Source: Rhodothermales bacterium
Lineage (GTDB): Bacteria; Bacteroidota; Rhodothermia; Rhodothermales; VXPQ01
Reading direction: 5' to 3'
DNA length: 64,000 nt
Assembly: GCA_951812345.1 (NCBI GenBank)
Contig: OX638295.1
Coordinates: forward strand, 1,956,965-2,020,964
Shown: positions 1 through 64,000 of the stretch, piece after piece
How positions within the stretch are numbered: the first letter of the stretch is position 1
Layout: the number at the start of each line of letters is the position of its first letter
Position numbers and translations under genes: made by a program
Notes under the pieces: model-generated
Told to the model about the DNA's origin: nothing
What the model saw: only the letters and a program-made list of their open reading frames with translations
Database searches by the model: none

Positions 1-265
1 TGACACCATGAGCATTCAGCGCCGCCACTTGATCCTGCATGAGTGCGATCAACGGAGAAATCACGAGGGTGAGGCCCTCGTGCATGAGAGCAGGGACCTG
101 ATAGCAAATGGATTTTCCCCCGCCGGTAGGAAGAATGGCAAGCACATCCCGTCCTTCGACAATGGGTCGAATGATGTCCCACTGGCCAGGACGAAAGTCG
201 TCGTACCCCCAATGCTCCCGGAGGACGCGACGGGCGTCTTCGTATGATGGATACCTCCCTGCCAT
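1..265 (-). CDS. recQ: ATP-dependent DNA helicase RecQ, N-terminal part (cut by window edge)
   Basis: Reading the reverse strand from an ATG at 265 gives 88 residues that run off the left edge. Three RecQ superfamily 2 landmarks are visible: motif 0 (FRPGQWDII, with Gln at about residue 28), Walker A (PTGGGKS, residues 46-52) followed by ICYQVPAL, and motif Ia (SPLIALMQDQV, about 70-80). RecQ is a 3'-5' DNA helicase of recombination and fork repair. The gene is divergent from the glycosyltransferase to its right. The rest of the helicase, RQC and HRDC domains would lie outside the window. Family assignment is firm; completeness cannot be judged. Confidence 0.93.
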   Translation of the reverse strand, partial: MAGRYPSYEDARRVLREHWGYDDFRPGQWDIIRPIVEGRDVLAILPTGGGKSICYQVPALMHEGLTLVISPLIALMQDQVAALNAHGV

Positions 266-351
266 ATCGTTCGAACGATACTGCGCGCAACTCGTTGGAT
301 ACTTGCGAATGCCTGCCCGCTCCGCCGGATTCGCAGCGAAGATACGACCCC

Positions 352-1437
352 ATGAAAGAAAGCCCAATCGATATGGCGGACGTACGCCCCCGCGTGTCCA
401 TTATCGTCGTTACCTGGAATGCATTGCCGCTCCTGAAGCAATGCTTCCCTTCCGTAGCGGCGACCGACTACGAAAATCTGGAGATTATTCTGGCCGACAA
501 TGCTTCGGACGACGGCTCGGTCGAATGGATTCGCAAGCATTTCCCGAACATCCGGGTGCTGCGCTATACGGAAAACACCATGTTTTGCCGAGGTAATAAC
601 GAAGCGATCCCGCATGCTACGGGAAAATATGTATTGCTACTGAATAACGACGTAGCTGTGCCGCCCGGTTGGCTCAACCCCCTCGTGGATGAATTGGAAG
701 CATGTGAAGACATCGCTGCCGTACAGCCCAAGATATTGCAATACGAGGACCGGTCCATGTTTGAATACGCTGGTGCTTCGGGAGGTTTTATGGATCGGTT
801 GGGGTATCCCTTTGCCCGCGGGCGCATTCTTTTTCGGTTGGAAAAGGATCTCGGACAATACGACGAGCCCCGCGACATCTTCTGGGGTACGGGCGCCGCG
901 CTGCTGCTCCGCCGATCTGCCCTTGACAAGGTGGGATTGCTCGACGAGCGATTCGAAATGCACATGGAAGAAATCGACTTGTGCTGGCGGCTCCAGCGAG
1001 CCGGGTACCGAATCCGCGTACAACCCGCCAGCGAAGTGTACCATATCGGCGGCGGATCACTGCGCCGGGGAAGCGCCCGGAAAGTCTATCTGACATTCCG
1101 GAATAACCTGTTGATGCTGTACAAAAACCTGCCGGAATCCGAATGGAAACGGATCTTTGCGGAACGGTGTGCGCTGGATGCGGCAGCAGCGGCACGCGCA
1201 CTTGCGTCAGGACACCCCACCGAATCCGCAGCGATCATGCGAGCCTATACCGATGCACACCGAATAAAGGACTCCTGGACCTGTGGCGCCATCCGACCGA
1301 AAACACTTTCGGAAACCGTGCTGCCCACCTACAGGAACAGTATTGTCGCCGATTATTTCGTACGGAAACGCCGGCGATTCGACATGCTGCCGAAGAAGGC
1401 CTTCGTGTACCCTTTGCACGGAGTCCGGCATAGATAG
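352..1437 (+). CDS. Family 2 glycosyltransferase (rhamnosyltransferase/WbbL type)
   Basis: This 361-residue protein begins with a GT-A fold: RVSIIVVTWNA (about residues 14-24), the nucleotide-sugar loop ILADNASDDGS (about 46-56) and the metal/sugar motif LLLNNDV (about 95-101). WGTGAALLLRR and the acidic EEIDLCWRL, which supplies the likely catalytic acid, come later. The best match is the WbbL-like group that adds rhamnose or a similar sugar to cell-surface glycans on the inner membrane face; the exact sugar is not readable. An in-frame ATG at 244 would overlap the divergent recQ start at 265, so I prefer the ATG at 352. The end converges on the EamA gene. No other polysaccharide genes are adjacent. 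Confidence 0.87.
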   Translation: MKESPIDMADVRPRVSIIVVTWNALPLLKQCFPSVAATDYENLEIILADNASDDGSVEWIRKHFPNIRVLRYTENTMFCRGNNEAIPHATGKYVLLLNNDVAVPPGWLNPLVDELEACEDIAAVQPKILQYEDRSMFEYAGASGGFMDRLGYPFARGRILFRLEKDLGQYDEPRDIFWGTGAALLLRRSALDKVGLLDERFEMHMEEIDLCWRLQRAGYRIRVQPASEVYHIGGGSLRRGSARKVYLTFRNNLLMLYKNLPESEWKRIFAERCALDAAAAARALASGHPTESAAIMRAYTDAHRIKDSWTCGAIRPKTLSETVLPTYRNSIVADYFVRKRRRFDMLPKKAFVYPLHGVRHR

Positions 1438-1479
1438 ATTGGCCATTCCCCGTCGTGTGTGTGTCTCCCCCCTTCTATG

Positions 1480-2409
1480 TCAGTCTGTTGTCGGAATGAC
1501 GGGCTGGGTACGCTTGTAGTATAGTACTACGAAAGAAATGGCAATCAGCACCACCAGCATCCCGACTATGGCGATCGTGCTCGGCAACTCGTCGAATATC
1601 ACGTACGCGAGCAGGGAGGCGCCGACCGGCTCAATGAGTCCCAGTAATCCAATCAGGGCTACCGAAAAATAACGTACGCCGTAATTAAAGGACCCATGCC
1701 CCATCACTTGCGGTCCCAACGCCAGGCCCGCACACAGTACGTAAAATAGCGGGGGGAAACCCCACAAGGGGGCATTAAGCAAGAGAGCAATGACCAGTGT
1801 TGTAGCGGCGGCAACGGTATACAATGGAAACACGTAGGCCAGCCAGGAACGCTTCTGGCGTACAACCCGACCCACAAGAAGGTACACACTGAAAAATAAC
1901 GAGCCGGTCAGAGCCAAACCATTGCCGAAAAGCGTTCCGGCAGTCCCTCCTTCGAGCATGTCCCCCACACCGATTGTGGCCGCCCCCGCCACGGCCAGCA
2001 GGATGGCCCCGTTGATCGGTTTCGAAAGCCGCTCATTCAGAAATATGTAGCCGAGCACCGCCAGAAAAACAGGACTGGTGGTAACAAGAACCGATGCCGC
2101 TGCCACCGTCGTGTGATAGAGTGACTCGATCCATAGCACAAAATGCATCCCAAGCAGCACGCCGGCCGACAGAATCAGATACCACTCGCGACGTTCAAAC
2201 GCTTTTATCTCAGCCCGTGCACGCACCCACGCAAACGGCGCCAGTGCTACGACCGCCATCACCGTGCGCCAGACAGCAACCGTCAGACCATGAGCTTCCC
2301 CTCCGATTTCACTCCCTGCAAATCGAATGAGGATAGGACTAAACGAAAAGCTCATCATGCCGGCGGCAAGCACCCAATACACCAATGCCGGTCTGTGTTC
2401 CTTGTGCAT
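1480..2409 (-). CDS. EamA/DMT-family permease (10 TM transporter)
   Basis: This 309-residue, very hydrophobic protein has two halves of about five membrane segments each, as in the EamA (DUF6) drug/metabolite transporter superfamily. Family-like stretches include FAWVRARAEIKAFERREW between segments and LGYIFLNERLSKPINGAILL, the typical end of the first EamA repeat. The second repeat carries the typical GLIEPVGASLLAYVIFDELPS. Such proteins export or exchange small metabolites; the substrate cannot be inferred. It starts 27 bases after the end of the DUF4293-like gene on the same strand, so the two are probably co-transcribed. A short basic tail ends the protein. Confidence 0.86.
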   Translation of the reverse strand: MHKEHRPALVYWVLAAGMMSFSFSPILIRFAGSEIGGEAHGLTVAVWRTVMAVVALAPFAWVRARAEIKAFERREWYLILSAGVLLGMHFVLWIESLYHTTVAAASVLVTTSPVFLAVLGYIFLNERLSKPINGAILLAVAGAATIGVGDMLEGGTAGTLFGNGLALTGSLFFSVYLLVGRVVRQKRSWLAYVFPLYTVAAATTLVIALLLNAPLWGFPPLFYVLCAGLALGPQVMGHGSFNYGVRYFSVALIGLLGLIEPVGASLLAYVIFDELPSTIAIVGMLVVLIAISFVVLYYKRTQPVIPTTD

Positions 2410-2436
2410 CGCGTAGTTCCTGATTCCTGCCTACGC

Positions 2437-2859
2437 TCAACGGATACGATTCGCTGAACGCACCAACTCGATATCTGAACGGATGGCCCGCCGAGCCAGC
2501 CAGAAGAACGCATAGGCACAAAAAAGTAAGCCCATTGTGACCATTCTGCTGGTAGTATCCATATCTGAAGATGAAGTAAATACGTCAGGGGCGTCCCCGA
2601 TATACATGGCCACTGCAAACAGGGCCATCAATATCAGTGTGAAAATCTGCGCCAGAAGTACCAATACATGTTGACGCCTCCGATCTCTGTACATAAAAAT
2701 GGAGACCACGCCAAGTAAACCGGCCAACACACCCACCCCAAAAACAATAGGAACGTACCCGGGAAACACCCCGAAGACGGCGTCGGCCCCGAAGAAAAGA
2801 ACAGCCCCGAGCGCCAGTGAACCCAGAAATAAATACGCCGACTGTTTGCGCTGAATCAT
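2437..2859 (-). CDS. DUF4293-like four-helix membrane protein
   Basis: This 140-residue protein opens with MIQRKQSAYLFLGSLALGAVLFF, resembling the MIQRIQTIYLLLA start of DUF4293 proteins, which are largely restricted to Bacteroidota. Four hydrophobic segments are visible (about residues 7-29, 33-52, 65-85 and 105-122), with a basic patch (RDRRRQH) after the second and a basic C-terminus. The function is unknown. It precedes the EamA permease gene by 27 bases on the same strand. A copy of the dispersed hairpin repeat (2851-2879) overlaps its start codon. The family call rests on memory of the N-terminal signature and is moderate. Confidence 0.68.
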   Translation of the reverse strand: MIQRKQSAYLFLGSLALGAVLFFGADAVFGVFPGYVPIVFGVGVLAGLLGVVSIFMYRDRRRQHVLVLLAQIFTLILMALFAVAMYIGDAPDVFTSSSDMDTTSRMVTMGLLFCAYAFFWLARRAIRSDIELVRSANRIR

Positions 2860-2879
2860 AACGTAATCAGAGTATCCTT
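2851..2879 (-). repeat. Dispersed hairpin repeat, copy A (overlaps DUF4293 start)
   Basis: Reverse-strand core GGATACTCTGATTACG, matching copies at 28173, 50041 and 54775. The hairpin here is weak (CTGA at 2851-2854 with TCAG at 2867-2870). It contains the start codon of the DUF4293-like gene at 2857-2859, so it could affect that gene's translation. Confidence 0.6.
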
Positions 2880-2890
2880 TAATTAACAGG

Positions 2891-2920
2891 AAAAGCCTCG
2901 CCGGGTCCGGCGAGGCTTTT
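2891..2920 (-). terminator. Strong intrinsic terminator of the exb operon (possibly bidirectional)
   Basis: A perfect 13-bp stem (AAAAGCCTCGCCG / CGGCGAGGCTTTT) with a 4-base loop. The A-run on one side becomes a T-run on the other, so it can work in both directions. It lies 47 bases beyond the stop of the last exbD gene and upstream of the DUF4293-EamA pair. Confidence 0.88.
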
Positions 2921-2966
2921 CAGCATATTCAGGAATTTCCATGCATACGGCAGGCACGTACACCTC

Positions 2967-3419
2967 CTATATCATTTCAGGCTTACTGGAGTAATTGATG
3001 CGCAATGTACCGGCCTCGCGCAATTCCTGCTGCACATCTATCACAATCCCCATTTCCGACGATTGATCCACACGAAGAGATACGATGAGCCTCGGTTGAT
3101 CAAGCAACTTGCGGTACATAATGCTACGAACCGAAGGCAAATCCTCAATGAGCGCATCGTCAATCTGAATGGAGGTGTCTCCCAACTGATTGTTGGCCAA
3201 CTTGAGGGGGCCGATATACATATACGAAACAAGACGCTTCTGATCGATCTTGGTAAGCGCCTCGGCACGCGGCAACGTGGTACGGACCTGGATCTCCGTC
3301 TCTCGCAGCACGGTCGTTACCATGAAAAAGATGATGAGCATAAAGATGATGTCCGGCATGGACGCCATCGGAATACTCGGACTCGACTTCGCGCTTTTTT
3401 TCTTAAAGTGTGTGGACAT
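2967..3419 (-). CDS. exbD: ExbD/TolR-family biopolymer transport protein (second copy)
   Basis: This 150-residue protein has a basic cytoplasmic N-terminus, one membrane helix (about residues 23-42, MPDIIFMLIIFFMVTT) and a periplasmic domain of about 105 residues. The helix holds the conserved Asp (MPDIIF) that carries protons in ExbD/TolR. With ExbB it forms the inner-membrane motor that energises TonB-dependent outer-membrane receptors. It is the last of four genes in the exb operon, 52 bases after the first exbD, and is followed by a strong terminator. Paired divergent ExbD copies are common in Bacteroidota. No tonB gene is in the window. Confidence 0.92.
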   Translation of the reverse strand: MSTHFKKKSAKSSPSIPMASMPDIIFMLIIFFMVTTVLRETEIQVRTTLPRAEALTKIDQKRLVSYMYIGPLKLANNQLGDTSIQIDDALIEDLPSVRSIMYRKLLDQPRLIVSLRVDQSSEMGIVIDVQQELREAGTLRINYSSKPEMI

Positions 3420-3471
3420 AAGACCTTGGTCACGTGATTGCTTGTCGTATCAGGAACAGGTCAAGGACGGC

Positions 3472-4035
3472 TTATCCTGCATCTGGCTCTGCGATAGAGA
3501 TCTGTGCCTTGATCTTCTTGCGAATCAGGTTTTCCTCTTCGTTTTCATCGATATAATCCCGGTAGGCGGCGTAATCGGGAAAACCCATCGCACGAGCTTC
3601 AGCATCCCACATTTCGAAATAGGCCATCCATATCTCGTCAATCACGTTGATATAGGTATCGTACGGTGTCTGGCGATCCGTTTTCAGAGAAACAACAGCC
3701 TTGGCCATCGACTCGGCGTAGTTGGGATCCTCCCCCTCGTTCAGGGTATGCTTCTTAACCTCCTCCCTGACTCTCGGAATGGCCGAAGGTCTGTCCTCGA
3801 TCAGTACGCGCCCCTCGGCATTGACGAGAATCTTGAGCATGTTGCGCTCCCTGACCGGAGGCGGCTCCTGGTCCTCATCCAGTTTCGGGGGCAACGTCAT
3901 GCCGATGCCCGTGTCCACATTGATTGTTGTCGTAACGAGAAAAAAGATGAGCAGCAGGAAGGCGATATCCGCCATGGATGCAGTGGGTATCTCCCCCCCT
4001 TCTCTCTCCTTTTTCTTTTTAAGTAATCCAGCCAT
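3472..4035 (-). CDS. exbD: ExbD/TolR-family biopolymer transport protein (first copy)
   Basis: This 187-residue protein has the usual lysine-rich start (MAGLLKKKKEREGGEIPTAS), one helix (MADIAFLLLIFFLVTTT) with the proton-carrying Asp at about residue 23, and a longer periplasmic part than its neighbour. The acidic C-terminal extension (about residues 140-187, rich in Glu, Asp and Tyr) is unlike short proteobacterial ExbD and typical of Bacteroidota homologues. Its distinct periplasmic domain suggests the two ExbD copies form a heteromeric motor with ExbB. It lies between the small membrane protein and the second exbD in one operon. Confidence 0.92.
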   Translation of the reverse strand: MAGLLKKKKEREGGEIPTASMADIAFLLLIFFLVTTTINVDTGIGMTLPPKLDEDQEPPPVRERNMLKILVNAEGRVLIEDRPSAIPRVREEVKKHTLNEGEDPNYAESMAKAVVSLKTDRQTPYDTYINVIDEIWMAYFEMWDAEARAMGFPDYAAYRDYIDENEEENLIRKKIKAQISIAEPDAG

Positions 4036-4096
4036 GACGCCTTGCGTACTTGTGCTTGTGGATACTTGGATTCTGAAAGCGGCGTACGAGACCCCG

Positions 4097-4369
4097 TCAG
4101 TTAAACAACCCTCGGATTCCGGATACCAGCAGGCTTATAGCTGCCAGCGCGAACATGATAATCAGTGTCCAGATACCCGCTACGGCCCAGTCTCCAATGA
4201 TAAGACCAAGAATAAGCAGAAGAATCGCTGGAATGAGTATGATCGCACCCGTAACGAGGTTGATCTTCCCGTTGATGATGCTCTGGATGCCGAACAGCAG
4301 CATCCCGAGCAAACCGAGCCCCAGAATAACCGCAGCGGCCCAAATGGCGATGGGAACTAAGTTGTCCAT
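4097..4369 (-). CDS. Small three-helix membrane protein inside the exb operon
   Basis: The product is 90 residues and almost wholly hydrophobic, with three probable membrane helices (about residues 7-27, 36-58 and 62-84) joined by very short loops (INGKINL and GDW). It has no motif I can name. It sits 20 bases after exbB and 61 bases before exbD on the same strand, so it should be co-translated with the proton-channel parts. The location suggests an accessory subunit or assembly factor of the ExbBD motor, but this is inference from context. The reading frame is continuous and its base composition fits its neighbours. Confidence 0.75.
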   Translation of the reverse strand: MDNLVPIAIWAAAVILGLGLLGMLLFGIQSIINGKINLVTGAIILIPAILLLILGLIIGDWAVAGIWTLIIMFALAAISLLVSGIRGLFN

Positions 4370-4389
4370 GGTCTAAAGAACGTTTGCGG

Positions 4390-5124
4390 TTAGACGGACT
4401 CGTCGGAATCACCGGCATCGGCAACCTGCGGCGCAACCGGACGGCCAGCCTGCAACAGCACCAGCGAATCAATAAGTTCGATGGAAGCATCTTCCATTTC
4501 CACTACGATCCGGTCGATCTTCGACACGGCGTAGTTATAGAAAAATTGCAGAATGATCGCCACGATAAGACCAAACGCCGTGGTCAGGAGCGCCACCTTG
4601 ATACCGCCTGCCACAAGACTCGGCGAAATGTCGCCTGCCGACTCAATGGCGTCAAAGGCCTCGATCATACCGACAACCGTTCCGAGGAATCCGAGCATCG
4701 GGGCAAGGCTGATGAAAAGCGATAGCCAGACCAGTCCACGCTCCAGAAAACTCATCTCGATTGAGCCATAGGACACGACTGCCTTTTCAACCGCCTCAAT
4801 ACCCTCGTCATGGCGCAAAAGACCTGCCTGAAACACGGCGGCAACAGGGCCACGCGTCCTTGCGCAAATCTCCTCGGCTGCAGAAACACCGCCGTCATCA
4901 AGTGAATGCTTGATGCCAACGATGAATTTGCGGGTGTTGATGTCGGCCCGGTTGAGCGTGATAATGCGTTCAAACGCAATAGCAAGCCCGACGATCAAAC
5001 AGATCAAAACGGGCCACATCCACTGGCCACCCTCGTTAAAGCGCTCTACAAGAACGTTGATGAAGCCCCCATTTGCGGAGGCCGCGTCCTGCAAAAGCAA
5101 TACCATCAAGTTGGGAAGAGTCAT
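4390..5124 (-). CDS. exbB: MotA/TolQ/ExbB proton channel family protein
   Basis: This 244-residue protein has an N-terminal helix (about residues 37-52, MWPVLICLIVGLAIAFERI) and two later helices in the conserved channel core. GLVWLSLFISLAPMLGFLGTVVGMI is the signature TolQ/ExbB segment, and VALLTTAFGLIVAIILQFFYN carries the conserved Thr residues lining the proton path. It is the pentameric channel partner of ExbD. A strong ribosome binding site (GGAGGAA) lies about 9 bases upstream of the ATG at 5124, and the gene heads a four-gene operon. The 274 bases upstream hold no gene and should contain the operon promoter. Confidence 0.94.
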   Translation of the reverse strand: MTLPNLMVLLLQDAASANGGFINVLVERFNEGGQWMWPVLICLIVGLAIAFERIITLNRADINTRKFIVGIKHSLDDGGVSAAEEICARTRGPVAAVFQAGLLRHDEGIEAVEKAVVSYGSIEMSFLERGLVWLSLFISLAPMLGFLGTVVGMIEAFDAIESAGDISPSLVAGGIKVALLTTAFGLIVAIILQFFYNYAVSKIDRIVVEMEDASIELIDSLVLLQAGRPVAPQVADAGDSDESV

Positions 5125-5398
5125 GAATAGGTTCCTCCGGAAAACACGGTGTTTCGGTTACAAAGTAAATGTAATGTATGGAGGGCAACACATTATGTGC
5201 CATCCCCCGTTATCCGGCGCCTGTGCAATGTTTAATGAACACTTGCCGGACATTGCTATGCTGAAACATGCCAAACGCCCGAACCGCCGTACCGATCAAG
5301 TATACTTATTGCAAAGCGAAGTGTCAACGAGGGAATGCCAAACATGGCCATTCCTGTGATTTTTTTTGTCGGGAAAACCATTTGTCGAGGGACCGGCG

Positions 5399-7087
5399 CT
5401 ACCGTAAGGGTGTTGCCTCGGCGTGATTCCACAACTGCATCGCTTCCTGCAAGACATGATCGACGTCGCCCATCGTTTCGTACCACATGCCCCGATCATA
5501 GGTGCGCTGTCCAATGCGCGCCTTGATGCGAGTCATCAGCAATTCCCGATCGCCCTCTGCCTCTGATCGGCTGAACCACCGTCCTTCTCCGCCTTCCCTG
5601 TCGGTACGGGAAAGCTCCGGGCTGCCGTCCGGAACAACGTGTATGCTATGCTGATCGAGAAAAGCCAGGAAATTGTCGAATTCATCCGGGTCGAAAGCAA
5701 AGTTCTTTGAAAAATCATCCCGGCGTTCTCCCCATTCTTCCTGAAAGGTAACACCGTTCCGGTCGATCCATTCCCGAGCAAAGGTGTTATCCTGCGACTG
5801 CCCGATGACCGTCCGGGAGAAAGCCGACAACGAATCCGGATATACGATTATATCCGGCAGGACCCCTCCGCCCCCGAAAACGGTTCGGCCTCCGGAAGTC
5901 GTATACTTGAGAGAATCGGGCATCGTATCCTGGATCTCCGACATGGTCAGTGTTCTTTCAAGGCGATGGCGATCCAGTTTCGATGCGTAATAGTCGTCGG
6001 TTTGCCCAGTGGTATACGGCGTCTGGATGAGACGCCCCGAGGGGGTATAAAAGCGCGAGATCGTAATGCGCAGTGCGCTGTCGTCACGCAGTGGAAACTG
6101 CTTCTGAACAAGACCTTTGCCGAACGTGCGCCGCCCGATAACAAGCGCCCGGTCATGATCCTGGACTGCACCAGCCACAATTTCGCTTGCCGAGGCGGAG
6201 TTTTCGTTGACAAGGATCATGAGGGGCCCCTGCTCGAACCCATCTCCGCTGCGAGCATAATTCTGCTGGTTGTACTGCTCGTGGCGGCTGCGAGCCTCGA
6301 CGATCATTTGCCCGTCCGTCAGGAACTCATCGGCAATCTGCACGGCCATTTCCATGAATCCACCGGCATTATCACGCAAATCGAGAACAAGGCGCCGCAT
6401 ACCTTGCTGGCGCAGCGCGTCCATACCCTCCAGAAACTCGGAATAGGTTGTACGTGCAAACCGGTTCAGGCGAATGTACCCTGTCTCGTCGTCCAGCATG
6501 TAGTGCGCGTCCATGGTCCAGAAAGGAATCTTGTCGCGCGTAATAACGAAATCAAGCGGTTCTTCGTAGCCGGGGCGCCGTACAGTGACTTTTACTTTGG
6601 TGCCGCGCGGACCCTTCAGAGTGCGCTCGACATCTCCTGAGGAAAAACCGATAGCCGACGAATCGTCCACGGCGACGATCCGGTCCCCGGAGAGCATACC
6701 CACCGCCTCGCTGGGACCACCTGGCAGCGGATTGAGCACCGCTACCGTATCCATACCGTTCGGCCCGGCGATGATCTCGAATGCGATGCCGATCCCGTCG
6801 AATGAGGCATCGAAATCCTCCCGCACCTTCTTCATCGCTTCTGCATCGATATATATCGAATGGGGATCGAGGTCGTTGAGCATCCCGTTGATGGCGCTCT
6901 CTGTCAACTGCGAAGAAGAAACCTCCTGCACGTACCGCTCATTGATCATGAGGTACGCGTCTTCGAGTTTTCTGAGCGACTCGGCTGTATTATCCCAGGA
7001 GATAACGGAACCCAACTCAAACCCGAGCACTATGCCCACGGTCAAGACGACTGCGCCGAAGGTAAATACCTTCCTATACTGCTTCAT
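5399..7087 (-). CDS. S41 family C-terminal processing protease (Ctp/Prc type)
   Basis: The 562-residue protein has an N-terminal membrane anchor or signal (about residues 8-29), an N-terminal helical part with the family's NDLDPHSIYI (about 71-80), a PDZ domain (about 95-172) and a catalytic core. The likely nucleophile is Ser299 in NENSASASE, with Lys324 in GRRTFGKG as general base. These periplasmic serine proteases trim or degrade exported proteins from their C-terminus. An in-frame upstream ATG at 7237 exists, but ATG 7087 has GAAAGGA just upstream and begins with a proper signal, so I chose it. The roughly 200-residue tail after the core is longer than in E. coli CtpA-like enzymes. Confidence 0.91.
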   Translation of the reverse strand: MKQYRKVFTFGAVVLTVGIVLGFELGSVISWDNTAESLRKLEDAYLMINERYVQEVSSSQLTESAINGMLNDLDPHSIYIDAEAMKKVREDFDASFDGIGIAFEIIAGPNGMDTVAVLNPLPGGPSEAVGMLSGDRIVAVDDSSAIGFSSGDVERTLKGPRGTKVKVTVRRPGYEEPLDFVITRDKIPFWTMDAHYMLDDETGYIRLNRFARTTYSEFLEGMDALRQQGMRRLVLDLRDNAGGFMEMAVQIADEFLTDGQMIVEARSRHEQYNQQNYARSGDGFEQGPLMILVNENSASASEIVAGAVQDHDRALVIGRRTFGKGLVQKQFPLRDDSALRITISRFYTPSGRLIQTPYTTGQTDDYYASKLDRHRLERTLTMSEIQDTMPDSLKYTTSGGRTVFGGGGVLPDIIVYPDSLSAFSRTVIGQSQDNTFAREWIDRNGVTFQEEWGERRDDFSKNFAFDPDEFDNFLAFLDQHSIHVVPDGSPELSRTDREGGEGRWFSRSEAEGDRELLMTRIKARIGQRTYDRGMWYETMGDVDHVLQEAMQLWNHAEATPLR

Positions 7088-7295
7088 GGTCGATCCTTTC
7101 GTTCCGGCATGGAAAACCTCTCTTACGGAAAAGCGTGAACTATTTCCTCGATCTTCGCAAGACGCTTCCGCGTAAACGCAGGAACGCCAGCACACCGCAT
7201 TCCTGCCAGTACATAATACACTAAAGAAAGGCTGCATCCATGATACAGAAAGCCGTTATACAGGATCCCATGCGCCGTTCGTTCGTGAACGTTTT

Positions 7296-8999
7296 ATGAC
7301 CACCAACAAAGAGATTGCCCGCCTTCTGAAGGAAACCGCCGCACTCATCGAGCTTACCGGCGGAAACCCGTTCCGGGCCCGCGCTTTTGCAAGCGCGAGC
7401 CGGGCAATCGGACGGCTGGAACAACAGGTGGCAACCCTCGCCGCCAACGGCTCCCTTGAAGAGCTACCTGGTATCGGGTCCGGTCTGGCGGCGCAAATAG
7501 GAGAAATTCTCGAAAGCGGTACCTTCGAGCTATACGAAGAGCTGCTCGGCAACATCCCGCCCGGTCTTCCCGGCATCTTGCGTATCAAGGGGCTTGGGGC
7601 CAAAAAAGTAAGGCGACTCTGGCAGGAACTGGGCATTACCTCCGTAGAGGAACTGGAACAAGTCGCCGCCAGCGGGCGCCTGGCCGATCTGAGCGGGTTC
7701 GGCCCAAAAATGCAGGAAGCTATTCTCGAAAACATTCGTCTCCTCAGGCAATATGAGGGGCGACGACGATACGATGAGGCTCTGGCGGAAGCCATGTATT
7801 GCCTCGAAGCAATCCAGGGTATAGACGAGGTCCTCGAAGCTCATCTGGCAGGAGAACTCCGCCGAAGCCTCGACACCGTGGAAAGTATAGTTATTGTAGC
7901 GGTGGCTGCCGTCCCCGAAGAAGCCTGCCGTGCACTGGCCGGTTGGTGGACAACCTCAGAGGAAGGTGTGGGCAAAGGGCGCATTCTTCTGGCCGCGCTT
8001 CCCGATGGGTTTCCTCTGCACATTCATGTCACGGCTCCAGAGCAATACGGAGCGACACTATGGAAAGCAACCGGATCGCCGGCGCACGTCGCCGCTGTCC
8101 AGGCCCGGTCTGATCTTCCCGGGGAAGCCTCCTCAGAACACGCATTGTTCGAAGCCGCCGGCATCCCGTTCATAGCTCCGGCTATCCGGGAAAATACGGG
8201 GGAAATCGAGGCTGCTGCACGGAACGGACTGCCGGACCTGATCGAGTACGAAGATATTCGGGGCACGCTGCATAACCACTCTACCTGGAGCGACGGAATG
8301 CACACCCTGCAACAGATGACCGATGCAGCGCACGCCAGAGGATACTCGTACTACGGCGTATGCGATCACAGCCGGTCCCTGGTCATTGCAAACGGGCTCA
8401 GCATCGAGCAGGTATACGAACAACAGCAAGAAATTCGCGAACTTAACAAGGCATACGGAAACGATTTCCGGGTATTCAGCGGCACTGAATGCGACATACT
8501 CGCGGACGGATCGCTCGATTATCCCGATGACGTGCTGGCCACGTTCGATCTCGTCGTAGCAGCTATTCATACCCGTTTCGAAATGTCTGAAAAGGAAGCG
8601 ACCGAACGACTGATCCGGGCTATAGAAAACCCGTACACCATGATCCTTGCGCATCCGACCGGGCGTTTGTTGCTGAGACGAAAAGGATATCCCATCGATC
8701 ATGAAAAAGTCATCGACGCCTGCGCAGCAAACGGGGTAGCTCTTGAACTGAACGCCAACCCGTTCCGGCTCGATCTTGACTGGCGTTGGGTACGGTATGC
8801 AACGGATCGCGGCATTTCTATCTCCATTAACCCCGATGCGCATGCTATTGACCAGTTGGATTACATGAAACTGGGCGTTTTGATCGCTCGTAAAGGATGG
8901 CTGACCTCCGAACAGTGCCTGAATGCGAAAAGCCTGGAGGAATTTTTATCCTGGCTCGACAGGAAACGATCCCGGCGCAGCTACGAGACCACCATGTGA
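7296..8999 (+). CDS. PolX-like protein: HhH + degenerate polymerase palm + intact PHP domain
   Basis: This 567-residue protein has family X polymerase architecture: an 8-kDa-like HhH part (about 1-110, with LPGIGSGLA and IKGLGAKK), a palm/thumb region (about 160-310) and a C-terminal PHP phosphoesterase (about 322-560). Palm landmarks survive (AGELRR, and TGSPAH at about 259-264). The catalytic Asp-x-Asp expected after RRGxETVGD reads SLDTVESIVIV (about 191-201), and the third Asp position reads HIH (about 242-244). PHP metal motifs are intact: HNHSTWSDG, CDHS, ECD, AAIHTR, LAHPTGR and PDAH. It is therefore probably a 3'-5' exonuclease or phosphodiesterase, not a polymerase. It starts a forward run with the acylase (2-base gap) and the kinase. 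Confidence 0.88.
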   Translation: MTTNKEIARLLKETAALIELTGGNPFRARAFASASRAIGRLEQQVATLAANGSLEELPGIGSGLAAQIGEILESGTFELYEELLGNIPPGLPGILRIKGLGAKKVRRLWQELGITSVEELEQVAASGRLADLSGFGPKMQEAILENIRLLRQYEGRRRYDEALAEAMYCLEAIQGIDEVLEAHLAGELRRSLDTVESIVIVAVAAVPEEACRALAGWWTTSEEGVGKGRILLAALPDGFPLHIHVTAPEQYGATLWKATGSPAHVAAVQARSDLPGEASSEHALFEAAGIPFIAPAIRENTGEIEAAARNGLPDLIEYEDIRGTLHNHSTWSDGMHTLQQMTDAAHARGYSYYGVCDHSRSLVIANGLSIEQVYEQQQEIRELNKAYGNDFRVFSGTECDILADGSLDYPDDVLATFDLVVAAIHTRFEMSEKEATERLIRAIENPYTMILAHPTGRLLLRRKGYPIDHEKVIDACAANGVALELNANPFRLDLDWRWVRYATDRGISISINPDAHAIDQLDYMKLGVLIARKGWLTSEQCLNAKSLEEFLSWLDRKRSRRSYETTM

Positions 9000-9000
9000 C

Positions 9001-11043
9001 ATGAGAAAGTTGATCGCCATCGCGGCGACAGTTGTCTTGTTCCTCATCATCGGTGGAGGAGCCGTATTGTATTTGTCGTACGGACTACCCGCCCCCCCGG
9101 CGCAGGCATACGTACCGGAACTGGGGGAAGAAACCCGGATCGTCGTCTACGAAAACGGATCGGCGGCAGTACATGCTACGTCGGCCCGCGACGCCTACGC
9201 AGGGCTTGGGTATCTACATGCGCAGGAGCATGCATGGAGCATGAACTTATGGCAACGAACCGCCCGGGGTACCCTGTCGGCATGGCTTGGCGAAGAACTG
9301 CTTGCACTCGATGGATTGGCTAAGCGCCTCCGGTTCGCCTCGATGAGTAAAGCAGCGTACGCAGCGCTATCCCCTGAACACCGGGACATTCTCGATGCAT
9401 ATGTACAAGGAGTCAATGTCGCACTCGGCCAGCGCCGCCAGAGGCAATTGCACGAATTCCTCCTGTTTCGCACTGCACCGGATCTGTGGGAACCCTGGTT
9501 TCCACTTGCTATCGAACGTCTCTTCGCATGGCTTGCGGCAGAGTTGCCGCATCCCGACTCGCTGCGGAACGATCCGGCGACACTGCGCACGCTTCACAAG
9601 GAAAATCGTCTGCTGAAGGAGTGGCTGCACCTGCACGGATTCGATCACAGCATGGCCTGGGCGACAACCGATAGCCTTGGAACGCATCTGGTGCAGCGGC
9701 ATGTGTACGGAGCATCTGCATACCCCATGTTTCAGGAAGTAACGATGACGTACCCCGGAGAAAGCGCTATGGGGGCTACGTGGATCGGCACACCGTTTAT
9801 GCCCGCCGGTCATACAAGTACACGGTCGTGGGCGATATTGCCTGCAAGCACTGTATCCTTGCATCTTTCCACAGGTGATGCACCGGCGCCGACATACGAT
9901 TATGAGAAATGGACGATCGCTAAAGGCCAGGAAGTGGCGATGCGCTTCCGACGAGACCGGGACGGCCTCTTTCTTGCGACGGATTCCCTGGCTCCGGCGG
10001 CGAATTTTTCCCGGGATATGCGTGAAACCCGGGATAGTACGACAACCGGTCTGTTCTTGACATGGTCGGGTTGGGAGCCCGTAAGCGACGCTGCAGCCTG
10101 GTTCGGGTTATTGTCCGGTTCGGATGCGCCGTTTACCCTGCAGGACGGTGACGGAATGATCGTGTCCGAAAACGGCTCAGTGCACATCACAGGCGCCCCC
10201 TTGTTCGTTACCCGGGATGCCGGGATAACGGCCATAAGTAATAACTCATGGTCCGCCATGGCGGCAAAACGCCTTACGGAACGTGCAACAAAGGAACCGA
10301 AGACACTGGAAAACCCGGCAACTGTGCACGATCTCCGGAGCACATGGGCAGCAGACATAACGCCCCGACTGATCGAAACCATCTCGGCCGGCGAGGCGGA
10401 TAAACGCTCTGCGCTTGTTACAGACGCACTGACCTACCTGCTAAATTGGGAATACACGTTCAATGAGGCCAGCATCCCTGCGACGATCATGGACACATGG
10501 GCCAGTTTGTATTTCGACAGTACGGGCACGTTGCCAAACCTATGGTCGGACAGCACTGCCGCCAACCAATCCACCCCCGGAGCGCATGAAATCGAACACC
10601 GGATCATGGAACGAACAGTGACGCATCTTGCCGAAAAATTCGGAATGAGCCTGGAAAGATGGCGCTGGGAAAGAACGCAGCCACATCGATATTATTTCCC
10701 TGTATGGTCTGCGGGCGATTTATATGTTGAGGAAACGGACAATGCCGCTGGAAACCGATACGCACCAATTCTCATTCCCGGATCCGGTCATGTAACCACG
10801 TTACAGCATGGCACGTCGCTATCCGACAGGGAACCGCCTTCACCGGCTCACTGGGAAGCATGGATTTCCACATCCGAGTGGGATGTCCTCCGCTATCGGA
10901 CCCGCCGGTTCTCGGTAAACCGCCCTTTTGGAAGATATCTCGCTCCAGAGAATACGCCCGTGTCCGCTGTCTTGCGTGCAGATATGCCGCACGAGGAAAG
11001 AGAGCAACCGGTACGATACATCACCACACTTCTTCCTGAATAA
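9001..11043 (+). CDS. Penicillin acylase-family (S45) N-terminal nucleophile hydrolase
   Basis: The protein is 680 residues with an N-terminal membrane segment (about 4-27) that probably acts as a signal. The alpha-subunit signature DAYAGLGYLHAQEHAWSMNLW (about 64-84) and GTLSAWLGEE match penicillin/acyl-homoserine-lactone acylases. The usual autocatalytic Ser of GSNNW aligns with HSMAW (Ser217), a divergent version, and the downstream strand (EVTMTYPGESAMGATWIGTPFMPAGH) fits the beta subunit. Substrate is unknown; amide-linked acyl chains are usual. The ATG at 9001 is one base past the preceding stop, which supports this start over an upstream in-frame ATG. It is 4 bases from the kinase that follows. 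Confidence 0.85.
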   Translation: MRKLIAIAATVVLFLIIGGGAVLYLSYGLPAPPAQAYVPELGEETRIVVYENGSAAVHATSARDAYAGLGYLHAQEHAWSMNLWQRTARGTLSAWLGEELLALDGLAKRLRFASMSKAAYAALSPEHRDILDAYVQGVNVALGQRRQRQLHEFLLFRTAPDLWEPWFPLAIERLFAWLAAELPHPDSLRNDPATLRTLHKENRLLKEWLHLHGFDHSMAWATTDSLGTHLVQRHVYGASAYPMFQEVTMTYPGESAMGATWIGTPFMPAGHTSTRSWAILPASTVSLHLSTGDAPAPTYDYEKWTIAKGQEVAMRFRRDRDGLFLATDSLAPAANFSRDMRETRDSTTTGLFLTWSGWEPVSDAAAWFGLLSGSDAPFTLQDGDGMIVSENGSVHITGAPLFVTRDAGITAISNNSWSAMAAKRLTERATKEPKTLENPATVHDLRSTWAADITPRLIETISAGEADKRSALVTDALTYLLNWEYTFNEASIPATIMDTWASLYFDSTGTLPNLWSDSTAANQSTPGAHEIEHRIMERTVTHLAEKFGMSLERWRWERTQPHRYYFPVWSAGDLYVEETDNAAGNRYAPILIPGSGHVTTLQHGTSLSDREPPSPAHWEAWISTSEWDVLRYRTRRFSVNRPFGRYLAPENTPVSAVLRADMPHEEREQPVRYITTLLPE

Positions 11044-11047
11044 TTTC

Positions 11048-12016
11048 ATGCCGCCCAACGCACGCATATATGTAGGCATAGACGCCGGCGGGTCCAAAAC
11101 AGAATTAGTGGCCGCAAAAAGGCAGGGGGAAGAACTCCTTAACCTGTTTGGCCCCTGCGGGAACCCCGCTCGTGTGGGATTTAAGGACTCGGCGGATGTA
11201 CTTGCAAACTTGATAGTACAGGCTATCGAACGCCTTCACGGAGAGTCCATTGCCTCTATATGCGCCGGCGTAGCCGGGGCAGGGCGCCCGCAGGATCAGC
11301 ACCTGCTCTATGAAGGCATTCGGGCCCGGCTAAGGGATCGTACCCCGTCATCGGCGCGCGATATTCCGGTGCAGGTTACGCACGACAGCCTCATCGCCCT
11401 GGAAGCCGCGTTCGAAGGCAAAAGCGGGATTATGGTGATTTCCGGTACAGGCACCGTATGCCTGGCCCGCACAAACTCCGGCGAATTCTTGCGGGCCGGG
11501 GGATGGGGCTACCTCATAGGCGACGAGGGAAGTGGATATGCGCTCGGGGCCGCCGGCCTGCGTGCCGTGGCGCATGCATTCGACGGTGGACCGGATACGG
11601 CGCTACGCAACCTTCTCGCTGCATCCGGAGATGTAACGAGCGAGGAAGACCTCTTCGAGGTGGTGTATAAGAAAAAAACACCCTTGCAAAGATTCGCCCG
11701 CATCGTGATACAGGGAGCGTGCGACGGGGATGCTGTCGCCGAAGCGATCGTCCGGAAACATATTGCCCTGCTCACCGAGCAAGTATGCTGGCTTGTCGAT
11801 CGATGTTCCGCGATACGCCCCCGGATCACTCTGCTGGGCGGACTGGCGAGTAATCCGTTCTACCGCCAACGCCTCTCCGACGCCCTGCTCGATCGTCTGG
11901 CCGGATGGGAATGCATGCAACCGCTGAACCGGCCCGTCATCGGCGCATGGCGCATGGCCAACAACATGACGCAAAACGAAGAACTCGCAAGGCCGGAAAA
12001 AGGAGCGGGCGCCTGA
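11048..12016 (+). CDS. BadF/BadG/BcrA-type ATPase, N-acetylglucosamine-kinase-like
   Basis: This 322-residue protein has the ASKHA sugar-kinase fold: phosphate-1 loop GIDAGGSKTE (about residues 10-19), phosphate-2 ISGTGTVCLA, the GGWGYLIGDEGSGY loop diagnostic of the NAGK/BadF family, and the adenosine motif LLGGLASN. It most likely phosphorylates an amino sugar such as N-acetylglucosamine, muramic acid or glucosamine, feeding cell-wall recycling or chitin use. The ATG at 11048 follows the acylase stop by 4 bases. An acylase beside an amino-sugar kinase could mean de-acylation then phosphorylation of a cell-wall-derived sugar, but that is inference. The end converges on the symporter gene. 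Confidence 0.87.
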   Translation: MPPNARIYVGIDAGGSKTELVAAKRQGEELLNLFGPCGNPARVGFKDSADVLANLIVQAIERLHGESIASICAGVAGAGRPQDQHLLYEGIRARLRDRTPSSARDIPVQVTHDSLIALEAAFEGKSGIMVISGTGTVCLARTNSGEFLRAGGWGYLIGDEGSGYALGAAGLRAVAHAFDGGPDTALRNLLAASGDVTSEEDLFEVVYKKKTPLQRFARIVIQGACDGDAVAEAIVRKHIALLTEQVCWLVDRCSAIRPRITLLGGLASNPFYRQRLSDALLDRLAGWECMQPLNRPVIGAWRMANNMTQNEELARPEKGAGA

Positions 12017-12028
12017 CGCCCCGCAGTC

Positions 12029-13672
12029 CTATTCGTTCGGATACCGAACGCGTTCGACCAGGTCCCTGACAGAAATCGGGGAATCGGGGGTGCACAGAGA
12101 GACCCCTATCGTAACGGCGAAATTGAGCAGCATGCCAATCACGCCGACGCCCTGTGCACCGACGCCAAGGAAATGATCAAGCACCGGCTCGTCCATCCCC
12201 GGAATCACGTTCTGCGCCCGCATGAGCGCAATCATCACGAAGGTAAAGACCAGGCCGATACTCATGCCGGCGATCGCACCCTGCTTGTTTGCGCGCTTCC
12301 AGAAAATGCCCAGCACGATTACCGGGAAAAACGAGGCGGCGGCCAGCCCAAAGGCAAAGGCCACTACTTCGGCCACGAACCCCAGCGGATACACGCCGAG
12401 CACGCCCGCCACAACAACCGCGAGAAAGATCATGGCCCGGCCTACAAAAAGGCGGCGTTTTTCGGAAGCCTGGGGGTTTATGACCGACCCGTAAATGTCG
12501 TGCGCCAGCGCCGAGGAAATAACAAGCAACAGGCCGGACGCCGTGGATAGCGCCGCCGCAAGTCCGCCTGCCGCCACGAGGGCCACGACAACCGCCGGCA
12601 ACCTTGCTATTTCGGGCGTTGCAAGAACAATGATATCGCGATTGATCGCTTCAAGGAGTTGGTCCGCCGTTTGTATTCCCCCTTCGGGAATCGTCACCAA
12701 CCCGGTAGCCGCCCAATTCTGCATCCAGCTCTGCTCGGCGATGGCCGGCCCCAGTTCCGCAAACTGCTGTAAAATGTGATATTTGGCGAACATGGCCACC
12801 GCAGGCGCCGTCGTGTAGAGGATCCCGATAAAAAGCAGGGCCCAGAATGCCGACCAGCGCGCCGCCTTCACGTTCTTGACCGTATAGAACCGGACAATGA
12901 CGTGCGGCAGCCCCGCCGTCCCGGCCATCAGACAGAGCGTAATGGCAAACACATTCAGCTTGGAAAGACCAGTGAACGGATTCGAATAACTCGACAGTCC
13001 CAGATCGTGCTGAATGGCGTTCAGCTTGGGAAGAATCTCTTCCATGGCAAGCTGGGGCACCGGATTTCCCGTGAGCAGCAGCGCAATGGCGATAGCGGGA
13101 ACCGTATAGGCGAAAATGAGCACGCAGTACTGCGCCACTTGCGTATACGTGATGCCTTTCATGCCGCCAAGAACCGCAAAAAACGCCACGACAACCATGC
13201 CGATGGCCACGCCCAGTTCGAACGGGATCTCCAGAAAACGTCCAAACGCCACGCCGACGCCCGCCATCTGCCCGGCTACATACGTGAAGGAAACGAAAAT
13301 GGCGGCGATGGCGGCCACAACGCGCGCCGTCTGGGAATAGTACCGCACGCCGACGAAATCGGGCACGGTGTATTGTCCGAACTTACGCAGGAACGGCGCC
13401 AGAAGAAGGGCCAGCAACACATATCCCCCCGTCCATCCCATCAAATAGACCGCCCCGTCGAAACCCATGAACGAGATCAGGCCGGCCATGGAAATAAACG
13501 AGGCGGCGCTCATCCAGTCTGCAGCGGTCGCGGCCCCGTTGGCGATGGCGGGAACGCCTTGCCCGGCTACATAGAAACCTTTGGTTGACTTGACCCGGCT
13601 CCGGTAGCCGATATACAAATAGGCAGCGAAGGTAATGCCGACCGTAACCCAGGTCCAGGCTTGAATACTCAT
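12029..13672 (-). CDS. Sodium:solute symporter, ActP/VC_2705-like large subunit
   Basis: This 547-residue membrane protein has about 13 helices typical of the SSS family. Matches include the start MSIQAWTWVTVGITFAAYLY, FYVAGQGVPAIANGAATAADWMSAASFI near the sodium site, and the tail LLNFAVTIGVSLCTPDSP. The preceding gene encodes the DUF4212 small subunit that accompanies this subgroup. Members take up acetate or other short monocarboxylates with sodium. It is the last gene of a five-gene reverse operon led by acetyl-CoA synthetase, which supports acetate or a related acid as substrate. It ends 12 bases from the convergent kinase. Confidence 0.91.
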   Translation of the reverse strand: MSIQAWTWVTVGITFAAYLYIGYRSRVKSTKGFYVAGQGVPAIANGAATAADWMSAASFISMAGLISFMGFDGAVYLMGWTGGYVLLALLLAPFLRKFGQYTVPDFVGVRYYSQTARVVAAIAAIFVSFTYVAGQMAGVGVAFGRFLEIPFELGVAIGMVVVAFFAVLGGMKGITYTQVAQYCVLIFAYTVPAIAIALLLTGNPVPQLAMEEILPKLNAIQHDLGLSSYSNPFTGLSKLNVFAITLCLMAGTAGLPHVIVRFYTVKNVKAARWSAFWALLFIGILYTTAPAVAMFAKYHILQQFAELGPAIAEQSWMQNWAATGLVTIPEGGIQTADQLLEAINRDIIVLATPEIARLPAVVVALVAAGGLAAALSTASGLLLVISSALAHDIYGSVINPQASEKRRLFVGRAMIFLAVVVAGVLGVYPLGFVAEVVAFAFGLAAASFFPVIVLGIFWKRANKQGAIAGMSIGLVFTFVMIALMRAQNVIPGMDEPVLDHFLGVGAQGVGVIGMLLNFAVTIGVSLCTPDSPISVRDLVERVRYPNE

Positions 13673-13678
13673 AGTCGT

Positions 13679-13969
13679 CTATCCCTCGGTTGCCGATGGC
13701 GGCGCCGTATCCTTTTCACCATCGGCTTCAAGGGTCGCCTGGCGGTCGGCACGCCCGCTGAGTAGCGCGTACAGAAAAATCAACAGGATAAATACGTAAA
13801 TGGACCCTTGCTGCGCCATCCAGAAACCGAACGGCATATCTCCAAAGGATATCCGGTTGAGTTGCTCGACAAAGAGAATACTGCATCCAAAGCCGGCGAC
13901 AGCCCAGACAACAAGTAGTAAACCGGTTCGCCGAAGCTGTCGGCGCCAGTAGGCCTTGGCGACATGCAT
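13679..13969 (-). CDS. DUF4212 symporter small subunit
   Basis: The product is 96 residues with two membrane helices (about residues 14-32 and 49-68). A basic N-terminus (AYWRRQLRRTGLLL) precedes the first helix, and GFWMAQQGSIYVFILLIFLYA follows. This is the pattern of the small subunit family paired with VC_2705-type sodium symporters. The C-terminal tail is hydrophilic and acidic. It ends 6 bases before the symporter large subunit start, so the two are translationally linked. It probably stabilises or regulates the transporter; its exact role in the family is not established. Confidence 0.88.
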   Translation of the reverse strand: MHVAKAYWRRQLRRTGLLLVVWAVAGFGCSILFVEQLNRISFGDMPFGFWMAQQGSIYVFILLIFLYALLSGRADRQATLEADGEKDTAPPSATEG

Positions 13970-13976
13970 GGGGATA

Positions 13977-14894
13977 TTATACCTCGAGCGATTTCAGATA
14001 CTCGAGACTCTGCTGGATGGAAATAAGCGCATCGGTATGCTCATACTCGATGATATACTCCTCCACCCCCTGTGCTTCGGCTGCCTGAACGATCGCCGGA
14101 AAATCGATCATTCCCATGCCCACGGGTACATTCGTTTCGAGCGGCGCGTGTCCGCTCAAATCGCCCAGTTCGGTGCCTTCCCGCATGTCTTTCATATGAT
14201 ACAGCGGGAAACGTCCCGGATATTTTTCAATCAGCGCCACCGGGTCGGCGCCAGGCCACTTGACCCAGAACACGTCCATTTCCACGTCCACTACGCCCGG
14301 CTCGGTGTTTTCCATGAAGCGGTCGAAAAGCGTGCCGCCCCCTTCCGCCTCGCGAAATTCGTAGCCGTGGCAGTGGTACGCGAAACGCAATCCCTCCGAC
14401 TTGAGCACTTCGCCGGCTGCCGTAAAGTCGGCGATAGCACGGTCGATATCGTCCACATCGAAGTCGCCTTCGTGCGGAATCCAGGCGACAGCGACCCAGG
14501 GAGACCCCAGGGTATGCGCGTCCTCCGCAACCGCTCCGATATCGCCGGCGACCCGCTCGTACGAAGCGTGCATGCTTCCCACCGAAAGACCCGCATCGTC
14601 CAGCAAGACCCGGAGATCGGCGGCCGGCATGTCATTCATGTTGTAGGTCTCTACCCGGTCGAACCCCGCCTCGCGAACAGCCCGCAGCGTACCGGCAAGA
14701 TCCATGTCGATCTCGTTTCGAACGCTGTACAACTGTACGCTGATGGGCGTATCGATCCCCGCGGAAACGGACGCATCGGCGTCCGCGGCAGGAGCAACGT
14801 CTTCTTCCTGCCCGCCACAGCCGACGAGGGGTAGTACGGCCGGCGCGGCTATCGCCGAGCCCATCCGGGTCAAAAAATCTCTTCGTGTAGTCAT
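13977..14894 (-). CDS. Tat-exported lipoprotein with xylose-isomerase-like TIM barrel
   Basis: This 305-residue protein begins with a twin-arginine motif (TRRDFLTRMGS), a hydrophobic stretch and a lipobox (LVGC, Cys at about 26), so it is likely folded before export and then lipidated. The rest is an AP-endonuclease-2/xylose-isomerase-like barrel with candidate metal residues in WIPHEGD, YHCHGYEF, VDVEMDVFW, YHMKDM and IIEYEHTD. These proteins are usually sugar isomerases or epimerases, but exported versions are poorly characterised. The ATG at 14894 fits the Tat signal better than an in-frame ATG at 15002, which would overlap the preceding gene. It is the third gene of the acs operon. Confidence 0.85.
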   Translation of the reverse strand: MTTRRDFLTRMGSAIAAPAVLPLVGCGGQEEDVAPAADADASVSAGIDTPISVQLYSVRNEIDMDLAGTLRAVREAGFDRVETYNMNDMPAADLRVLLDDAGLSVGSMHASYERVAGDIGAVAEDAHTLGSPWVAVAWIPHEGDFDVDDIDRAIADFTAAGEVLKSEGLRFAYHCHGYEFREAEGGGTLFDRFMENTEPGVVDVEMDVFWVKWPGADPVALIEKYPGRFPLYHMKDMREGTELGDLSGHAPLETNVPVGMGMIDFPAIVQAAEAQGVEEYIIEYEHTDALISIQQSLEYLKSLEV

Positions 14895-14919
14895 GGTAGA
14901 CGGATGGTTTGAGAAAATG

Positions 14920-15792
14920 TTACACGTCGCAAAGCGCAACCGCTTCGCGCAAACTGACGAGCGGCGTGCGCGAGGGAATGAATTCCTGGCCGACATAGCC
15001 ATCGTACCCTGTCTCGCGGATCGCCCGCATGATTGCAGGGTAGTTCAACTCCTGGGTTTCGTCTATTTCGTTTCGGCCCGGATTGCCCCCGGTATGATAA
15101 TGTCCGATGTACTCGTGATTTTCGCGGATCGTGCGGATGACATCTCCTTCCATGATCTGCATGTGATAGATGTCATATAACAGCTTAAAGCGTTCGGAGC
15201 CAACCCGTTTCACCAGCTCGACACCCCAATCCGTACGATCGCACATGTAATCGGGATGGTCCACCTTGCTGTTGAGTAGCTCCATGCATATCGTGACGCC
15301 GTGCTGCTCCGCGTCGCCCACGACCTGCTGGACGCCCTGGACACAGTTCTCCAGCCCCGTTTCGTCATCCATGCCCCGGCGATTGCCCGAAAAACAGATA
15401 ATGTTCGGAAACCCGGCAGCGGCCACCTGGGGAATAAGTTCCTTGAACCCGGCTATGAACCGTTCGTGAAACTCCGTGCGGTTGAACCCATCCGGAATCG
15501 AGGTCGGCCCGTTTGCCATCGCGCACACGAGGCCATATTCCTTGACGACGGAAAATTCCTCAGCGTTCAGCAATTCCACAGAGTGCATCCCGATGGACTG
15601 GGCGCCGGCGCTCAATTGCTCCAGCGTGAAGCCGGAATAACACCACCGGCATACGGAATGTTTAAGGCCCGCATTGCGCATGCGGGATGAAATGCGGGAA
15701 GAGTCGCTCGAGGCTTCAAGCGCCGTTGGCGCCGCCAGAGCGGAACCGGCGGCCACTGCGACGCCTGTTCTCAGAAATGTTCTTCGCTTCAT
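14920..15792 (-). CDS. Hydroxypyruvate-isomerase-like TIM barrel, Tat-type leader
   Basis: The protein is 290 residues: a twin-arginine-like leader (MKRRTFLRTGVAVAAGSALA) followed by a TIM barrel. KHSVCRWCYSGFTLEQL, TICMELLNSKVDHPDYMCD, YDIYHMQIMEGDVIRTI and GHYHTGGNPGRNEID closely resemble hydroxypyruvate isomerase (Hyi), with Glu and His residues that would bind a divalent metal. Hyi interconverts hydroxypyruvate and tartronate semialdehyde in glyoxylate metabolism; the leader suggests a periplasmic relative instead. It starts 4 bases after the acs stop, and the ATG at 15792 gives the best leader. The exported location of a Hyi-like enzyme is unusual. Confidence 0.85.
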   Translation of the reverse strand: MKRRTFLRTGVAVAAGSALAAPTALEASSDSSRISSRMRNAGLKHSVCRWCYSGFTLEQLSAGAQSIGMHSVELLNAEEFSVVKEYGLVCAMANGPTSIPDGFNRTEFHERFIAGFKELIPQVAAAGFPNIICFSGNRRGMDDETGLENCVQGVQQVVGDAEQHGVTICMELLNSKVDHPDYMCDRTDWGVELVKRVGSERFKLLYDIYHMQIMEGDVIRTIRENHEYIGHYHTGGNPGRNEIDETQELNYPAIMRAIRETGYDGYVGQEFIPSRTPLVSLREAVALCDV

Positions 15793-15796
15793 ATCG

Positions 15797-17770
15797 TTAC
15801 CGATTTTGGCTGCTTGCAACCAGCTCTTCAACCACGCCCGGATCGGCCAGGGTGGATGTATCGCCGAGGTTCTGATATTCGTTGGCTGCTATTTTACGAA
15901 GAATTCGGCGCATAATCTTGCCGGATCGCGTTTTCGGCAACGCGGGCGCAAATTGAATGCAGTCGGGTTTGGCGATCGGGCCGATTTCCTTGCGCACATG
16001 CTGCACGAGTTCGGCGCGCAACGCCTCGCTCGAATCAACCCCCGCCACGAGCGTCACGAATCCGTAGATACCTTGTCCCTTGATATCGTGGGGGAACCCG
16101 ACCACGGCGGCTTCCGCCACCTCGCTGTGCGATACGAGCGCACTCTCGATCTCCGCAGTACCCATCCGGTGCCCCGACACATTGAGCACATCGTCCACCC
16201 GACCTGTGATCCAGTAATACCCGTCCTCGTCGCGGCGACATCCATCCCCCGTGAAATACTTGCCCTCGAACCGGCTGAAATACGTCTGGACAAACCGGTC
16301 ATGGTTCTTGTAGACCGTGCGCATCTGCCCCGGCCACGAATCCCCGATGGCCAGCAATCCTTCGCCCGGCCCTTCCTGCACGACCCCATCCGGATTCAAC
16401 AATTCGGGACGGATGCCAAAAAAAGGAAGCGTTGCCGAACCGGGTTTCTGGTCGATGGCTCCGGGTAATGGCGTAATCATGATGCCGCCGGTCTCGGTTT
16501 GCCACCAGGTGTCGACCACCGGGCAGCGCCCCTGCCCTACCGTGTCATGGTACCATCTCCATGCTTCCGGATTAATGGGCTCGCCTACGGTGCCAAGCAC
16601 CCGGAGCGAGCTCCGATCCGTGCGCGTAACGTAGGCGTCGCCTTCGCGCATCAGCGCGCGAATGGCGGTCGGGGCCGTGTAGAAAATGGTGACGCCATGC
16701 CGGTCCACCACTTCCCAGAGCCGCGACGGGTCGGGCCAGGTTGGCGTACCCTCGAAAAAAACCTGAGGAATACAGTTCAGGAGGGGGCCGTACACCATAT
16801 AGGTATGTCCCGTAATCCATCCTACGTCGGCGGTACACCAGAAAATGTCGTCCTCGTGGCAATCGAACACGTACTGGTGCGTAAGTGAGGCATACACCAG
16901 ATAGCCGCCTGTTGTATGCAGTACGCCTTTCGGCTTGCCGGTAGAACCCGACGTATACAGAATAAAAAGAGGATCCTCCGCATCCATCTCCTCCGGATCG
17001 CAATCGGCGTCCACATGCTCGCGCACCTCGTGATACCAGTGGTCGCGTCCTTCAACGGGTGAAGCCCCCGATCCCGTACGCCGGACGACTACAACCGCCT
17101 CTACATCCGGGCAGCGTTCAAGCGCCTTGTCGGCATTCTGCTTGAGCGGCACTTTCTTGCCGCCGCGAACCCCTTCATCGGCAGTAACGAGTACCGTTGA
17201 GTCGCAATCGAGGATACGGTCTGCGAGAGAATCCGGAGAAAAACCCGCAAACACCACGGAGTGTACCGCGCCGATCCGGGCGCATGCCAGCATCGCATAG
17301 GCCGCTTCCGGGATCATCGGCAAATAGATCGTCACGCGATCCCCCTTCCGCACGCCGACACGCTTGAGCACATTCGCGAATACACACACCTCGCGGTGCA
17401 GTTCGCGCCAGGAAATATGGCGCGGGGCTTCGTCCGGATCGTCCGGCTCGAAAATAAACGCCGTACGATCCCCATGTTCGGCAAGATGCCGGTCTACGCA
17501 ATTGTAGCACGCATTCAGGGTTCCTCCCTCGTACCAGCGAATGTACAGATCGTCGCTTGCCCAGGAAACATTCCTGACGGCGTCAAAGGAGCGAAACCAG
17601 TCGATGCGGGCGGCCTGTTCCCCCCAGAACCCTTCCGGGTCGGCTATGGATCGGCGATACAGGGTATCGTATGCCTCGCGGGAGGAAATCCATGCCCTTT
17701 TCCTGAAAGCGGCGGACGGCGAATACACATCGGCCTGTCCGGAATACGCAGCAGTTACCTGATCGCTCAT
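15797..17770 (-). CDS. acs: Acetyl-CoA synthetase (AMP-forming)
   Basis: The 657-residue length is normal for Acs. It activates acetate with ATP and CoA to acetyl-CoA via acetyl-AMP in the cytoplasm. Visible adenylation motifs are [15 protein letters not shown] (P-loop-like A3), VGWITGHTY, the acetate-pocket WWQTETGG, and the C-terminal catalytic loop [17 protein letters not shown], whose Lys is acetylated in regulated homologues. It is the first gene of a five-gene reverse operon with two TIM-barrel proteins and a sodium symporter, so uptake and activation of acetate are probably coupled. About 140 bases separate it from the upstream pab gene. Confidence 0.96.
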
Positions 17771-17910
17771 TGATCGTTTATCCAGTTCGTTGTACGACCC
17801 CCTAACGTACTAAACCTATGGCAATTCGTCCAATCCATTTCACAAAGATACGCCGATTAAGTCCGCAACGAATGGCAATGCTTACGCGGCCATGCAATGG
17901 GAGATTGTTT

Positions 17911-19815
17911 TCAGGTTGGGGATTCCTCATGGATTCGGACATCCGCACCGTACAAGCGAGCCCGGACGCATCCCGCCACGGCGTTGCATACATAGAGTGC
18001 GTCCGCACGGCGCAAATCCTCCGGAAACAGCACGCCTTCTTCCAAATCGCCGCACGTCTCCAGAAGGAAACGCCGGTATACTCCCGGAAGCGCCCCGGAA
18101 TCCACTGGGGGCGTAATGCGCCGGGAACCGAATTCCGCGACGACATTCGTGCGTGAGCCCTCGGCCACTTCTCCTCGCTCGTTCAAAAAAATCACCTCGT
18201 CGAACCCCTCCCGTACCGCCTCCCGGTGCAGGCGGTCGTAGCGCTCCCGATATGTCGTTTTGTGGCGGCGGTACGGATCGGAAGAATCGACACGCACGCT
18301 GGCAAGGCAAAGACGCCATACTCCAGGTGCATGCGCCCCACCAAGCGGATGCACGGATACTTCGATGCGCCCGGCAACATCCACCGTAGCGCGGATCCTG
18401 CACTCCCCCTCTAAACAAGCAGCATCCGCCACACGCTGGCGAAAGACTTGTTCGTCGAAATCGTACCCCAACGCTCGGGCAGACGTACGTACGCGATCGA
18501 TATGCCTCTCAAGGAGTGCGATAACGCCGTCTTCGCAGCGCATGGTCTCAATCAGCAAAGGGGGAAGCGTATCTCCTGTCGATTCCGGCTCCCGCAACAG
18601 TACCGGCGAAGACGAAGCAACGGAGGCATCGCATAGCGGCGACGACGCATTCAAGCCGGTCAGGAATCCAGCCTTGAGCAAGCACTCCTCGTATTCTTCT
18701 TCCGGAACGGAATCCCACACGAGCCCGCTGCCGACGCCGAGCCGCGCTTCCCCGGGCAACACCTCGGCTGTCCTGATCGCGACATTGAAGATCGCACGGT
18801 CCCTGTGCATATATCCTACAGCGCCGCAATACGCGCCGCGCGGCTCCGATTCGCGGCGACGGATAATATCCATAGCCCTGACTTTGGGCGCACCGGTCAC
18901 GGAGCCGCAGGGAAACAATGCCGAAAAAATATCCTGCGTAGCCGCACCCGGGGACAGACGTCCCTGAACGGATGTGGTCATCTGAATAAGGGTTTCGTAT
19001 CGTTCCGTTCTGAACAGGTCCGTCGTATGCACCGAGCCCGGCTCGCAGCATTTGGACAAATCGTTACGAAGTAAATCAACAATCATGACATTCTCGGCGC
19101 GATTTTTTTCGTCCTTCTCCAGCCACTGCTCGAATGCCGTGTCTTCCGAAGCATTGCGTCCCCTGGGCACCGTGCCTTTCATGGGCCGGGTGATTACGGC
19201 GTCGCCCCGGCGATCAAAAAACAATTCGGGCGAGCAACTAAGTACCTGCACAGGTCCGGCGTCAAGCCAGGCCGCGTACGGCACCGGCTGACGATGGAGC
19301 AGGGCTTGAAACAGAGACCATGTCTCGCAGGGAGGAGTGAAGGACATCGGACCGGTGATATTGACCTGATAGACGTCGCCTTCCCGGATATGCTCCTGGA
19401 CGGTCCTGACAAGAGAAAGGTAGTGCCCCGGATCGTATGCAAAGCACGCAGGAAGCGGAACCGGAAGAGAAGCAAAATCAGACGGGAGGCCGTCGGGCGC
19501 CCATGCCTGGCGATCGGTAAAGGCAGCCATCCATACGAGGGGTGTTCGGGGCGGCTTGCATTGCATCGCTCGATCAAATGCAGGCGCCGCCTCATACGCC
19601 ACAAAACCAGCTACATGCAGCCCTTCTTCCGCCGCCCGACAGGCCCCGTCGAGCATGGGGCGCACCTCGTCGAGCGCATAGGCCACGAATGTTTTCTGCA
19701 GCCCCTGCAAGACAGCACCGCCGCAGCCGTTCCATCCGGGTCCCAGAACGACCTTACCCGGCGCTGCTTCGGTGCGTTTGTCACCAGATGGAAGCGATTC
19801 CCTTGCACCGCTCAT
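17911..19815 (-). CDS. pabBC: Aminodeoxychorismate synthase component I fused to aminodeoxychorismate lyase (PabB-PabC)
   Basis: The 634-residue protein joins a chorismate-binding domain (about 1-390) to a fold-type IV PLP lyase (about 415-634). Lys213 in RPMKGT matches the PIKGT lysine that marks PabB rather than anthranilate synthase (PIAGT). ENVMIVDLLRNDL (241-253) and CGSVTGAPK (303-311) line the active site. In the lyase half, Lys519 (RRHKTTYRERYD) should bind PLP and EGSRTNV contacts the cofactor. The product makes p-aminobenzoate from chorismate for folate. The glutaminase PabA is not in the window. It lies 82 bases after the phosphopantetheinyl transferase on the same strand. Confidence 0.92.
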   Translation of the reverse strand: MSGARESLPSGDKRTEAAPGKVVLGPGWNGCGGAVLQGLQKTFVAYALDEVRPMLDGACRAAEEGLHVAGFVAYEAAPAFDRAMQCKPPRTPLVWMAAFTDRQAWAPDGLPSDFASLPVPLPACFAYDPGHYLSLVRTVQEHIREGDVYQVNITGPMSFTPPCETWSLFQALLHRQPVPYAAWLDAGPVQVLSCSPELFFDRRGDAVITRPMKGTVPRGRNASEDTAFEQWLEKDEKNRAENVMIVDLLRNDLSKCCEPGSVHTTDLFRTERYETLIQMTTSVQGRLSPGAATQDIFSALFPCGSVTGAPKVRAMDIIRRRESEPRGAYCGAVGYMHRDRAIFNVAIRTAEVLPGEARLGVGSGLVWDSVPEEEYEECLLKAGFLTGLNASSPLCDASVASSSPVLLREPESTGDTLPPLLIETMRCEDGVIALLERHIDRVRTSARALGYDFDEQVFRQRVADAACLEGECRIRATVDVAGRIEVSVHPLGGAHAPGVWRLCLASVRVDSSDPYRRHKTTYRERYDRLHREAVREGFDEVIFLNERGEVAEGSRTNVVAEFGSRRITPPVDSGALPGVYRRFLLETCGDLEEGVLFPEDLRRADALYVCNAVAGCVRARLYGADVRIHEESPT

Positions 19816-19897
19816 ACCGCACTCGCAACAACAGGTTTACGGAATGTCATTTTTGCATCGATGTACTAAACTTTGAGAACCCTGATGGCATAGTTGC

Positions 19898-20539
19898 TCA
19901 CGAGGCAACCGATACCGCCGTATAATAGCCATCCCGTTCCTCGAACCAGGCTTCCCAAAGACAACCTTCGGCATCCCGAACGGTTGCCTGGCCCGCCTTG
20001 AAATCCACATCAAGACGAAGTTTCTTCGGAGAATAAGCCAGGCCCCTGTGCATGGCCTTGAGCGTTGCCTCTTTCAGGGTCCAGCATAAAATATTCGCCC
20101 GTTCCTTGTCAAGAGGCAGCACCTCCGTCAAGGATGGTTCGTCGGGGTGCAACATGTATTGCTCAAGTTCGGGAAGACGCGGAGCTATCCGCTCGATATC
20201 CACCCCGATCCGGCGTGGAGACGCAGCAGCAACAGCCCAATCCCCGGAATGTGAAATAGAAAGATACAATCCACCCGCAGCGACCTCAACGACACCGCTC
20301 TCCGCCACCTTGAGCACGACCTCAGCGGGTGCTACAGCAAGGCGCTCGGACAAGAGCAAGCGGGCAACCGCCCGACCCAATACGAATTCCCTGCGGCGCT
20401 TCGGATCGGCAAATGCCTCAACACGTTGGAGCTCCTCCGCGGAAAGCAAGACCCGCATCCTGTCCCCATCTCCATCGTCGGAGTGGAGATAGCGTATCGT
20501 GACATCTGCGGGCAAATTATTCATTTGAAGTGGTTCCAA
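19898..20539 (-). CDS. 4'-phosphopantetheinyl transferase, Sfp/Gsp type
   Basis: This 213-residue protein has the Sfp-type signatures SISHSGDWAVAAAS, GVDIERI and WTLKEATLKAMHRGL, which bind CoA and magnesium. It transfers phosphopantetheine from CoA to the serine of carrier proteins in fatty-acid, polyketide or peptide synthesis. The size is typical for the Sfp class. No carrier protein or synthetase gene is near, so it may serve the housekeeping acyl carrier protein or distant clusters. A second in-frame ATG at 20524 (MNNLPADV) is possible. It precedes pabBC on the same strand. Confidence 0.9.
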   Translation of the reverse strand: MEPLQMNNLPADVTIRYLHSDDGDGDRMRVLLSAEELQRVEAFADPKRRREFVLGRAVARLLLSERLAVAPAEVVLKVAESGVVEVAAGGLYLSISHSGDWAVAAASPRRIGVDIERIAPRLPELEQYMLHPDEPSLTEVLPLDKERANILCWTLKEATLKAMHRGLAYSPKKLRLDVDFKAGQATVRDAEGCLWEAWFEERDGYYTAVSVAS

Positions 20540-20641
20540 TAACCGGACAGCCCATTAAGCGTATTGTCCGCAGAGTATCTCCCTTGATCAATCACCGACC
20601 TCCGGTTCCACGGCTGCTTTTCAACCACCTGTCAGGCCAAG

Positions 20642-21463
20642 AGAGGTGGTTCGGGTTGATTGGACAGATTTCGGCGGAATTTAAGGTGTAGTGTTGCGAC
20701 CTTGTTCCGACGCAATCAACCAGACAAGACCCATGTCGAGACGCACACGCAGAACCCATAGTCCTTCGTTCAAGGCGAAGGTAGCCCTTGCCGCCATGCG
20801 CGGCGACAGCACGCTGGCCGAACTCGCCGAACGCTTCGAGGTACACCCGAACCAGATACAATCGTGGAAGGGGTAGCTTACCGAGAGCGCCGAGGAGGCG
20901 TTCGTTCGAAGCCGCAACGTTCCCGACGAACGCGACAGGAAGATTGAGGCGCTTCACGCAAAGATCGGGGAGTTGTCGATGGAGAAGGATTTTTTATCGA
21001 AGGCGCTCGGACGCGACCGTTAGCCGAGCGCCGCGCCATGATAGCGCCGACGCATCGCTTGCCCGTGGTTCGCCAGTGCAAACTTCTCGAACTGAGTCGT
21101 TCGACGGCCTACTACCGTCCCCGGCAAGAGAGCGAAGAGAATCTTGCCGTCATGAAGGAGATCGACAGACTCTATATGGAGCGCCCCACGAGCGGATCGC
21201 GCACGATAAAGAGCCTGCTCGAGGCAAAAGGCACTCGTATCGCCAGAAGCCGAATCGTTCGCCTGATGCGTTTGATGGGCCTTGGAGTCATTTACCCGAA
21301 GCGCCGCACGTCGTCTCCGGGGCAGGGACACAAGATTTATCCCTATCTGCTCAGAAGCATCAAGGTGACAAGGCCCCGCGAGGTCTATGCGGCGGACATT
21401 ACGTACATCCCTATGGCGAAAGGCTTTCTCTATCTCGTGGCCGTGATCGACTGGTACAGCCGC
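20642..21463 (+). pseudogene. IS3-family element, left part: broken orfA and truncated orfB
   Basis: The stretch starting AGAGGTGGTTCGGG at 20642 is shared with a second remnant at 47398, marking the element's left end. OrfA begins at ATG 20733 ([20 protein letters not shown]). It has a helix-turn-helix typical of IS3 OrfA but an in-frame TAG at 20874-20876, after which the frame continues to the real stop at 21021-21023. OrfB begins at 21038 (MIAPTHRLPVVRQCKLLELS) and reads the HTH_21 and start of the integrase core (YAADITYIPMAKGFLYLVAVID). It ends abruptly after WYSR at about 21463, so most of the DDE domain is missing. The element cannot be active. Confidence 0.88.
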
Positions 21464-21680
21464 TCGATACGCTCCACCACAAGCTCCGCCACCTTGCGCG
21501 CAAGATCCAGCATCACCTCGGGGGCCATGCCGAGATCGCCCTGCACCTCACTGCGCACGCCTACACCCGATACCTATTACTCCCTTGTCCCATTGGATTC
21601 TTCCGCTAACCGTATCATAGCAGAGGTTGTCCGGCATCCACAAAGAAGTTGGTGAAAGGCGCCAACCCCGCTCCACCTCT
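21464..21680. other. Unassigned segment between two IS3 pieces
   Basis: After the orfB break the reading frames no longer resemble a transposase. On the reverse strand, 21528 down to 21464 reads MAPEVMLDLARKVAELVVER, which looks like the N-terminus of a group II PLP-dependent decarboxylase, but it is too short to be sure. Nothing else was recognised. The segment is probably debris from insertion and deletion. Confidence 0.4.
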
Positions 21681-21766
21681 TATGCCACTGGGGACAGCGA
21701 TTTTTGTTTATAGAATACGTCGTCGGGCGTTCGGTTGTCAAGTCCCTGGTGGGGGTGTGCTATCCT
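21680..21766 (-). pseudogene. C-terminal scrap of an IS3-family transposase (orfB), opposite orientation
   Basis: On the reverse strand, about 21760 to the stop at 21682-21680 reads HPHQGLDNRTPDDVFY and then a short lysine-containing tail. HQGL-N-TP-DV(F/Y)Y is the classic end of IS3-group integrases. The orientation is opposite to the larger fragment on its left, so it comes from a different insertion or an inverted rearrangement. Upstream sequence is no longer transposase-like. Confidence 0.7.
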
Positions 21767-21839
21767 GACGCATCGGCAAGCATATCCCCGGACCTTGCGC
21801 CGGGGTACGCTTGAAAAATTTGCAAAGGAAGGTTATCAA

Positions 21840-21875
21840 GGGATGGCCTGTCAGACGGGCCATCCCCTTTTTTTA
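21840..21875 (+). terminator. Intrinsic terminator upstream of xylB
   Basis: GGGATGGCC at 21840-21848 pairs with GGCCATCCC at about 21858-21866 across an 8-9 base loop, followed by a run of seven T. It would stop transcripts coming from the IS-debris region before they enter xylB, 70 bases downstream. Confidence 0.83.
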
Positions 21876-21945
21876 TATTCTTGCATGCTTGTGCAGTGTC
21901 CCACTCGTACATTTCGGCAAGTATCCCTTTCCCACCAGTCAATCC

Positions 21946-23442
21946 ATGTCATATTTCGTAGGTATAGACGTTTCGACCACAGCAACGAAGGCGCTCGTGA
22001 TCGACGAACAAGGCACAGTCGTACAAACAGCATCCACGGAGTATGCTTTCGAAACGCCGCACCCGCAGTGGAGCGAACAGGCCCCTTCCTTGTGGTGGCA
22101 AGGCACGGTAGAAAGTATACGCAAGGCACTGGCCGGAGGAGATATCCCCAGCGAAGAAGTGACCGCCATCGGATTGACGGGACAGATGCACGGTCTTGTT
22201 TTGCTGGATGCCGCCGGCCGCGTGCTGCGCCCCGCGATCCTTTGGAACGATCAGCGCACCTCCGCTGAATGCGACGAGATTATTGAACAGGTGGGGCGCA
22301 CAGAACTGATTGCCCGCACGGGCAACGACGCCCTGACTGGATTCACTGCCCCAAAGATCTTGTGGGTCCGCCGGCATGAACCGGCGATCTTCGACAAAAT
22401 CCGGCAAGTGCTTCTCCCAAAAGATTATGTACGGTTTCGACTCACCGGAGAGTACGCGACGGATCGGGCGGGGGCGGCAGGCACGCTGTTGCTTGATGTG
22501 CGCAAGCGCGACTGGTCAGGCGAAGTGCTTGCAAAACTCGACATTCCCTCCCAATGGCTCCCTCCTACACACGAAGGGCCGGATATCACGGGGATGCTTT
22601 CGGCCGAGGCGGCGGAAGCCACCGGCCTGACCGCCGGAACACCGGTAGTCGCGGGCGGCGGCGATCAAAGTGCGCAGGCCGTTGGGGTCGGAGCGGTGCA
22701 GGAAGGCATCGTGGCGCTCACGCTCGGAACATCCGGGGTGGTATTCGCTTCCGTGAACAACCCTTTTATTGACCCGGATGGGCGACTGCATGCCTTCTGT
22801 CACGCGGTGCCGGATACCTGGCACCTGATGGGTGTCATGCTTTCGGCAGCGGGAAGTTTGCGATGGTACCGGGACATGCTCTTCCCGAACAAATCATGGG
22901 ACGATCTTCTGGATCCTGCACAGGATGTACAGCCCGGTGCGCAAGGTCTCCTTTTTCTTCCCTACTTGACCGGAGAGCGCACCCCCCATGCCGATCCCAT
23001 GGCGCGCGGCGCCTTTGTCGGATTAACGGTTCGCCACGAAAGCAAACACATGACTCGCTCCGTCCTTGAAGGCGTTGCCTTCGGCCTGCGTGACAGCTTT
23101 GAAATTATGCGGAGCGCGGGCCTGGCCTCCATCGAGCAGGTGCGGATATCCGGCGGCGGCGCCCGCAGCATGCTCTGGAGAAACATTCTTGCGGACGTGC
23201 TGGAAACAGAATTGGTCACAGTCAATACCACGGAAGGAGCCGCATTCGGCGCCGCGCTGCTCGCCGGTACAGGCGTGGGAGCCTGGCGCGATGTACACGA
23301 GGCCTGCGGCGCTGCCATCCGCGTCACCGGGAATACCCCCCAAAACCCGGAAACGGCGGCGCGCTACCGCACCTGCTATCATGCATACCGCGATCTCTAC
23401 CCCGCCCTGCGCGCTTCTTTTCGCACCATAGCCGACCTGTAA
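21946..23442 (+). CDS. xylB: Xylulokinase
   Basis: The 498-residue FGGY-family kinase phosphorylates D-xylulose to xylulose 5-phosphate for the pentose phosphate pathway. The phosphate-1 loop GIDVSTTATKALVID (residues 6-20), GLTGQMHGLVLLD, ILWNDQRT and the later GGGDQSAQAVGVG, LTLGTSGV and ISGGGARS motifs are all present and fit XylB better than glycerol or gluconate kinase. The ATG at 21946 starts the conserved N-terminus; earlier in-frame codons run through the terminator. No xylose isomerase gene is in the window. pckA follows 85 bases later on the same strand. Confidence 0.93.
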   Translation: MSYFVGIDVSTTATKALVIDEQGTVVQTASTEYAFETPHPQWSEQAPSLWWQGTVESIRKALAGGDIPSEEVTAIGLTGQMHGLVLLDAAGRVLRPAILWNDQRTSAECDEIIEQVGRTELIARTGNDALTGFTAPKILWVRRHEPAIFDKIRQVLLPKDYVRFRLTGEYATDRAGAAGTLLLDVRKRDWSGEVLAKLDIPSQWLPPTHEGPDITGMLSAEAAEATGLTAGTPVVAGGGDQSAQAVGVGAVQEGIVALTLGTSGVVFASVNNPFIDPDGRLHAFCHAVPDTWHLMGVMLSAAGSLRWYRDMLFPNKSWDDLLDPAQDVQPGAQGLLFLPYLTGERTPHADPMARGAFVGLTVRHESKHMTRSVLEGVAFGLRDSFEIMRSAGLASIEQVRISGGGARSMLWRNILADVLETELVTVNTTEGAAFGAALLAGTGVGAWRDVHEACGAAIRVTGNTPQNPETAARYRTCYHAYRDLYPALRASFRTIADL

Positions 23443-23527
23443 GGATAAAGATTATGGAGGCATGGGATTGCACGCCCCCGGCCACATTGCCAATGGATAT
23501 TCGCCTTGTTCACCAGCAAAAATAAGC

Positions 23528-25135
23528 ATGCGCCATCAGATTTCGCTCGAATATGCCGGGATACACGTGGACCCGGTATACCGCAATCTCGCCCCTGCGC
23601 AGCTTTACGAGCATATTATCCGACAGGAACCCGCCGCTATCGTAGACAGTGGAGCCATCGCCATCCGATCCGGCGATAAGACGGGACGCAGCCCTGCCGA
23701 TAAGCGACTCGTAGAGCATCCCGACAGCATCCACGACATCTGGTGGGGACCCATCAATATTGAACTGGATCATCATACCTACCTCGTCAACCGGGAACGG
23801 GCTATTGATTTCTTTAACACAAAAGATCATTTGTATGTCCTGGACGGGTATGCCGGATGGGATCCGCATCACCGGATCAAGGTGCGCATCGTTTGTTCAC
23901 GGGCGTACCATGCCCTTTTCATGCACAACATGCTGATCCGCGTTCCTGAGGAAGACTTGCCGAATTTCGGCGAACCGGATTATACGATCTTCAATGCCGG
24001 CGAATTTCCCTGTAACCGGCTCACCTCGCATATGACCTCGAAAACCAGCGTCGATCTCAGCTTCGAGGATCGGGAAATGATTATCCTCGGAACGGCGTAT
24101 GCAGGAGAAATGAAAAAGGGCGTCTTCACCATCATGAATTACCTGATGCCAAAGGAGCATGTACTTTCGATGCACTGCTCGGCCAATGAAGGCGCAGATG
24201 GAGATGTTACCCTCTTCTTCGGTCTTTCCGGCACCGGTAAAACCGCGCTTTCCGCCGATCCGCGTCGTCGCTTGATCGGGGACGACGAACATGGATGGGG
24301 GGAAAACGGCATCTTCAACATAGAGGGCGGTTGTTACGCCAAGGTGGTCAATTTATCTCGTGAAGAAGAACCGGAGATTTACGAGGCGATCCGCTACGGG
24401 ACTATTCTCGAAAATGTGGTATACGACAACGTAACCCGGGCGGTAGATTTTGCCGATACGAGCATCACCGTCAATACACGAGCGTCATACCCTGTCGAGT
24501 ATATCGCCAATGCGAAGATACCTTGTACCGGGGGGCACCCGCACAATATTATCTTTCTGACCTATGATGCATTCGGCGTTCTCCCCCCGGTTGCAAAACT
24601 GACCCCCGGGCAGGCCATGTACCATTTTATCAGTGGATACACGGCAAAAGTAGCAGGTACCGAGGAAGGCGTGAAGGAACCCGAATCTACCTTTTCGGCC
24701 TGTCTCGGGGCAGCGTTCATGGTATGGCATCCCGGCAAGTATGCGGAATTGCTGGCCGAAAAAATGCGTGCACACGACGCCGACTCATGGCTCGTGAATA
24801 CCGGATTCACCGGGGGTCCGTACGGTATCGGAAAACGCATCGCCCTTGCCCAAACACGCCAGATAATCGATTCGATCCACGACGGGTCGCTGCGTGAACA
24901 GCCCATGCGAACCGACCCGGTATTCGGATTTGCCGTGCCGACCGCATGCCCCGGCCTGCCGGACACCCTCCTGTCCCCGCGCACAACCTGGGCCAGCAAG
25001 GAAGCGTACGACCGGCAGGCGCGCGATCTGGCGAACCGTTTCGCAGAAAACTTCGAACGGTACAGAGATAAGGCATCCCCGGATATGCTCGCCGGCGGAC
25101 CGGTTTTGCAAAAAGATATTGCCCAGGCTACGTAA
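23528..25135 (+). CDS. pckA: Phosphoenolpyruvate carboxykinase (ATP)
   Basis: This 535-residue protein converts oxaloacetate and ATP to phosphoenolpyruvate, the entry to gluconeogenesis. Key motifs are RSGDKTGRSPADKR near the N-terminus, the kinase-specific P-loop GLSGTGKTALSAD, the metal-binding IGDDEHGWGENGIFNIEGGCYAK, and the tail RFAENFERY. Length matches the ATP-dependent family. An upstream in-frame ATG at 23462 has GGAGG only one base before it, too close for use; ATG 23528 gives the family's normal start. The last 8 bases overlap the end of the convergent symporter gene. Confidence 0.95.
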   Translation: MRHQISLEYAGIHVDPVYRNLAPAQLYEHIIRQEPAAIVDSGAIAIRSGDKTGRSPADKRLVEHPDSIHDIWWGPINIELDHHTYLVNRERAIDFFNTKDHLYVLDGYAGWDPHHRIKVRIVCSRAYHALFMHNMLIRVPEEDLPNFGEPDYTIFNAGEFPCNRLTSHMTSKTSVDLSFEDREMIILGTAYAGEMKKGVFTIMNYLMPKEHVLSMHCSANEGADGDVTLFFGLSGTGKTALSADPRRRLIGDDEHGWGENGIFNIEGGCYAKVVNLSREEEPEIYEAIRYGTILENVVYDNVTRAVDFADTSITVNTRASYPVEYIANAKIPCTGGHPHNIIFLTYDAFGVLPPVAKLTPGQAMYHFISGYTAKVAGTEEGVKEPESTFSACLGAAFMVWHPGKYAELLAEKMRAHDADSWLVNTGFTGGPYGIGKRIALAQTRQIIDSIHDGSLREQPMRTDPVFGFAVPTACPGLPDTLLSPRTTWASKEAYDRQARDLANRFAENFERYRDKASPDMLAGGPVLQKDIAQAT

Positions 25136-26390
25136 CGACGTGCGTATCCACGTTTTCTTCCCCCTCCGAACGCGCAATAATCGCTGCCCCGCACGAATCG
25201 CTGTACACATTCACGGCGGTTCTGAACATATCGAGCGGACGGTCTATGGCGAGCATGGCGCCCACGATGAATGCCGGACCCGCTCCGGTCAGCCCCACTG
25301 CTTCCAACACAATAAAAATCACCACCAGGCCTGCGGAGGGAATGGCGGCGGCTCCTATCGAGGCCAGTAACGCCGTAAACACGACGATCACCTGGTCCGT
25401 GAAACCCAGCGACACGCCCAGCGCCTGAGCAATGAAAATCGCCCCGAGGCATTCGTAGAGCGCCGTGCCGTCCATATTCACCGTGGCGCCCATCGGCAGC
25501 GTAAACGACGATACGCGACTCGACACACCCACCTTGGTTTCCACGGTCTGCATCGTGACGGGAAGCGTGGCGCCCGACGAAGCGGTCGAGAATGCCGTAA
25601 CGAGCGGCTCGATCATATTCCGGAAATGCACGATCGGGTTTATCCGCCCGAGGAAAAACAGTACCAGAGGCAGCGTAACGAACAGGTGAATCGTCAGGCC
25701 GAGCGACAACACGAACATGTATAGCCCCAGAGCCCCGAACGTTTCAAAGCCCGTACGGCCCACCAGCGTGGCGATCAGACCGAAAACGCCGATGGGCGCC
25801 ACCATGATCACACCGGTGGTAATCTTCATCATGGCATGGAAAAACGCATCGAATACATTCCGAAGCGTGGCCTGCGGCTTCTCCGGCAAACTCACAATTG
25901 CCAGGCCCAGGATGATGCTGAAGAAAATAATCGCAAGCATCTGGGTTCCCGCCGCCGCCTCGATCACATTGGCCGGTACGATATCCATAAGAATATCCAC
26001 CGGGGAACTGGGCGTTTTGAGATCGGGCATATCGGCCTGGATAGCATTCGCGACATCCGTCTTTTCGCCCGGACGGAAAATATTCACAAGCATCAGGCCG
26101 GTGGCGATAGCCAGCAGGCTTGTCAGTACATAATACCCGAGGGTTTTAGAGAACAGCCGCCCTACGGCGCGACCGCTACCCACCGACGCAACCCCCGCCA
26201 CAATGGATGTGAACACAAGGGGAACGATGACCATGCGAAGCAACTTCATGAACAATTGTCCAATCCATTCCACGTTATCGGCGAGGGGTTCCCCTCCTAT
26301 CATACCAGCCCCGATACCGATCACCATCGCGATCAGAATCTGCCAGTGCAGTTGTTTCCACCAAACGTTTCCGGTTGCTATGAGATTCAT
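25128..26390 (-). CDS. Dicarboxylate/amino acid:cation symporter (DAACS, GltP/DctA type)
   Basis: This 420-residue transporter has the DAACS hairpins and signature: the ATASSGATLPVTMQ-type motif (seen as FSTASSGATLPVTMQTVE), LPMGATVNMDGTALYE on helix TM7, and AAIPSAGLVVIFIVLEAVG in hairpin 2. TM8 carries FIVGAMLAIDRPLDMFRTAVNVYSD, where Arg and Asp near the end set substrate choice. Such proteins import glutamate, aspartate or C4-dicarboxylates with sodium or protons. A second carboxylate transporter lies 140 bases upstream on the same strand. The stop region overlaps pckA by 8 bases, an unusually tight convergent pair. Confidence 0.93.
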   Translation of the reverse strand: MNLIATGNVWWKQLHWQILIAMVIGIGAGMIGGEPLADNVEWIGQLFMKLLRMVIVPLVFTSIVAGVASVGSGRAVGRLFSKTLGYYVLTSLLAIATGLMLVNIFRPGEKTDVANAIQADMPDLKTPSSPVDILMDIVPANVIEAAAGTQMLAIIFFSIILGLAIVSLPEKPQATLRNVFDAFFHAMMKITTGVIMVAPIGVFGLIATLVGRTGFETFGALGLYMFVLSLGLTIHLFVTLPLVLFFLGRINPIVHFRNMIEPLVTAFSTASSGATLPVTMQTVETKVGVSSRVSSFTLPMGATVNMDGTALYECLGAIFIAQALGVSLGFTDQVIVVFTALLASIGAAAIPSAGLVVIFIVLEAVGLTGAGPAFIVGAMLAIDRPLDMFRTAVNVYSDSCGAAIIARSEGEENVDTHVVT

Positions 26391-26530
26391 GATAGTTCGT
26401 TATGGAATCGGTTACGTATGCCAATCGGGGGCTCGGCCCGCGCGGACTGTGTTCATCAGGAAGCCAATGTAGCGATTCGCATCCTGCAAGGCAAAGGATC
26501 GGAACGACGTCGCAGGCAGGCAACTGCCCG

Positions 26531-27997
26531 CTATCCGAGATTAACCAGAGGAACCAGGGCGTATCCTATAAGCGTGACCAGGAAAATAAAAAGGATATTA
26601 AGAAAAATACCGGCGCGCGCCATGCGGGGAATCGTCACATACTCGCTGCTATATACGATGGCGTTGGGAGGCGTCGCTACGGGAAGCATGAATGCACAGC
26701 TCGCGGCAAGTACAGCGGGCACGGCAAACACCAGAGGAGACTCGCCGAGACCAATCCCGACAGAAGCCACGATCGGCAGAAATGCAGCAACCGTTGCGAT
26801 ATTGCTGGTCAATTCCGTCAGAAAAATGATCGTCGTTGCAATGGCCAGGATAATCAGGAAAATCGGCCAATGCTCGATAAGGCCGGCCTGCGCGCCAAGC
26901 CAGGTTGCAAGCCCGGTATTATTGATCGCCGCAGCAAGACTCAAGCCGCCGCCGAACAGAATAAGCAAGCCCCATGGCAACCGTTCGGCATCGTTCCACT
27001 CGAGCAGAAACACCCTTTTCGGAACATCGACCGGCAACAGAAAAAACAGTAACCCCACTCCCATGGCGATTCCTGCATCCGACAGACCGGGAATCGTCGG
27101 AGCGAGAAGGGGGCGTGTCATCCACAAGACGGCGGCAGTAACAAACAGAGCCATCACCATTTTTTCCGGCCGGCTCATGCGCCCCATTGCAGCCAGTTCG
27201 GAACGGATGAATGCCGCTCCGCCAGGAATTTCCCGGATTTTGATGGGATAGACCACCCTTGTAAGCACAAAATACATAAGCGGAAGAGCGATCAGGGCCA
27301 TGGGCACGCCGACCTGCATCCATTCCACGAAGCCGACGGACACGTCGTAGGTCTCCAGCATGAATCCCGCAAAGAATGCATTCGGAGGAGTGCCAACCAG
27401 CGTCGCGATACCGCCTATGCTGCACGAATACGCAATGATCAGCATGAGTCCTATCGAAAAATGCGCCATCTCCTTCGAGTCGGTCCGGCGCACGAGTTCC
27501 GCCACGGATAGCCCGATCGGCAGCATCATCAGCGCGGTCGCCGTATTACTCACCCACATGCTCAAAAACGCAGACGCGATCATAAACCCGGCCAGAATCG
27601 CATAGGGACGCGCCCCCATCATGGCGATGATACGCAAGGCGAGGCGACGGTGAAGATTCCACCGCTCCATACCCGCCGCAATCAAAAAACCGCCAAGAAA
27701 CAGAAAAATCAGCGGGTTCGCGTAGGGAGCTGCCGTAGCGCGTATATCCGCAATACCCAGTAAAGGAAAAAGCGCAAGCGGCAAAAGCGCCGTAGCGGAT
27801 ATGGGAATGGCCTCAGTCATCCACCATATTGCCATCAGTATGCCCACGGCCGCTACTCTCCAGGCAGGAAGCGGCATATCCGCGGGGGGAGGCATAAGCA
27901 GCAAGACCACGCATAAAAGCGCGCCTGCGCCGAGACCGACCCACTGTCTGAAGTGAAGAGCGGATGCTGTCGATGAAGAACCGGGAGCTGCAAACAC
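26531..27997 (-). CDS. SLC13/DASS-family sodium:dicarboxylate (or sulfate) symporter
   Basis: The 488-residue membrane protein has two DASS repeats with SNT motifs: MWVSNTATALMMLPIG in the first half and LTELTSNIATVAAFLPI in the second. Both bind sodium and substrate. MTEAIPISATALLPLALFPLLGI is the usual N-terminal signature. VGTPPNAFFAGFM and ATPPNAIVYSSEYV follow the hairpins. The likely substrates are succinate, fumarate, malate or citrate. It and the DAACS gene provide two uptake routes for C4 acids beside pckA, consistent with growth on organic acids. Confidence 0.92.
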   Translation of the reverse strand: MFAAPGSSSTASALHFRQWVGLGAGALLCVVLLLMPPPADMPLPAWRVAAVGILMAIWWMTEAIPISATALLPLALFPLLGIADIRATAAPYANPLIFLFLGGFLIAAGMERWNLHRRLALRIIAMMGARPYAILAGFMIASAFLSMWVSNTATALMMLPIGLSVAELVRRTDSKEMAHFSIGLMLIIAYSCSIGGIATLVGTPPNAFFAGFMLETYDVSVGFVEWMQVGVPMALIALPLMYFVLTRVVYPIKIREIPGGAAFIRSELAAMGRMSRPEKMVMALFVTAAVLWMTRPLLAPTIPGLSDAGIAMGVGLLFFLLPVDVPKRVFLLEWNDAERLPWGLLILFGGGLSLAAAINNTGLATWLGAQAGLIEHWPIFLIILAIATTIIFLTELTSNIATVAAFLPIVASVGIGLGESPLVFAVPAVLAASCAFMLPVATPPNAIVYSSEYVTIPRMARAGIFLNILFIFLVTLIGYALVPLVNLG

Positions 27998-28172
27998 GTG
28001 CTGTTATATCCCCGACAAGGGGATTCCAGAACAAACAAAAAAGCGTTTTGCATGATAGGCATTGCGGCATTGCCCGGCAAACGGCCGCTAATCGACGCCT
28101 GCAACATTCCTCATTGTGCGGGGCCGCCATATACACTGCTTCGTCATTCCTTGCCAGCCCACCCCTCGCAAC

Positions 28173-28206
28173 CTCTGATCTTTGCGAACTTAATCAGAGT
28201 ATCCTT
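28173..28206 (-). repeat. Dispersed hairpin repeat, copy B
   Basis: CTCTGAT (28173-28179) pairs with ATCAGAG (28193-28199), followed outside the stem by TATCCTTAA, i.e. GGATACTCTGAT on the reverse strand. It is nearly the same as copy C at 50041. Confidence 0.75.
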
Positions 28207-28238
28207 AACTGTTCGTATTTTATGCGGATATGGTTCAG

Positions 28239-28275
28239 TATACTCTGATCGAAACCGCTTCGCTCAGCATGCGAT
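28239..28275 (+). repeat. Dispersed hairpin repeat, copy F
   Basis: ATACTCTGATCGAAACC then TTCGCTCAG: CTGATCGAA (28245-28253) pairs with TTCGCTCAG (28259-28267) with one mismatch. Closest to copy E at 47445. It faces copy B, so ATCAGAGTAT (28193-28202) and ATACTCTGAT (28240-28249) form a larger inverted repeat. Confidence 0.72.
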
Positions 28276-28395
28276 GCATTAACAGGTATCCCCCTTACGG
28301 TGAAATGCCTGCTTTATCGCATGATGGCGCATGGTTACAGGATACAGTACGCCAGCACAGTACCCGACAAGTAGTCCCTTAGTCCCTCAATTTCC

Positions 28396-29799
28396 ATGTC
28401 AGCACCGGGCGCCGAAAACCAACCTCTTCGCATCGCTATTGTGGGCGCCGGTCCGGCAGCCTTCTATGCAGCCGATTATTTACTGAAGCAATCCGATCTG
28501 CATGTCGAGATTGATATGTTCGACCGGCTTCCTACGCCATTCGGCCTGGTCCGGGGCGGCGTGGCGCCTGACCATCAGAGTATCAAGAACGTCACCCGGG
28601 TCTACCACAAAACCGCCTCCAGGCCCGGGTTCCGTTTTTTCGGAAACGTGCGTTTCGGCTCGGATGTGACCCGCGCTGACCTGCAGCGCCATTATCATCA
28701 GATTTTTTATGCCACGGGGGCGCAAACGGATCGCTCCCTCGGTATTCCCGGCGAAGATCTGCATGGCAGCCATTCTGCAACCGAATTTGTGGCATGGTAC
28801 AACGGACATCCCGACTACCGGCATCTCGAATTCGATCTGTCCGCAAAATCCGTTGTTGTCATCGGTGTTGGTAATGTCGCTGTCGACGTAGCGCGCATAT
28901 TGTGCCGTACCCCGGAAGAACTTGCGGCCACAGATATCGCAGACCATGCGCTCGAAAGGTTACGCGAAAGCCAGGTCCGCGAGGTCCATATGCTGGGCCG
29001 ACGCGGGCCGGTTCAGGCTGCCTTCACCCCTCCCGAGGCGAAGGAATTGGGAACGTTGGAGGACGCTGACGCCATCGTGCGCCCGGAAGAAGCAGCGCTT
29101 GACCCGCTTAGCGAGGAGGTGCTCGCATCCGCAGGCCGCCGCATTCGCCGCAATGTGGAGATCGTCCAGGAAATTTCCGAACGCAGTCCCTCCGGAAAGG
29201 CAAAACGCCTCCACATACGCTTCCTCGTCTCCCCCACCGAAATCATCGGGGGCGAAGCAGGCCGGGTATCGGCAATACGGGTAGTGCATAACGAATTACA
29301 TGCAAGCGAAAACGGACGCCTGCGCCCGCGCGCCACCGATCGTTTCGAAACGATTCCCGCCGGGCTGGTCTTTCGATCCGTAGGATATCAGGGCGTCCCG
29401 CTGACAGACGTTCCCTTTGACGAACAGTGGAACGTTATTCCTAACGAACAAGGCCGCGTCGTGGACCCTGCTACCCGCAAGCATGTGACCGGTGAATATG
29501 CAGGAGGATGGATCAAGCGGGGACCTTCGGGGGTCATCGGCACGAACAAGGCCGACTCCGTGGAAACAGCGGCCTGTATGCTGGAAGATGTGCGCAACGG
29601 GGTCCTGCTTTGCCCGGAAGCCCCATCGGCCGAAGAGGCGGAGCGCATGATTTCTTCCCGACGCCCGGACTATTTCAGTTACGAAGACTGGATGCGCCTC
29701 GACGAACTGGAAACCGCCCGGGGTCAGGAAACCGGACGCCCCCGGGTGAAATTCACGAGTGTAGACGCCATGCGTAAGGCACTGGAAGGCGCAGCGTAG
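28396..29799 (+). CDS. fprA: FprA/adrenodoxin-reductase-type ferredoxin-NADP+ reductase
   Basis: This 467-residue flavoprotein starts with the FAD-binding RIAIVGAGPAAFYAADYLLK (about residues 12-31). FDRLPTPFGLVRGGVAPDHQSIKNV, the adrenodoxin-reductase hallmark, follows. VVVIGVGNVAVDVARIL (about 153-169) is the NADP-binding fold with the family's GxGNVAxD, and GWIKRGPSGVIGTNKADS closes the FAD site. It moves electrons between NADPH and ferredoxin. Ferredoxin-type sulfite reduction encoded downstream in the window could be one use, but no direct link is visible. The end converges on the cytochrome gene 6 bases away. Confidence 0.93.
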   Translation: MSAPGAENQPLRIAIVGAGPAAFYAADYLLKQSDLHVEIDMFDRLPTPFGLVRGGVAPDHQSIKNVTRVYHKTASRPGFRFFGNVRFGSDVTRADLQRHYHQIFYATGAQTDRSLGIPGEDLHGSHSATEFVAWYNGHPDYRHLEFDLSAKSVVVIGVGNVAVDVARILCRTPEELAATDIADHALERLRESQVREVHMLGRRGPVQAAFTPPEAKELGTLEDADAIVRPEEAALDPLSEEVLASAGRRIRRNVEIVQEISERSPSGKAKRLHIRFLVSPTEIIGGEAGRVSAIRVVHNELHASENGRLRPRATDRFETIPAGLVFRSVGYQGVPLTDVPFDEQWNVIPNEQGRVVDPATRKHVTGEYAGGWIKRGPSGVIGTNKADSVETAACMLEDVRNGVLLCPEAPSAEEAERMISSRRPDYFSYEDWMRLDELETARGQETGRPRVKFTSVDAMRKALEGAA

Positions 29800-29805
29800 C
29801 CGTCC

Positions 29806-32800
29806 TTATCTTCGCAAAAACGTTAGGAGATCGGCCATCTCCTGTATATCGATATCCTCCTCAAGGCCAACCGGCATCGGGGATGCATCGATCCGGCGCA
29901 ACACTTCGATCTCTGTACGCAGCGCTACTTCCTCGCGGCCTTCTTCCGTGATCAGCGTGACGGAAGAAGGGGTCTCTGCACGTAGAATCCCCGTAACCGG
30001 CGCATCACCCCGGCGCTCCAACCTCCATAGTTCGTAGCCGTCCGCAATCGTCCTCTCCGGAACCAGGATCGCTTCCAGTAGCGCTCGGGACGGCCAGTGC
30101 CGGACGGTGCCCAGATCGGGACCGAAAAGAAGACTCGAGCCGGCATCCTCCGAACCGGCGAGTCCATGGCATCGGGCACATGCGGAAAAATACACGGCTT
30201 GTCCCCGCCCGGCATCGCCGGACATGTCCAGGGCCGCTTCATAGGTGCGCATCACATCAACGCGGGAGACATCCGAAGCACGCAGCAAACTCCGGGCACG
30301 CACCTTCACCGCATCCTCCGTATCCCGCATCAGGCGCACGCGCCGGTTCCAGCCAAGGGCCAGGCGGCTTATTTCCCCTGTCTCTACTACGTCGAGCAAC
30401 AGATGCATACGGGATTCGGATCGCAAAAGGGCATTCAGCGCTTCTGCGCGCGCGCCGGCGGAAAGGCGGGGATACGCATCCAGCAGAAACCGCCCCGCAT
30501 CGTCTCCGGGCACACGCCCCAGTACACGCACAGCCGCTTCCTGCACCTGTGCCTCCGAAGCAGATCGGGTAACCAGATCGCGCAACGCTGGAACCACCTC
30601 GCCGGCGCCATCCATTTCCACCAATGCCAGCATGTCTGTGCGACGTACAATCGGCTCCGCCCCGGAAGCGGCCAGGGCCACAGCTCGGGCAGGCTCTGTG
30701 TCAAAAGGAGCGGCACGGCGCAACAGCGCCAGCAATCCCCGGCGAATATCCGGGTCAGCTTCCTCATAAAAGGTCTGCAGGAGCCCCTCACTATCGATAT
30801 CAGGCGCACCGGCGCCCGACCTGCGCCCGGTACGCCGGGCTAATCCATCGGCGAGCCCTTCAAGTACTTCGGGGCAGCCGTTGCCTTTTGATGCGAGCGC
30901 AAACCGGATAGCCTCCCGGATATCCGCTTCTGACCCTGCAACACCCGTAAGCGCCGCCACGCGCCGTACGTACGAGCACCCTTCGACCTGATCGCCGAAC
31001 GCCCGCACAGCACGGACAATCGCCTCGACGTTCGGAGGTGCGCCCGCCGTAAGCGACGCCATCTGCACCCACGGATCACTCAGATCATGTTTCAGCAAGC
31101 GATCCCGCGCTACCGCCGCCTGATCCGTGGAAAGATCGCCCAGCGTCAGCAACAATTGAAAACGCACCTTCGGGTCCACATCGTCTACCATCGCAATCAG
31201 GTCGTTCTCGAATACCGCCGCTCCATGCGTCTCGTCGAGTATTTCTGCGAGTCGGACAGTCTGGGCGCGTACGCCGGGATGGATATCCGATAACGCTGCC
31301 CGGAGCACATCCGCTTCCAGCAATCCAAGCCCCTGTAAGGACCAGAGCGCATGCAAACGGGCAAGAGCGCGTTCGTCTTCCCGCACCATGTGCACAAGTA
31401 CCGATCCGACTCCCGCTGCCTGTCTGTCTACAAGCAACCGCTGGGCATGCATGCGCCACCACCGGTTCCCGTGGCCCAGCAAGCCGGCCAGCGCTCCGTC
31501 GGACATGCCGGTCATGTCCACAGCATCCAGCCAGTCGGCCTCCGGCGCCCCCTGCACACTGATGCGATAAATGCGGTCCCGGTCAGTGCCGTCGTACAAC
31601 TGTCCGGATGAAATCGTCTCCTCGTCCATCCACTCGGGATGCTCAACAACCTTTCGATAATAATCCACGACATAGAGCGCGCCATCCGGCCCCACATACG
31701 TGTTCACCGGGCGAAACCAACTGTCCGTGGACGCCAGAAATTCTTTTCCCTCGTACAGGCGCTTTGCCGTGAAGGTCGCCCCGGAATCTTCCACGACATC
31801 CGCATGCACAAGATTATGCACCGATTCGGTCACGAACGTCACCCGGTCGAACGGCTCAGGAAAGGCGGCGCCCGTGTAGTACGTCAGCCCGGCTGCCGAA
31901 GTAAACACACCGCGATCGGTGAGCAGTTGGTGTTCGGGACCGATCGTAACGGGAAAAACTTCCGAAGCATTTCCGTGATCGGACGTATAGGCCACTGCCT
32001 CACGCACCGGAAGCTCGGGATTTCTGCGCAAATACCTCGCTGCAATGACCTCATGGAACTGGTGCCGTGCGTTACTGACCAGAAAATGCCGCCCCCACGG
32101 ATCGAACGCGTGCCCGAACTGCGAAGCGCCGGACAATTCCTCCAGCAGTCCCTTGTCCGGGTGAAACCGCACATTGCGTCCGCTTGCGTTGCGCGCAAGG
32201 ACAGGCCCTTCCGGGCGATCGGGAAAATGCACGCTGCTCCCGAAATCGCCGAACCGGTCGGCGTGGGCCGTGGTGTATATCGGCCCGTTATTGGCCAGAT
32301 AAATATTGTTGTCGATACCATACAGCGGATTGTTGAAGTTGTGCTGGGGGTTCGACAGGGCGAAACCCGTCAGCACGACTTCCCTGCTGTCCGCCTGTCC
32401 ATCGCCGTCCCTGTCTTCCAGATAGACGACATCGGGCGCGTCGGTGACCAGCACGCCGTCCTTCCATCGCATAATACCGGTGGGCAGCGTGAAGCCATCG
32501 GCGAATACGACGCTCGTGTCAGGACGTGCATCGCCATCCGTATCCATGAGCCGCATCACACGGCTCGTACCCCCGGTGTCGAGAGGATACCCCGGCATTT
32601 CCACGACATACAGGCGGCCCTCCTCATCCACCATCATGTCGACCGGGTCGGCAATCAGCGGCTCTGCGGCGAATGTTTCGACGTGAAAACCTTCGGCCGC
32701 TTCAAGCGTGGCGAGCGCTTCGAAGGGTTCGTACGGGGGGCCTTGCATGGGATCGCCATACCCGCCGCTTCCGACATCCGCAAACATTGCGAGCACGGCG

Positions 32801-32865
32801 AGCGCCGATACCGGCAAAACAAGCCGAAGGAACCCCTTCTTCCAGCCGCGAACGGCAGTGAGCAT
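29806..32865 (-). CDS. PVC-type heme-binding dehydrogenase-like protein with beta-propeller, HEAT repeats and cytochrome c domain
   Basis: The protein is 1019 residues: an N-terminal signal or anchor (about 9-31), a seven-bladed propeller resembling soluble glucose dehydrogenase (about 50-420), an alpha-helical HEAT-like region (about 440-840), and a C-terminal cytochrome c with CARCH at 896-900. This order is typical of the 'membrane-bound dehydrogenase / PVC-type heme-binding CxxCH' family, best known in Planctomycetes and Verrucomicrobia. It probably oxidises an unknown sugar and passes electrons to the heme in the periplasm. It begins 3 bases after the stop of a Tat-exported Gfo/Idh/MocA gene, so they are likely co-expressed partners. 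Confidence 0.9.
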   Translation of the reverse strand: MLTAVRGWKKGFLRLVLPVSALAVLAMFADVGSGGYGDPMQGPPYEPFEALATLEAAEGFHVETFAAEPLIADPVDMMVDEEGRLYVVEMPGYPLDTGGTSRVMRLMDTDGDARPDTSVVFADGFTLPTGIMRWKDGVLVTDAPDVVYLEDRDGDGQADSREVVLTGFALSNPQHNFNNPLYGIDNNIYLANNGPIYTTAHADRFGDFGSSVHFPDRPEGPVLARNASGRNVRFHPDKGLLEELSGASQFGHAFDPWGRHFLVSNARHQFHEVIAARYLRRNPELPVREAVAYTSDHGNASEVFPVTIGPEHQLLTDRGVFTSAAGLTYYTGAAFPEPFDRVTFVTESVHNLVHADVVEDSGATFTAKRLYEGKEFLASTDSWFRPVNTYVGPDGALYVVDYYRKVVEHPEWMDEETISSGQLYDGTDRDRIYRISVQGAPEADWLDAVDMTGMSDGALAGLLGHGNRWWRMHAQRLLVDRQAAGVGSVLVHMVREDERALARLHALWSLQGLGLLEADVLRAALSDIHPGVRAQTVRLAEILDETHGAAVFENDLIAMVDDVDPKVRFQLLLTLGDLSTDQAAVARDRLLKHDLSDPWVQMASLTAGAPPNVEAIVRAVRAFGDQVEGCSYVRRVAALTGVAGSEADIREAIRFALASKGNGCPEVLEGLADGLARRTGRRSGAGAPDIDSEGLLQTFYEEADPDIRRGLLALLRRAAPFDTEPARAVALAASGAEPIVRRTDMLALVEMDGAGEVVPALRDLVTRSASEAQVQEAAVRVLGRVPGDDAGRFLLDAYPRLSAGARAEALNALLRSESRMHLLLDVVETGEISRLALGWNRRVRLMRDTEDAVKVRARSLLRASDVSRVDVMRTYEAALDMSGDAGRGQAVYFSACARCHGLAGSEDAGSSLLFGPDLGTVRHWPSRALLEAILVPERTIADGYELWRLERRGDAPVTGILRAETPSSVTLITEEGREEVALRTEIEVLRRIDASPMPVGLEEDIDIQEMADLLTFLRR

Positions 32866-32868
32866 CCG

Positions 32869-34203
32869 CTATATCTCCCAGCCCTCGCGGTACGGACGAT
32901 GCAGATACTGTTCCGCTTCCGGAGCATTGGGGATGGTCATCGTTTCCGCATCATACCTGATCAACCCCTTGGCCTGCAAGGCAACGACGCCCAGCAACAT
33001 AACCTCAGTGAGCGGTACGGCATAGGAAAACGGGCAAGTGGCTTCGGCAAGCCCCTTACATGCATTCACCCAATTCATCTCGTGGCTATCCGAAATCCGG
33101 GGAAGCGTCTGCGGAATATCCGCATATTCTTCCATCAGGGTCTCCGGATACAGGCGCGGATTGTGGCCGTACGTATCATACAGCAGTACGCCCTTGTCGC
33201 CAACCAGAAGGGCGCCGCCCCCCGGTATGAGCGTTACATCGTCGGGCAACACTGTCGGTCTCGGGGCTATGAGACCCCCGTCATACCACATCATCCGGAC
33301 AGCCTTGCCGTCCTTGCCGGTAAATTCGTACTGCGTCATCTGGGACTGCGGCCACGCAGCATGGTCTACATGTTCAAACGGCGTGGAACTGGTCCAGACC
33401 GACTCGGGATAATCGAGATCCAAAGCCCAGTAGGCATGGTCGATGAGATGAGCGCCCATGTCTCCCAATGCGCTGGTGCCCCAATCCACCCAGCCCCGCC
33501 ACGTGAACGGCGCATACGAATCATGGTACGGCACCTCTGGAGCAGGTCCAAGCCAGACATCCCAGTCCATATGCTCCGGGGGTGTCATGCTGCCCTGGGG
33601 GATCGGTATGCCTTGCGGCCAGATAGGACGATTTGTCCAGATATGCGCTTCCCGAACCGTCCCGATCGCGCCGGCATGCACCCATTCGATAAGGCGCCGT
33701 CCATCGTCGTGGGAATGCCCCTGATTACCCATCTGCGTGACGACACCGTACTGCTCGGATAATTCAAGCAACCGCCGGGCCTCTCCGATCGTCCTCGTGA
33801 GCGGCTTCTGCACATAGACATGCTTGCCTAGTTGCATGGCCATACTGGCCGCCACGGCATGCGTATGATCCGGCGTCGCTACGATCACGGCGTCGATGTC
33901 ATCGCCACTCTCGTCAAACATCCGCCGGAAATCCTTGTATTTGACCGCGCTCGAGAACTTATTAAAGGCCCTCGAAGCCCGGTCCCAATCGGGATCAGCC
34001 AGCGCCACGATATTCTCGGATTCCACATTCCCGAGATTTTGATTTGCAATGCCGCCGGCGCCTATGCTTGCAATGTTCAGCAGATCGCTGGGAGCGCGAT
34101 ACCCCACGCCGCCAAGAACATGTCTCGGCACGATAGCTACGCCTGCCGCCGACAACGAGGCGTTCCGAAGAAAGGTGCGGCGAGAAAAATTCCCCTTTTT
34201 CAT
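32869..34203 (-). CDS. Tat-exported Gfo/Idh/MocA-family oxidoreductase
   Basis: The protein is 444 residues with a twin-arginine leader (NFSRRTFLRNASLSAAGVAIV), a Rossmann NAD(P) domain (about 40-160) and a C-terminal dimer/catalytic domain. The usual EKP motif reads VQKPLTR, keeping the lysine. Other markers are DAVIVATPDHTHAVAA, MGNQGHSHDDGRRLIEW and GDMGAHLIDHAYWALDL. Such secreted enzymes oxidise or reduce sugars or inositols with a tightly bound cofactor. The PVC-type cytochrome gene follows directly. The 700 bases upstream hold IS debris but no intact gene. Confidence 0.91.
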   Translation of the reverse strand: MKKGNFSRRTFLRNASLSAAGVAIVPRHVLGGVGYRAPSDLLNIASIGAGGIANQNLGNVESENIVALADPDWDRASRAFNKFSSAVKYKDFRRMFDESGDDIDAVIVATPDHTHAVAASMAMQLGKHVYVQKPLTRTIGEARRLLELSEQYGVVTQMGNQGHSHDDGRRLIEWVHAGAIGTVREAHIWTNRPIWPQGIPIPQGSMTPPEHMDWDVWLGPAPEVPYHDSYAPFTWRGWVDWGTSALGDMGAHLIDHAYWALDLDYPESVWTSSTPFEHVDHAAWPQSQMTQYEFTGKDGKAVRMMWYDGGLIAPRPTVLPDDVTLIPGGGALLVGDKGVLLYDTYGHNPRLYPETLMEEYADIPQTLPRISDSHEMNWVNACKGLAEATCPFSYAVPLTEVMLLGVVALQAKGLIRYDAETMTIPNAPEAEQYLHRPYREGWEI

Positions 34204-34927
34204 GATGTCCTCACAATGTGCGTTAGTAAAGCCCGCGATTCAGGCAATGCGGCCAATGCGCCGGAACTTCGAAACAACCATCTCTGCTCCTGCCTCCGCC
34301 TCTGACCCACCCCGGCATGGTAAACGTAAGAAATGGAAAGCAGCGACGCATCTTTTTTAGGAAATTATCCGAAAAGATTGACGGATGCCTTGTCGGTTGC
34401 CTGCCGCCAACGTTCTGTATGGCGAGAATTTCCCTGCCATTGCGTCCGCCACACGGCCTATTTGCTCCGGCGTATCCAGATTTCTTATGCCTTGGCGACG
34501 CTTGCGACACCCCTTCCGACATGGAGTTTTTTCGATGCGCGCTTGTTCGCTCTCCCGCCGCCCACATAGGCCTCGTCAACCTCGACATGGAAAATTTTCG
34601 CCAGGAACTTGACAACCGACATCCGGTAATGTAATTTCACAGAGCCACCGCTAATTAATAGCGTCCTGAGCGCAAGTGCGCTGTGCGTTTCCAAGCTGTC
34701 ATCCTCAAAAAAGATGGTACACACGTACCCACTACCGGACCATGATTACAAATAAGCATCGAGCAACCCGTTTTGCAAATCATAACGATGCGTCTTTCGA
34801 CGCGCTCCATATCGGCCGTCGCATCGTAGCCCACCGCTTGCGCCGCACGTTCGCCTTTCTCCTTCGACCGGTGGCGGTTGCTTCGCTGGTCGCATCCGCA
34901 ACGGACGCAGAAGGGAACGGTTCTTCA
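34204..34927. other. Long gene-poor region with IS1595-type scrap
   Basis: About 720 bases between the divergent oxidoreductase and giant surface-protein genes. An IS1595/ISXO2-like transposase relic occupies about 34485-34590 on the reverse strand. Small palindromes occur near 34648-34662 (CGCTA / TAGCG) and 34672-34687 (AGCGCA / TGCGCT). In-frame codons from 34676 reach into the giant gene but read as low-quality sequence, so I assign the start at 34928. Confidence 0.6.
34485..34590 (-). pseudogene. IS1595/ISXO2-like transposase fragment
   Basis: Reverse strand, about 34 codons reading FHVEVDEAYVGG, then NKRASKKLHVGRG before a stop at 34485-34487. This matches the EVDE(T)Y(V/I)GG...NK...KKL..GRG segment around the first catalytic Asp of IS1595-family transposases. 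Sequence on both sides has lost resemblance, so it is a deep relic. Confidence 0.7.
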
Positions 34928-37900
34928 ATGAGAATCCGCTCTGCGCGACAAGGCATTGGCGCACTGATCGCCGCCGCCTTATTGCTCGGCTTCACGACAT
35001 CGGCGCAAGCCCAAGTGACGGCCGACGCAGGCATGGACCAGACCGTTGCAGAGGGTGCGACGGTGACCCTGAACGGTTCGGGTACGTCGACGGTCACGAA
35101 TCCCACACTGACCTACACCTGGGCAAACATCCGAGGAAGTATCACGCTGTCGAGTACCACGGAGCAGTCGCCGACGTTCACGGCGCCGAGTAATCTTCCG
35201 AACGACTCGTTGCTCCAGTTCGAGCTGACGGTGAGCGACGGGACTAACTCCGAGAAGGACACGGTCGATGTGACGGTCAATGCGGCTCCCAGTGCCAACG
35301 CAGGCAGCGACCAGACCGTTGCGGAGGAGGCAGCGGTGACGCTGAATGGGACCGCCACCGACCCCAGCATTCCTGCCGATAATCTGACCTACAGCTGGGC
35401 CTCCATCCTAGGAGGTATCACGCTGTCGAGTCCCACTGCGCAGATGCAGATGTTCACGGCGCCGAAGGATCTTTCGAGTGACTTGTTGCTCCAGTTCGAG
35501 CTGACGGTGTCAGACGGGATTAACTCCGTGAAGGACACGGTCGATGTGACGGTCAATGCGGCTCCTGTGGCCGACGCAGGCATGGACCAGACCGTTGCGG
35601 AGGAGGCAGCGGTGACGCTGAATGGGACCGCCACCGACCCCAGCATTCCTGCCGATAATCTGACCTACACCTGGGCAAACATCCGAGGAAGTATCACGCT
35701 GTCGAGTACCACGGAGCAGTCGCCGACGTTCACGGCGCCGAGTAATCTTCCGAACGACTCGTTGCTCCAGTTCGAGCTGACGGTGAGCGACGGGACTAAC
35801 TCCGTGAAGGACACGGTCGATGTGACGGTCAATGTGGCTCCTGTGGCCAGCGCAGGCAACGACACGACGGCGGTGGAGGGAGAGATTATGCAGCTGCAAG
35901 GTTCGGGCACGGACAACAGCTTCCCCCAGGATCAGCTGACCTACACCTGGGCCACCATCCGAGGAAGTATCACGCTGTCGAGTACCACGGCGCAGTCGCC
36001 GACGTTCACGGCGCCGAGTAATCTTCCGAACGACTCGTTGCTCCAGTTCGGGCTGACGGTGAACGACGGGCTGCAAGACTCCGCGGAGGACACAGTCGAT
36101 GTGACGGTCTATGCGGCTCCTGTGGCCGAAGCAGGCCGCGACACGACGGTGCTGGAGGGGGCGACGATGGTGACGCTGAGGGGTTCGGGTACGGCAAGTG
36201 ATGGCATTACTCCGCTGATCAACCCGACCTACGCCTGGACGGCTCCGGAGGGTATCACGCTCATGCCGGATAATACGGTGGCGGAGCCGACGTTCACGGC
36301 GCCGACGGGGTTTGGAAAGGACTCGGTGATGGTGTTCTGGCTGACGGTGAACGACGGGGTGCAAAACTCCGCGGCGGACTCGGCGTTGGTGACGGTCTGG
36401 GCGGCTCCTTTGGCTGAAGCAGGCCGCGACACGACGGTGGCGGAGGGGGCGACGATGGTGACGCTGAGGGGTTTGGATAGTAGGGTTGTTACGGCCAACA
36501 CGGCTGCCAATGCGACGGTGACCTACGCATGGACGCCTCCGGCGGGGATCACGCTCACGGATAATAATGTGGCGGAGCCGACGTTCGACGCGCCGGCTGG
36601 GTTTACTATGTCGGACTCGGTGCTGACGTTCTGGCTGACGGTGAACGACGGGCTGCAAAACTCCGCGGCGGACTCGGCGGTGGTGACGGTCAATGTGGCT
36701 CCTGTGGCCAACGCAGGCGTCGACACGACGGTGGCGGAGGGATCGACGGTGACGCTGAACGGGAGTCAAAGCTACGACCTCAGCGACCCCGAGGATGCGT
36801 TGACCTACACCTGGAGCTCCCGCGACGGTATCACGCTGTCGAACGCCGCGGCGCAGAATCCGACGTTCACGGCGCCGGATGAGTTTGAAGAGGACTTGAT
36901 GACGCTGGTGTTCAGTCTGACGGTGAACGACGGGCGGCAAGACTCCGAGGAGGACATAGTGGTGGTAACGGTCAAGCCGGCTCCTGTGGCCGACGCAGGC
37001 CCAGACCAGACGGCGGTGGCGGAGGGGGCGACGGTGACGCTGGACGGGAGTGGAAGCACGAACAACCTGAATAGCGGTCCGCTTGAATACACCTGGGAGT
37101 CCTCGGATAATAATATCTCGCTGGATTCCCCGACGACGATGACGACGACGTTCACGGCGCCGACGGGGCTTGAAGAGGACTTGGTGGTGACGGTCTGGCT
37201 GAGGGTGAGCGACGGGGTGAACACCTCCGCGAGGGACACGGTGGTGGTGACGGTCAAGCCGGCTCCTGTGGCCGACGCAGGCCCAGACCAGACGGCGGTG
37301 GCGGAGGGGGCGACGGTGACGCTGGACGGGAGTAACAGCATGAACAACCTGAATAGCGATCCGCTTGAATACACCTGGGACTCCCGGGATGCGGTGTTGA
37401 ATTCCACGACGACGATGACGACGACGTTCACGGCGCCGACGGGGCTTGAAGAGGACTTGGTGGTGACGGTCTGGCTGAGGGTGAACGACGGGGTGAACCA
37501 CTCCGCGGCGGACACGGTGCTGGTGACGGTCAAGCCGGCTCCTGGGGCCGACGCAGGCCCCGACCAGACGGTGGCGGAGGGGGCGACGGTGACGCTGGAC
37601 GGGAGTAACAGCATGAACAACCTGAGCAATGAGTTGGTGGCCTTCGACTGGGATTTTCCGGAGGGTATCACGCTGTCCGATAGTACGGTGGCTATGCCGA
37701 CGTTCGAGGCGCCGACGGGGCTTTTGAAGGACTCGGTGCTGACGTTCACGCTGACAGTGAACGACGGGGTGAACGACTCCGAGGCGGACATAGTGCTGGT
37801 GACGGTGTCGAAGGACAAAGCGGTGCTGATCGCGTTCTACGATTCGACCAACGGGGGCGATTGGGAAAGAAGTGACAACTGGGGCACTAACGCCGCCCTC

Positions 37901-40741
37901 GATACGTGGTTCGGCGTCTCCACCGACGACGCCGGACGGGTGGATTCTCTGAGCCTCCATGAAAACTCCCTGGAGGGTTCGATCCCGGCGATGCTGGGCG
38001 AATTGACCAACCTCACGACACTTACTCTCAATAACAACAGGCTGACGGGGGCGATCCCGGCGGAGCTGGGCGACTTGACCAACCTTGAAGAACTGTATCT
38101 CCACCAAAACTCCCTGTCGGGTTCGATCCCGGCGGCGTTGGGCAACTTGACCAGCCTAAAATATCTGATTCTCAGGCTCAACTCCCTGTCGGGTTCGATC
38201 CCGGCGGAGTTGGGCGACTTGACCAACCTCGAGAGACTGCGTCTCGAGGATAACTCCCTGACGGGTTCGATCCCGGCGGCGTTGGGCAACTTGACCAACC
38301 TCACGCACCTGGATCTCCACAACAACGACCTGACGGGGCCGATCCCGGCGGAGTTGGGCAAACTGACCAACCTCGAGAGACTGCGTCTCGAGGATAACTC
38401 CCTGACGGGCTCGATCCCGGCGGAGTTGGGCTACTTGACCAACCTCGATAGACTGTGGCTCCACAACAACGACCTGACGGGATCGATCCCGGCGGCGTTT
38501 AGCAACTTGAGCAATCTCACGCACTTGTATGTCGACAACGGGCTGTGCGTGCCGGGAGATACCGAATTCCAGGAATGGCTTGGCTATCTCGAGGAATTCT
38601 CAGGCGACAGCGATAACATCTGCATTGTCGCCGTGCCGGCGGTTCGATCCAGGATTCTCCGCGTGGGTGGAGGGCCCGTTACCATTGACCTGGATAAAGA
38701 GTATCCGTACGATTTGGGGGCAGACTGGAGTATACGTCACTACCGCGTGGGGGACGACGACCCGGTGAACAATCCCGGCCATTCGTTTACGGTCGAGTCG
38801 TACGCCAACGTCGTCCTTACCGGCAATGAGCTCACCTTGGATCCGATTTCGGCAGGCGCATTCGAGCTCGCTGCGGATCCGGATGCGAGTGTGGAGGGCG
38901 ACGAGAAACTCATCCTTGTGGAAGTGATGTCCGCCGATGCGCCCGTGCTGATACGAGAGGATATTGCCGGGGGAGAAGAGTACAATGCGCAAGCCCAGAG
39001 CCATACGGATCCGGTAATGCTGACGACAAGAGAGGTAGAGAAAATGTCGAAGACACTGGAGCTTCGCGATTACTTCTACGATCCGAACCATGTCTCCCTG
39101 ACCTACGAAGCCAGCGCCGATAAAGTGGGCGCTGGCGACGATGCGGTCGATATCGTAACGGCGACGGTATCGGGTTCCAAGCTGACGATCGCACTTACGG
39201 ACCAGGCGCAAGGTGGCGAATCGACCAACGTTTGGGTGACTGCGACGGACGGCGCCGGCGAATATGCCCGGTTGCAAGTTGTTGTGGCCGTGTCCGGGAC
39301 AACCGGACCGTATGTCGTAGCGCCGCTTGCGGATTGGACATTGCGGGAAGACGACGATACGGACACCACGATCGGCGATCTGGGCGACGGATTCGTGGAT
39401 GACGACCTGGGCGGGCGTTCGCTGGAGTTGACGATCGACATCGATGACGATACGGCCATAAAAGTGGGCGACGGCGACCGCTTTACGTGGGTTACGGAGT
39501 ACATGACGGCGACAGTCGATCTGGCTGAGGAGACCTTGACCGTCCGTCCGCTTAGGAAGGGCGCGAACACCTTTACGGTGACCGCCACGGACAAGGGAGA
39601 GCCGACGTACGTCTGTCCTGCCGGGTATGTGACAAACGACAATCCTGTAACGGCAACCTCTACCTGTACGAAGGACGGCGAGCCGGACGAGACCGCCAAA
39701 GCGGGGTATCCGGACGCCCAATCCATATCGGATTCCTTCACGGTGACGATCGTGAGCGAGACTACGCCGGCCGTAGCGCAGGCTATTCCTGACCAGGAAC
39801 TGGATGCCGACGGCGACGCCGCAACGGTGGATCTGGCGGATTTGAACGGCGACGCAGCCGGCGAGCCGGCTGCGTTCGGAGATCCTGCGATGAGCGGCCT
39901 CACGTATACGGCGAGCAGTGCGGACAGCACCGTGGTGGAGGTAGCCGTGCAGGGCTCCGTCATAACGCTTACGCCCGTGTGGCGTACGGACGAGGCATCT
40001 ACCGACGTTACGGTGGTGGCTACGAACCCGAACGAAGAAGCCATCTCGCAAAGCTTCGACGTGACGGTCCACGGCGCCACGTTCCCGGTCGTGCGGACCG
40101 TCATCGAGGATATTACGCTGAATACGGGCGATCCTGCGACGGTTCTGGATTTACGGAATCTGTCGGGCGGAAAAGAGGCCGATCCCGCTTTCCTGGATCC
40201 GAATGCGAGAGCGGGCGACGGGCTTCCCGGAGGGTTGCTCTACGAGATGGATGTGTCGGCCGATCACATATCGCCGTCGAGCACCGCGACCTATGTGATC
40301 ACCTCGGCCATGGAGTTGACGCTGGATCCATCCGAGGCCACGCTGACGATCTTGCCGCTCGGGCACAACTCGGCCCAGGTCACGCTTACGGCGACCGATC
40401 GCGAGAAGGAGGAGGTTTCGCAGACCTTTACGGTCGACGTGATTTCGGTTACCGGCACGGAAGACGAGGAACTGCCGACGGAGGTTGAACTCTCTCGGAA
40501 CTACCCGAACCCGTTCAACCCGCAAACGACCATAGACTACGCTTTGCCGCAGGCGGGCGACGTGAGCCTGATCGTATACGACATGCTGGGGCGCGAGGTG
40601 GAGGTGCTCGTCGACGGTCCGAAGACGGCAGGTCGTCACACGGTGCGTTTCGGTGCGAACGACTTGCCGAACGGCGTCTACGTGTATCGCCTGGCGGCGG
40701 GCGAGAAGACGATCGTGCGCACGATGGTTCTTGTCAAGTAA
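34928..40741 (+). CDS. Giant secreted protein: ten PKD-like repeats, leucine-rich repeats, T9SS sorting domain
   Basis: The protein is 1937 residues. A clean signal peptide (MRIRSARQGIGALIAAALLL, cleavage near AQA, residue 28) argues for this start over in-frame ATGs at 34676 and 34742. Ten Ig/PKD-like repeats of about 92 residues follow (about 29-960), each of the form ADAGxDQTVAEGATVTLxGS...YTW...FTAP...LTVNDG...DTVxVTV. Eight plant-type leucine-rich repeats of 24 residues (about 1000-1205, LxxNxLTGSIPAxLGxLTNL) come next, then cadherin/Ig-like modules. The C-terminal T9SS domain (about 1847-1937) has NYPNPFNPQTTIDYALP and ends in the basic MVLVK. Likely an outer-surface adhesin or matrix-binding protein. 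Stretches of repeats are identical at the DNA level. Confidence 0.9.
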   Translation: MRIRSARQGIGALIAAALLLGFTTSAQAQVTADAGMDQTVAEGATVTLNGSGTSTVTNPTLTYTWANIRGSITLSSTTEQSPTFTAPSNLPNDSLLQFELTVSDGTNSEKDTVDVTVNAAPSANAGSDQTVAEEAAVTLNGTATDPSIPADNLTYSWASILGGITLSSPTAQMQMFTAPKDLSSDLLLQFELTVSDGINSVKDTVDVTVNAAPVADAGMDQTVAEEAAVTLNGTATDPSIPADNLTYTWANIRGSITLSSTTEQSPTFTAPSNLPNDSLLQFELTVSDGTNSVKDTVDVTVNVAPVASAGNDTTAVEGEIMQLQGSGTDNSFPQDQLTYTWATIRGSITLSSTTAQSPTFTAPSNLPNDSLLQFGLTVNDGLQDSAEDTVDVTVYAAPVAEAGRDTTVLEGATMVTLRGSGTASDGITPLINPTYAWTAPEGITLMPDNTVAEPTFTAPTGFGKDSVMVFWLTVNDGVQNSAADSALVTVWAAPLAEAGRDTTVAEGATMVTLRGLDSRVVTANTAANATVTYAWTPPAGITLTDNNVAEPTFDAPAGFTMSDSVLTFWLTVNDGLQNSAADSAVVTVNVAPVANAGVDTTVAEGSTVTLNGSQSYDLSDPEDALTYTWSSRDGITLSNAAAQNPTFTAPDEFEEDLMTLVFSLTVNDGRQDSEEDIVVVTVKPAPVADAGPDQTAVAEGATVTLDGSGSTNNLNSGPLEYTWESSDNNISLDSPTTMTTTFTAPTGLEEDLVVTVWLRVSDGVNTSARDTVVVTVKPAPVADAGPDQTAVAEGATVTLDGSNSMNNLNSDPLEYTWDSRDAVLNSTTTMTTTFTAPTGLEEDLVVTVWLRVNDGVNHSAADTVLVTVKPAPGADAGPDQTVAEGATVTLDGSNSMNNLSNELVAFDWDFPEGITLSDSTVAMPTFEAPTGLLKDSVLTFTLTVNDGVNDSEADIVLVTVSKDKAVLIAFYDSTNGGDWERSDNWGTNAALDTWFGVSTDDAGRVDSLSLHENSLEGSIPAMLGELTNLTTLTLNNNRLTGAIPAELGDLTNLEELYLHQNSLSGSIPAALGNLTSLKYLILRLNSLSGSIPAELGDLTNLERLRLEDNSLTGSIPAALGNLTNLTHLDLHNNDLTGPIPAELGKLTNLERLRLEDNSLTGSIPAELGYLTNLDRLWLHNNDLTGSIPAAFSNLSNLTHLYVDNGLCVPGDTEFQEWLGYLEEFSGDSDNICIVAVPAVRSRILRVGGGPVTIDLDKEYPYDLGADWSIRHYRVGDDDPVNNPGHSFTVESYANVVLTGNELTLDPISAGAFELAADPDASVEGDEKLILVEVMSADAPVLIREDIAGGEEYNAQAQSHTDPVMLTTREVEKMSKTLELRDYFYDPNHVSLTYEASADKVGAGDDAVDIVTATVSGSKLTIALTDQAQGGESTNVWVTATDGAGEYARLQVVVAVSGTTGPYVVAPLADWTLREDDDTDTTIGDLGDGFVDDDLGGRSLELTIDIDDDTAIKVGDGDRFTWVTEYMTATVDLAEETLTVRPLRKGANTFTVTATDKGEPTYVCPAGYVTNDNPVTATSTCTKDGEPDETAKAGYPDAQSISDSFTVTIVSETTPAVAQAIPDQELDADGDAATVDLADLNGDAAGEPAAFGDPAMSGLTYTASSADSTVVEVAVQGSVITLTPVWRTDEASTDVTVVATNPNEEAISQSFDVTVHGATFPVVRTVIEDITLNTGDPATVLDLRNLSGGKEADPAFLDPNARAGDGLPGGLLYEMDVSADHISPSSTATYVITSAMELTLDPSEATLTILPLGHNSAQVTLTATDREKEEVSQTFTVDVISVTGTEDEELPTEVELSRNYPNPFNPQTTIDYALPQAGDVSLIVYDMLGREVEVLVDGPKTAGRHTVRFGANDLPNGVYVYRLAAGEKTIVRTMVLVK
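35014..37812 (+). repeat. Ten tandem ~276-bp PKD-like coding repeats
   Basis: Direct tandem repeats inside the giant gene. Repeats 1 and 3 share about 140 bases without a difference (35112-35253 and 35664-35805). Repeats 2 and 3 share their first third, and repeats 8 and 9 share GTGGCCGACGCAGGCCCAGA and the following bases. Differences cluster elsewhere, which points to recent duplication or gene conversion. Confidence 0.85.
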
Positions 40742-40782
40742 AAAACGGCAGCCGAAGTTGTCTCTCGGCTTATGCTCAACAA

Positions 40783-40816
40783 AGGGTTCCCGTTGCCGTA
40801 CGGCGGCGGGGACCCT
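40783..40816 (+). terminator. Long hairpin after the giant gene
   Basis: AGGGTTCCCGTTGCCGT and ACGGCGGCGGGGACCCT pair over 17 positions if three G-U pairs are allowed. It begins 42 bases past the stop codon. The T-tract afterwards is poor, so termination is probable but not certain. Confidence 0.6.
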
Positions 40817-40996
40817 TGCCGTTTATGAGCGATGGAGTGGCTAAAGACGGCGCTCATAATGCGGTCCGAGGGGGTCCGCATCCGAACCGGATGGCCCCGG
40901 AGGGCGCATCCTTTTTTGCAATTTTCGTGAAAACAAAATTTTTTTCGCTTTAATCTATTACAACAGGAATGAAAGCGCTTCCTGTATAAAAAAAAT

Positions 40997-41025
40997 TTGC
41001 CTTACAACATTCCGTGCAGTATAAT
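40997..41025 (+). promoter_or_regulatory. Sigma70-like promoter of the leader RNA
   Basis: TTGCCT (40997-41002), a 17-base spacer and a perfect TATAAT (41020-41025). Transcription would begin near 41032. The box quality is far better than in most Bacteroidota promoters, so it is worth testing. Confidence 0.7.
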
Positions 41026-41031
41026 TGCGCC

Positions 41032-41374
41032 TTACTTGTGCAAGGGCGCTTATTCAACGACTTGAATTCCCGAGCCCGGCGCAGTACAACCAAAACCATA
41101 CGCGTTCCCGTGCCCATGCATGGTTTCATTCATACGGCGGATCCTTCTACCTCCTTTGCGCCCTGTGCGTACAAGGATCGCCTGCCGGTGAATATGCTAA
41201 TGCGTATATCTTTATGTATGTGTATGCAGGGCATGACCCGCACTACGAAACCTCTGGAGGGATCAGGACAAACCTGACGATCCTGTACTACCTGAGAATG
41301 CGCAGTCGATGCGCGCACTTGACGGTCGCCCAAGATACCAACCCGCTTCCCCTCAAAGGTAAGCGGGTTTTTTT
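41032..41374 (+). ncRNA. Candidate structured leader RNA or stand-alone ncRNA upstream of sulfite reductase
   Basis: Between the promoter and the intrinsic terminator, several stems are visible. GGGCG (41044-41048) pairs with CGCCC (41327-41331) as a closing helix, flanked by CTT/AAG. AAACCAT pairs with ATGGTTT (41093-41099 with 41120-41126). GATCCTTCTAC pairs with GTACAAGGATC (41140-41150 with 41169-41179, one C-C mismatch). GGAT/CAGG pairs with CCTG/ATCC (41260-41267 with 41273-41283, three-base bulge). It looks like a multi-branched RNA closed by a P1 helix. I could not match it to SAM, TPP or cobalamin riboswitches, RNase P, tmRNA, SRP RNA or 6S RNA. A cis-acting switch for cysteine or siroheme genes is the likeliest reading. 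Confidence 0.5.
41340..41374 (+). terminator. Intrinsic terminator / attenuator before sulfite reductase
   Basis: AACCCGCTT (41340-41348) pairs with AAGCGGGTT (41361-41369) and is followed by a run of T. It lies 58 bases before the sulfite reductase ATG, the usual place for an attenuator. The earlier GACCCGC (41235-41241) could pair with the 3' arm as an alternative fold. Confidence 0.82.
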
Positions 41375-41432
41375 GTGACCGTTTTTCGGCTTCTCGCACG
41401 CTTCGAGTGTTTATACCCACACCCCTTGATAT

Positions 41433-43304
41433 ATGTCTTCCAAAAAAATAAAAACAGGAAAACCTGTCCTTCCGACTCCGATCCCGCAACAAACCGACGC
41501 GCAGGGAGGCGGGCAGAAAAAGTCCTCCCTGTTGCCCGACAAGAGAAAAGGCGGTCCGGATTCAGGGGATCAGGTCAGGGCGCCGCGGTCGTTGGGGTTG
41601 GAGCATATAAAAACCGCCGGACGGAACCTGCGCGGAAACCTGCTGGAAAACCTCCGCGATTCCGCCGAACACTTCGACGAAACGGGAAAACAGCTCCTGA
41701 AATTCCACGGAATCTACCAGCAACGAGATCGGGACAATAAAAAGGGGGGCAAGCGATATATGTTCATGGTGCGTTCGCGAATCCCTTCCGGGCGCCTCAC
41801 GGCAGACCAGTATCTGGTGCACGATATGCTTGCCGATCGCTATGGCAACGGAACGCTTCGCATCACAACCCGACAGGGAATTCAGTTGCACGGCGTAATC
41901 AAGACAAATCTGAAGGGTACGCTGCGCGCGATCAACGATATCCTGCTGACGACCCTCGCCGCATGCGGCGATGTAGTGCGAAATACGATGTTGTCGCCCG
42001 CCCCGGCCACCCATCCCGTGCACGAAGCGATCGAACTCGAAGTAAATCGCTTGGCGGAAGCTTTGCTACCCCGGACGCGCGCCTATCACGAAGTGTGGCT
42101 CGAAGGCGATAAAGTGTATAACAGCCTCTCCGAAACGATCCGGGAACGCCCCGTGAACGATCGCCGGGAAATAACAAACGAAGAGCCGCTGTACGGCCAA
42201 GCGTATCTGCCGCGAAAATTTAAAATAGGCGCAGCCTATCCCGGCGACAATAGCATCGATGTTTATACGCAGGATGTGGGTCTTATCGCCATCGTCGAAA
42301 ACGAAACGCTCGCCGGATTTAACCTGCTCGCCGGGGGCGGACTGGGTATGACCCACAAGAAGCCGCAAACGTACCCTCGTCTGGGAAGCCCGGTCGGTTT
42401 CGTGCCCACCTCGAAACTGATCGAGGTCGCAAGCGCCATCGTCACGATACAGCGAGATCATGGAGATCGAACGAACCGACGTCATGCCCGCATGAAATAT
42501 CTGATCGACGATTGGGGACTCGACCGGTTCGTTCGCGAATTGGAAAGGCGGCTTGGCTATTCTCTCGAACCGCCGCGGAACACCGGCCCGCTGGAGAACA
42601 ATCTGTACCTTGGCTGGCGAAAACAACTGAACGGACGCTGGTTTTTCGGCCTTTCCGTAGAAAACGGGCGCATCATGGATACGGACAGGGTCCGACTCAA
42701 ATCAGGATTGAAAGCGATTGTCGAGCGGTTTCGACCCGGAGTACGACTCACCCCCAATCATGACATCCTGCTCACCGACCTGGACGGAGCCGTACGCACG
42801 GAATTGAACGATCTGCTCGACAAGTACGGTATTGTCCGCCCTGCCAAACTGTCGAATGCCCGGAAATACTCCATGGCCTGTCCGGCGCTGCCGACCTGCG
42901 GTCTTGCGCTGAGCGAGTCCGAGCGGGTCCTGCCCAAGGTGATCGACCTCCTCGAGAAAGAACTGGAAAAGCTGGGCTTGCAGGACGAACTCCTGTCGAT
43001 CCGCATGACCGGCTGCCCCAACGGGTGCGCCCGCCCTTACGTAGCCGATATCGGACTTGTGGGGCGATCTCGCGATCGATACGCACTGTTCCTCGGAGGG
43101 CGATCCGACGGTACACGCCTGAACAAACTTTTCAAAGACCTTGTGCCGCTCGACGAGATTGTCCCCGTACTCCGCCCTGTTTTGTATGCGTTTCTAAAAG
43201 AAAAGCAGGCCGGAGAGCAATTCGGCAACTACTGCGCACGAATCGGAAACGAAGAACTTGACCGGATCGCCGAAAAATATCGAAACCATGCACAACCGAC
43301 CTGA
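41433..43304 (+). CDS. cysI: Assimilatory sulfite reductase hemoprotein
   Basis: The 623-residue protein reduces sulfite to sulfide with six electrons at a siroheme-4Fe4S centre. The four cluster Cys are at 483 and 489 (ACPALPTCGLALSESER) and 528 and 532 (MTGCPNGCARPYVADIGLVG). The substrate/siroheme half is marked by RITTRQGIQLHGV and RTNRRHARMKYLID. A long Lys- and Gln-rich N-terminus (about 1-50) is unusual. No cysJ flavoprotein gene is near, so electrons may come from ferredoxin. It heads a five-gene forward operon with the siroheme and APS-reduction genes and sits behind the terminator-bearing leader. There is no clear ribosome binding site before the ATG. Confidence 0.95.
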   Translation: MSSKKIKTGKPVLPTPIPQQTDAQGGGQKKSSLLPDKRKGGPDSGDQVRAPRSLGLEHIKTAGRNLRGNLLENLRDSAEHFDETGKQLLKFHGIYQQRDRDNKKGGKRYMFMVRSRIPSGRLTADQYLVHDMLADRYGNGTLRITTRQGIQLHGVIKTNLKGTLRAINDILLTTLAACGDVVRNTMLSPAPATHPVHEAIELEVNRLAEALLPRTRAYHEVWLEGDKVYNSLSETIRERPVNDRREITNEEPLYGQAYLPRKFKIGAAYPGDNSIDVYTQDVGLIAIVENETLAGFNLLAGGGLGMTHKKPQTYPRLGSPVGFVPTSKLIEVASAIVTIQRDHGDRTNRRHARMKYLIDDWGLDRFVRELERRLGYSLEPPRNTGPLENNLYLGWRKQLNGRWFFGLSVENGRIMDTDRVRLKSGLKAIVERFRPGVRLTPNHDILLTDLDGAVRTELNDLLDKYGIVRPAKLSNARKYSMACPALPTCGLALSESERVLPKVIDLLEKELEKLGLQDELLSIRMTGCPNGCARPYVADIGLVGRSRDRYALFLGGRSDGTRLNKLFKDLVPLDEIVPVLRPVLYAFLKEKQAGEQFGNYCARIGNEELDRIAEKYRNHAQPT

Positions 43305-44106
43305 ACATGGAACCGTCTATCTTGTAGGCGCGGGACCCGGAGATCCTGATTTAATCACCGCAGGCGGGCTCCGCCTTCTCCGCCATGCGGAGGTAGTGGT
43401 ATTCGACAGACTCGTCCATTCCGATCTTCTGGATTGCATCCGCATGGACGCCGAACGCATCTATGCCGGAAAAGCACCCGGGGAGCATTCCATGCCCCAG
43501 GAAGCGATTAATCGTATACTCATCGACCGGGCTCGGCGATACCGGAGCGTGGTTCGCCTGAAAGGAGGCGATCCTTTCGTATTTGGACGCGGCGGCGAAG
43601 AATGCCTTGCACTTGCCGAGGCGAACATCCCGTTTCAGGTGATCCCCGGCGTTTCGAGCGCGATCGCTGCGCCAGCCTTCAGCGGTATTCCCGTCACGCA
43701 CCGCAACATATCCCCCGCATTCACTGTCGTAACGGGTCATTCGTGCACGGCCAGCCGTTCACCGGACTGGAATGCGCTGGCGCGCGTGGGTACCCTGGTC
43801 ATTTTGATGGGCCTTGGCCGCCTCGACTGGATTGCCGGACAATTGATCGGGGCAGGGCTCGATCCTGAAACTCCGGCAGCAATCGTCGAATCCGCCGCAA
43901 CCCAAAACCAGAGAACTGTGTCCGGAACACTCAGGACCATCGGTCTGCTAAGTCTCGGATGCTCCGCACCCGCAACCATCGTTATAGGCGAAGTGGTATC
44001 GCTTCATTCCCGAACAACATGGTTTAACAAAGAACTCGTATTTTCAGGTGGAGCGTTGCATGATTCGTTCGTTCACAATCAACCCCCAACTGCTTCTGTA
44101 TTATGA
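43288..44106 (+). CDS. cobA: Uroporphyrinogen-III C-methyltransferase (SUMT)
   Basis: The 272-residue enzyme methylates uroporphyrinogen III twice with S-adenosylmethionine to give precorrin-2, on the way to siroheme. Diagnostic parts are VYLVGAGPGDPDLIT at the start, VVVFDRLVH, VVRLKGGDPFVFGRGGEE, VIPGVSSAIAAPAFSGIPVTHR and VTGHS. ATG 43288 overlaps the sulfite reductase stop by 17 bases, which fits coupled translation; an in-frame ATG at 43258 would overlap more. The C-terminal 25 residues extend past the usual end. It supplies siroheme for the neighbouring sulfite reductase. Confidence 0.93.
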   Translation: MHNRPEHGTVYLVGAGPGDPDLITAGGLRLLRHAEVVVFDRLVHSDLLDCIRMDAERIYAGKAPGEHSMPQEAINRILIDRARRYRSVVRLKGGDPFVFGRGGEECLALAEANIPFQVIPGVSSAIAAPAFSGIPVTHRNISPAFTVVTGHSCTASRSPDWNALARVGTLVILMGLGRLDWIAGQLIGAGLDPETPAAIVESAATQNQRTVSGTLRTIGLLSLGCSAPATIVIGEVVSLHSRTTWFNKELVFSGGALHDSFVHNQPPTASVL

Positions 44107-44825
44107 TTTTGACACAAAACGAAATCCGTGAAGCGAACATGCGGTTGGAGCATGCCTGGCCGGAAGACGTACTCGCATGGACCTTCGAAACCTTTGGTTC
44201 GAACGTGGCCACGGGTACCGGCTTCGGCCTGTCCGGCGTGGCGTTGATGCATATACTTTCGCGCGTCCGGCCAACCGCTATCGTATTCTATCTGGACACG
44301 GACCTGCTCTTCCCCGAAGCATACGACCTGAAAATCCAGCTCGAAAAGCGCTTGGGAATTAAAATTCTTCGTCTTCATTCGGAACTATCCCTGCGAGATC
44401 AGGCGGCCCGGGAAGGTGACAATCTATGGCGAATCAATCCGGATCGTTGCTGTTTTCTTCGCAAGGTGCAACCGCTCAGGCAATTTCTGGCCTCGAAAGA
44501 CGCCTGGGTCACTGCTGTCCGGCGCGACCAATCCCCCACGCGTAGAAATACTGCGGTCGTGGAATGGGAGCCCATCCATAATCTTGTCAAGATCAATCCA
44601 ATGGCATCCTGGACAGACCGGGATGTCCGACAATACATAACCCTGCACGAACTGCCCTACAACCCAATGCATGACTGGGGCTACCCGAGTATCGGCTGCA
44701 TTCCCTGCACAAAACCTGTCAAGAATGGCCAGAATATTCGTTCGGGCCGCTGGCAGGAGCACGAGAAAATGGAATGCGGAATTCATTCGTATGGCATCGA
44801 GGAAAAAACGCTCGGCGGCCGATGA
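44103..44825 (+). CDS. cysH: Phosphoadenylyl/adenylyl sulfate reductase (iron-sulfur type)
   Basis: This 240-residue protein reduces APS (or PAPS) to sulfite using thioredoxin. Cys116-Cys117 (DRCCFLRKV) and Cys199/Cys202 (IGCIPCT) are the four 4Fe4S ligands typical of bacterial APS reductases and absent from E. coli-type PAPS reductase. Cys225 in MECGIHSYG is the catalytic thiol. YLDTDLLFPEAYDL and SWTDRDV match the family. The ATG overlaps the cobA stop (ATGA). No ATP sulfurylase gene is in the window. APS is the likelier substrate given the cluster. Confidence 0.92.
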   Translation: MILTQNEIREANMRLEHAWPEDVLAWTFETFGSNVATGTGFGLSGVALMHILSRVRPTAIVFYLDTDLLFPEAYDLKIQLEKRLGIKILRLHSELSLRDQAAREGDNLWRINPDRCCFLRKVQPLRQFLASKDAWVTAVRRDQSPTRRNTAVVEWEPIHNLVKINPMASWTDRDVRQYITLHELPYNPMHDWGYPSIGCIPCTKPVKNGQNIRSGRWQEHEKMECGIHSYGIEEKTLGGR

Positions 44826-45547
44826 ACATGTACCCGGTATGGCTTAGCGACCTTGGGCGAAGACAATGCGTCGTCTTCGGAGGAGGGCACGACGGAGAAA
44901 CCGAACGCAAGGTCCAGGAACTTCTGGCGTGCGGCGGCCACATAAAAGTGGTCAGCCCCTCTTTTTCGAAAAGGCTCGCCGCACAGGACCGGGTCGAATG
45001 GATTCCTCGGGCATACCGCTGCGGTGACCTCGATGGCGCTTTCCTCGTCATCGTCTGCGAGACCAATCCTTCGCAAACGAGACCTATCTGGGAAGAAGCG
45101 CAGCAGAAAAACGTATTGATAAACGCCATGGACGACATCCCCCATTGCACGTTCGTGGCCGGATCGGTCGTACGGCGCGGCAAACTGGCCTTGTCCATTT
45201 CCACCAGCGGCGCAGCGCCGGCGCTCTCCGTGCGGCTGCGTCAACGCCTGGAAACGGAATTCGGGACCCATTACGAGACATTTCTCGATTGGATGGCGGC
45301 CATGCGCAAACCGATGTCCATCCGATATCCGGATTTCGACGTAAGAAAGGGTATCTGGTACGCTATTGTCGATAGCGATGTGCTGGAATTACTCAAGGAA
45401 GAACGGACCGAGGACGCCGTGCAGCGCCTGATCGCTCTCGCTGGCCAGGAAGTGGTGGCAAATGCAAAAATCGGTCGGGCAGCATCCCGCGCGCGCGTAC
45501 ATCGCACTCGGGTGCAACTCGAAGCAGCAGAAGAAAAATATCCATGA
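44822..45547 (+). CDS. Precorrin-2 dehydrogenase / sirohydrochlorin ferrochelatase (Met8/CysG N-terminal type)
   Basis: The protein is 241 residues. The N-terminal Rossmann domain reads MYPVWLSDLGRRQCVVFGGG, then ERKVQELLACGGHIKVVSP, as in the NAD-binding domain of siroheme synthase. SISTSGAAPALSVRLRQRLE is the conserved dimer/active-site helix that contacts precorrin-2. It oxidises precorrin-2 and may insert iron to complete siroheme. The ATG at 44822 overlaps the cysH stop (ATGA); a second Met at 44828 could also start it. With cobA it makes the siroheme needed by the sulfite reductase at the head of the operon. Confidence 0.88.
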   Translation: MNMYPVWLSDLGRRQCVVFGGGHDGETERKVQELLACGGHIKVVSPSFSKRLAAQDRVEWIPRAYRCGDLDGAFLVIVCETNPSQTRPIWEEAQQKNVLINAMDDIPHCTFVAGSVVRRGKLALSISTSGAAPALSVRLRQRLETEFGTHYETFLDWMAAMRKPMSIRYPDFDVRKGIWYAIVDSDVLELLKEERTEDAVQRLIALAGQEVVANAKIGRAASRARVHRTRVQLEAAEEKYP

Positions 45548-46455
45548 ACGAACCTGTCGGATTCATCGGCCTTGGCGTAATGGGTCGGGGCATGGCGCAC
45601 AACCTCGTCAGGCACGGCGTCGACCTGACCGTCTGGAATCGTACCGCCTCCAGAACGAAACCTCTTGAGAAAGCCGGGGCCCGGGTAGCTTCGTCGATTC
45701 GTGCATTGGCTGAGCATTGCACGATCGTTATTCTGTGCGTTAGCGACACCCCGGATGTAGTCGCCGTCATCGAAGAAGCAATCCCGTCAGCGCGGCCCGG
45801 CGCCCTCTTCATCGACACGAGCACGATCAGCCCGTCCGTAACAAAAACACTGGCGGCGCAACTGGGGGCCCGGAATATGCATATGCTGGACGCCCCCATC
45901 AGCGGAGGCAGCGAAGGAGCCGCAAACGGCACGCTCAGCATTATGATCGGAGGCGAGGAGGATCAAGTGGCGCGGGCCATGCCCTGTTTCGAAGCCATGG
46001 GCACGACGATTACGCATGTCGGCGGGCACGGGGCCGGCCAAACCGTCAAGCTGGTCAACCAGATCCTGGTCGTCGTGAACATGCTTGCCGTATCGGAAGC
46101 GCTCACGTTTGCCGAGGCCGGGGGACTGGACCTCGACAAAACGCTGGAGGCGGTAACCGGCGGGGCAGCAGGGAGCTGGATGCTCGCGAACAGGGGCCCG
46201 CAATGCACGCAAAGAGACTGGCGCCCGGGGTTCACCATCGACCTGCAACTAAAAGACCTGCGCCTCGTCCTCGACGCCGCCGACGAACTGGGCGTACCCC
46301 TTGTGGGCGCAGGCGCATGCTTTCAACTCTACCGCTCGCTCCAGCGCAACGGCCTCGGGAGCGAGGGCAATCATGCCCTTGTGAAAGCGCTCGAGCGGTT
46401 GTCGGGCATCGAAGTGGGCACACAAGCCGGGGTGGAAACCGGGGCAGCTTCCTGA
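45544..46455 (+). CDS. Beta-hydroxyacid dehydrogenase (3-hydroxyisobutyrate dehydrogenase family)
   Basis: This 303-residue NAD(P)-dependent enzyme shows GFIGLGVMGRGMAHNL (residues 6-21) for cofactor binding, DAPISGGSEGAANGTLSIMIGG for substrate binding, and GHGAGQTVKLVNQIL with the catalytic Lys. It belongs with 3-hydroxyisobutyrate or tartronate semialdehyde (2-hydroxy-3-oxopropionate) reductases. Its ATGA overlap with the preceding siroheme gene makes it translationally part of the sulfur operon, though no sulfur role is known for the family. Substrate is open; tartronate semialdehyde would link to the Hyi-like protein elsewhere in the window. Confidence 0.88.
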   Translation: MNEPVGFIGLGVMGRGMAHNLVRHGVDLTVWNRTASRTKPLEKAGARVASSIRALAEHCTIVILCVSDTPDVVAVIEEAIPSARPGALFIDTSTISPSVTKTLAAQLGARNMHMLDAPISGGSEGAANGTLSIMIGGEEDQVARAMPCFEAMGTTITHVGGHGAGQTVKLVNQILVVVNMLAVSEALTFAEAGGLDLDKTLEAVTGGAAGSWMLANRGPQCTQRDWRPGFTIDLQLKDLRLVLDAADELGVPLVGAGACFQLYRSLQRNGLGSEGNHALVKALERLSGIEVGTQAGVETGAAS

Positions 46456-46477
46456 CCGGTTCCGGGCGTCTTCCCGC

Positions 46478-47053
46478 CTATTCGCCCGACGCGAAGGTTA
46501 CGTCGAAATGCACGGTTATGTCATTGCCCGTGCGAAGGGCTCCGTACAAAGCCGTGGGCGGCTTTATCCCGTATTCCCCGAACTGGAGCGCGGTCATGCC
46601 GGTATAGCGCACCGACCCGCCCTCGAGTTGCTCTGCGGTTACCTCCATCTCGATGTCCTTCGTTACGCCCGCAATGGTGAGGCTTCCCTGGGTCAGAAGC
46701 ATGTCCGCATCGCCCTCGGAAACGGTTGCGCCCGTCAACCGATATGCAATATTCGCATGTTCGCGGGCCTGCAGCGCATCGGATATCTTGCGATCCATTC
46801 GAACGTCCTTGTCGCTCTTGATCTGTCCGGAAACCACGGTGAGCGCCAGGCTGTCGGGCATCGCCGCATCTCCCATCCAAAGCGACCCGGTCATCTCTTT
46901 CGCATAAACGGTCCAGTCGCTCACATTCGACGTGCCGTCAATCCAGATCGAACTCTCCGGCGTCAGAGCCAGCGTTTGGGCTTCGGCGGTTTCCGCCGGT
47001 ACGAAAGCCGCCATCGCAAAGAAGGCGGCTATCCAGATCATCGCGTGTTTCAT
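46478..47053 (-). CDS. YceI-family secreted lipocalin-like protein
   Basis: This 191-residue protein has a signal peptide (about 1-25, MKHAMIWIAAFFAMAAFVPA) and a beta-barrel with YceI markers. These are WIDGTSNVSDWTVYAKEMTGS near the start, VVSGQIKSDKDVRMDRKISDAL in the middle, and YTGMTALQFGEYGIKPPTAL at the end. Barrels of this family bind isoprenoid chains in the periplasm, and some are linked to stress or quinone handling. It is convergent with the beta-hydroxyacid dehydrogenase gene (22-base gap). Confidence 0.87.
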   Translation of the reverse strand: MKHAMIWIAAFFAMAAFVPAETAEAQTLALTPESSIWIDGTSNVSDWTVYAKEMTGSLWMGDAAMPDSLALTVVSGQIKSDKDVRMDRKISDALQAREHANIAYRLTGATVSEGDADMLLTQGSLTIAGVTKDIEMEVTAEQLEGGSVRYTGMTALQFGEYGIKPPTALYGALRTGNDITVHFDVTFASGE

Positions 47054-47122
47054 GGATCCCTTACGTTTTTCTCGTTATTTTCAAGGATACGCATGCGGGC
47101 ACAGGTTGTTGCGAAACGCCGC

Positions 47123-47168
47123 GCGGTCACAGCAAATGAGTAGAAGCGGTCACAGCAAATGAGTAGAA
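47123..47168. repeat. Two tandem copies of a 23-bp unit
   Basis: GCGGTCACAGCAAATGAGTA plus GAA occurs exactly twice, head to tail (47123-47145 and 47146-47168). It is followed by AGGAGTAAAA and imperfect GGTATAAA units up to about 47212. A replication-slippage tract is the simplest explanation. Confidence 0.85.
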
Positions 47169-47223
47169 AAGGAGTAAAAAAGGTATATAAATGGTATAAA
47201 AAAGGTATAAAAACAGCACATAC

Positions 47224-47398
47224 GGCGAGTTCGGCCAGCGTGCTGTCGCCGCGCACGGCGGCGAGGGCTACCTTTGCCTCGGACGAAGGACTATGGGTTG
47301 GGCGTGTGCGTCTTGACATGGGTATCGTCGGAACCAGGGTTGCAACATTACACCTTGGAATTCCGCCGAAATCTGTCCAATCAACCCGAACCACCTCT
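47224..47398 (-). pseudogene. IS3-family element, left-end remnant (second copy)
   Basis: The reverse strand from 47398 carries the same left end as the element at 20642 (AGAGGTGGTTCGGGTTGATT) and the orfA start MSRRTRPTHSPSSEAKVALA, up to TLAELA. It stops at about 47224, where the sequence changes abruptly. About 85% of the element is gone. Substitutions relative to the other copy show that it is old. Confidence 0.85.
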
Positions 47399-47444
47399 TC
47401 CCTGAAATTACTGTACGCAACATATGTTACTATTTAGTAACTTT

Positions 47445-47483
47445 AGGATGCTCTGATCAAAACCACTTCGATCAGCGCATCCT
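47445..47483 (+). repeat. Dispersed hairpin repeat, copy E (best stem)
   Basis: AGGATGCTCTGATC (47445-47458) pairs with GATCAGCGCATCCT (47470-47483) with a single mismatch and an 11-base loop, followed by TTT. It is the strongest hairpin of the family and could also end transcripts. Confidence 0.78.
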
Positions 47484-47678
47484 TTACAAGGATCGTACGT
47501 TTCCGAAATCTTTCGTTCCCAAGACAAACCGGATTACACACGGGACAGATTGGGCCCGGACATAGAACAAGGCTCCGCAGACAGCCTTGCGCTGAAAGGG
47601 CTTTCGACGCTACTCCATACCATCGTTTCGCCACGATACCCGCATTAAAACAACAACCTTAGCAAACCATCTCCAATC

Positions 47679-49037
47679 ATGACCAGTAAAAAAACTCCCA
47701 CCGATAGTGCATCCAGGCGCGAATTCGTCAAGAAGAGCGCGCTCGGAGCTGCCGCCATGCTGGCAGGATATGCCCCGGCAATGGCCAAGACCCCGCAGCG
47801 CAAAACCATCGCCCATAAAACGGCCCCCGCAAGCGTTCTTGGCGCGAACGATCGTCTGAACATCGGATTCATAGGCGTGGGCGGCCAGGGGTTCAATGCC
47901 CATGTAGGCACTATCTCCAATCATGGCGCGGAATTCAATGCGGCCGGCGTGGCCATCTGCGACGTTTTCAACAAGCGCAGAGATCGCGCGGTCGAAAAAC
48001 TCGGCATTACCGACGCAGATGCGTACGACGACTACCGGGGCCTGCTCGAGCGGGATGATGTGGACGCCGTTTTCATCGGCGCCGTAGACCACTGGCACTC
48101 GGCCATCGCTACCGACGCCATGGACGCCGGCAAGCATGTCTACTGCGAAAAGCCGATGACGCGCTACCTGCACGAAGCCTTCGACATCTACGATAAAACC
48201 ATGGAAACCGGGATGATTTTCCAGATCGGTTCCCAGTACTGCACGGAAGGCAAGTGGCACCGCGCCGCAGAGATGATCCAGGCAGGCATGATCGGCCCCC
48301 TCGTGCTGGGGCAGGATTCCTACTGCCGCAACAACCCCAACGGCGAGTGGAATTACGGCATCGACGAAGATTCCAACGCGGAAAACATCGACTGGGCTTC
48401 CTGGCTTGGACCCGTTTCCGACCGTCCGTTCAGCGCCGACGAGTATCACCGCTGGCGCAAATACTACCCGTACTGTGCAGGCATCCTCGGCGACCTGCTG
48501 GCCCACCGCATCCACCCGCTGATGATTGCAACAGGATCTCCCGAATTTCCGGTGCGGGTTGCCTCGCTCGGCACGCGCAAGGTCACGCCCGACCGCGATG
48601 TGCCCGACAACACGCAGGTCCTAGCCGAATTCGCCAGTGGCCTGACCCTCCTCGTTATCGGCAGCACCGTCAACGAGCAAGGACTCGGACAGGTGATCCG
48701 GGGCCACGAAGGTACGCTGTACTTCTCCGGCAACTCCATCGAACTGCGCCCGGAACGGCCTTTTGCCGACCTGGTCGACCAGCAGATGGAAGAGAATGTC
48801 GAGCCTGGCGTAAGCGTGCCCGCCCACGTGGAGAACTGGCTGACCTCGATCCGCGAGAACACGCAGCCCAACGGCAACATCGACCTGTCGATCAAGGCGC
48901 AAACGATTATTTGCATGGCCGAGATGTCGACCCGCCTGGGCGAAATGCTCTACTTCGACGAGGAAACGCGCAAGATGACCACAGGCGGCGGACGCGAGAT
49001 CGAGCCGATTACGTACGGCACGCTCGAACTGTCGTAG
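47679..49037 (+). CDS. Tat-exported Gfo/Idh/MocA-family oxidoreductase
   Basis: The protein is 452 residues with a twin-arginine leader (SRREFVKKSALGAAAMLAG), then the NAD(P) Rossmann fold RLNIGFIGVGGQGFNAHVG (about 58-76). The canonical catalytic motif GKHVYCEKPMTRY keeps the Lys. Later parts read GSQYCTEGKWHRAAEMIQAGMIG and CAGILGDLLAHRIHPLMIATG, resembling secreted sugar/inositol dehydrogenases of Bacteroidota and Planctomycetes. It opens a forward cluster with ApbE, two further Gfo/Idh/MocA genes and an esterase. ApbE starts 22 bases after its stop. Substrate unknown. Confidence 0.92.
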   Translation: MTSKKTPTDSASRREFVKKSALGAAAMLAGYAPAMAKTPQRKTIAHKTAPASVLGANDRLNIGFIGVGGQGFNAHVGTISNHGAEFNAAGVAICDVFNKRRDRAVEKLGITDADAYDDYRGLLERDDVDAVFIGAVDHWHSAIATDAMDAGKHVYCEKPMTRYLHEAFDIYDKTMETGMIFQIGSQYCTEGKWHRAAEMIQAGMIGPLVLGQDSYCRNNPNGEWNYGIDEDSNAENIDWASWLGPVSDRPFSADEYHRWRKYYPYCAGILGDLLAHRIHPLMIATGSPEFPVRVASLGTRKVTPDRDVPDNTQVLAEFASGLTLLVIGSTVNEQGLGQVIRGHEGTLYFSGNSIELRPERPFADLVDQQMEENVEPGVSVPAHVENWLTSIRENTQPNGNIDLSIKAQTIICMAEMSTRLGEMLYFDEETRKMTTGGGREIEPITYGTLELS

Positions 49038-49059
49038 CAGCCTAACGGCGGAGGCGGGG

Positions 49060-50046
49060 ATGGGTACGGTTCGATTGGCGCGCATGGCGATGGCCTGTCG
49101 CTTCGAGCTCGTCCTCCAGGGTGAGGACGAGCCGTGGCTCCGGGCCGCCGGCGAAGAAGCGCTCCGGGAAATCGAACGACTGGAAGCACGGCTTTCCAGA
49201 TTCCTTCCCGCCTCCGATGTGTCCCGCATCAATACGCGCGCCTCGGAGGAGGCCGTGGCGGTCGAGCCGCGGCTGTTCGATCTGTTAAAGCAATCTCTGC
49301 ACCTGCACCGTTGCACGGACGGGGCTTTCGACCTTACCGTCGGCCCGCTCATGCAGGCGTGGGGGTTTTACGGCGACGGGGGACACGTACCCGGTGCAGA
49401 CGAGTTGACCAAAGCCCGTCTTCGCACAGGTATGCACCTCGTTGAACTGGACGAGGAACATCGTACGGTGCGCTTTGCGCACGAAGGGGTTGCGCTGGAT
49501 TTCGGGGCCATCGGCAAGGGATACGCCGTGGACGAAGCCGTGCGCGTATTGAGAGAGGCCGGCGTGGAACGGGCCTTCCTGCACGGCGGCACCAGCACGA
49601 TGTACGCCATCGGAAAACCGCTCGACGCCCAATCCTGGAACGTGGCCGTTGTGGACCCCCGGTCGCCGGACGAACCGGTCGCCGTCGTGGCGATTCGGGA
49701 CGAGGCCTTGTCGGTTTCGGCTGTTTCGGGTAAATCTTTCGAGGCGGAAGGAACCTGTTACGGACATGTGCTCGACCCCCGCCTTGGCAAACCTGTTCGC
49801 GGAGCGTTGCTGGCGGCAACCGTTTCCTCATCCGCCGCTACCGCCGACGCCATCTCGACCGCCCTCCTCGTGCATGCCCGCCCGCTTGCCGGATATCGAT
49901 CCCTGATCATCCGACCGGACAATGAAGGGTCTCCTCCCCGCCGCATTCTGCACCACGGAATACTTCCGCACCCCATGCCGGAAGACATCCTGCCCCCTGC
50001 GCCGGCGTTGAACGGTCATAGCCAGCGCACCCCTTTCAGCCTCTGA
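49060..50046 (+). CDS. apbE: FAD:protein FMN transferase (ApbE)
   Basis: This 328-residue protein attaches FMN to Thr or Ser of target flavoproteins. Motifs present are LEARLSRFLPASDVSRIN, FDLTVGPLMQAWGF, LDFGAIGKGYAVDEAV (normally DLGGIAKGYAVD), FLHGGTSTMYAIG (normally GGN), CYGHVLDPRLGKPV and the metal/FAD-binding ATADAISTALLV. No signal peptide is visible, whereas most ApbE are exported lipoproteins. GGAGG lies upstream of the ATG. It is surrounded by Tat-exported oxidoreductases, none known to be flavinylated. Copy C of the hairpin repeat spans its stop codon. Confidence 0.88.
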   Translation: MGTVRLARMAMACRFELVLQGEDEPWLRAAGEEALREIERLEARLSRFLPASDVSRINTRASEEAVAVEPRLFDLLKQSLHLHRCTDGAFDLTVGPLMQAWGFYGDGGHVPGADELTKARLRTGMHLVELDEEHRTVRFAHEGVALDFGAIGKGYAVDEAVRVLREAGVERAFLHGGTSTMYAIGKPLDAQSWNVAVVDPRSPDEPVAVVAIRDEALSVSAVSGKSFEAEGTCYGHVLDPRLGKPVRGALLAATVSSSAATADAISTALLVHARPLAGYRSLIIRPDNEGSPPRRILHHGILPHPMPEDILPPAPALNGHSQRTPFSL

Positions 50047-50073
50047 ACTTTGCGGACGTAATCAGAGTATCCC
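50041..50073 (-). repeat. Dispersed hairpin repeat, copy C (spans apbE stop)
   Basis: CTCTGA (50041-50046, containing the apbE stop TGA) pairs with TCAGAG (50062-50067), with TATCCC outside the stem. It sits 33 bases before the ATG of the next oxidoreductase gene, so it could influence read-through between the two. Confidence 0.75.
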
Positions 50074-50105
50074 TTGCAACGACACCCCAGCCTGAACGCC
50101 CCACT

Positions 50106-51374
50106 ATGAAAGACCGTACGCACGGCGGCCTCCTGAGCCGCCGGAATTTTCTAAAACGGAGCTCCCTGATTCCTCTTTCGGGCCTGCTGGCACAAGCCCC
50201 TGCAATCGGCGCGGATGCACGCCGGGCAACCTTCCAGGATCAAGTGCAGGCTGCTGTGATCGGTTTCGGCCCGCAGGGTCGGGACATAGCCGCCACGCTG
50301 ACACGCATCCCCGAGGTGGACCTTGCCGCCGTGGTGGACACGTATAACGTCATGCTACGGAGAGCGCAGCGCTCGGCGCCGGGAGTGGCCACGTTCGAAG
50401 ACTACCGTGAGGTACTGGATAATCCGGATATCTCCACGGTCTTTATCGCCACGCCCACACACCTGCACAAACAAATCGCGCTCGACGCCTTGTCTGCCGG
50501 CAAGCATGTATACGTGGAAGCGCCGATGGCCTCGACCATCGACGATGCGCGGGCCATGGCGCAAGCCGCCCGTGACAATCCCAACCTGATCTTTCAGGTA
50601 GGACTGCATGCCCGGTCGCATCCGAATTATCGTTCCGTGTTCCAGTTCATCCGTAGCGGCGCCCTTGGAAAGGCCACAATGACCCGGTCCCAGTGGCATA
50701 CGAAAGAAAGCTGGCGGAGGGCCTCTCCCAACCGGGAACGCGAGATTGCACAAAACTGGCGGCTTGACGCAGAGGTCTCTGCCGGACTCATCAACGAGGT
50801 CGGTACGCACCAGATCGACCCCGCCCTGTGGTTTCTGAGCAAACGTCCGGTAGCGGTCACGGGTCTGGGGCAGATCATGCTATGGGACGATGGGCGCCAG
50901 GTGCCCGACACGATCCAGGCTGTCTTCGAACTGGAGGATGGCGTGCCTATGCTCTATGACGCTACCCTGACAAGCTCTTTCGACGCCGCCTACGACACCT
51001 ATTCCGGACGCGACAGCACCATCATGTTCCGCGACCACCGGGCCTGGATGTTCAAGGAAGTCGACGCCCCGTTGCTCGGATGGGAAGTGTACGCCAGAAA
51101 AGACAAGTTCTATAAGGAAACCGGGATTGCGCTGGTGGCGAACGCCACCCAACTGGACGCCCAGGATATCTCGCCGACCGAAGACGATCCCAACCTCGAG
51201 ACGCCGCTGTGGTACGCACTGCGCGACTTCATCGACAATCACGCCTTTGGACCGTATCCCCCGGCGGCGTCTTACGAGGTCGGTTTCCAGATGGCCGTCA
51301 TCACGATAAAGGCCAACGAGGCCGTCGTGCAGGGAACGCGCATCGATTACGACGACGCCTTGTTCGAAATCTAA
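50106..51374 (+). CDS. Gfo/Idh/MocA-family protein with altered EKP motif (EAP), Tat-type leader
   Basis: This 422-residue protein has a twin-arginine leader (SRRNFLKRSSLIPLSGLLAQ) and the Rossmann domain VQAAVIGFGPQGRDIAATL. VFIATPTHLHKQIALDALSAGKHVYVEAPMAS follows: the catalytic Lys of the usual EKP is replaced by Ala. The rest of the fold continues normally (FQVGLHARSHPNYRSVFQFI, INEVGTHQIDPALWFLS). Loss of the Lys suggests it is not an ordinary dehydrogenase and may be a hydrolase, lyase or binding protein, as seen in some relatives. It lies 59 bases after apbE and 31 before another family member. Confidence 0.9.
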   Translation: MKDRTHGGLLSRRNFLKRSSLIPLSGLLAQAPAIGADARRATFQDQVQAAVIGFGPQGRDIAATLTRIPEVDLAAVVDTYNVMLRRAQRSAPGVATFEDYREVLDNPDISTVFIATPTHLHKQIALDALSAGKHVYVEAPMASTIDDARAMAQAARDNPNLIFQVGLHARSHPNYRSVFQFIRSGALGKATMTRSQWHTKESWRRASPNREREIAQNWRLDAEVSAGLINEVGTHQIDPALWFLSKRPVAVTGLGQIMLWDDGRQVPDTIQAVFELEDGVPMLYDATLTSSFDAAYDTYSGRDSTIMFRDHRAWMFKEVDAPLLGWEVYARKDKFYKETGIALVANATQLDAQDISPTEDDPNLETPLWYALRDFIDNHAFGPYPPAASYEVGFQMAVITIKANEAVVQGTRIDYDDALFEI

Positions 51375-51405
51375 ATCGAGCACATCTCCTCTCACCTAAC
51401 CTGTT

Positions 51406-52545
51406 ATGATTCCTATGCATTCTCCCCGTACGCGGCGCACCTTTTTGCGGAAAACCGGCGCCGTGCTGGGTGGACTTGCCTTGTCGGGCGCCCCGGCCCT
51501 TACGCTTGCAGGCGGACAAAACATGCAACGGCGCACCCCTCTGCCTCCGGGCACGGACCCTCTTGGCGTGGCGCTCGTGGGTCTCGGAAACTACGCTACG
51601 AACCAGTTGGCCCCCGCCCTCCAGGAAACGGAGCGCTGCCGCCTCACGGGCATCGTTACGGGTACGCCCGCCAAGGTGGACAAATGGATGGCCGAATACG
51701 ATATTCCGGAGAAAAACGTCTACAATTACGAAACCTTCGACCAGATTGCGGACAATCCGGATATCGATATCGTGTATGTAGTGTTGCCGAACAGCATGCA
51801 TGCGGAATATGCGATCCGGGCTGCCGAGGCGGGCAAGCAGGTGATTACGGAGAAGCCTATGGCGACCTCCGTGCGCGACTGCGAGCGCATGATCGAGGCG
51901 TGCGACAAGGCCGGCGTGAAACTTTCGGTGGGATACCGCCTCCACTTCGAACCGCATCACCAGGAGATGATGCGCCTGGGTCAGGAGCAGGTCTTCGGGC
52001 CGGTTACTGTCGTCGAGGCCAATTTCAGTTTTACCTCGCGCAACACCGACGCCTGGCGATTCAGCAAGGAAATGGCGGGAGGAGGCGCCTTGCTGGACGT
52101 AGGCGTCTATGCGATCCAGGGCGCCCGGTATACGATCGGACAGGAACCGGTCCGCGTCCGGGCGTCAGGCCACAACACGCGCCCGGACATCTTTACGGAG
52201 ATTTACGAGACCATCCTGTGGGACATGGAATTTCCCGGCGGCGCCGTATCCACGCACAGTACATCCTATTCGGCCAATTCGAATCGCCTGTACATGATGG
52301 CCCCTCGGGGCTGGGCAAGAATCGAGCCGTCCTTCATGTACGACGGGCAATCCGGACAAACGAACGAGGGACCGATGGATTTCGCGCACGTAACGCAGCA
52401 AGCGCTGCAAATGGACGACTTCGCCCGGTGCATCACGGAAGACGAAACGAGCAGAATCTCCGGCGAAGAAGGGCTGAAAGACATGAAAGTTATCGAGGCG
52501 ATCTACCGCTCGATCGACCGCGGCGGGAGATGGGTGGAGGTGTAA
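51406..52545 (+). CDS. Gfo/Idh/MocA-family oxidoreductase, glucose-fructose-oxidoreductase-like, Tat-type leader
   Basis: The protein is 379 residues. A twin-arginine leader (RTRRTFLRKTGAVLGGLALSG) precedes the NADP-binding GVALVGLGNYATNQLAPAL, a canonical AGKQVITEKPMATS and VGYRLHFEPHHQEMMRLG. The MAGGGALLDVGVYAIQGARY stretch is as in glucose-fructose oxidoreductases. GFOR-like enzymes carry a tightly bound NADP in the periplasm. A second ATG at 51415 could start it. It is the third family member in this cluster and is followed within 15 bases by a truncated Vgb-like fragment. Confidence 0.91.
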   Translation: MIPMHSPRTRRTFLRKTGAVLGGLALSGAPALTLAGGQNMQRRTPLPPGTDPLGVALVGLGNYATNQLAPALQETERCRLTGIVTGTPAKVDKWMAEYDIPEKNVYNYETFDQIADNPDIDIVYVVLPNSMHAEYAIRAAEAGKQVITEKPMATSVRDCERMIEACDKAGVKLSVGYRLHFEPHHQEMMRLGQEQVFGPVTVVEANFSFTSRNTDAWRFSKEMAGGGALLDVGVYAIQGARYTIGQEPVRVRASGHNTRPDIFTEIYETILWDMEFPGGAVSTHSTSYSANSNRLYMMAPRGWARIEPSFMYDGQSGQTNEGPMDFAHVTQQALQMDDFARCITEDETSRISGEEGLKDMKVIEAIYRSIDRGGRWVEV

Positions 52546-52559
52546 GGAACGGAGTGGGG

Positions 52560-52736
52560 ATGCGTCCGGATGCCCTGGTGCGATTCGATCCCGAGACGGA
52601 AACATTCCAGAGTTGGGCGATTCCTTCCGGGGTGGGGATCATACGTAACGTGTGGGTAACCCGGGACGGTAATTTGCTGATCCACCAGAGCAGTACGAAT
52701 CGCGTGGGTCTCGTAACCATCAAACCAACGTTGTAA
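52560..52736 (+). pseudogene. C-terminal fragment resembling virginiamycin-B-lyase-type propeller (Vgb)
   Basis: This 58-codon ORF reads RPDALVRFDPETETFQSWA, then IIRNVWVTRDGNLLI and RVGLVTI before a stop. The pattern FDP-TE-F...PS...RN....DG-LW......N-VGLV is the last blade of Vgb/streptogramin-lyase-like propellers. The protein family is about 300 residues, so this is a truncated remnant or an internal start in a larger lost gene. It lies between the oxidoreductase and the esterase. Confidence 0.65.
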
Positions 52737-52741
52737 ATACG

Positions 52742-53728
52742 ATGCCTCGCTATTTCATGATTGGAGAAGAGGCGCCAGAGCGTGCGTCCGGGAGTGTTTC
52801 TGCGACGCCGGCCCCGGCGTCGCAGAATTGCGGGAGATGTAAGCAATATTTCTCTTTCAAGCCAGGCATGGTGCTCCTTGCTCTGCTGTCGAGCCTTACG
52901 CTTACGGCGAATGCACAGCATGGAACGGTGTACGACAACCTGTCGATACCAAGCGAAATTCTCGATTCCGAGAAGAAATATGCGGTCTACCTGCCGCCGG
53001 ACTATGCTTCATCCGAGCGTAGTTATCCGGTTCTTTACCTTTTACACGGAGGAGGAGACGACCAAACGGGATGGATACAATTCGGCGAGGTGCATCATAT
53101 TGCCGATAAAGCGATTGGGGAAGGCAAGGCAACGCCCATGGTCATTATCATGCCGGACGCCAGCACAGGCCAGCGAGGATATTTCAACGACATTACCAAC
53201 ACATGGCGGTATGAGGACTTCTTCTTTGAAGAATTGATGCCGTACGTGGAAGAAAAATTCAGAATTAAAAGAGAAAAGCGCTACAGAGCCGTAGCCGGTC
53301 TCTCGATGGGCGGCGGCGGCTCCTTCATGTATGCCCTGCACCGACCGGATCTTTTTTCGTCGGCTGCGCCGTTGAGCGCTTCCACAGGCCCCCGGTCGGT
53401 TCAGCAATACAGGGGACAGATGGAGCGCAGGGGCGTCGATATTACGGGAATCTCCGATTCGGAAATTGAAGAATATATCAGCCGGCACAATGCTGTTTCC
53501 CTGATCGAAAGCCTGCCCGTGGACGATATCGGGTCCGTGCGCTGGTTCATCGATTGCGGGGACGACGACTTCCTCTACGAAGGCAATTCTCTGGTCCACA
53601 TTGCCCTCCGGAAACGGGAGATTCCTCATGAATTCCGTATCCGCGATGGCGGCCATACCTGGACCTACTGGCGCGAAAGCTTACCTGTGGTTCTGGAATT
53701 TGTCTCACAAAGGTTTCATCAGTATTGA
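52742..53728 (+). CDS. Secreted esterase of the PF00756 (EstD/antigen 85-like) family
   Basis: This alpha/beta hydrolase of up to 328 residues has AVYLPPDYASSERSYPVLYL, the nucleophile elbow GLSMGG (Ser188), acidic DCGDDDFLY and the terminal His in GGHTWTYW, forming a catalytic triad. Such enzymes de-esterify plant polysaccharides or siderophores. The N-terminus is odd: 41 residues precede a hydrophobic segment (MVLLALLSSLTLTANAQ), so a start at 52868 would give a signal peptide lacking the usual basic residue. I keep the upstream ATG at 52742 and treat it as uncertain. It closes the oxidoreductase cluster. Confidence 0.86.
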   Translation: MPRYFMIGEEAPERASGSVSATPAPASQNCGRCKQYFSFKPGMVLLALLSSLTLTANAQHGTVYDNLSIPSEILDSEKKYAVYLPPDYASSERSYPVLYLLHGGGDDQTGWIQFGEVHHIADKAIGEGKATPMVIIMPDASTGQRGYFNDITNTWRYEDFFFEELMPYVEEKFRIKREKRYRAVAGLSMGGGGSFMYALHRPDLFSSAAPLSASTGPRSVQQYRGQMERRGVDITGISDSEIEEYISRHNAVSLIESLPVDDIGSVRWFIDCGDDDFLYEGNSLVHIALRKREIPHEFRIRDGGHTWTYWRESLPVVLEFVSQRFHQY

Positions 53729-53945
53729 GTGAACAAGAATAACTGCACGCAACCAGTTCGTTATACCCTATGGGGCCAGGGTGGCCAAGGAAGGAAACAT
53801 GACAGCTGCTTACATAAGTATGCGAACACACCCATTTCAACAAATGCTCAATATTTTGTTTATTGGCTCTTGTAACATCCTGGTAACTCTCTGGCGTGTA
53901 GTACGCCTTCCTTAGTCATTTTCGCGTTTCTCAACCCTGAGCGTG

Positions 53946-54716
53946 ATGGCCACCTCCAGTACCGCCGAGAGACACGTCCGTACCATGCAACTTCTCAAGG
54001 AGCACGGGCACACGGCCGTGTCACGGTTGAGTAAGGAGTTTGGCGTCTCTGAGGTTACGATCCGAAAGGATCTGCATACCCTGGAAAAACGCAATCTACT
54101 GGTGCGAACACACGGCGGGGCCGTGTTGATCGACCATTATATGTATGATCTGCCTTTTGATGAAAAGTCGCAGCAACATGCGGGGGAAAAGAAAAGGATT
54201 GGCCGGGCGGCGACCGATCTCGTAGAGAACGGCGATACCCTCATTCTGAGCGCGGGAAGCACCACGGCACAGGTGGCGCGGCATCTTCGCGGCCACAAGA
54301 ATCTGACTGTCACAACGAATTCGCTTCATGTCGCTATGGAGTTGCTCAACAATTTCGATACGGACCTGCTTCTTCTGGGGGGCGCCGTGCATCCCACCAC
54401 GGCTTCTGTGGTAGGTCCCTTTGCAGAGAAAATGCTCCGGGAACATTCGTTACAGAAACTTTTTCTGGGAGGCGATGGCTTCGACGTGGACTTTGGGTTA
54501 ACCACCACGAACGTTTTGGAAGCGCATCTTAACAAAATGATGATCCAGGCCGCGCAGGAGACCATCGCCGTCATGGACGCATCCAAGTTTGGACGCCGGG
54601 GGCTAAGTCTCATCTGTGACCTGAAAGATGTCGACACCGTCATCACGGACAGTCGGATCCCGGATAAAACGGTACAGCGCCTTGAAGAAGAGGCGATTGC
54701 TGTCGTCATTGTGTAG
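53946..54716 (+). CDS. DeoR-family transcriptional regulator
   Basis: The protein is 256 residues: an N-terminal winged helix (about 7-62, ERHVRTMQLLKEHGHTAVSRLSKEFGVSEVTIRKDLHTLEKRN in pieces), the linker LVRTHGGAVL typical of DeoR repressors, and a C-terminal sugar-phosphate sensor with GSTTAQVARHL, TNSLHVAMEL and LGGAVHPTTASVVGP. DeoR proteins usually repress sugar-use genes and respond to a phosphorylated sugar. Targets could be the oxidoreductase/esterase cluster upstream; no operator was identified. A GTG three bases before the ATG is an alternative start. Confidence 0.9.
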   Translation: MATSSTAERHVRTMQLLKEHGHTAVSRLSKEFGVSEVTIRKDLHTLEKRNLLVRTHGGAVLIDHYMYDLPFDEKSQQHAGEKKRIGRAATDLVENGDTLILSAGSTTAQVARHLRGHKNLTVTTNSLHVAMELLNNFDTDLLLLGGAVHPTTASVVGPFAEKMLREHSLQKLFLGGDGFDVDFGLTTTNVLEAHLNKMMIQAAQETIAVMDASKFGRRGLSLICDLKDVDTVITDSRIPDKTVQRLEEEAIAVVIV

Positions 54717-54719
54717 AAA

Positions 54720-54744
54720 CAATCCCCGCCGTTCATGGGGATTG
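54720..54744 (+). terminator. Short hairpin after the DeoR gene
   Basis: CAATCCCC (54720-54727) pairs with GGGGATTG (54737-54744) around a 9-base loop, starting 4 bases past the stop. There is no T-tract, so termination is only probable. Confidence 0.45.
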
Positions 54745-54774
54745 GGCCCGGTCCTTACCCTCTGTTTTCGTTAA

Positions 54775-54806
54775 GGATACTCTGGTTAAGTCCGGAACCA
54801 GACAGG
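54775..54806 (+). repeat. Dispersed hairpin repeat, copy D
   Basis: GGATACTCTGGTTAAGTCCG with a compensated stem: TCTGGTT (54781-54787) pairs with AACCAGA (54796-54802). The two arms changed together relative to other copies (TCTGATT type), which argues that base-pairing is conserved. It lies between the convergent DeoR and phosphatase genes. Confidence 0.75.
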
Positions 54807-54809
54807 GCG

Positions 54810-56438
54810 TCATTCCCCGGCCGACAGGTACAACCGGGATATCGGGACAGGTTGCTTTTCAATGCCGGGGCCCTCGTATCGCACCTTTAGCACCTCATCT
54901 CCATAGGTGTCGAAGTAATCGACAATCAGGTGATGCCGACCGGATTCGAGATGCACAGTCCCTGACCGCTCACGTGCACCACCAGAACCATCGTTGTCAA
55001 CAAGGTGCTCGCCGTCCAGGTACAGGTTCGCTCCATCATCCGCCATCACATAAAACGTGTACGTCCCAGCCTCGGTAATTTCCAGATACGACATAAAACG
55101 TACGGCGTAATAATCTGCCCGTTTCGGGATAGCATTCAGATCGAATGCACTCGTACCCCCTTCGTGAACGGAAGGGACCGTTTCAAAGGTAGGTAAACGT
55201 TCCCAGTTTCCTTCATGATAACTGTAGCGGACACCGTTGGAGGTGGTCAGGAAGGTTGCGTCGGATACTCTGCTCTCTCCGCCGTTGGGCGTAAAGGCTC
55301 GCGCCCGAACCACAGAGGGCCCGGACAGCATGAACGGTCCCTCGTAAGGAGTCGAAGTGTGCGAAGGCACACTGCCATCGATCGTATAGCGAATCTCCGC
55401 TTCGGGCGCATCGACCGAGAGTGTCACCGGCGAGGTCTCCAGGTTTTCCCCCTCGGAGTAAATGCGCGGCAAGGGTACGAATGGCGGCTGGGGAGATACC
55501 TTGACCTGATCTCCGTGCTCCGCGAATGCACTCAGAACGGGGCGGCCAATCCAGTGGTAGGGCTGTTCGATCCCGAAGATGTACGCGACAGTGGCCGCCG
55601 TGTCGTACGTATCGACCGGGTCCGTTATTTGCTTGCCCGCAGCAACACCCGGTCCCCAGATCAACCAGGGGATCTCCAACTCGGCCATCGACTCGCCGCC
55701 GTGACGCGTCCCGATACCGCCGTGGTCTGAGGTTACGATCAGAATTGCGCCCCCTGGCAAACTGTTAGAGGCCACGCTGGCGAGTAGTTCGCCCAGGAGA
55801 TCGTCAGTATGCTCAACGGCCGCATAGTAGCCCTCTGAACCGTGGCCCTCCGTGTGCAGTGCATGGTCGACGTGGTCGAGATGAATGAACGTGAAGGCCG
55901 GCCTCTCCCGAGCAAAATAGGCGATGGATTCACGCAGGGTTTCCTCCGGGCCGTCGGCGTCCACATACTGGTTCACGACGCTTTTCTCAAACAGGCGTCC
56001 GAAGCCGCTCCAGTCATAAAACGTCGCGATCCCCGCTTCGGGACGCTGGTCGCGCAGGACGCTGAAAATGGTAGGAAAAATATCCTCGGCGCCAGTCGTC
56101 GTGGGCGTGATGGTGTGGTTGTCACGTTCCCAGCCGTTCGAGGTGATACCGTGTTGCTCGGGGCCAGCGCCCATGATCATCGACGCCCAGTTCTGGCTAC
56201 TTGAGGTGCCGAGCACAGCTCGAGCCTGGAACGTAAAAGCCCCCTCCGCAATGAGACGGTTAAAATGAGGTGTCCTCGCTTGCTGGATGCCCGCCGGGCT
56301 CAGGCCGTCCACCCCAAGCACAATCACATGCGCCGGCCTCTCTGCCTGGTTGCAGGCCAGGTTGGCCCCAGCGAATAAGATCAATAGCGCCGCCAGCTGA
56401 GCCGCGTTGCATATTTGCTTTAAGGGAGTTCTTTTCAT
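54810..56438 (-). CDS. Secreted alkaline-phosphatase-superfamily lipoprotein fused to chitobiase-type and PA14 domains
   Basis: The protein is 542 residues. ATG 56438 gives a lipoprotein signal (LILFAGANLACN). The catalytic domain (about 35-330) reads AHVIVLGVDGLSP, then TSSSQNWASMIMG, HLDHVDHALH and VTSDHGGIGTRHGGE. This is the metal set of nucleotide pyrophosphatase/phosphodiesterase-like enzymes. A chitobiase/hexosaminidase C-terminal-like beta-domain (about 350-410, IRYTIDGSVPS) and a PA14-like domain (about 410-540, GTYTFYVMADDGANLYLDGE) follow and probably bind carbohydrate. Substrate unclear: phosphodiester, sulfate or phosphonate. It begins 73 bases after the SurA-like gene. Confidence 0.88.
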   Translation of the reverse strand: MKRTPLKQICNAAQLAALLILFAGANLACNQAERPAHVIVLGVDGLSPAGIQQARTPHFNRLIAEGAFTFQARAVLGTSSSQNWASMIMGAGPEQHGITSNGWERDNHTITPTTTGAEDIFPTIFSVLRDQRPEAGIATFYDWSGFGRLFEKSVVNQYVDADGPEETLRESIAYFARERPAFTFIHLDHVDHALHTEGHGSEGYYAAVEHTDDLLGELLASVASNSLPGGAILIVTSDHGGIGTRHGGESMAELEIPWLIWGPGVAAGKQITDPVDTYDTAATVAYIFGIEQPYHWIGRPVLSAFAEHGDQVKVSPQPPFVPLPRIYSEGENLETSPVTLSVDAPEAEIRYTIDGSVPSHTSTPYEGPFMLSGPSVVRARAFTPNGGESRVSDATFLTTSNGVRYSYHEGNWERLPTFETVPSVHEGGTSAFDLNAIPKRADYYAVRFMSYLEITEAGTYTFYVMADDGANLYLDGEHLVDNDGSGGARERSGTVHLESGRHHLIVDYFDTYGDEVLKVRYEGPGIEKQPVPISRLYLSAGE

Positions 56439-56511
56439 GGCATCAAATACAGGCGCATTCGAAACAGGATGGCGGTTGGATTGGATATCAAGACCCTTTA
56501 TGGCGAACACG

Positions 56512-58038
56512 CTACTCCCTAACCATAGCCTTCCAACCGGGGTCTACGATCGGAAAGGGCATTTTATTAGAGTTACTCTTTAACAAATGAACCGTCATGT
56601 AGGGATTGGCAGTCGACACGGAAAGGGACAGGCTATCCAGAACAGATTCGTTGATCGATATCTCATGGAAGACAGAAACACTATCTGCGTAATCGGTTAT
56701 CCGATCCCGCATCATCCGCTGCTTGATCCGATCCTTATCTTGAACGCTGAGCTGATCATACGGAAAAAACTCGCCCTCCATTTCCCGGTCCTTCGCCCGA
56801 TAATATGCCTTGACCTCGGCATCGGTTACCGCGGATGAATCCAGCAACACTTTTCTATACTCCTGGTACATCCATTTGTCTTTCCACAGAGCAAGGGCTC
56901 GCTGGTGTTGCGGCTGATCATACAACCGTTCTTCCTCCGCAATTTCAAGAAATACTGCATCCCGTACCACGAGGGCTACCACATCGGCCAGGCGAACCTT
57001 GAAGTCCCCTGGATCCCGAGCTCTGAGCGTATAACGCCCCGGGGTGAAATGCTCCAGAAAAGTCCGGATCGACCAGTGTTCGTCCCCAAAATGCACAAGG
57101 TCGGCCGCATAATGTGCGACCAGTTGCCGGGTGTACGGCGTATCCCGTCCCTGCTCTTCGATGTAGTGAAGCAGGTTACGCACGGGGGTTTCGGCGCGGT
57201 ACCATTCCCAAAGCGCCTCGTTCAGAACCTCGAAACCCTGTCGCTTCGTGACGACATTCAACGGCTCCATCGTCTCAGCCACGAATGCCTGGCCGCCTTC
57301 CATCGCTTTTCGGTTATAGATTACCTTGCGATAGGTTGGCGCGCGTTTCTCGTAGTCTGCGTCGGATAGCCGCTCTTGCTGTATATCAATGACTTCAAAG
57401 ATATACCAGTATCCATTGTACTCGACAGGCTTCGACGGGGTATTGATTTCAAGGTCCTTGAGAATGTCCAGAATAACCGGTTCGATATCTTCTGCACGTA
57501 ACAAGGGAGAAGTCAATTCCTGATCGACAATGCTGAGTTCGGCGAATTCTTCGCGTCGTTCTTCAAGCACCTGGACATAGCCTTTCTCCAGGACGGATGC
57601 GTACAGACGCTGGGCATCGAATTCACTATGCGCCGGGAGAATTCGAAACTGAAAACTAACGGCTGCCCGATTGATCTCATCGCGTATTTCTTCCGCCGTT
57701 ACCCCCACGGACGCAAGGACTTTTTCTTCAAACACCCGCTCGATCAACAACTCCTCTCGCAGGGTGTGCATGGCGTGTATGACAGCCTGCGCCGTATCGA
57801 GACCAATCTTTTCAGCCTCCATGGACAGGACCTTTTCGGAAATCATCAGGTCCAGATAGCTCCGGCGCGGATTATCGCCCTGTCGGAGGTGCCCATGACC
57901 GAATTCATAGTTCAACCGGAACTCTTCGGCGGTAATGACCTCGTCGCCGATTCTGGCGACTATAACCTCGTTACCCCGCTCCTTTTGGCAGGACGCCAAG
58001 GCCAATAACAGGATTGTAAAGAGGAGTTTCCGTCTCAT
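56512..58038 (-). CDS. SurA/PrsA-like peptidyl-prolyl isomerase lipoprotein (divergent)
   Basis: The protein is 508 residues. A lipoprotein leader (LLFTILLLALASCQ) is followed by a SurA N-terminal-like segment (VIVARIGDEVITAEEFRLNYEF) and a divergent parvulin-like region (about 125-235, ending SKPVEYNGYWYIFEVIDIQQ). A long helical C-terminal part with a second EVKAYYRAK-type segment comes last. Homologous proteins chaperone outer-membrane or secreted proteins in the periplasm. Parvulin active-site residues are not clearly conserved, so it may be a chaperone only. ATG 58038 is chosen for its leader. It lies downstream of a T9SS substrate and a PorV-like gene, consistent with a secretion role. 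Confidence 0.8.
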   Translation of the reverse strand: MRRKLLFTILLLALASCQKERGNEVIVARIGDEVITAEEFRLNYEFGHGHLRQGDNPRRSYLDLMISEKVLSMEAEKIGLDTAQAVIHAMHTLREELLIERVFEEKVLASVGVTAEEIRDEINRAAVSFQFRILPAHSEFDAQRLYASVLEKGYVQVLEERREEFAELSIVDQELTSPLLRAEDIEPVILDILKDLEINTPSKPVEYNGYWYIFEVIDIQQERLSDADYEKRAPTYRKVIYNRKAMEGGQAFVAETMEPLNVVTKRQGFEVLNEALWEWYRAETPVRNLLHYIEEQGRDTPYTRQLVAHYAADLVHFGDEHWSIRTFLEHFTPGRYTLRARDPGDFKVRLADVVALVVRDAVFLEIAEEERLYDQPQHQRALALWKDKWMYQEYRKVLLDSSAVTDAEVKAYYRAKDREMEGEFFPYDQLSVQDKDRIKQRMMRDRITDYADSVSVFHEISINESVLDSLSLSVSTANPYMTVHLLKSNSNKMPFPIVDPGWKAMVRE

Positions 58039-58197
58039 CGGATCAGGCCTGGTGCATACCACAGAGTTTCAATGGAACGACCTGTACCCTCACAGGATAC
58101 GGCTTAACAGGACTTTCCCCAAGGGAATCAAAACGAGGACCGAACAGGACGCACCCTGGACATTGCCCTAAACGCTATCCGGCAAACCCGCCAGATA

Positions 58198-58232
58198 TAA
58201 AGGGGAGCCGGCGTAAAACCGGCCCCCCTTAT
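58198..58232 (-). terminator. Terminator-like hairpin after the PPC-repeat gene
   Basis: GGGGAGCCGG and CCGGCCCCCC pair around a GTAAAA-containing loop. On the reverse strand the hairpin is followed by TTTATAT. It lies about 20 bases beyond the stop of the 1338-residue protein gene, separating it from the SurA-like gene. Confidence 0.65.
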
Positions 58233-58251
58233 ACCTCCATGGTGACCACGC

Positions 58252-61200
58252 CTACTTGATAAAGAGCATGGACTTGGTTTGGACAAAATCCCCAGCGCTC
58301 AATCGGTATAAATACATACCCGAAGCGAGGTTAGAGGCGTCGAAGCGCACATTGTATCTTCCGGCCGCCTGGCTCTGATCCACCAGGAGGGCCACCTGCT
58401 GTCCGAGTACATTATAGACGGTCAGCGACACCTCACTTGCTTGCGGCAGGGAATACTCGATGGTCGTCGCCGGATTGAACGGATTGGGATAGTTCTGATC
58501 CAGCTCGAACGTCAGCGGTATCTCCTCGCTTTCCACGTCCGTCACATCATCTGTCCCATCCATCTTCATGACGGACAGGTTGTATTCACCCCGCGAGGGA
58601 TCGCGATCCGTGCCGCCGCCGTTGTCGCCGCCGCCGTAGTCCTGCGAGTGCAGCATCACGTAGTAGGACCCGGCCGCTTCGGCAACGAATTCGATCCGGG
58701 AGTGCCAGTCAAACCCGCCATCGTCGTTGCTGGTCAGCGTATCGCCGTCAGCCGCCAGTAGTCGCATGAATCCGTCGTAGTCGCGCGGCCACAGGGGACC
58801 GTCTGCCGGCGAGGACTCGGCAACGAGGGTATCCCCCGCGTTGAGATCATACCGGTAGATGTCCACATCGTCGCCCCAGCGCGCGGAAAGATGATGCGTA
58901 GCGGCATCCCAGGCGAAACCCTCATTGAACAACATGTAGGTTTCAACCTCCCCGGGTTTGTTGAACGCCTGCGCGCCCATGGCGTCCGCCTCGGCGACGG
59001 TGTTGTTCGGTTCGCCCTTGGCTTTCAAGGCGGAAATGTCGCGTCCCTTAAGGCCCACCTGATACTCGCCCGAACCCTCCCCGGTCAACTCCAGGAAATA
59101 GTCGCCTGTCGCATCGGGGATGATGTTCAACTTGAGGTTATCTCCCGAATACCGGGTGTTGTAGCCCCGGGCATCCTCGTTGAGCAGGTTCGTTCCCGTA
59201 TCGCCGGCCTTAAAGAGCTTGGCCGAGAAGTTACCGGAGAAGCCGCCCTCCGGCTTCATGGTGCGCACGTGATAAATCCAGTCGGCCTGCAACGAAAGCT
59301 TGAAGATGTCCACCTGATCGCCGTCATCGGCGCTGTAGGCGGCATCGATAAAGCCAGGCGTCAGCGGATTCGCATCGGCCTCCGTGAAGGTGTTGTTGGG
59401 CTCGACCTCTTCAGAGGTTACATCGATGTTGAGGATGTAATCTCCCCGGTTCATGCTACGGTCATCGGCGCTGTCAGGGGTTCGGCTGGTGTGCACCTTT
59501 ACATACACCACGCCGTCGGCTGTAGCAGTATGTGAGACATTGGAATACCAGTCATTGCCCCCATCGTCGTCAGAAGCCAATTCCTCGACACCCGATTCAC
59601 TGAAGATGGTGATTTTGGTATCGGTGTCCCGATTCCACCGGTCCGGGTTCTCCCCGACGGGTTTGGCCTCAGCCCTGAGAGTCTGGCCGGCCGTAAGCAT
59701 CACACGGAACCAGTCCTCGTCTCCGAAGAAGCGGGGATGTTCCGGCTCCGAGAGCACATACATCACGTCTGCGCCAAAGGCCTGGTAGTTCCCCTGAGCA
59801 TCGGCTTCCGCTTTCGAGTTGTTCGGCTCGCCTTTGTGCAGCAAGGCATAGTAGTCCGTATTGACCCGTGACGTGACCTTATACGGCCCCGCGGAACCTG
59901 ATATTTTCAGGTAGTAGGTTTTTGTTTCTCTGGGGATAATGTTGGCGATTTTGAAATTATCGCCACTATAGTTATCCGGCCATCCGCTATCGTCAAGCAA
60001 CGTGGCGCCGTCCACTTCATCGAAGAATTCCACTGCGAGCGTTGCCCCCGTTCCATTATCGAGGGAACGGAAGGAGTAGAGATTGCCCGCTTCGAGGGGG
60101 AACTGGTAGAAGTCCACATCCCCACTGGTTAGCGACGCTTCGTAGATAAAACCTTCCCCCAGCGCGATAAGGTTGGCCATCGCGAAGGTACCATTGTCCT
60201 CGGATTCTTCAAAGGGTTGTCCCCCGGAGAGCGCGTAGAAACCGACGTTATCGGACCGTACCTGCACAACGTATTGGCCAGACTCCGGCGCCGCAAGGTT
60301 GATGCCTGCACTGCTTGTCGCAAGGCTGCTTCCGCTCGGACCGGTCAACTCCATTTCCCCGTCGAAATCGTCTACGATCATATGGGACCCGCTCAACGTG
60401 AGATTGATGTCTGTCCCGGCATCCACGGTGAAGTGGTAGTGATCGATGTCGCCGGCCGGAAAGATCATGCCATTGGCCGCCGCTGCGCCGGGTCCTACCG
60501 GGAGTTGATCCTGTTCCATCGCGTCGGACAGTGTATCGTCAGGCTCGTTGGCATTCAGACCAACCCATATCTCGCCCTTATCAACTACTCCGAACTGATA
60601 ATCGCCGGCGGCGCCGGTAAGTTTGATCAGGTAGGCGCCCGAATTTTCCGGTACAAAACCCGTGACAAGGCCGTTATTGACCTGGCCCGAGGTCAGCAGG
60701 TTGCTTGTAATCTCTGTGTTCCCGGCGATATCGGCCTCGAACTCGTGGAATACCTCCATCTGCACCGCAGGGTCGGAGACAAAGAGGGTATACATCCGCA
60801 CCTCGTGGAGGAAAACGCGATACCAGTCTTCGTCGCCGGTTCCGGAGAAGGTTCCGCTGGACGATGTATCGGCGCGCGCGACAATGCCGGTCGCCTCGGC
60901 AGCGGTATTGTTGGGCTCCGCCTCGGCGGGATCGGCAGCATTATACTGGTGCAGATACACCTGGTACATCAGACGTCCAGGGTCATTGTTGTTCACTGTA
61001 CCAAAGTCCGGGTCGCGCGTGGTCGAGGCCCAGGCAGAGACCCACAGCCACAGGGGCGTGTCTGCTGTAACCCCCTTGTCCGCCAGATTTTCGGGCGTCA
61101 GCACGATCCGGGAGTGAATGTTATTGGGCCCATCCATCTGCTCCCGCCCCCCGTCATCGTCCTCAAACAAGATGCTGGTATAGTCCCCGTCGTACACCCG

Positions 61201-62268
61201 GATGCGCGGGTCCGAGAGACGAGAGCCGCCTGGCCCAATGGTGCCGTCGGTATCCCGGTACCACCCGAAATAGGGCAACGTCTCGATGACGACATTGTGG
61301 CCCGCCTTGTAGTTGAAGAGAAAGTGATCGACATCTTCGTCGCCTCTCCCCAGAAGTTCGGGATACACGCTATTGGCTTGAATAAAGCCTCCCCCGGCTT
61401 CCTGGTTCTTAAGCGTATCCGGGTTGAACAACATAAACGTGCGCGCTACCGCATCGGTCGGCAGGGTAGACACCAAGCCGCCGGTAAGCACATCCACGTT
61501 GTTCTGGTTCGGTTCGAACTTCGAGACCCAGGGTTCCCGGTCAATGGCGTAGGCGATCAGGTGATAGGGCCCGGTCTCGGCTTCGTCGCTGAAGACCCAG
61601 ATATAAAAGTCGCCGGTCAGCATCTGTCCGGTCGCCGCATCGACCGGCGACACCCAGCCGGTGAGGCGAAAATCACCCGACCCGTTACGCCCGTCGCCGG
61701 GTTCGCCAATAATGTCTCCGCTCATCTTATCGATGCCGCCCTGGTTGACGACGGTCGTATCGAGATCCGACATGTGGAACAGGCGCGCACTTACGTCAAG
61801 CTCGTCCTTCCCATCGTCGAGGAAAGAATGCGTGGAAGCGAAATAGTACATTTTCGTGGTGTCTACCGTGAACCGGTACACATCCACATCGCCCGCGGTC
61901 AGCGTGCTTCGAATCAACGCACCGGAGGCCTCGTCCGGATGGAGAACCGACGGCATACCGAGTACGTCGTTAATGTTGTCGGCCGTGTCAAAGAAGTTGT
62001 TGGGTTCGGCCTCATCCCGGGCGACATACCGATCGTCCAGGCTTTGAAGACGTCGTATAACGTCGGGAGACAACACCTCACGGGCCCGAGCCTCTTCTTC
62101 GGCCTTTTGCAACAGGACGGGGTCATCTCCAAATTTCTGGAGCACCTCTTCGTAGTGTTCTCCGTAACGTTCTTCGAGCGCCTGGTCGACGACTTTGGAC
62201 TGCCCAAATGCCGGGTTGAGCGTCAAAATCCATACCAGACCAAGCAGGAGTGTGGTAACTTTTTTCAT
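58252..62268 (-). CDS. Large secreted protein with multiple PPC (pre-peptidase C-terminal) domains and T9SS sorting domain
   Basis: The protein is 1338 residues. Signal peptide about 1-22 (MKKVTTLLLGLVWILTLNPA); an in-frame upstream ATG at 62352 would lie inside the porV-like gene. The body is built of about eight PPC-type beta domains, each introduced by an EPNN-like motif (EPNNFFDTADNI, EPNNTAAEATGI, EPNNSKAEAD, EPNNTFTEADAN, EPNNTVAEADAM and others) and containing D-D-F/Y beta strands. No protease catalytic domain is seen. The C-terminus (about 1250-1338) is a T9SS tail with NYPNPFNPATTIEYSLP, ending KSMLFIK. It may be an adhesin or polysaccharide-binding protein. It follows the PorV-like gene by 32 bases. 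Confidence 0.9.
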   Translation of the reverse strand: MKKVTTLLLGLVWILTLNPAFGQSKVVDQALEERYGEHYEEVLQKFGDDPVLLQKAEEEARAREVLSPDVIRRLQSLDDRYVARDEAEPNNFFDTADNINDVLGMPSVLHPDEASGALIRSTLTAGDVDVYRFTVDTTKMYYFASTHSFLDDGKDELDVSARLFHMSDLDTTVVNQGGIDKMSGDIIGEPGDGRNGSGDFRLTGWVSPVDAATGQMLTGDFYIWVFSDEAETGPYHLIAYAIDREPWVSKFEPNQNNVDVLTGGLVSTLPTDAVARTFMLFNPDTLKNQEAGGGFIQANSVYPELLGRGDEDVDHFLFNYKAGHNVVIETLPYFGWYRDTDGTIGPGGSRLSDPRIRVYDGDYTSILFEDDDGGREQMDGPNNIHSRIVLTPENLADKGVTADTPLWLWVSAWASTTRDPDFGTVNNNDPGRLMYQVYLHQYNAADPAEAEPNNTAAEATGIVARADTSSSGTFSGTGDEDWYRVFLHEVRMYTLFVSDPAVQMEVFHEFEADIAGNTEITSNLLTSGQVNNGLVTGFVPENSGAYLIKLTGAAGDYQFGVVDKGEIWVGLNANEPDDTLSDAMEQDQLPVGPGAAAANGMIFPAGDIDHYHFTVDAGTDINLTLSGSHMIVDDFDGEMELTGPSGSSLATSSAGINLAAPESGQYVVQVRSDNVGFYALSGGQPFEESEDNGTFAMANLIALGEGFIYEASLTSGDVDFYQFPLEAGNLYSFRSLDNGTGATLAVEFFDEVDGATLLDDSGWPDNYSGDNFKIANIIPRETKTYYLKISGSAGPYKVTSRVNTDYYALLHKGEPNNSKAEADAQGNYQAFGADVMYVLSEPEHPRFFGDEDWFRVMLTAGQTLRAEAKPVGENPDRWNRDTDTKITIFSESGVEELASDDDGGNDWYSNVSHTATADGVVYVKVHTSRTPDSADDRSMNRGDYILNIDVTSEEVEPNNTFTEADANPLTPGFIDAAYSADDGDQVDIFKLSLQADWIYHVRTMKPEGGFSGNFSAKLFKAGDTGTNLLNEDARGYNTRYSGDNLKLNIIPDATGDYFLELTGEGSGEYQVGLKGRDISALKAKGEPNNTVAEADAMGAQAFNKPGEVETYMLFNEGFAWDAATHHLSARWGDDVDIYRYDLNAGDTLVAESSPADGPLWPRDYDGFMRLLAADGDTLTSNDDGGFDWHSRIEFVAEAAGSYYVMLHSQDYGGGDNGGGTDRDPSRGEYNLSVMKMDGTDDVTDVESEEIPLTFELDQNYPNPFNPATTIEYSLPQASEVSLTVYNVLGQQVALLVDQSQAAGRYNVRFDASNLASGMYLYRLSAGDFVQTKSMLFIK

Positions 62269-62300
62269 GGCGTTGTAGCCTCCCGTTGTATGTTTTTGGT

Positions 62301-63362
62301 TTAAAGATAGACCCCCAGGGTTACCCGATGCACTTTCTGCAAGATGCCCCAATCCGAATAGGCATAGTCGAAAGCGAATCGACTCCGGTTCCTTAGTGTA
62401 TAGTGCAACCCGCCTCCGAACGTAAGTCCGTTCACAGAATCTCGTTCATACAAGTTCTGATATCCCGCACGCAAAAAGAGCAGGTTGTTAAATCCGTATT
62501 CGATGCCCAGGTTCATGCTTTCCGTCGAGCCGGTGGGGTGCATCAGATCAACCCCCATAACGACATGCCCCCTAGCGGGCAAGGACGTTTCATAACTCAT
62601 GCCGAACCGGAATATCTGTGGAAGCGAGAAGTTATCGGTTTCGTAGCTGACCGGCACGTTTTCGACGCCTCGGTTTACCATATCCGGATCAAGAACGTTG
62701 GTAAGATGTCGTCCCTCGATACGCATATCCGGTCCGAAATTTGAAATACTGGACCCCAACGAGAGCCCTCGCAACGGCGTTTGGTAATACACACCGGCGT
62801 CCAGAGCGGTCTGGTTGGCGCTTTCCGTCCATATCCGCTGGCTGATGTATTTCCCTGAAAGACCGATCGAGAACGAAGGGATCAACCGGGCCGATACCGA
62901 AATATTGACAGCTAAATCCTGCGCGTCGTAAAACTCGCCGGTACCCTCCGGAACGTCCACTGTGCGCACGGGCTGCTGCGGCACGGTCAGGGAAGTAAAA
63001 CTTGCACCGAGGACAGTGCCCAAAAAAGGCAAGGGCGTGGCAAGCGCAAAAAAATCGAAATTAGTGTCGGCCAGCCATTCGGCATGCGTGAACGACATGG
63101 CCATACCGTCGAGATAGGCCAGGCCGGCCGGATTCCAGTAGATAGCCTCCACCTCCCCGGCCTGTGCGGTGTAGGACCCGCCCATAGCCTCGGCGCGCGC
63201 GCCAATGCCAATCTCCAGAAAGGCGGCCGATATGGTGCCCTTGTTGGATACGTTTTGCACAAACGCGGGATCGCCAGGCTTGCCTGTATCCTGCGCATAC
63301 CCCGGCACACTAATAGCCAAAAGGAGCAGGCAACTCAGGAAAAGGTTTGCGTGTCTGTACAT
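62301..63362 (-). CDS. PorV/PorQ-family (UPF0164-like) outer-membrane protein
   Basis: The protein is 353 residues: signal peptide about 1-22 (YRHANLFLSCLLLLAISVPG), then a beta-barrel with the family's N-terminal plug AAFLEIGIGARAEAMGGSYTA and EAIYWNPAGLAYLDGMAMSFTHAEWL. Alternating strands and FRAGYQN-like turns end in VTLGVYL. PorV and relatives escort T9SS cargo at the outer membrane. Neighbours on both sides encode surface proteins, one with a T9SS tail, which supports a dedicated secretion and anchoring role. ATG 63362 (MYRHANLF) fits the signal; the ATG at 63374 adds four residues. Confidence 0.86.
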   Translation of the reverse strand: MYRHANLFLSCLLLLAISVPGYAQDTGKPGDPAFVQNVSNKGTISAAFLEIGIGARAEAMGGSYTAQAGEVEAIYWNPAGLAYLDGMAMSFTHAEWLADTNFDFFALATPLPFLGTVLGASFTSLTVPQQPVRTVDVPEGTGEFYDAQDLAVNISVSARLIPSFSIGLSGKYISQRIWTESANQTALDAGVYYQTPLRGLSLGSSISNFGPDMRIEGRHLTNVLDPDMVNRGVENVPVSYETDNFSLPQIFRFGMSYETSLPARGHVVMGVDLMHPTGSTESMNLGIEYGFNNLLFLRAGYQNLYERDSVNGLTFGGGLHYTLRNRSRFAFDYAYSDWGILQKVHRVTLGVYL

Positions 63363-63399
63363 GGATACCCTCACGGTGTATGCCGTTTGCCCTGCATCG

Positions 63400-64000
63400 T
63401 CACCTTATGATCGAGAATCGTCCGACTTTTTCCCCGATACCGGGCGCCTCCACGTGGTAGAGGTACACCCCGTAGGATACATCCAGGCCATCATCGGATT
63501 GAAGATTCCACATTGCTATGCTTCTATCCTCACTGGCCGAGTGCTGGATGATTTTCACCTGGCGTCCGCTTATAGTAAAAATGCGGATAGTGCACTCCTG
63601 GGGCAGGTTCCTGAAATCAATGCGTCGCTCGCCGCGCCCCGGTAACTGAAGATTGCGTGCTTCAAGAATGTTAACGGCTACATATGGATCCGGGACCACG
63701 TAAATGTCGTCGAGCGTGGCCTCCGGCAACTCTTCAAGCAGCCTGTTTCCATCTACTTTGAACTGGAGTACATCGTCGCGGTCGAAGGGCTTGCTGGTTT
63801 CCAGCAGCAATACGTCGCCTTCCACCGGAATCTCGTTCCGCGCAATCTCATCGAACGCCTCCAGATAGACCTCGGGGCTGGACAGGTTCGGCAGGAAAGT
63901 CTCCCATCGAGGAAGGGTCAATAACGAATCAAGGAGGTCGTTGTACCAGGGATTAATCTGCTGGAAGAAATCGTCAAGCTCCGTAACGCTCAGCGAAGGC
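63400..64000 (-). CDS. C-terminal part of a large surface protein with a divergent T9SS-like end domain (runs off edge)
   Basis: About 200 codons are visible, open to the right edge. An N-proximal region (PSLSVTELDDFFQQINPWYN) precedes a C-terminal beta-domain with VVPDPYVAVNILEARNLQLP, GRGERRIDFRNLPQ, CTIRIFTISGRQVKIIQH and YGVYLYHVEAPGIGEKVGRF. This resembles the end domain of long Bacteroidota/Rhodothermota secreted proteins that precede PorV-like genes. It lacks the usual YPNPFNP but has DPYVA instead. It ends 37 bases before the porV-like start on the same strand, so they are co-transcribed. Confidence 0.8.
   Translation of the reverse strand, partial: PSLSVTELDDFFQQINPWYNDLLDSLLTLPRWETFLPNLSSPEVYLEAFDEIARNEIPVEGDVLLLETSKPFDRDDVLQFKVDGNRLLEELPEATLDDIYVVPDPYVAVNILEARNLQLPGRGERRIDFRNLPQECTIRIFTISGRQVKIIQHSASEDRSIAMWNLQSDDGLDVSYGVYLYHVEAPGIGEKVGRFSIIR

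Follow-up and report, generated by a model that had tools for sequence, protein, structure and literature searches.

The window, the whole stretch of 64,000 nucleotides that was analysed, spans contig positions 1956965-2020964 of a Rhodothermales genome (G000) and carries on its plus strand four consecutive genes whose predicted products assign them to an operon (sir-cobA-cysH-cysG) for sulfate assimilation to sulfide plus cofactor supply. The first gene, sir (41433..43304), encodes the assimilatory sulfite reductase hemoprotein subunit and matched NCBIfam NF010029 with 721 bits at a cut-off of 457. It is followed by genes for a uroporphyrinogen-III C-methyltransferase of the cobA/cysG C-terminal type (43258..44106; NF004790, TIGR01469), for the phosphoadenylyl-sulfate reductase CysH (44103..44825; NF002537, TIGR00434) and for a siroheme synthase N-terminal domain of the cysG N-terminal type (44774..45547; TIGR01470, 113 bits, cut-off 62). 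The region 34676-40741, just upstream of the unit described below, codes for a repeat protein of 2021 aa, part of which resembles leucine-rich repeats and which ends in a T9SS sorting tail; among the other genus members, only G003 had this protein within the stretch compared before sir.

Between this gene and sir, a unit of promoter, leader RNA and terminator was analysed by comparing four distinct genus members, the window genome (G000), G005, G002 and G001. The promoter is of the sigma-70 type (TTGCCT, 17 nt, TATAAT; 40997..41025, plus strand; 10/12 matches to the pattern) and is present as originally predicted, placing the transcription start probably near 41032. Promoter-like sites numbered 2 in 3 kb compared with 1.3 +/- 0.9 in shuffles, and as these counts are similar, the bare pattern is weak evidence; in three relatives the promoter was retained as TTG(C/T)(C/A)T combined with TATAAT, TATCAT or TATACT. 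An imperfect palindrome centred on AAAGCGCTT is located just upstream of the -35 box (40966-40986) and was also retained in the four genomes, making it a possible transcription-factor site.

The proposed structured leader, here about 340 nt long, was borne out: the 339-nt stretch folded better than its shuffles (z -2.77, 1/100 shuffles equally good), and its conserved 5' part (41032..41199, plus strand) contains several hairpins. The intrinsic terminator (41340..41374, plus strand) consists of a hairpin at 41340-41369 and a U-run at 41368-41374 and is found, again as predicted, 58 nt upstream of the sir start at 41433. Its stem displayed one compensated change from C-G to U-A among the relatives, with 97.7% of cells paired. 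A further hairpin, GCGCA/UGCGC, lies between the leader stop codon and the terminator (41300..41314, plus strand) and showed a two-sided change in one of the four sequences and a broken pair in another. The suggested closing helix of 41044-41048 with 41327-41331 can be drawn, but by eye the alignment revealed that one of its pairs is broken in G005 and that the other sequences offer nothing beyond changes to G-U, so that it is not established. RNAalifold predicted 102 pairs for the four sequences with almost no covariation, so that no specific global fold is supported, and covariation within the genus is too thin for structural proof. The gap between terminator and sir (41375-41432) was also well conserved and may contain a small hairpin, CTCGCAYRCTTCGAG.

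Conservation in front of orthologous sir genes, as anticipated, was evident: among the other genus members, the four that carry sir all had the leader directly in front of this gene, with identities of 100, 82, 77 and 75%. In the sixth genome of the genus, G004, leader and sir were both missing from an assembly that is 95% complete, possibly reflecting a loss of sulfite reduction in this genus member. As the leader occurred only together with sir and was jointly missing in G004, it is to be regarded as a cis element of sir and not as a free-standing RNA. In all probability, the leader and terminator unit thus acts in cis on the sulfite-reduction operon, and it would respond to sulfur nutrition. 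A stand-alone small RNA gene that precedes sir by chance would likewise have its own promoter and terminator, and for Sinorhizobium an action in trans of terminated trp leaders has been described (PMC7298713). However, the leader was never encountered apart from sir, and other families have a Cys/Met leader at the same position, so that we consider a gene of this kind the least probable of all explanations.

Outside the genus, no leader homologues were detected among 99 relatives, and when a conserved pattern of 21 bases was run against 85,000 genomes, it returned four same-genus MAGs and no outside homologue; matches of this pattern in unrelated taxa were treated as chance, and phage records contained a single chance match. 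In agreement with the earlier finding that core motifs of SAM-I and several other known RNAs are absent, no Rfam family, riboswitches including SAM-I and T-box among them, matched the window leader at the gathering score. At E<=10 none of the matches was credible, and the weak ones, to BcKCsr2, anti-hemB, RybB and P17, all included the terminator hairpin. SAM-I (RF00162) was found neither in the window nor in the genus leaders searched, and 6S RNA was rejected as there was no RF00013 match in the window or anywhere in the genome.

The original prediction had further stated that no protein fits this region, which turned out to be wrong. A short leader ORF on the plus strand (41200..41277) encodes MRISLCMCMQGMTRTTKPLEGSGQT and ends with the TGA codon at 41275-41277, the frame reading …MRISLCMCMQGM…GQT before the stop. 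The ATG at 41200 is the preferred start, with GGUGA at 41187-41191, and across the genus a GGUGA, AGGAA or GGGAA stretch lies upstream of it; an in-frame ATG at 41116 is the alternative, and the start codon is accordingly uncertain. The frame is open in the four distinct genus members, whose peptides are MRISLCMCMQGMTRTTKPLEGSGQT (G000), MRMSLCMCMRGMTRNTPLPEGLQQT (G005), MRMRMSACMCMCMCMRAMTRNTTPLEGLRRT (G002) and MRMRRSVCMCMCMRAMTPNTTPLEGLRRT (G001), each followed by a stop codon. When the ORF is taken from 41116, the longer of its two versions, indels within it comprised 3, 12, 18 and 6 nt, all multiples of three, compared with 1, 1, 12, 1 and 1 nt outside of it. The most length-variable part of the leader is a run of Cys and Met codons, which changes in whole codons. 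In the window, these putative regulatory codons are UGU AUG UGU AUG (Cys-Met-Cys-Met; 41215..41226, plus strand), where codons 6 and 8 of the short ORF specify Cys, in alternation with Met; G001 has three regulatory Cys codons and G002 has four (CMCMCMCM). Substitutions in the leader ORF showed no third-position excess among the genus members, so that selection on the peptide itself is not established. Attenuator leaders are usually conserved in their regulatory codons only. Another Cys-containing frame through 41150-41170 (FYLLCALC) was rejected, as the window has no ATG upstream of it and G005 interrupts it with an in-frame stop.

Clustering of these codons was scored for Cys and Met together, requiring two or more Cys within eight codons, against 2000 shuffles. 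Equally good clusters occurred in 1 (G000), 2 (G005), 0 (G002) and 0 (G001) of the shuffles within the genus. As the score was chosen after the genus had been seen, other families provide the fairer test, and here the numbers were 0 for G012, 2 for G010, 0 for G234, 2 for G233, 18 for G232, 20 for G049, 65 for G092 and 308 for G106. Combining one genome per family resulted in p ~2e-10 for Cys plus Met and ~2e-4 for Cys alone. By Cys count alone, the window was not unusual (627 of 1000 shuffles), and the corresponding numbers were 27 for G002 and 0 for both G012 and G010.

Within the order, sir was carried by 10/114 genomes, and the five of these outside the genus have Cys-rich short ORFs upstream of sir. 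In G012 and G010, the leaders before sir, MVTRSSIAPVGLPRQVCCMCLCDGMCMCCCDAYASACTRMGHAGALRGSGT and MRFHRLSIACNASAGCPCGACGCMCMPPLPSPASGLGLEDERT, both end in a stop codon and are followed by a terminator. Altogether, four other families of the class have Cys/Met-rich leader ORFs of unrelated sequence in front of sir, with the motifs CCMCLC…MCMCCC, CGCMCM, MCCM and MEICLC and with a terminator following in three. Three genomes of family f14 have the MEICLC leader downstream of a SAM-I riboswitch (RF00162) with terminator (67-70 bits; L069 742-885, L070 685-815, L071 3866-3997 on the minus strand), which constitutes two sulfur sensors in tandem before sir and a sister-family solution of the same task. 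The class-wide search also yielded four MCCM-containing leaders in family f20, each followed by a terminator. In this family, GRUGGUGGU within the ORF forms 11-12 bp with GCURCCAUY of the terminator, and G-C to A-U differences between G232 and G226, as well as between G234 and G233, are compensated. Outside the class, no convincing Cys leaders were found, and sir there usually follows a close upstream gene.

These findings bear on the suggestion of an undescribed riboswitch, which would sense a sulfur or siroheme metabolite and operate the same terminator without translation. The strongly conserved and structured 5' half, the sulfur genes downstream and the occurrence of SAM-I before sir in f14 would be in line with such an element. 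However, it had no Rfam match and no RNA homologue outside the genus, its length varies most in the run of Cys/Met codons, by whole codons at a time, and other families retained the leader-peptide architecture on unrelated RNA sequence, which together render a riboswitch very unlikely. Of the original prediction, the un-annotated cis leader thus stands, along with its probable link to sulfur; its reading as a riboswitch or stand-alone ncRNA is not supported, as a Cys/Met leader peptide explains the sensor best. A candidate for a new riboswitch is thereby removed and a directly testable mechanism takes its place.

A putative antiterminator strand is contained within the leader ORF itself. The segment CCUCUGGAGGGA (41251..41262, plus strand), within the last 27 nt of the ORF, can pair with UCCCCUCAAAGG (41348-41359, plus strand), which belongs to arm and loop of the terminator and is thus common to both structures. 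The predicted duplex reached -24.0 kcal/mol in G002 (0/1000 shuffles) and -21.1 kcal/mol in G001 (2/1000), and is thus strong in these two, and was ordinary in the window (-15.0 kcal/mol, 232/1000) and G005 (-11.6 kcal/mol, 595/1000); in the genus alignment, 91.7% of the cells of this helix were paired. The complementarity is accordingly strong in two of four genus members and partial in the window. Since neither the Cys count nor the antiterminator of the window is exceptional compared with shuffles, the case for the window is based on homology to G002 and G001 and on the Cys plus Met score. In prefix folds, which ended at the terminator loop and began where a ribosome halted at the last Cys codon would leave the RNA accessible, the arm paired with the ORF segment in all four sequences, and with the ribosome at the stop codon only the terminator formed (P 1.00 in all four). 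With a stalled ribosome and the complete terminator, equilibrium favoured the terminator in G000, G005 and G001, indicating that the switch there must be kinetic. In all families where it was measured, the last Cys codon is 36-54 nt before the stop. Going by the size of the ribosome footprint, about 41257-41290, and hence most of 41251-41262, would be hidden once the ribosome is at the stop codon.

The frame-keeping ORF, the Cys/Met cluster, the terminator and the position before a cysteine-biosynthesis operon are the sequence features which make it highly probable that the unit is a ribosome-mediated transcription attenuator of the trp type responding to Cys/Met. RNA polymerase would start near 41032 and transcribe a leader whose short peptide is encoded with a cluster of Cys and Met codons. 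With an ample supply of charged tRNA-Cys, and perhaps of tRNA-Met, the ribosome would reach the stop codon at 41275-41277 and cover most of 41251-41262, so that the terminator at 41340-41374 could form and transcription would end before sir. When charged tRNA is scarce, the ribosome would stall on the UGU/AUG codons at 41215-41226, leaving 41251-41262 free to pair with 41348-41359. Once this antiterminator had formed, the terminator would come too late, and sir-cobA-cysH-cysG would be transcribed. Translation of the leader, stalling and read-through are presumed steps of this scheme, and a response to Met is suggested by the codon content only.

The conserved 150 nt at the 5' end are not required by the attenuator mechanism. 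An additional function of this domain (41032-41199) on top of the Cys/Met attenuator, such as codon shielding, polymerase pacing or a second sensor, is conceivable, as this block of about 150 nt, which precedes the leader ORF, equals the rest in conservation and as the invariant stretch 41097-41105 is complementary to the Cys/Met codons at 41218-41226 over 9 bp in all four sequences. This helix is invariant, however, so that no covariation signal is possible, and the leaders of f8, f6 and f20, where the ORF is much closer to the promoter than in the genus leader, seem to manage without such a domain; we therefore regard a function of this kind as rather unlikely. Less likely again is a more elaborate arrangement in which Cys and Met supply would be read through the alternating codons and gated by the codon-pairing 5' RNA domain with an input of its own.

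The proposed attenuator shares with those of the trp/his type the promoter, the short ORF with codons for the operon's own product, the intrinsic terminator and a predicted alternative helix in which the rising arm of the terminator takes part. It differs from them in the alternation of Cys with Met, in the putative antiterminator strand, which lies within the ORF, 12 nt ahead of the stop codon and not after it, in the long conserved 5' part and in its clade, the Rhodothermales. Cys-codon leaders before actinobacterial cys operons were reportedly described by Canestrari et al. in 2020. In Actinobacteria (Mycobacterium, Propionibacterium), Cys-codon leaders precede cys operons without terminator hairpins (PMC1262725); like the window, they have a run of Cys codons in a short ORF before sulfur-assimilation genes, but the window has an intrinsic terminator, for which a competing antiterminator can be drawn. 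For the uORFC-8-2 motif upstream of cysS in Rhodobacterales, which combines a tandem-Cys short ORF with an intrinsic terminator, ribosome-mediated attenuation has been proposed (PMC8632094). Membership of the window leader in this alpha-proteobacterial motif was rejected, as it precedes sir and not cysS and has its Cys codons at positions 6 and 8, in alternation with Met, whereas uORFC-8-2 has tandem Cys near position 14-15. In the wider Bacteroidota, leader-peptide attenuation of amino-acid operons is described for Flavobacterium psychrophilum, where the available text names no cysteine or sulfite-reductase case (PMC9723704). SAM-I (RF00162), which is not in the window, controls sir in f14 of the same order from a position upstream of the Cys leader. 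Searches of an open-access library yielded no leader-peptide attenuation of sulfite reductase or in Rhodothermales. The unit would thus be a new case of a known type of mechanism, with an unusual Cys-Met alternation. The leaders of f1, f6, f8, f14 and f20 suggest that, in this class, sulfite reductase is usually under ribosome-mediated attenuation where sir heads the operon, with leader sequences so different that RNA-family searches miss them. Cys-Met alternation and the tandem of SAM-I and Cys leader in f14 offer natural comparisons of codon and metabolite sensing at the same gene.

Similar elements were searched for at other amino-acid operons of the genus. At the thresholds used, no His or Leu leaders were identified before hisG and leuA. 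Upstream of trpE in the window genome (C1:1944221), a frame containing HAGGWWRRSPDSG with tandem Trp codons ends in a stop codon and is followed by a terminator (L123, about 1150-1320), and likewise in L122 and L119 (minus strand); this element is probably a trp attenuator. G001 and G002 are without the trp leader and have a gene close upstream of trpE. In the window genome and two relatives, the part of the ORF after the two Trp codons pairs with the terminator arm, and 34, 2 and 4 of 1000 shuffles gave an equally good pairing. Judged from these pairings, the genus appears to use attenuation with an antiterminator strand inside the ORF for tryptophan, too.
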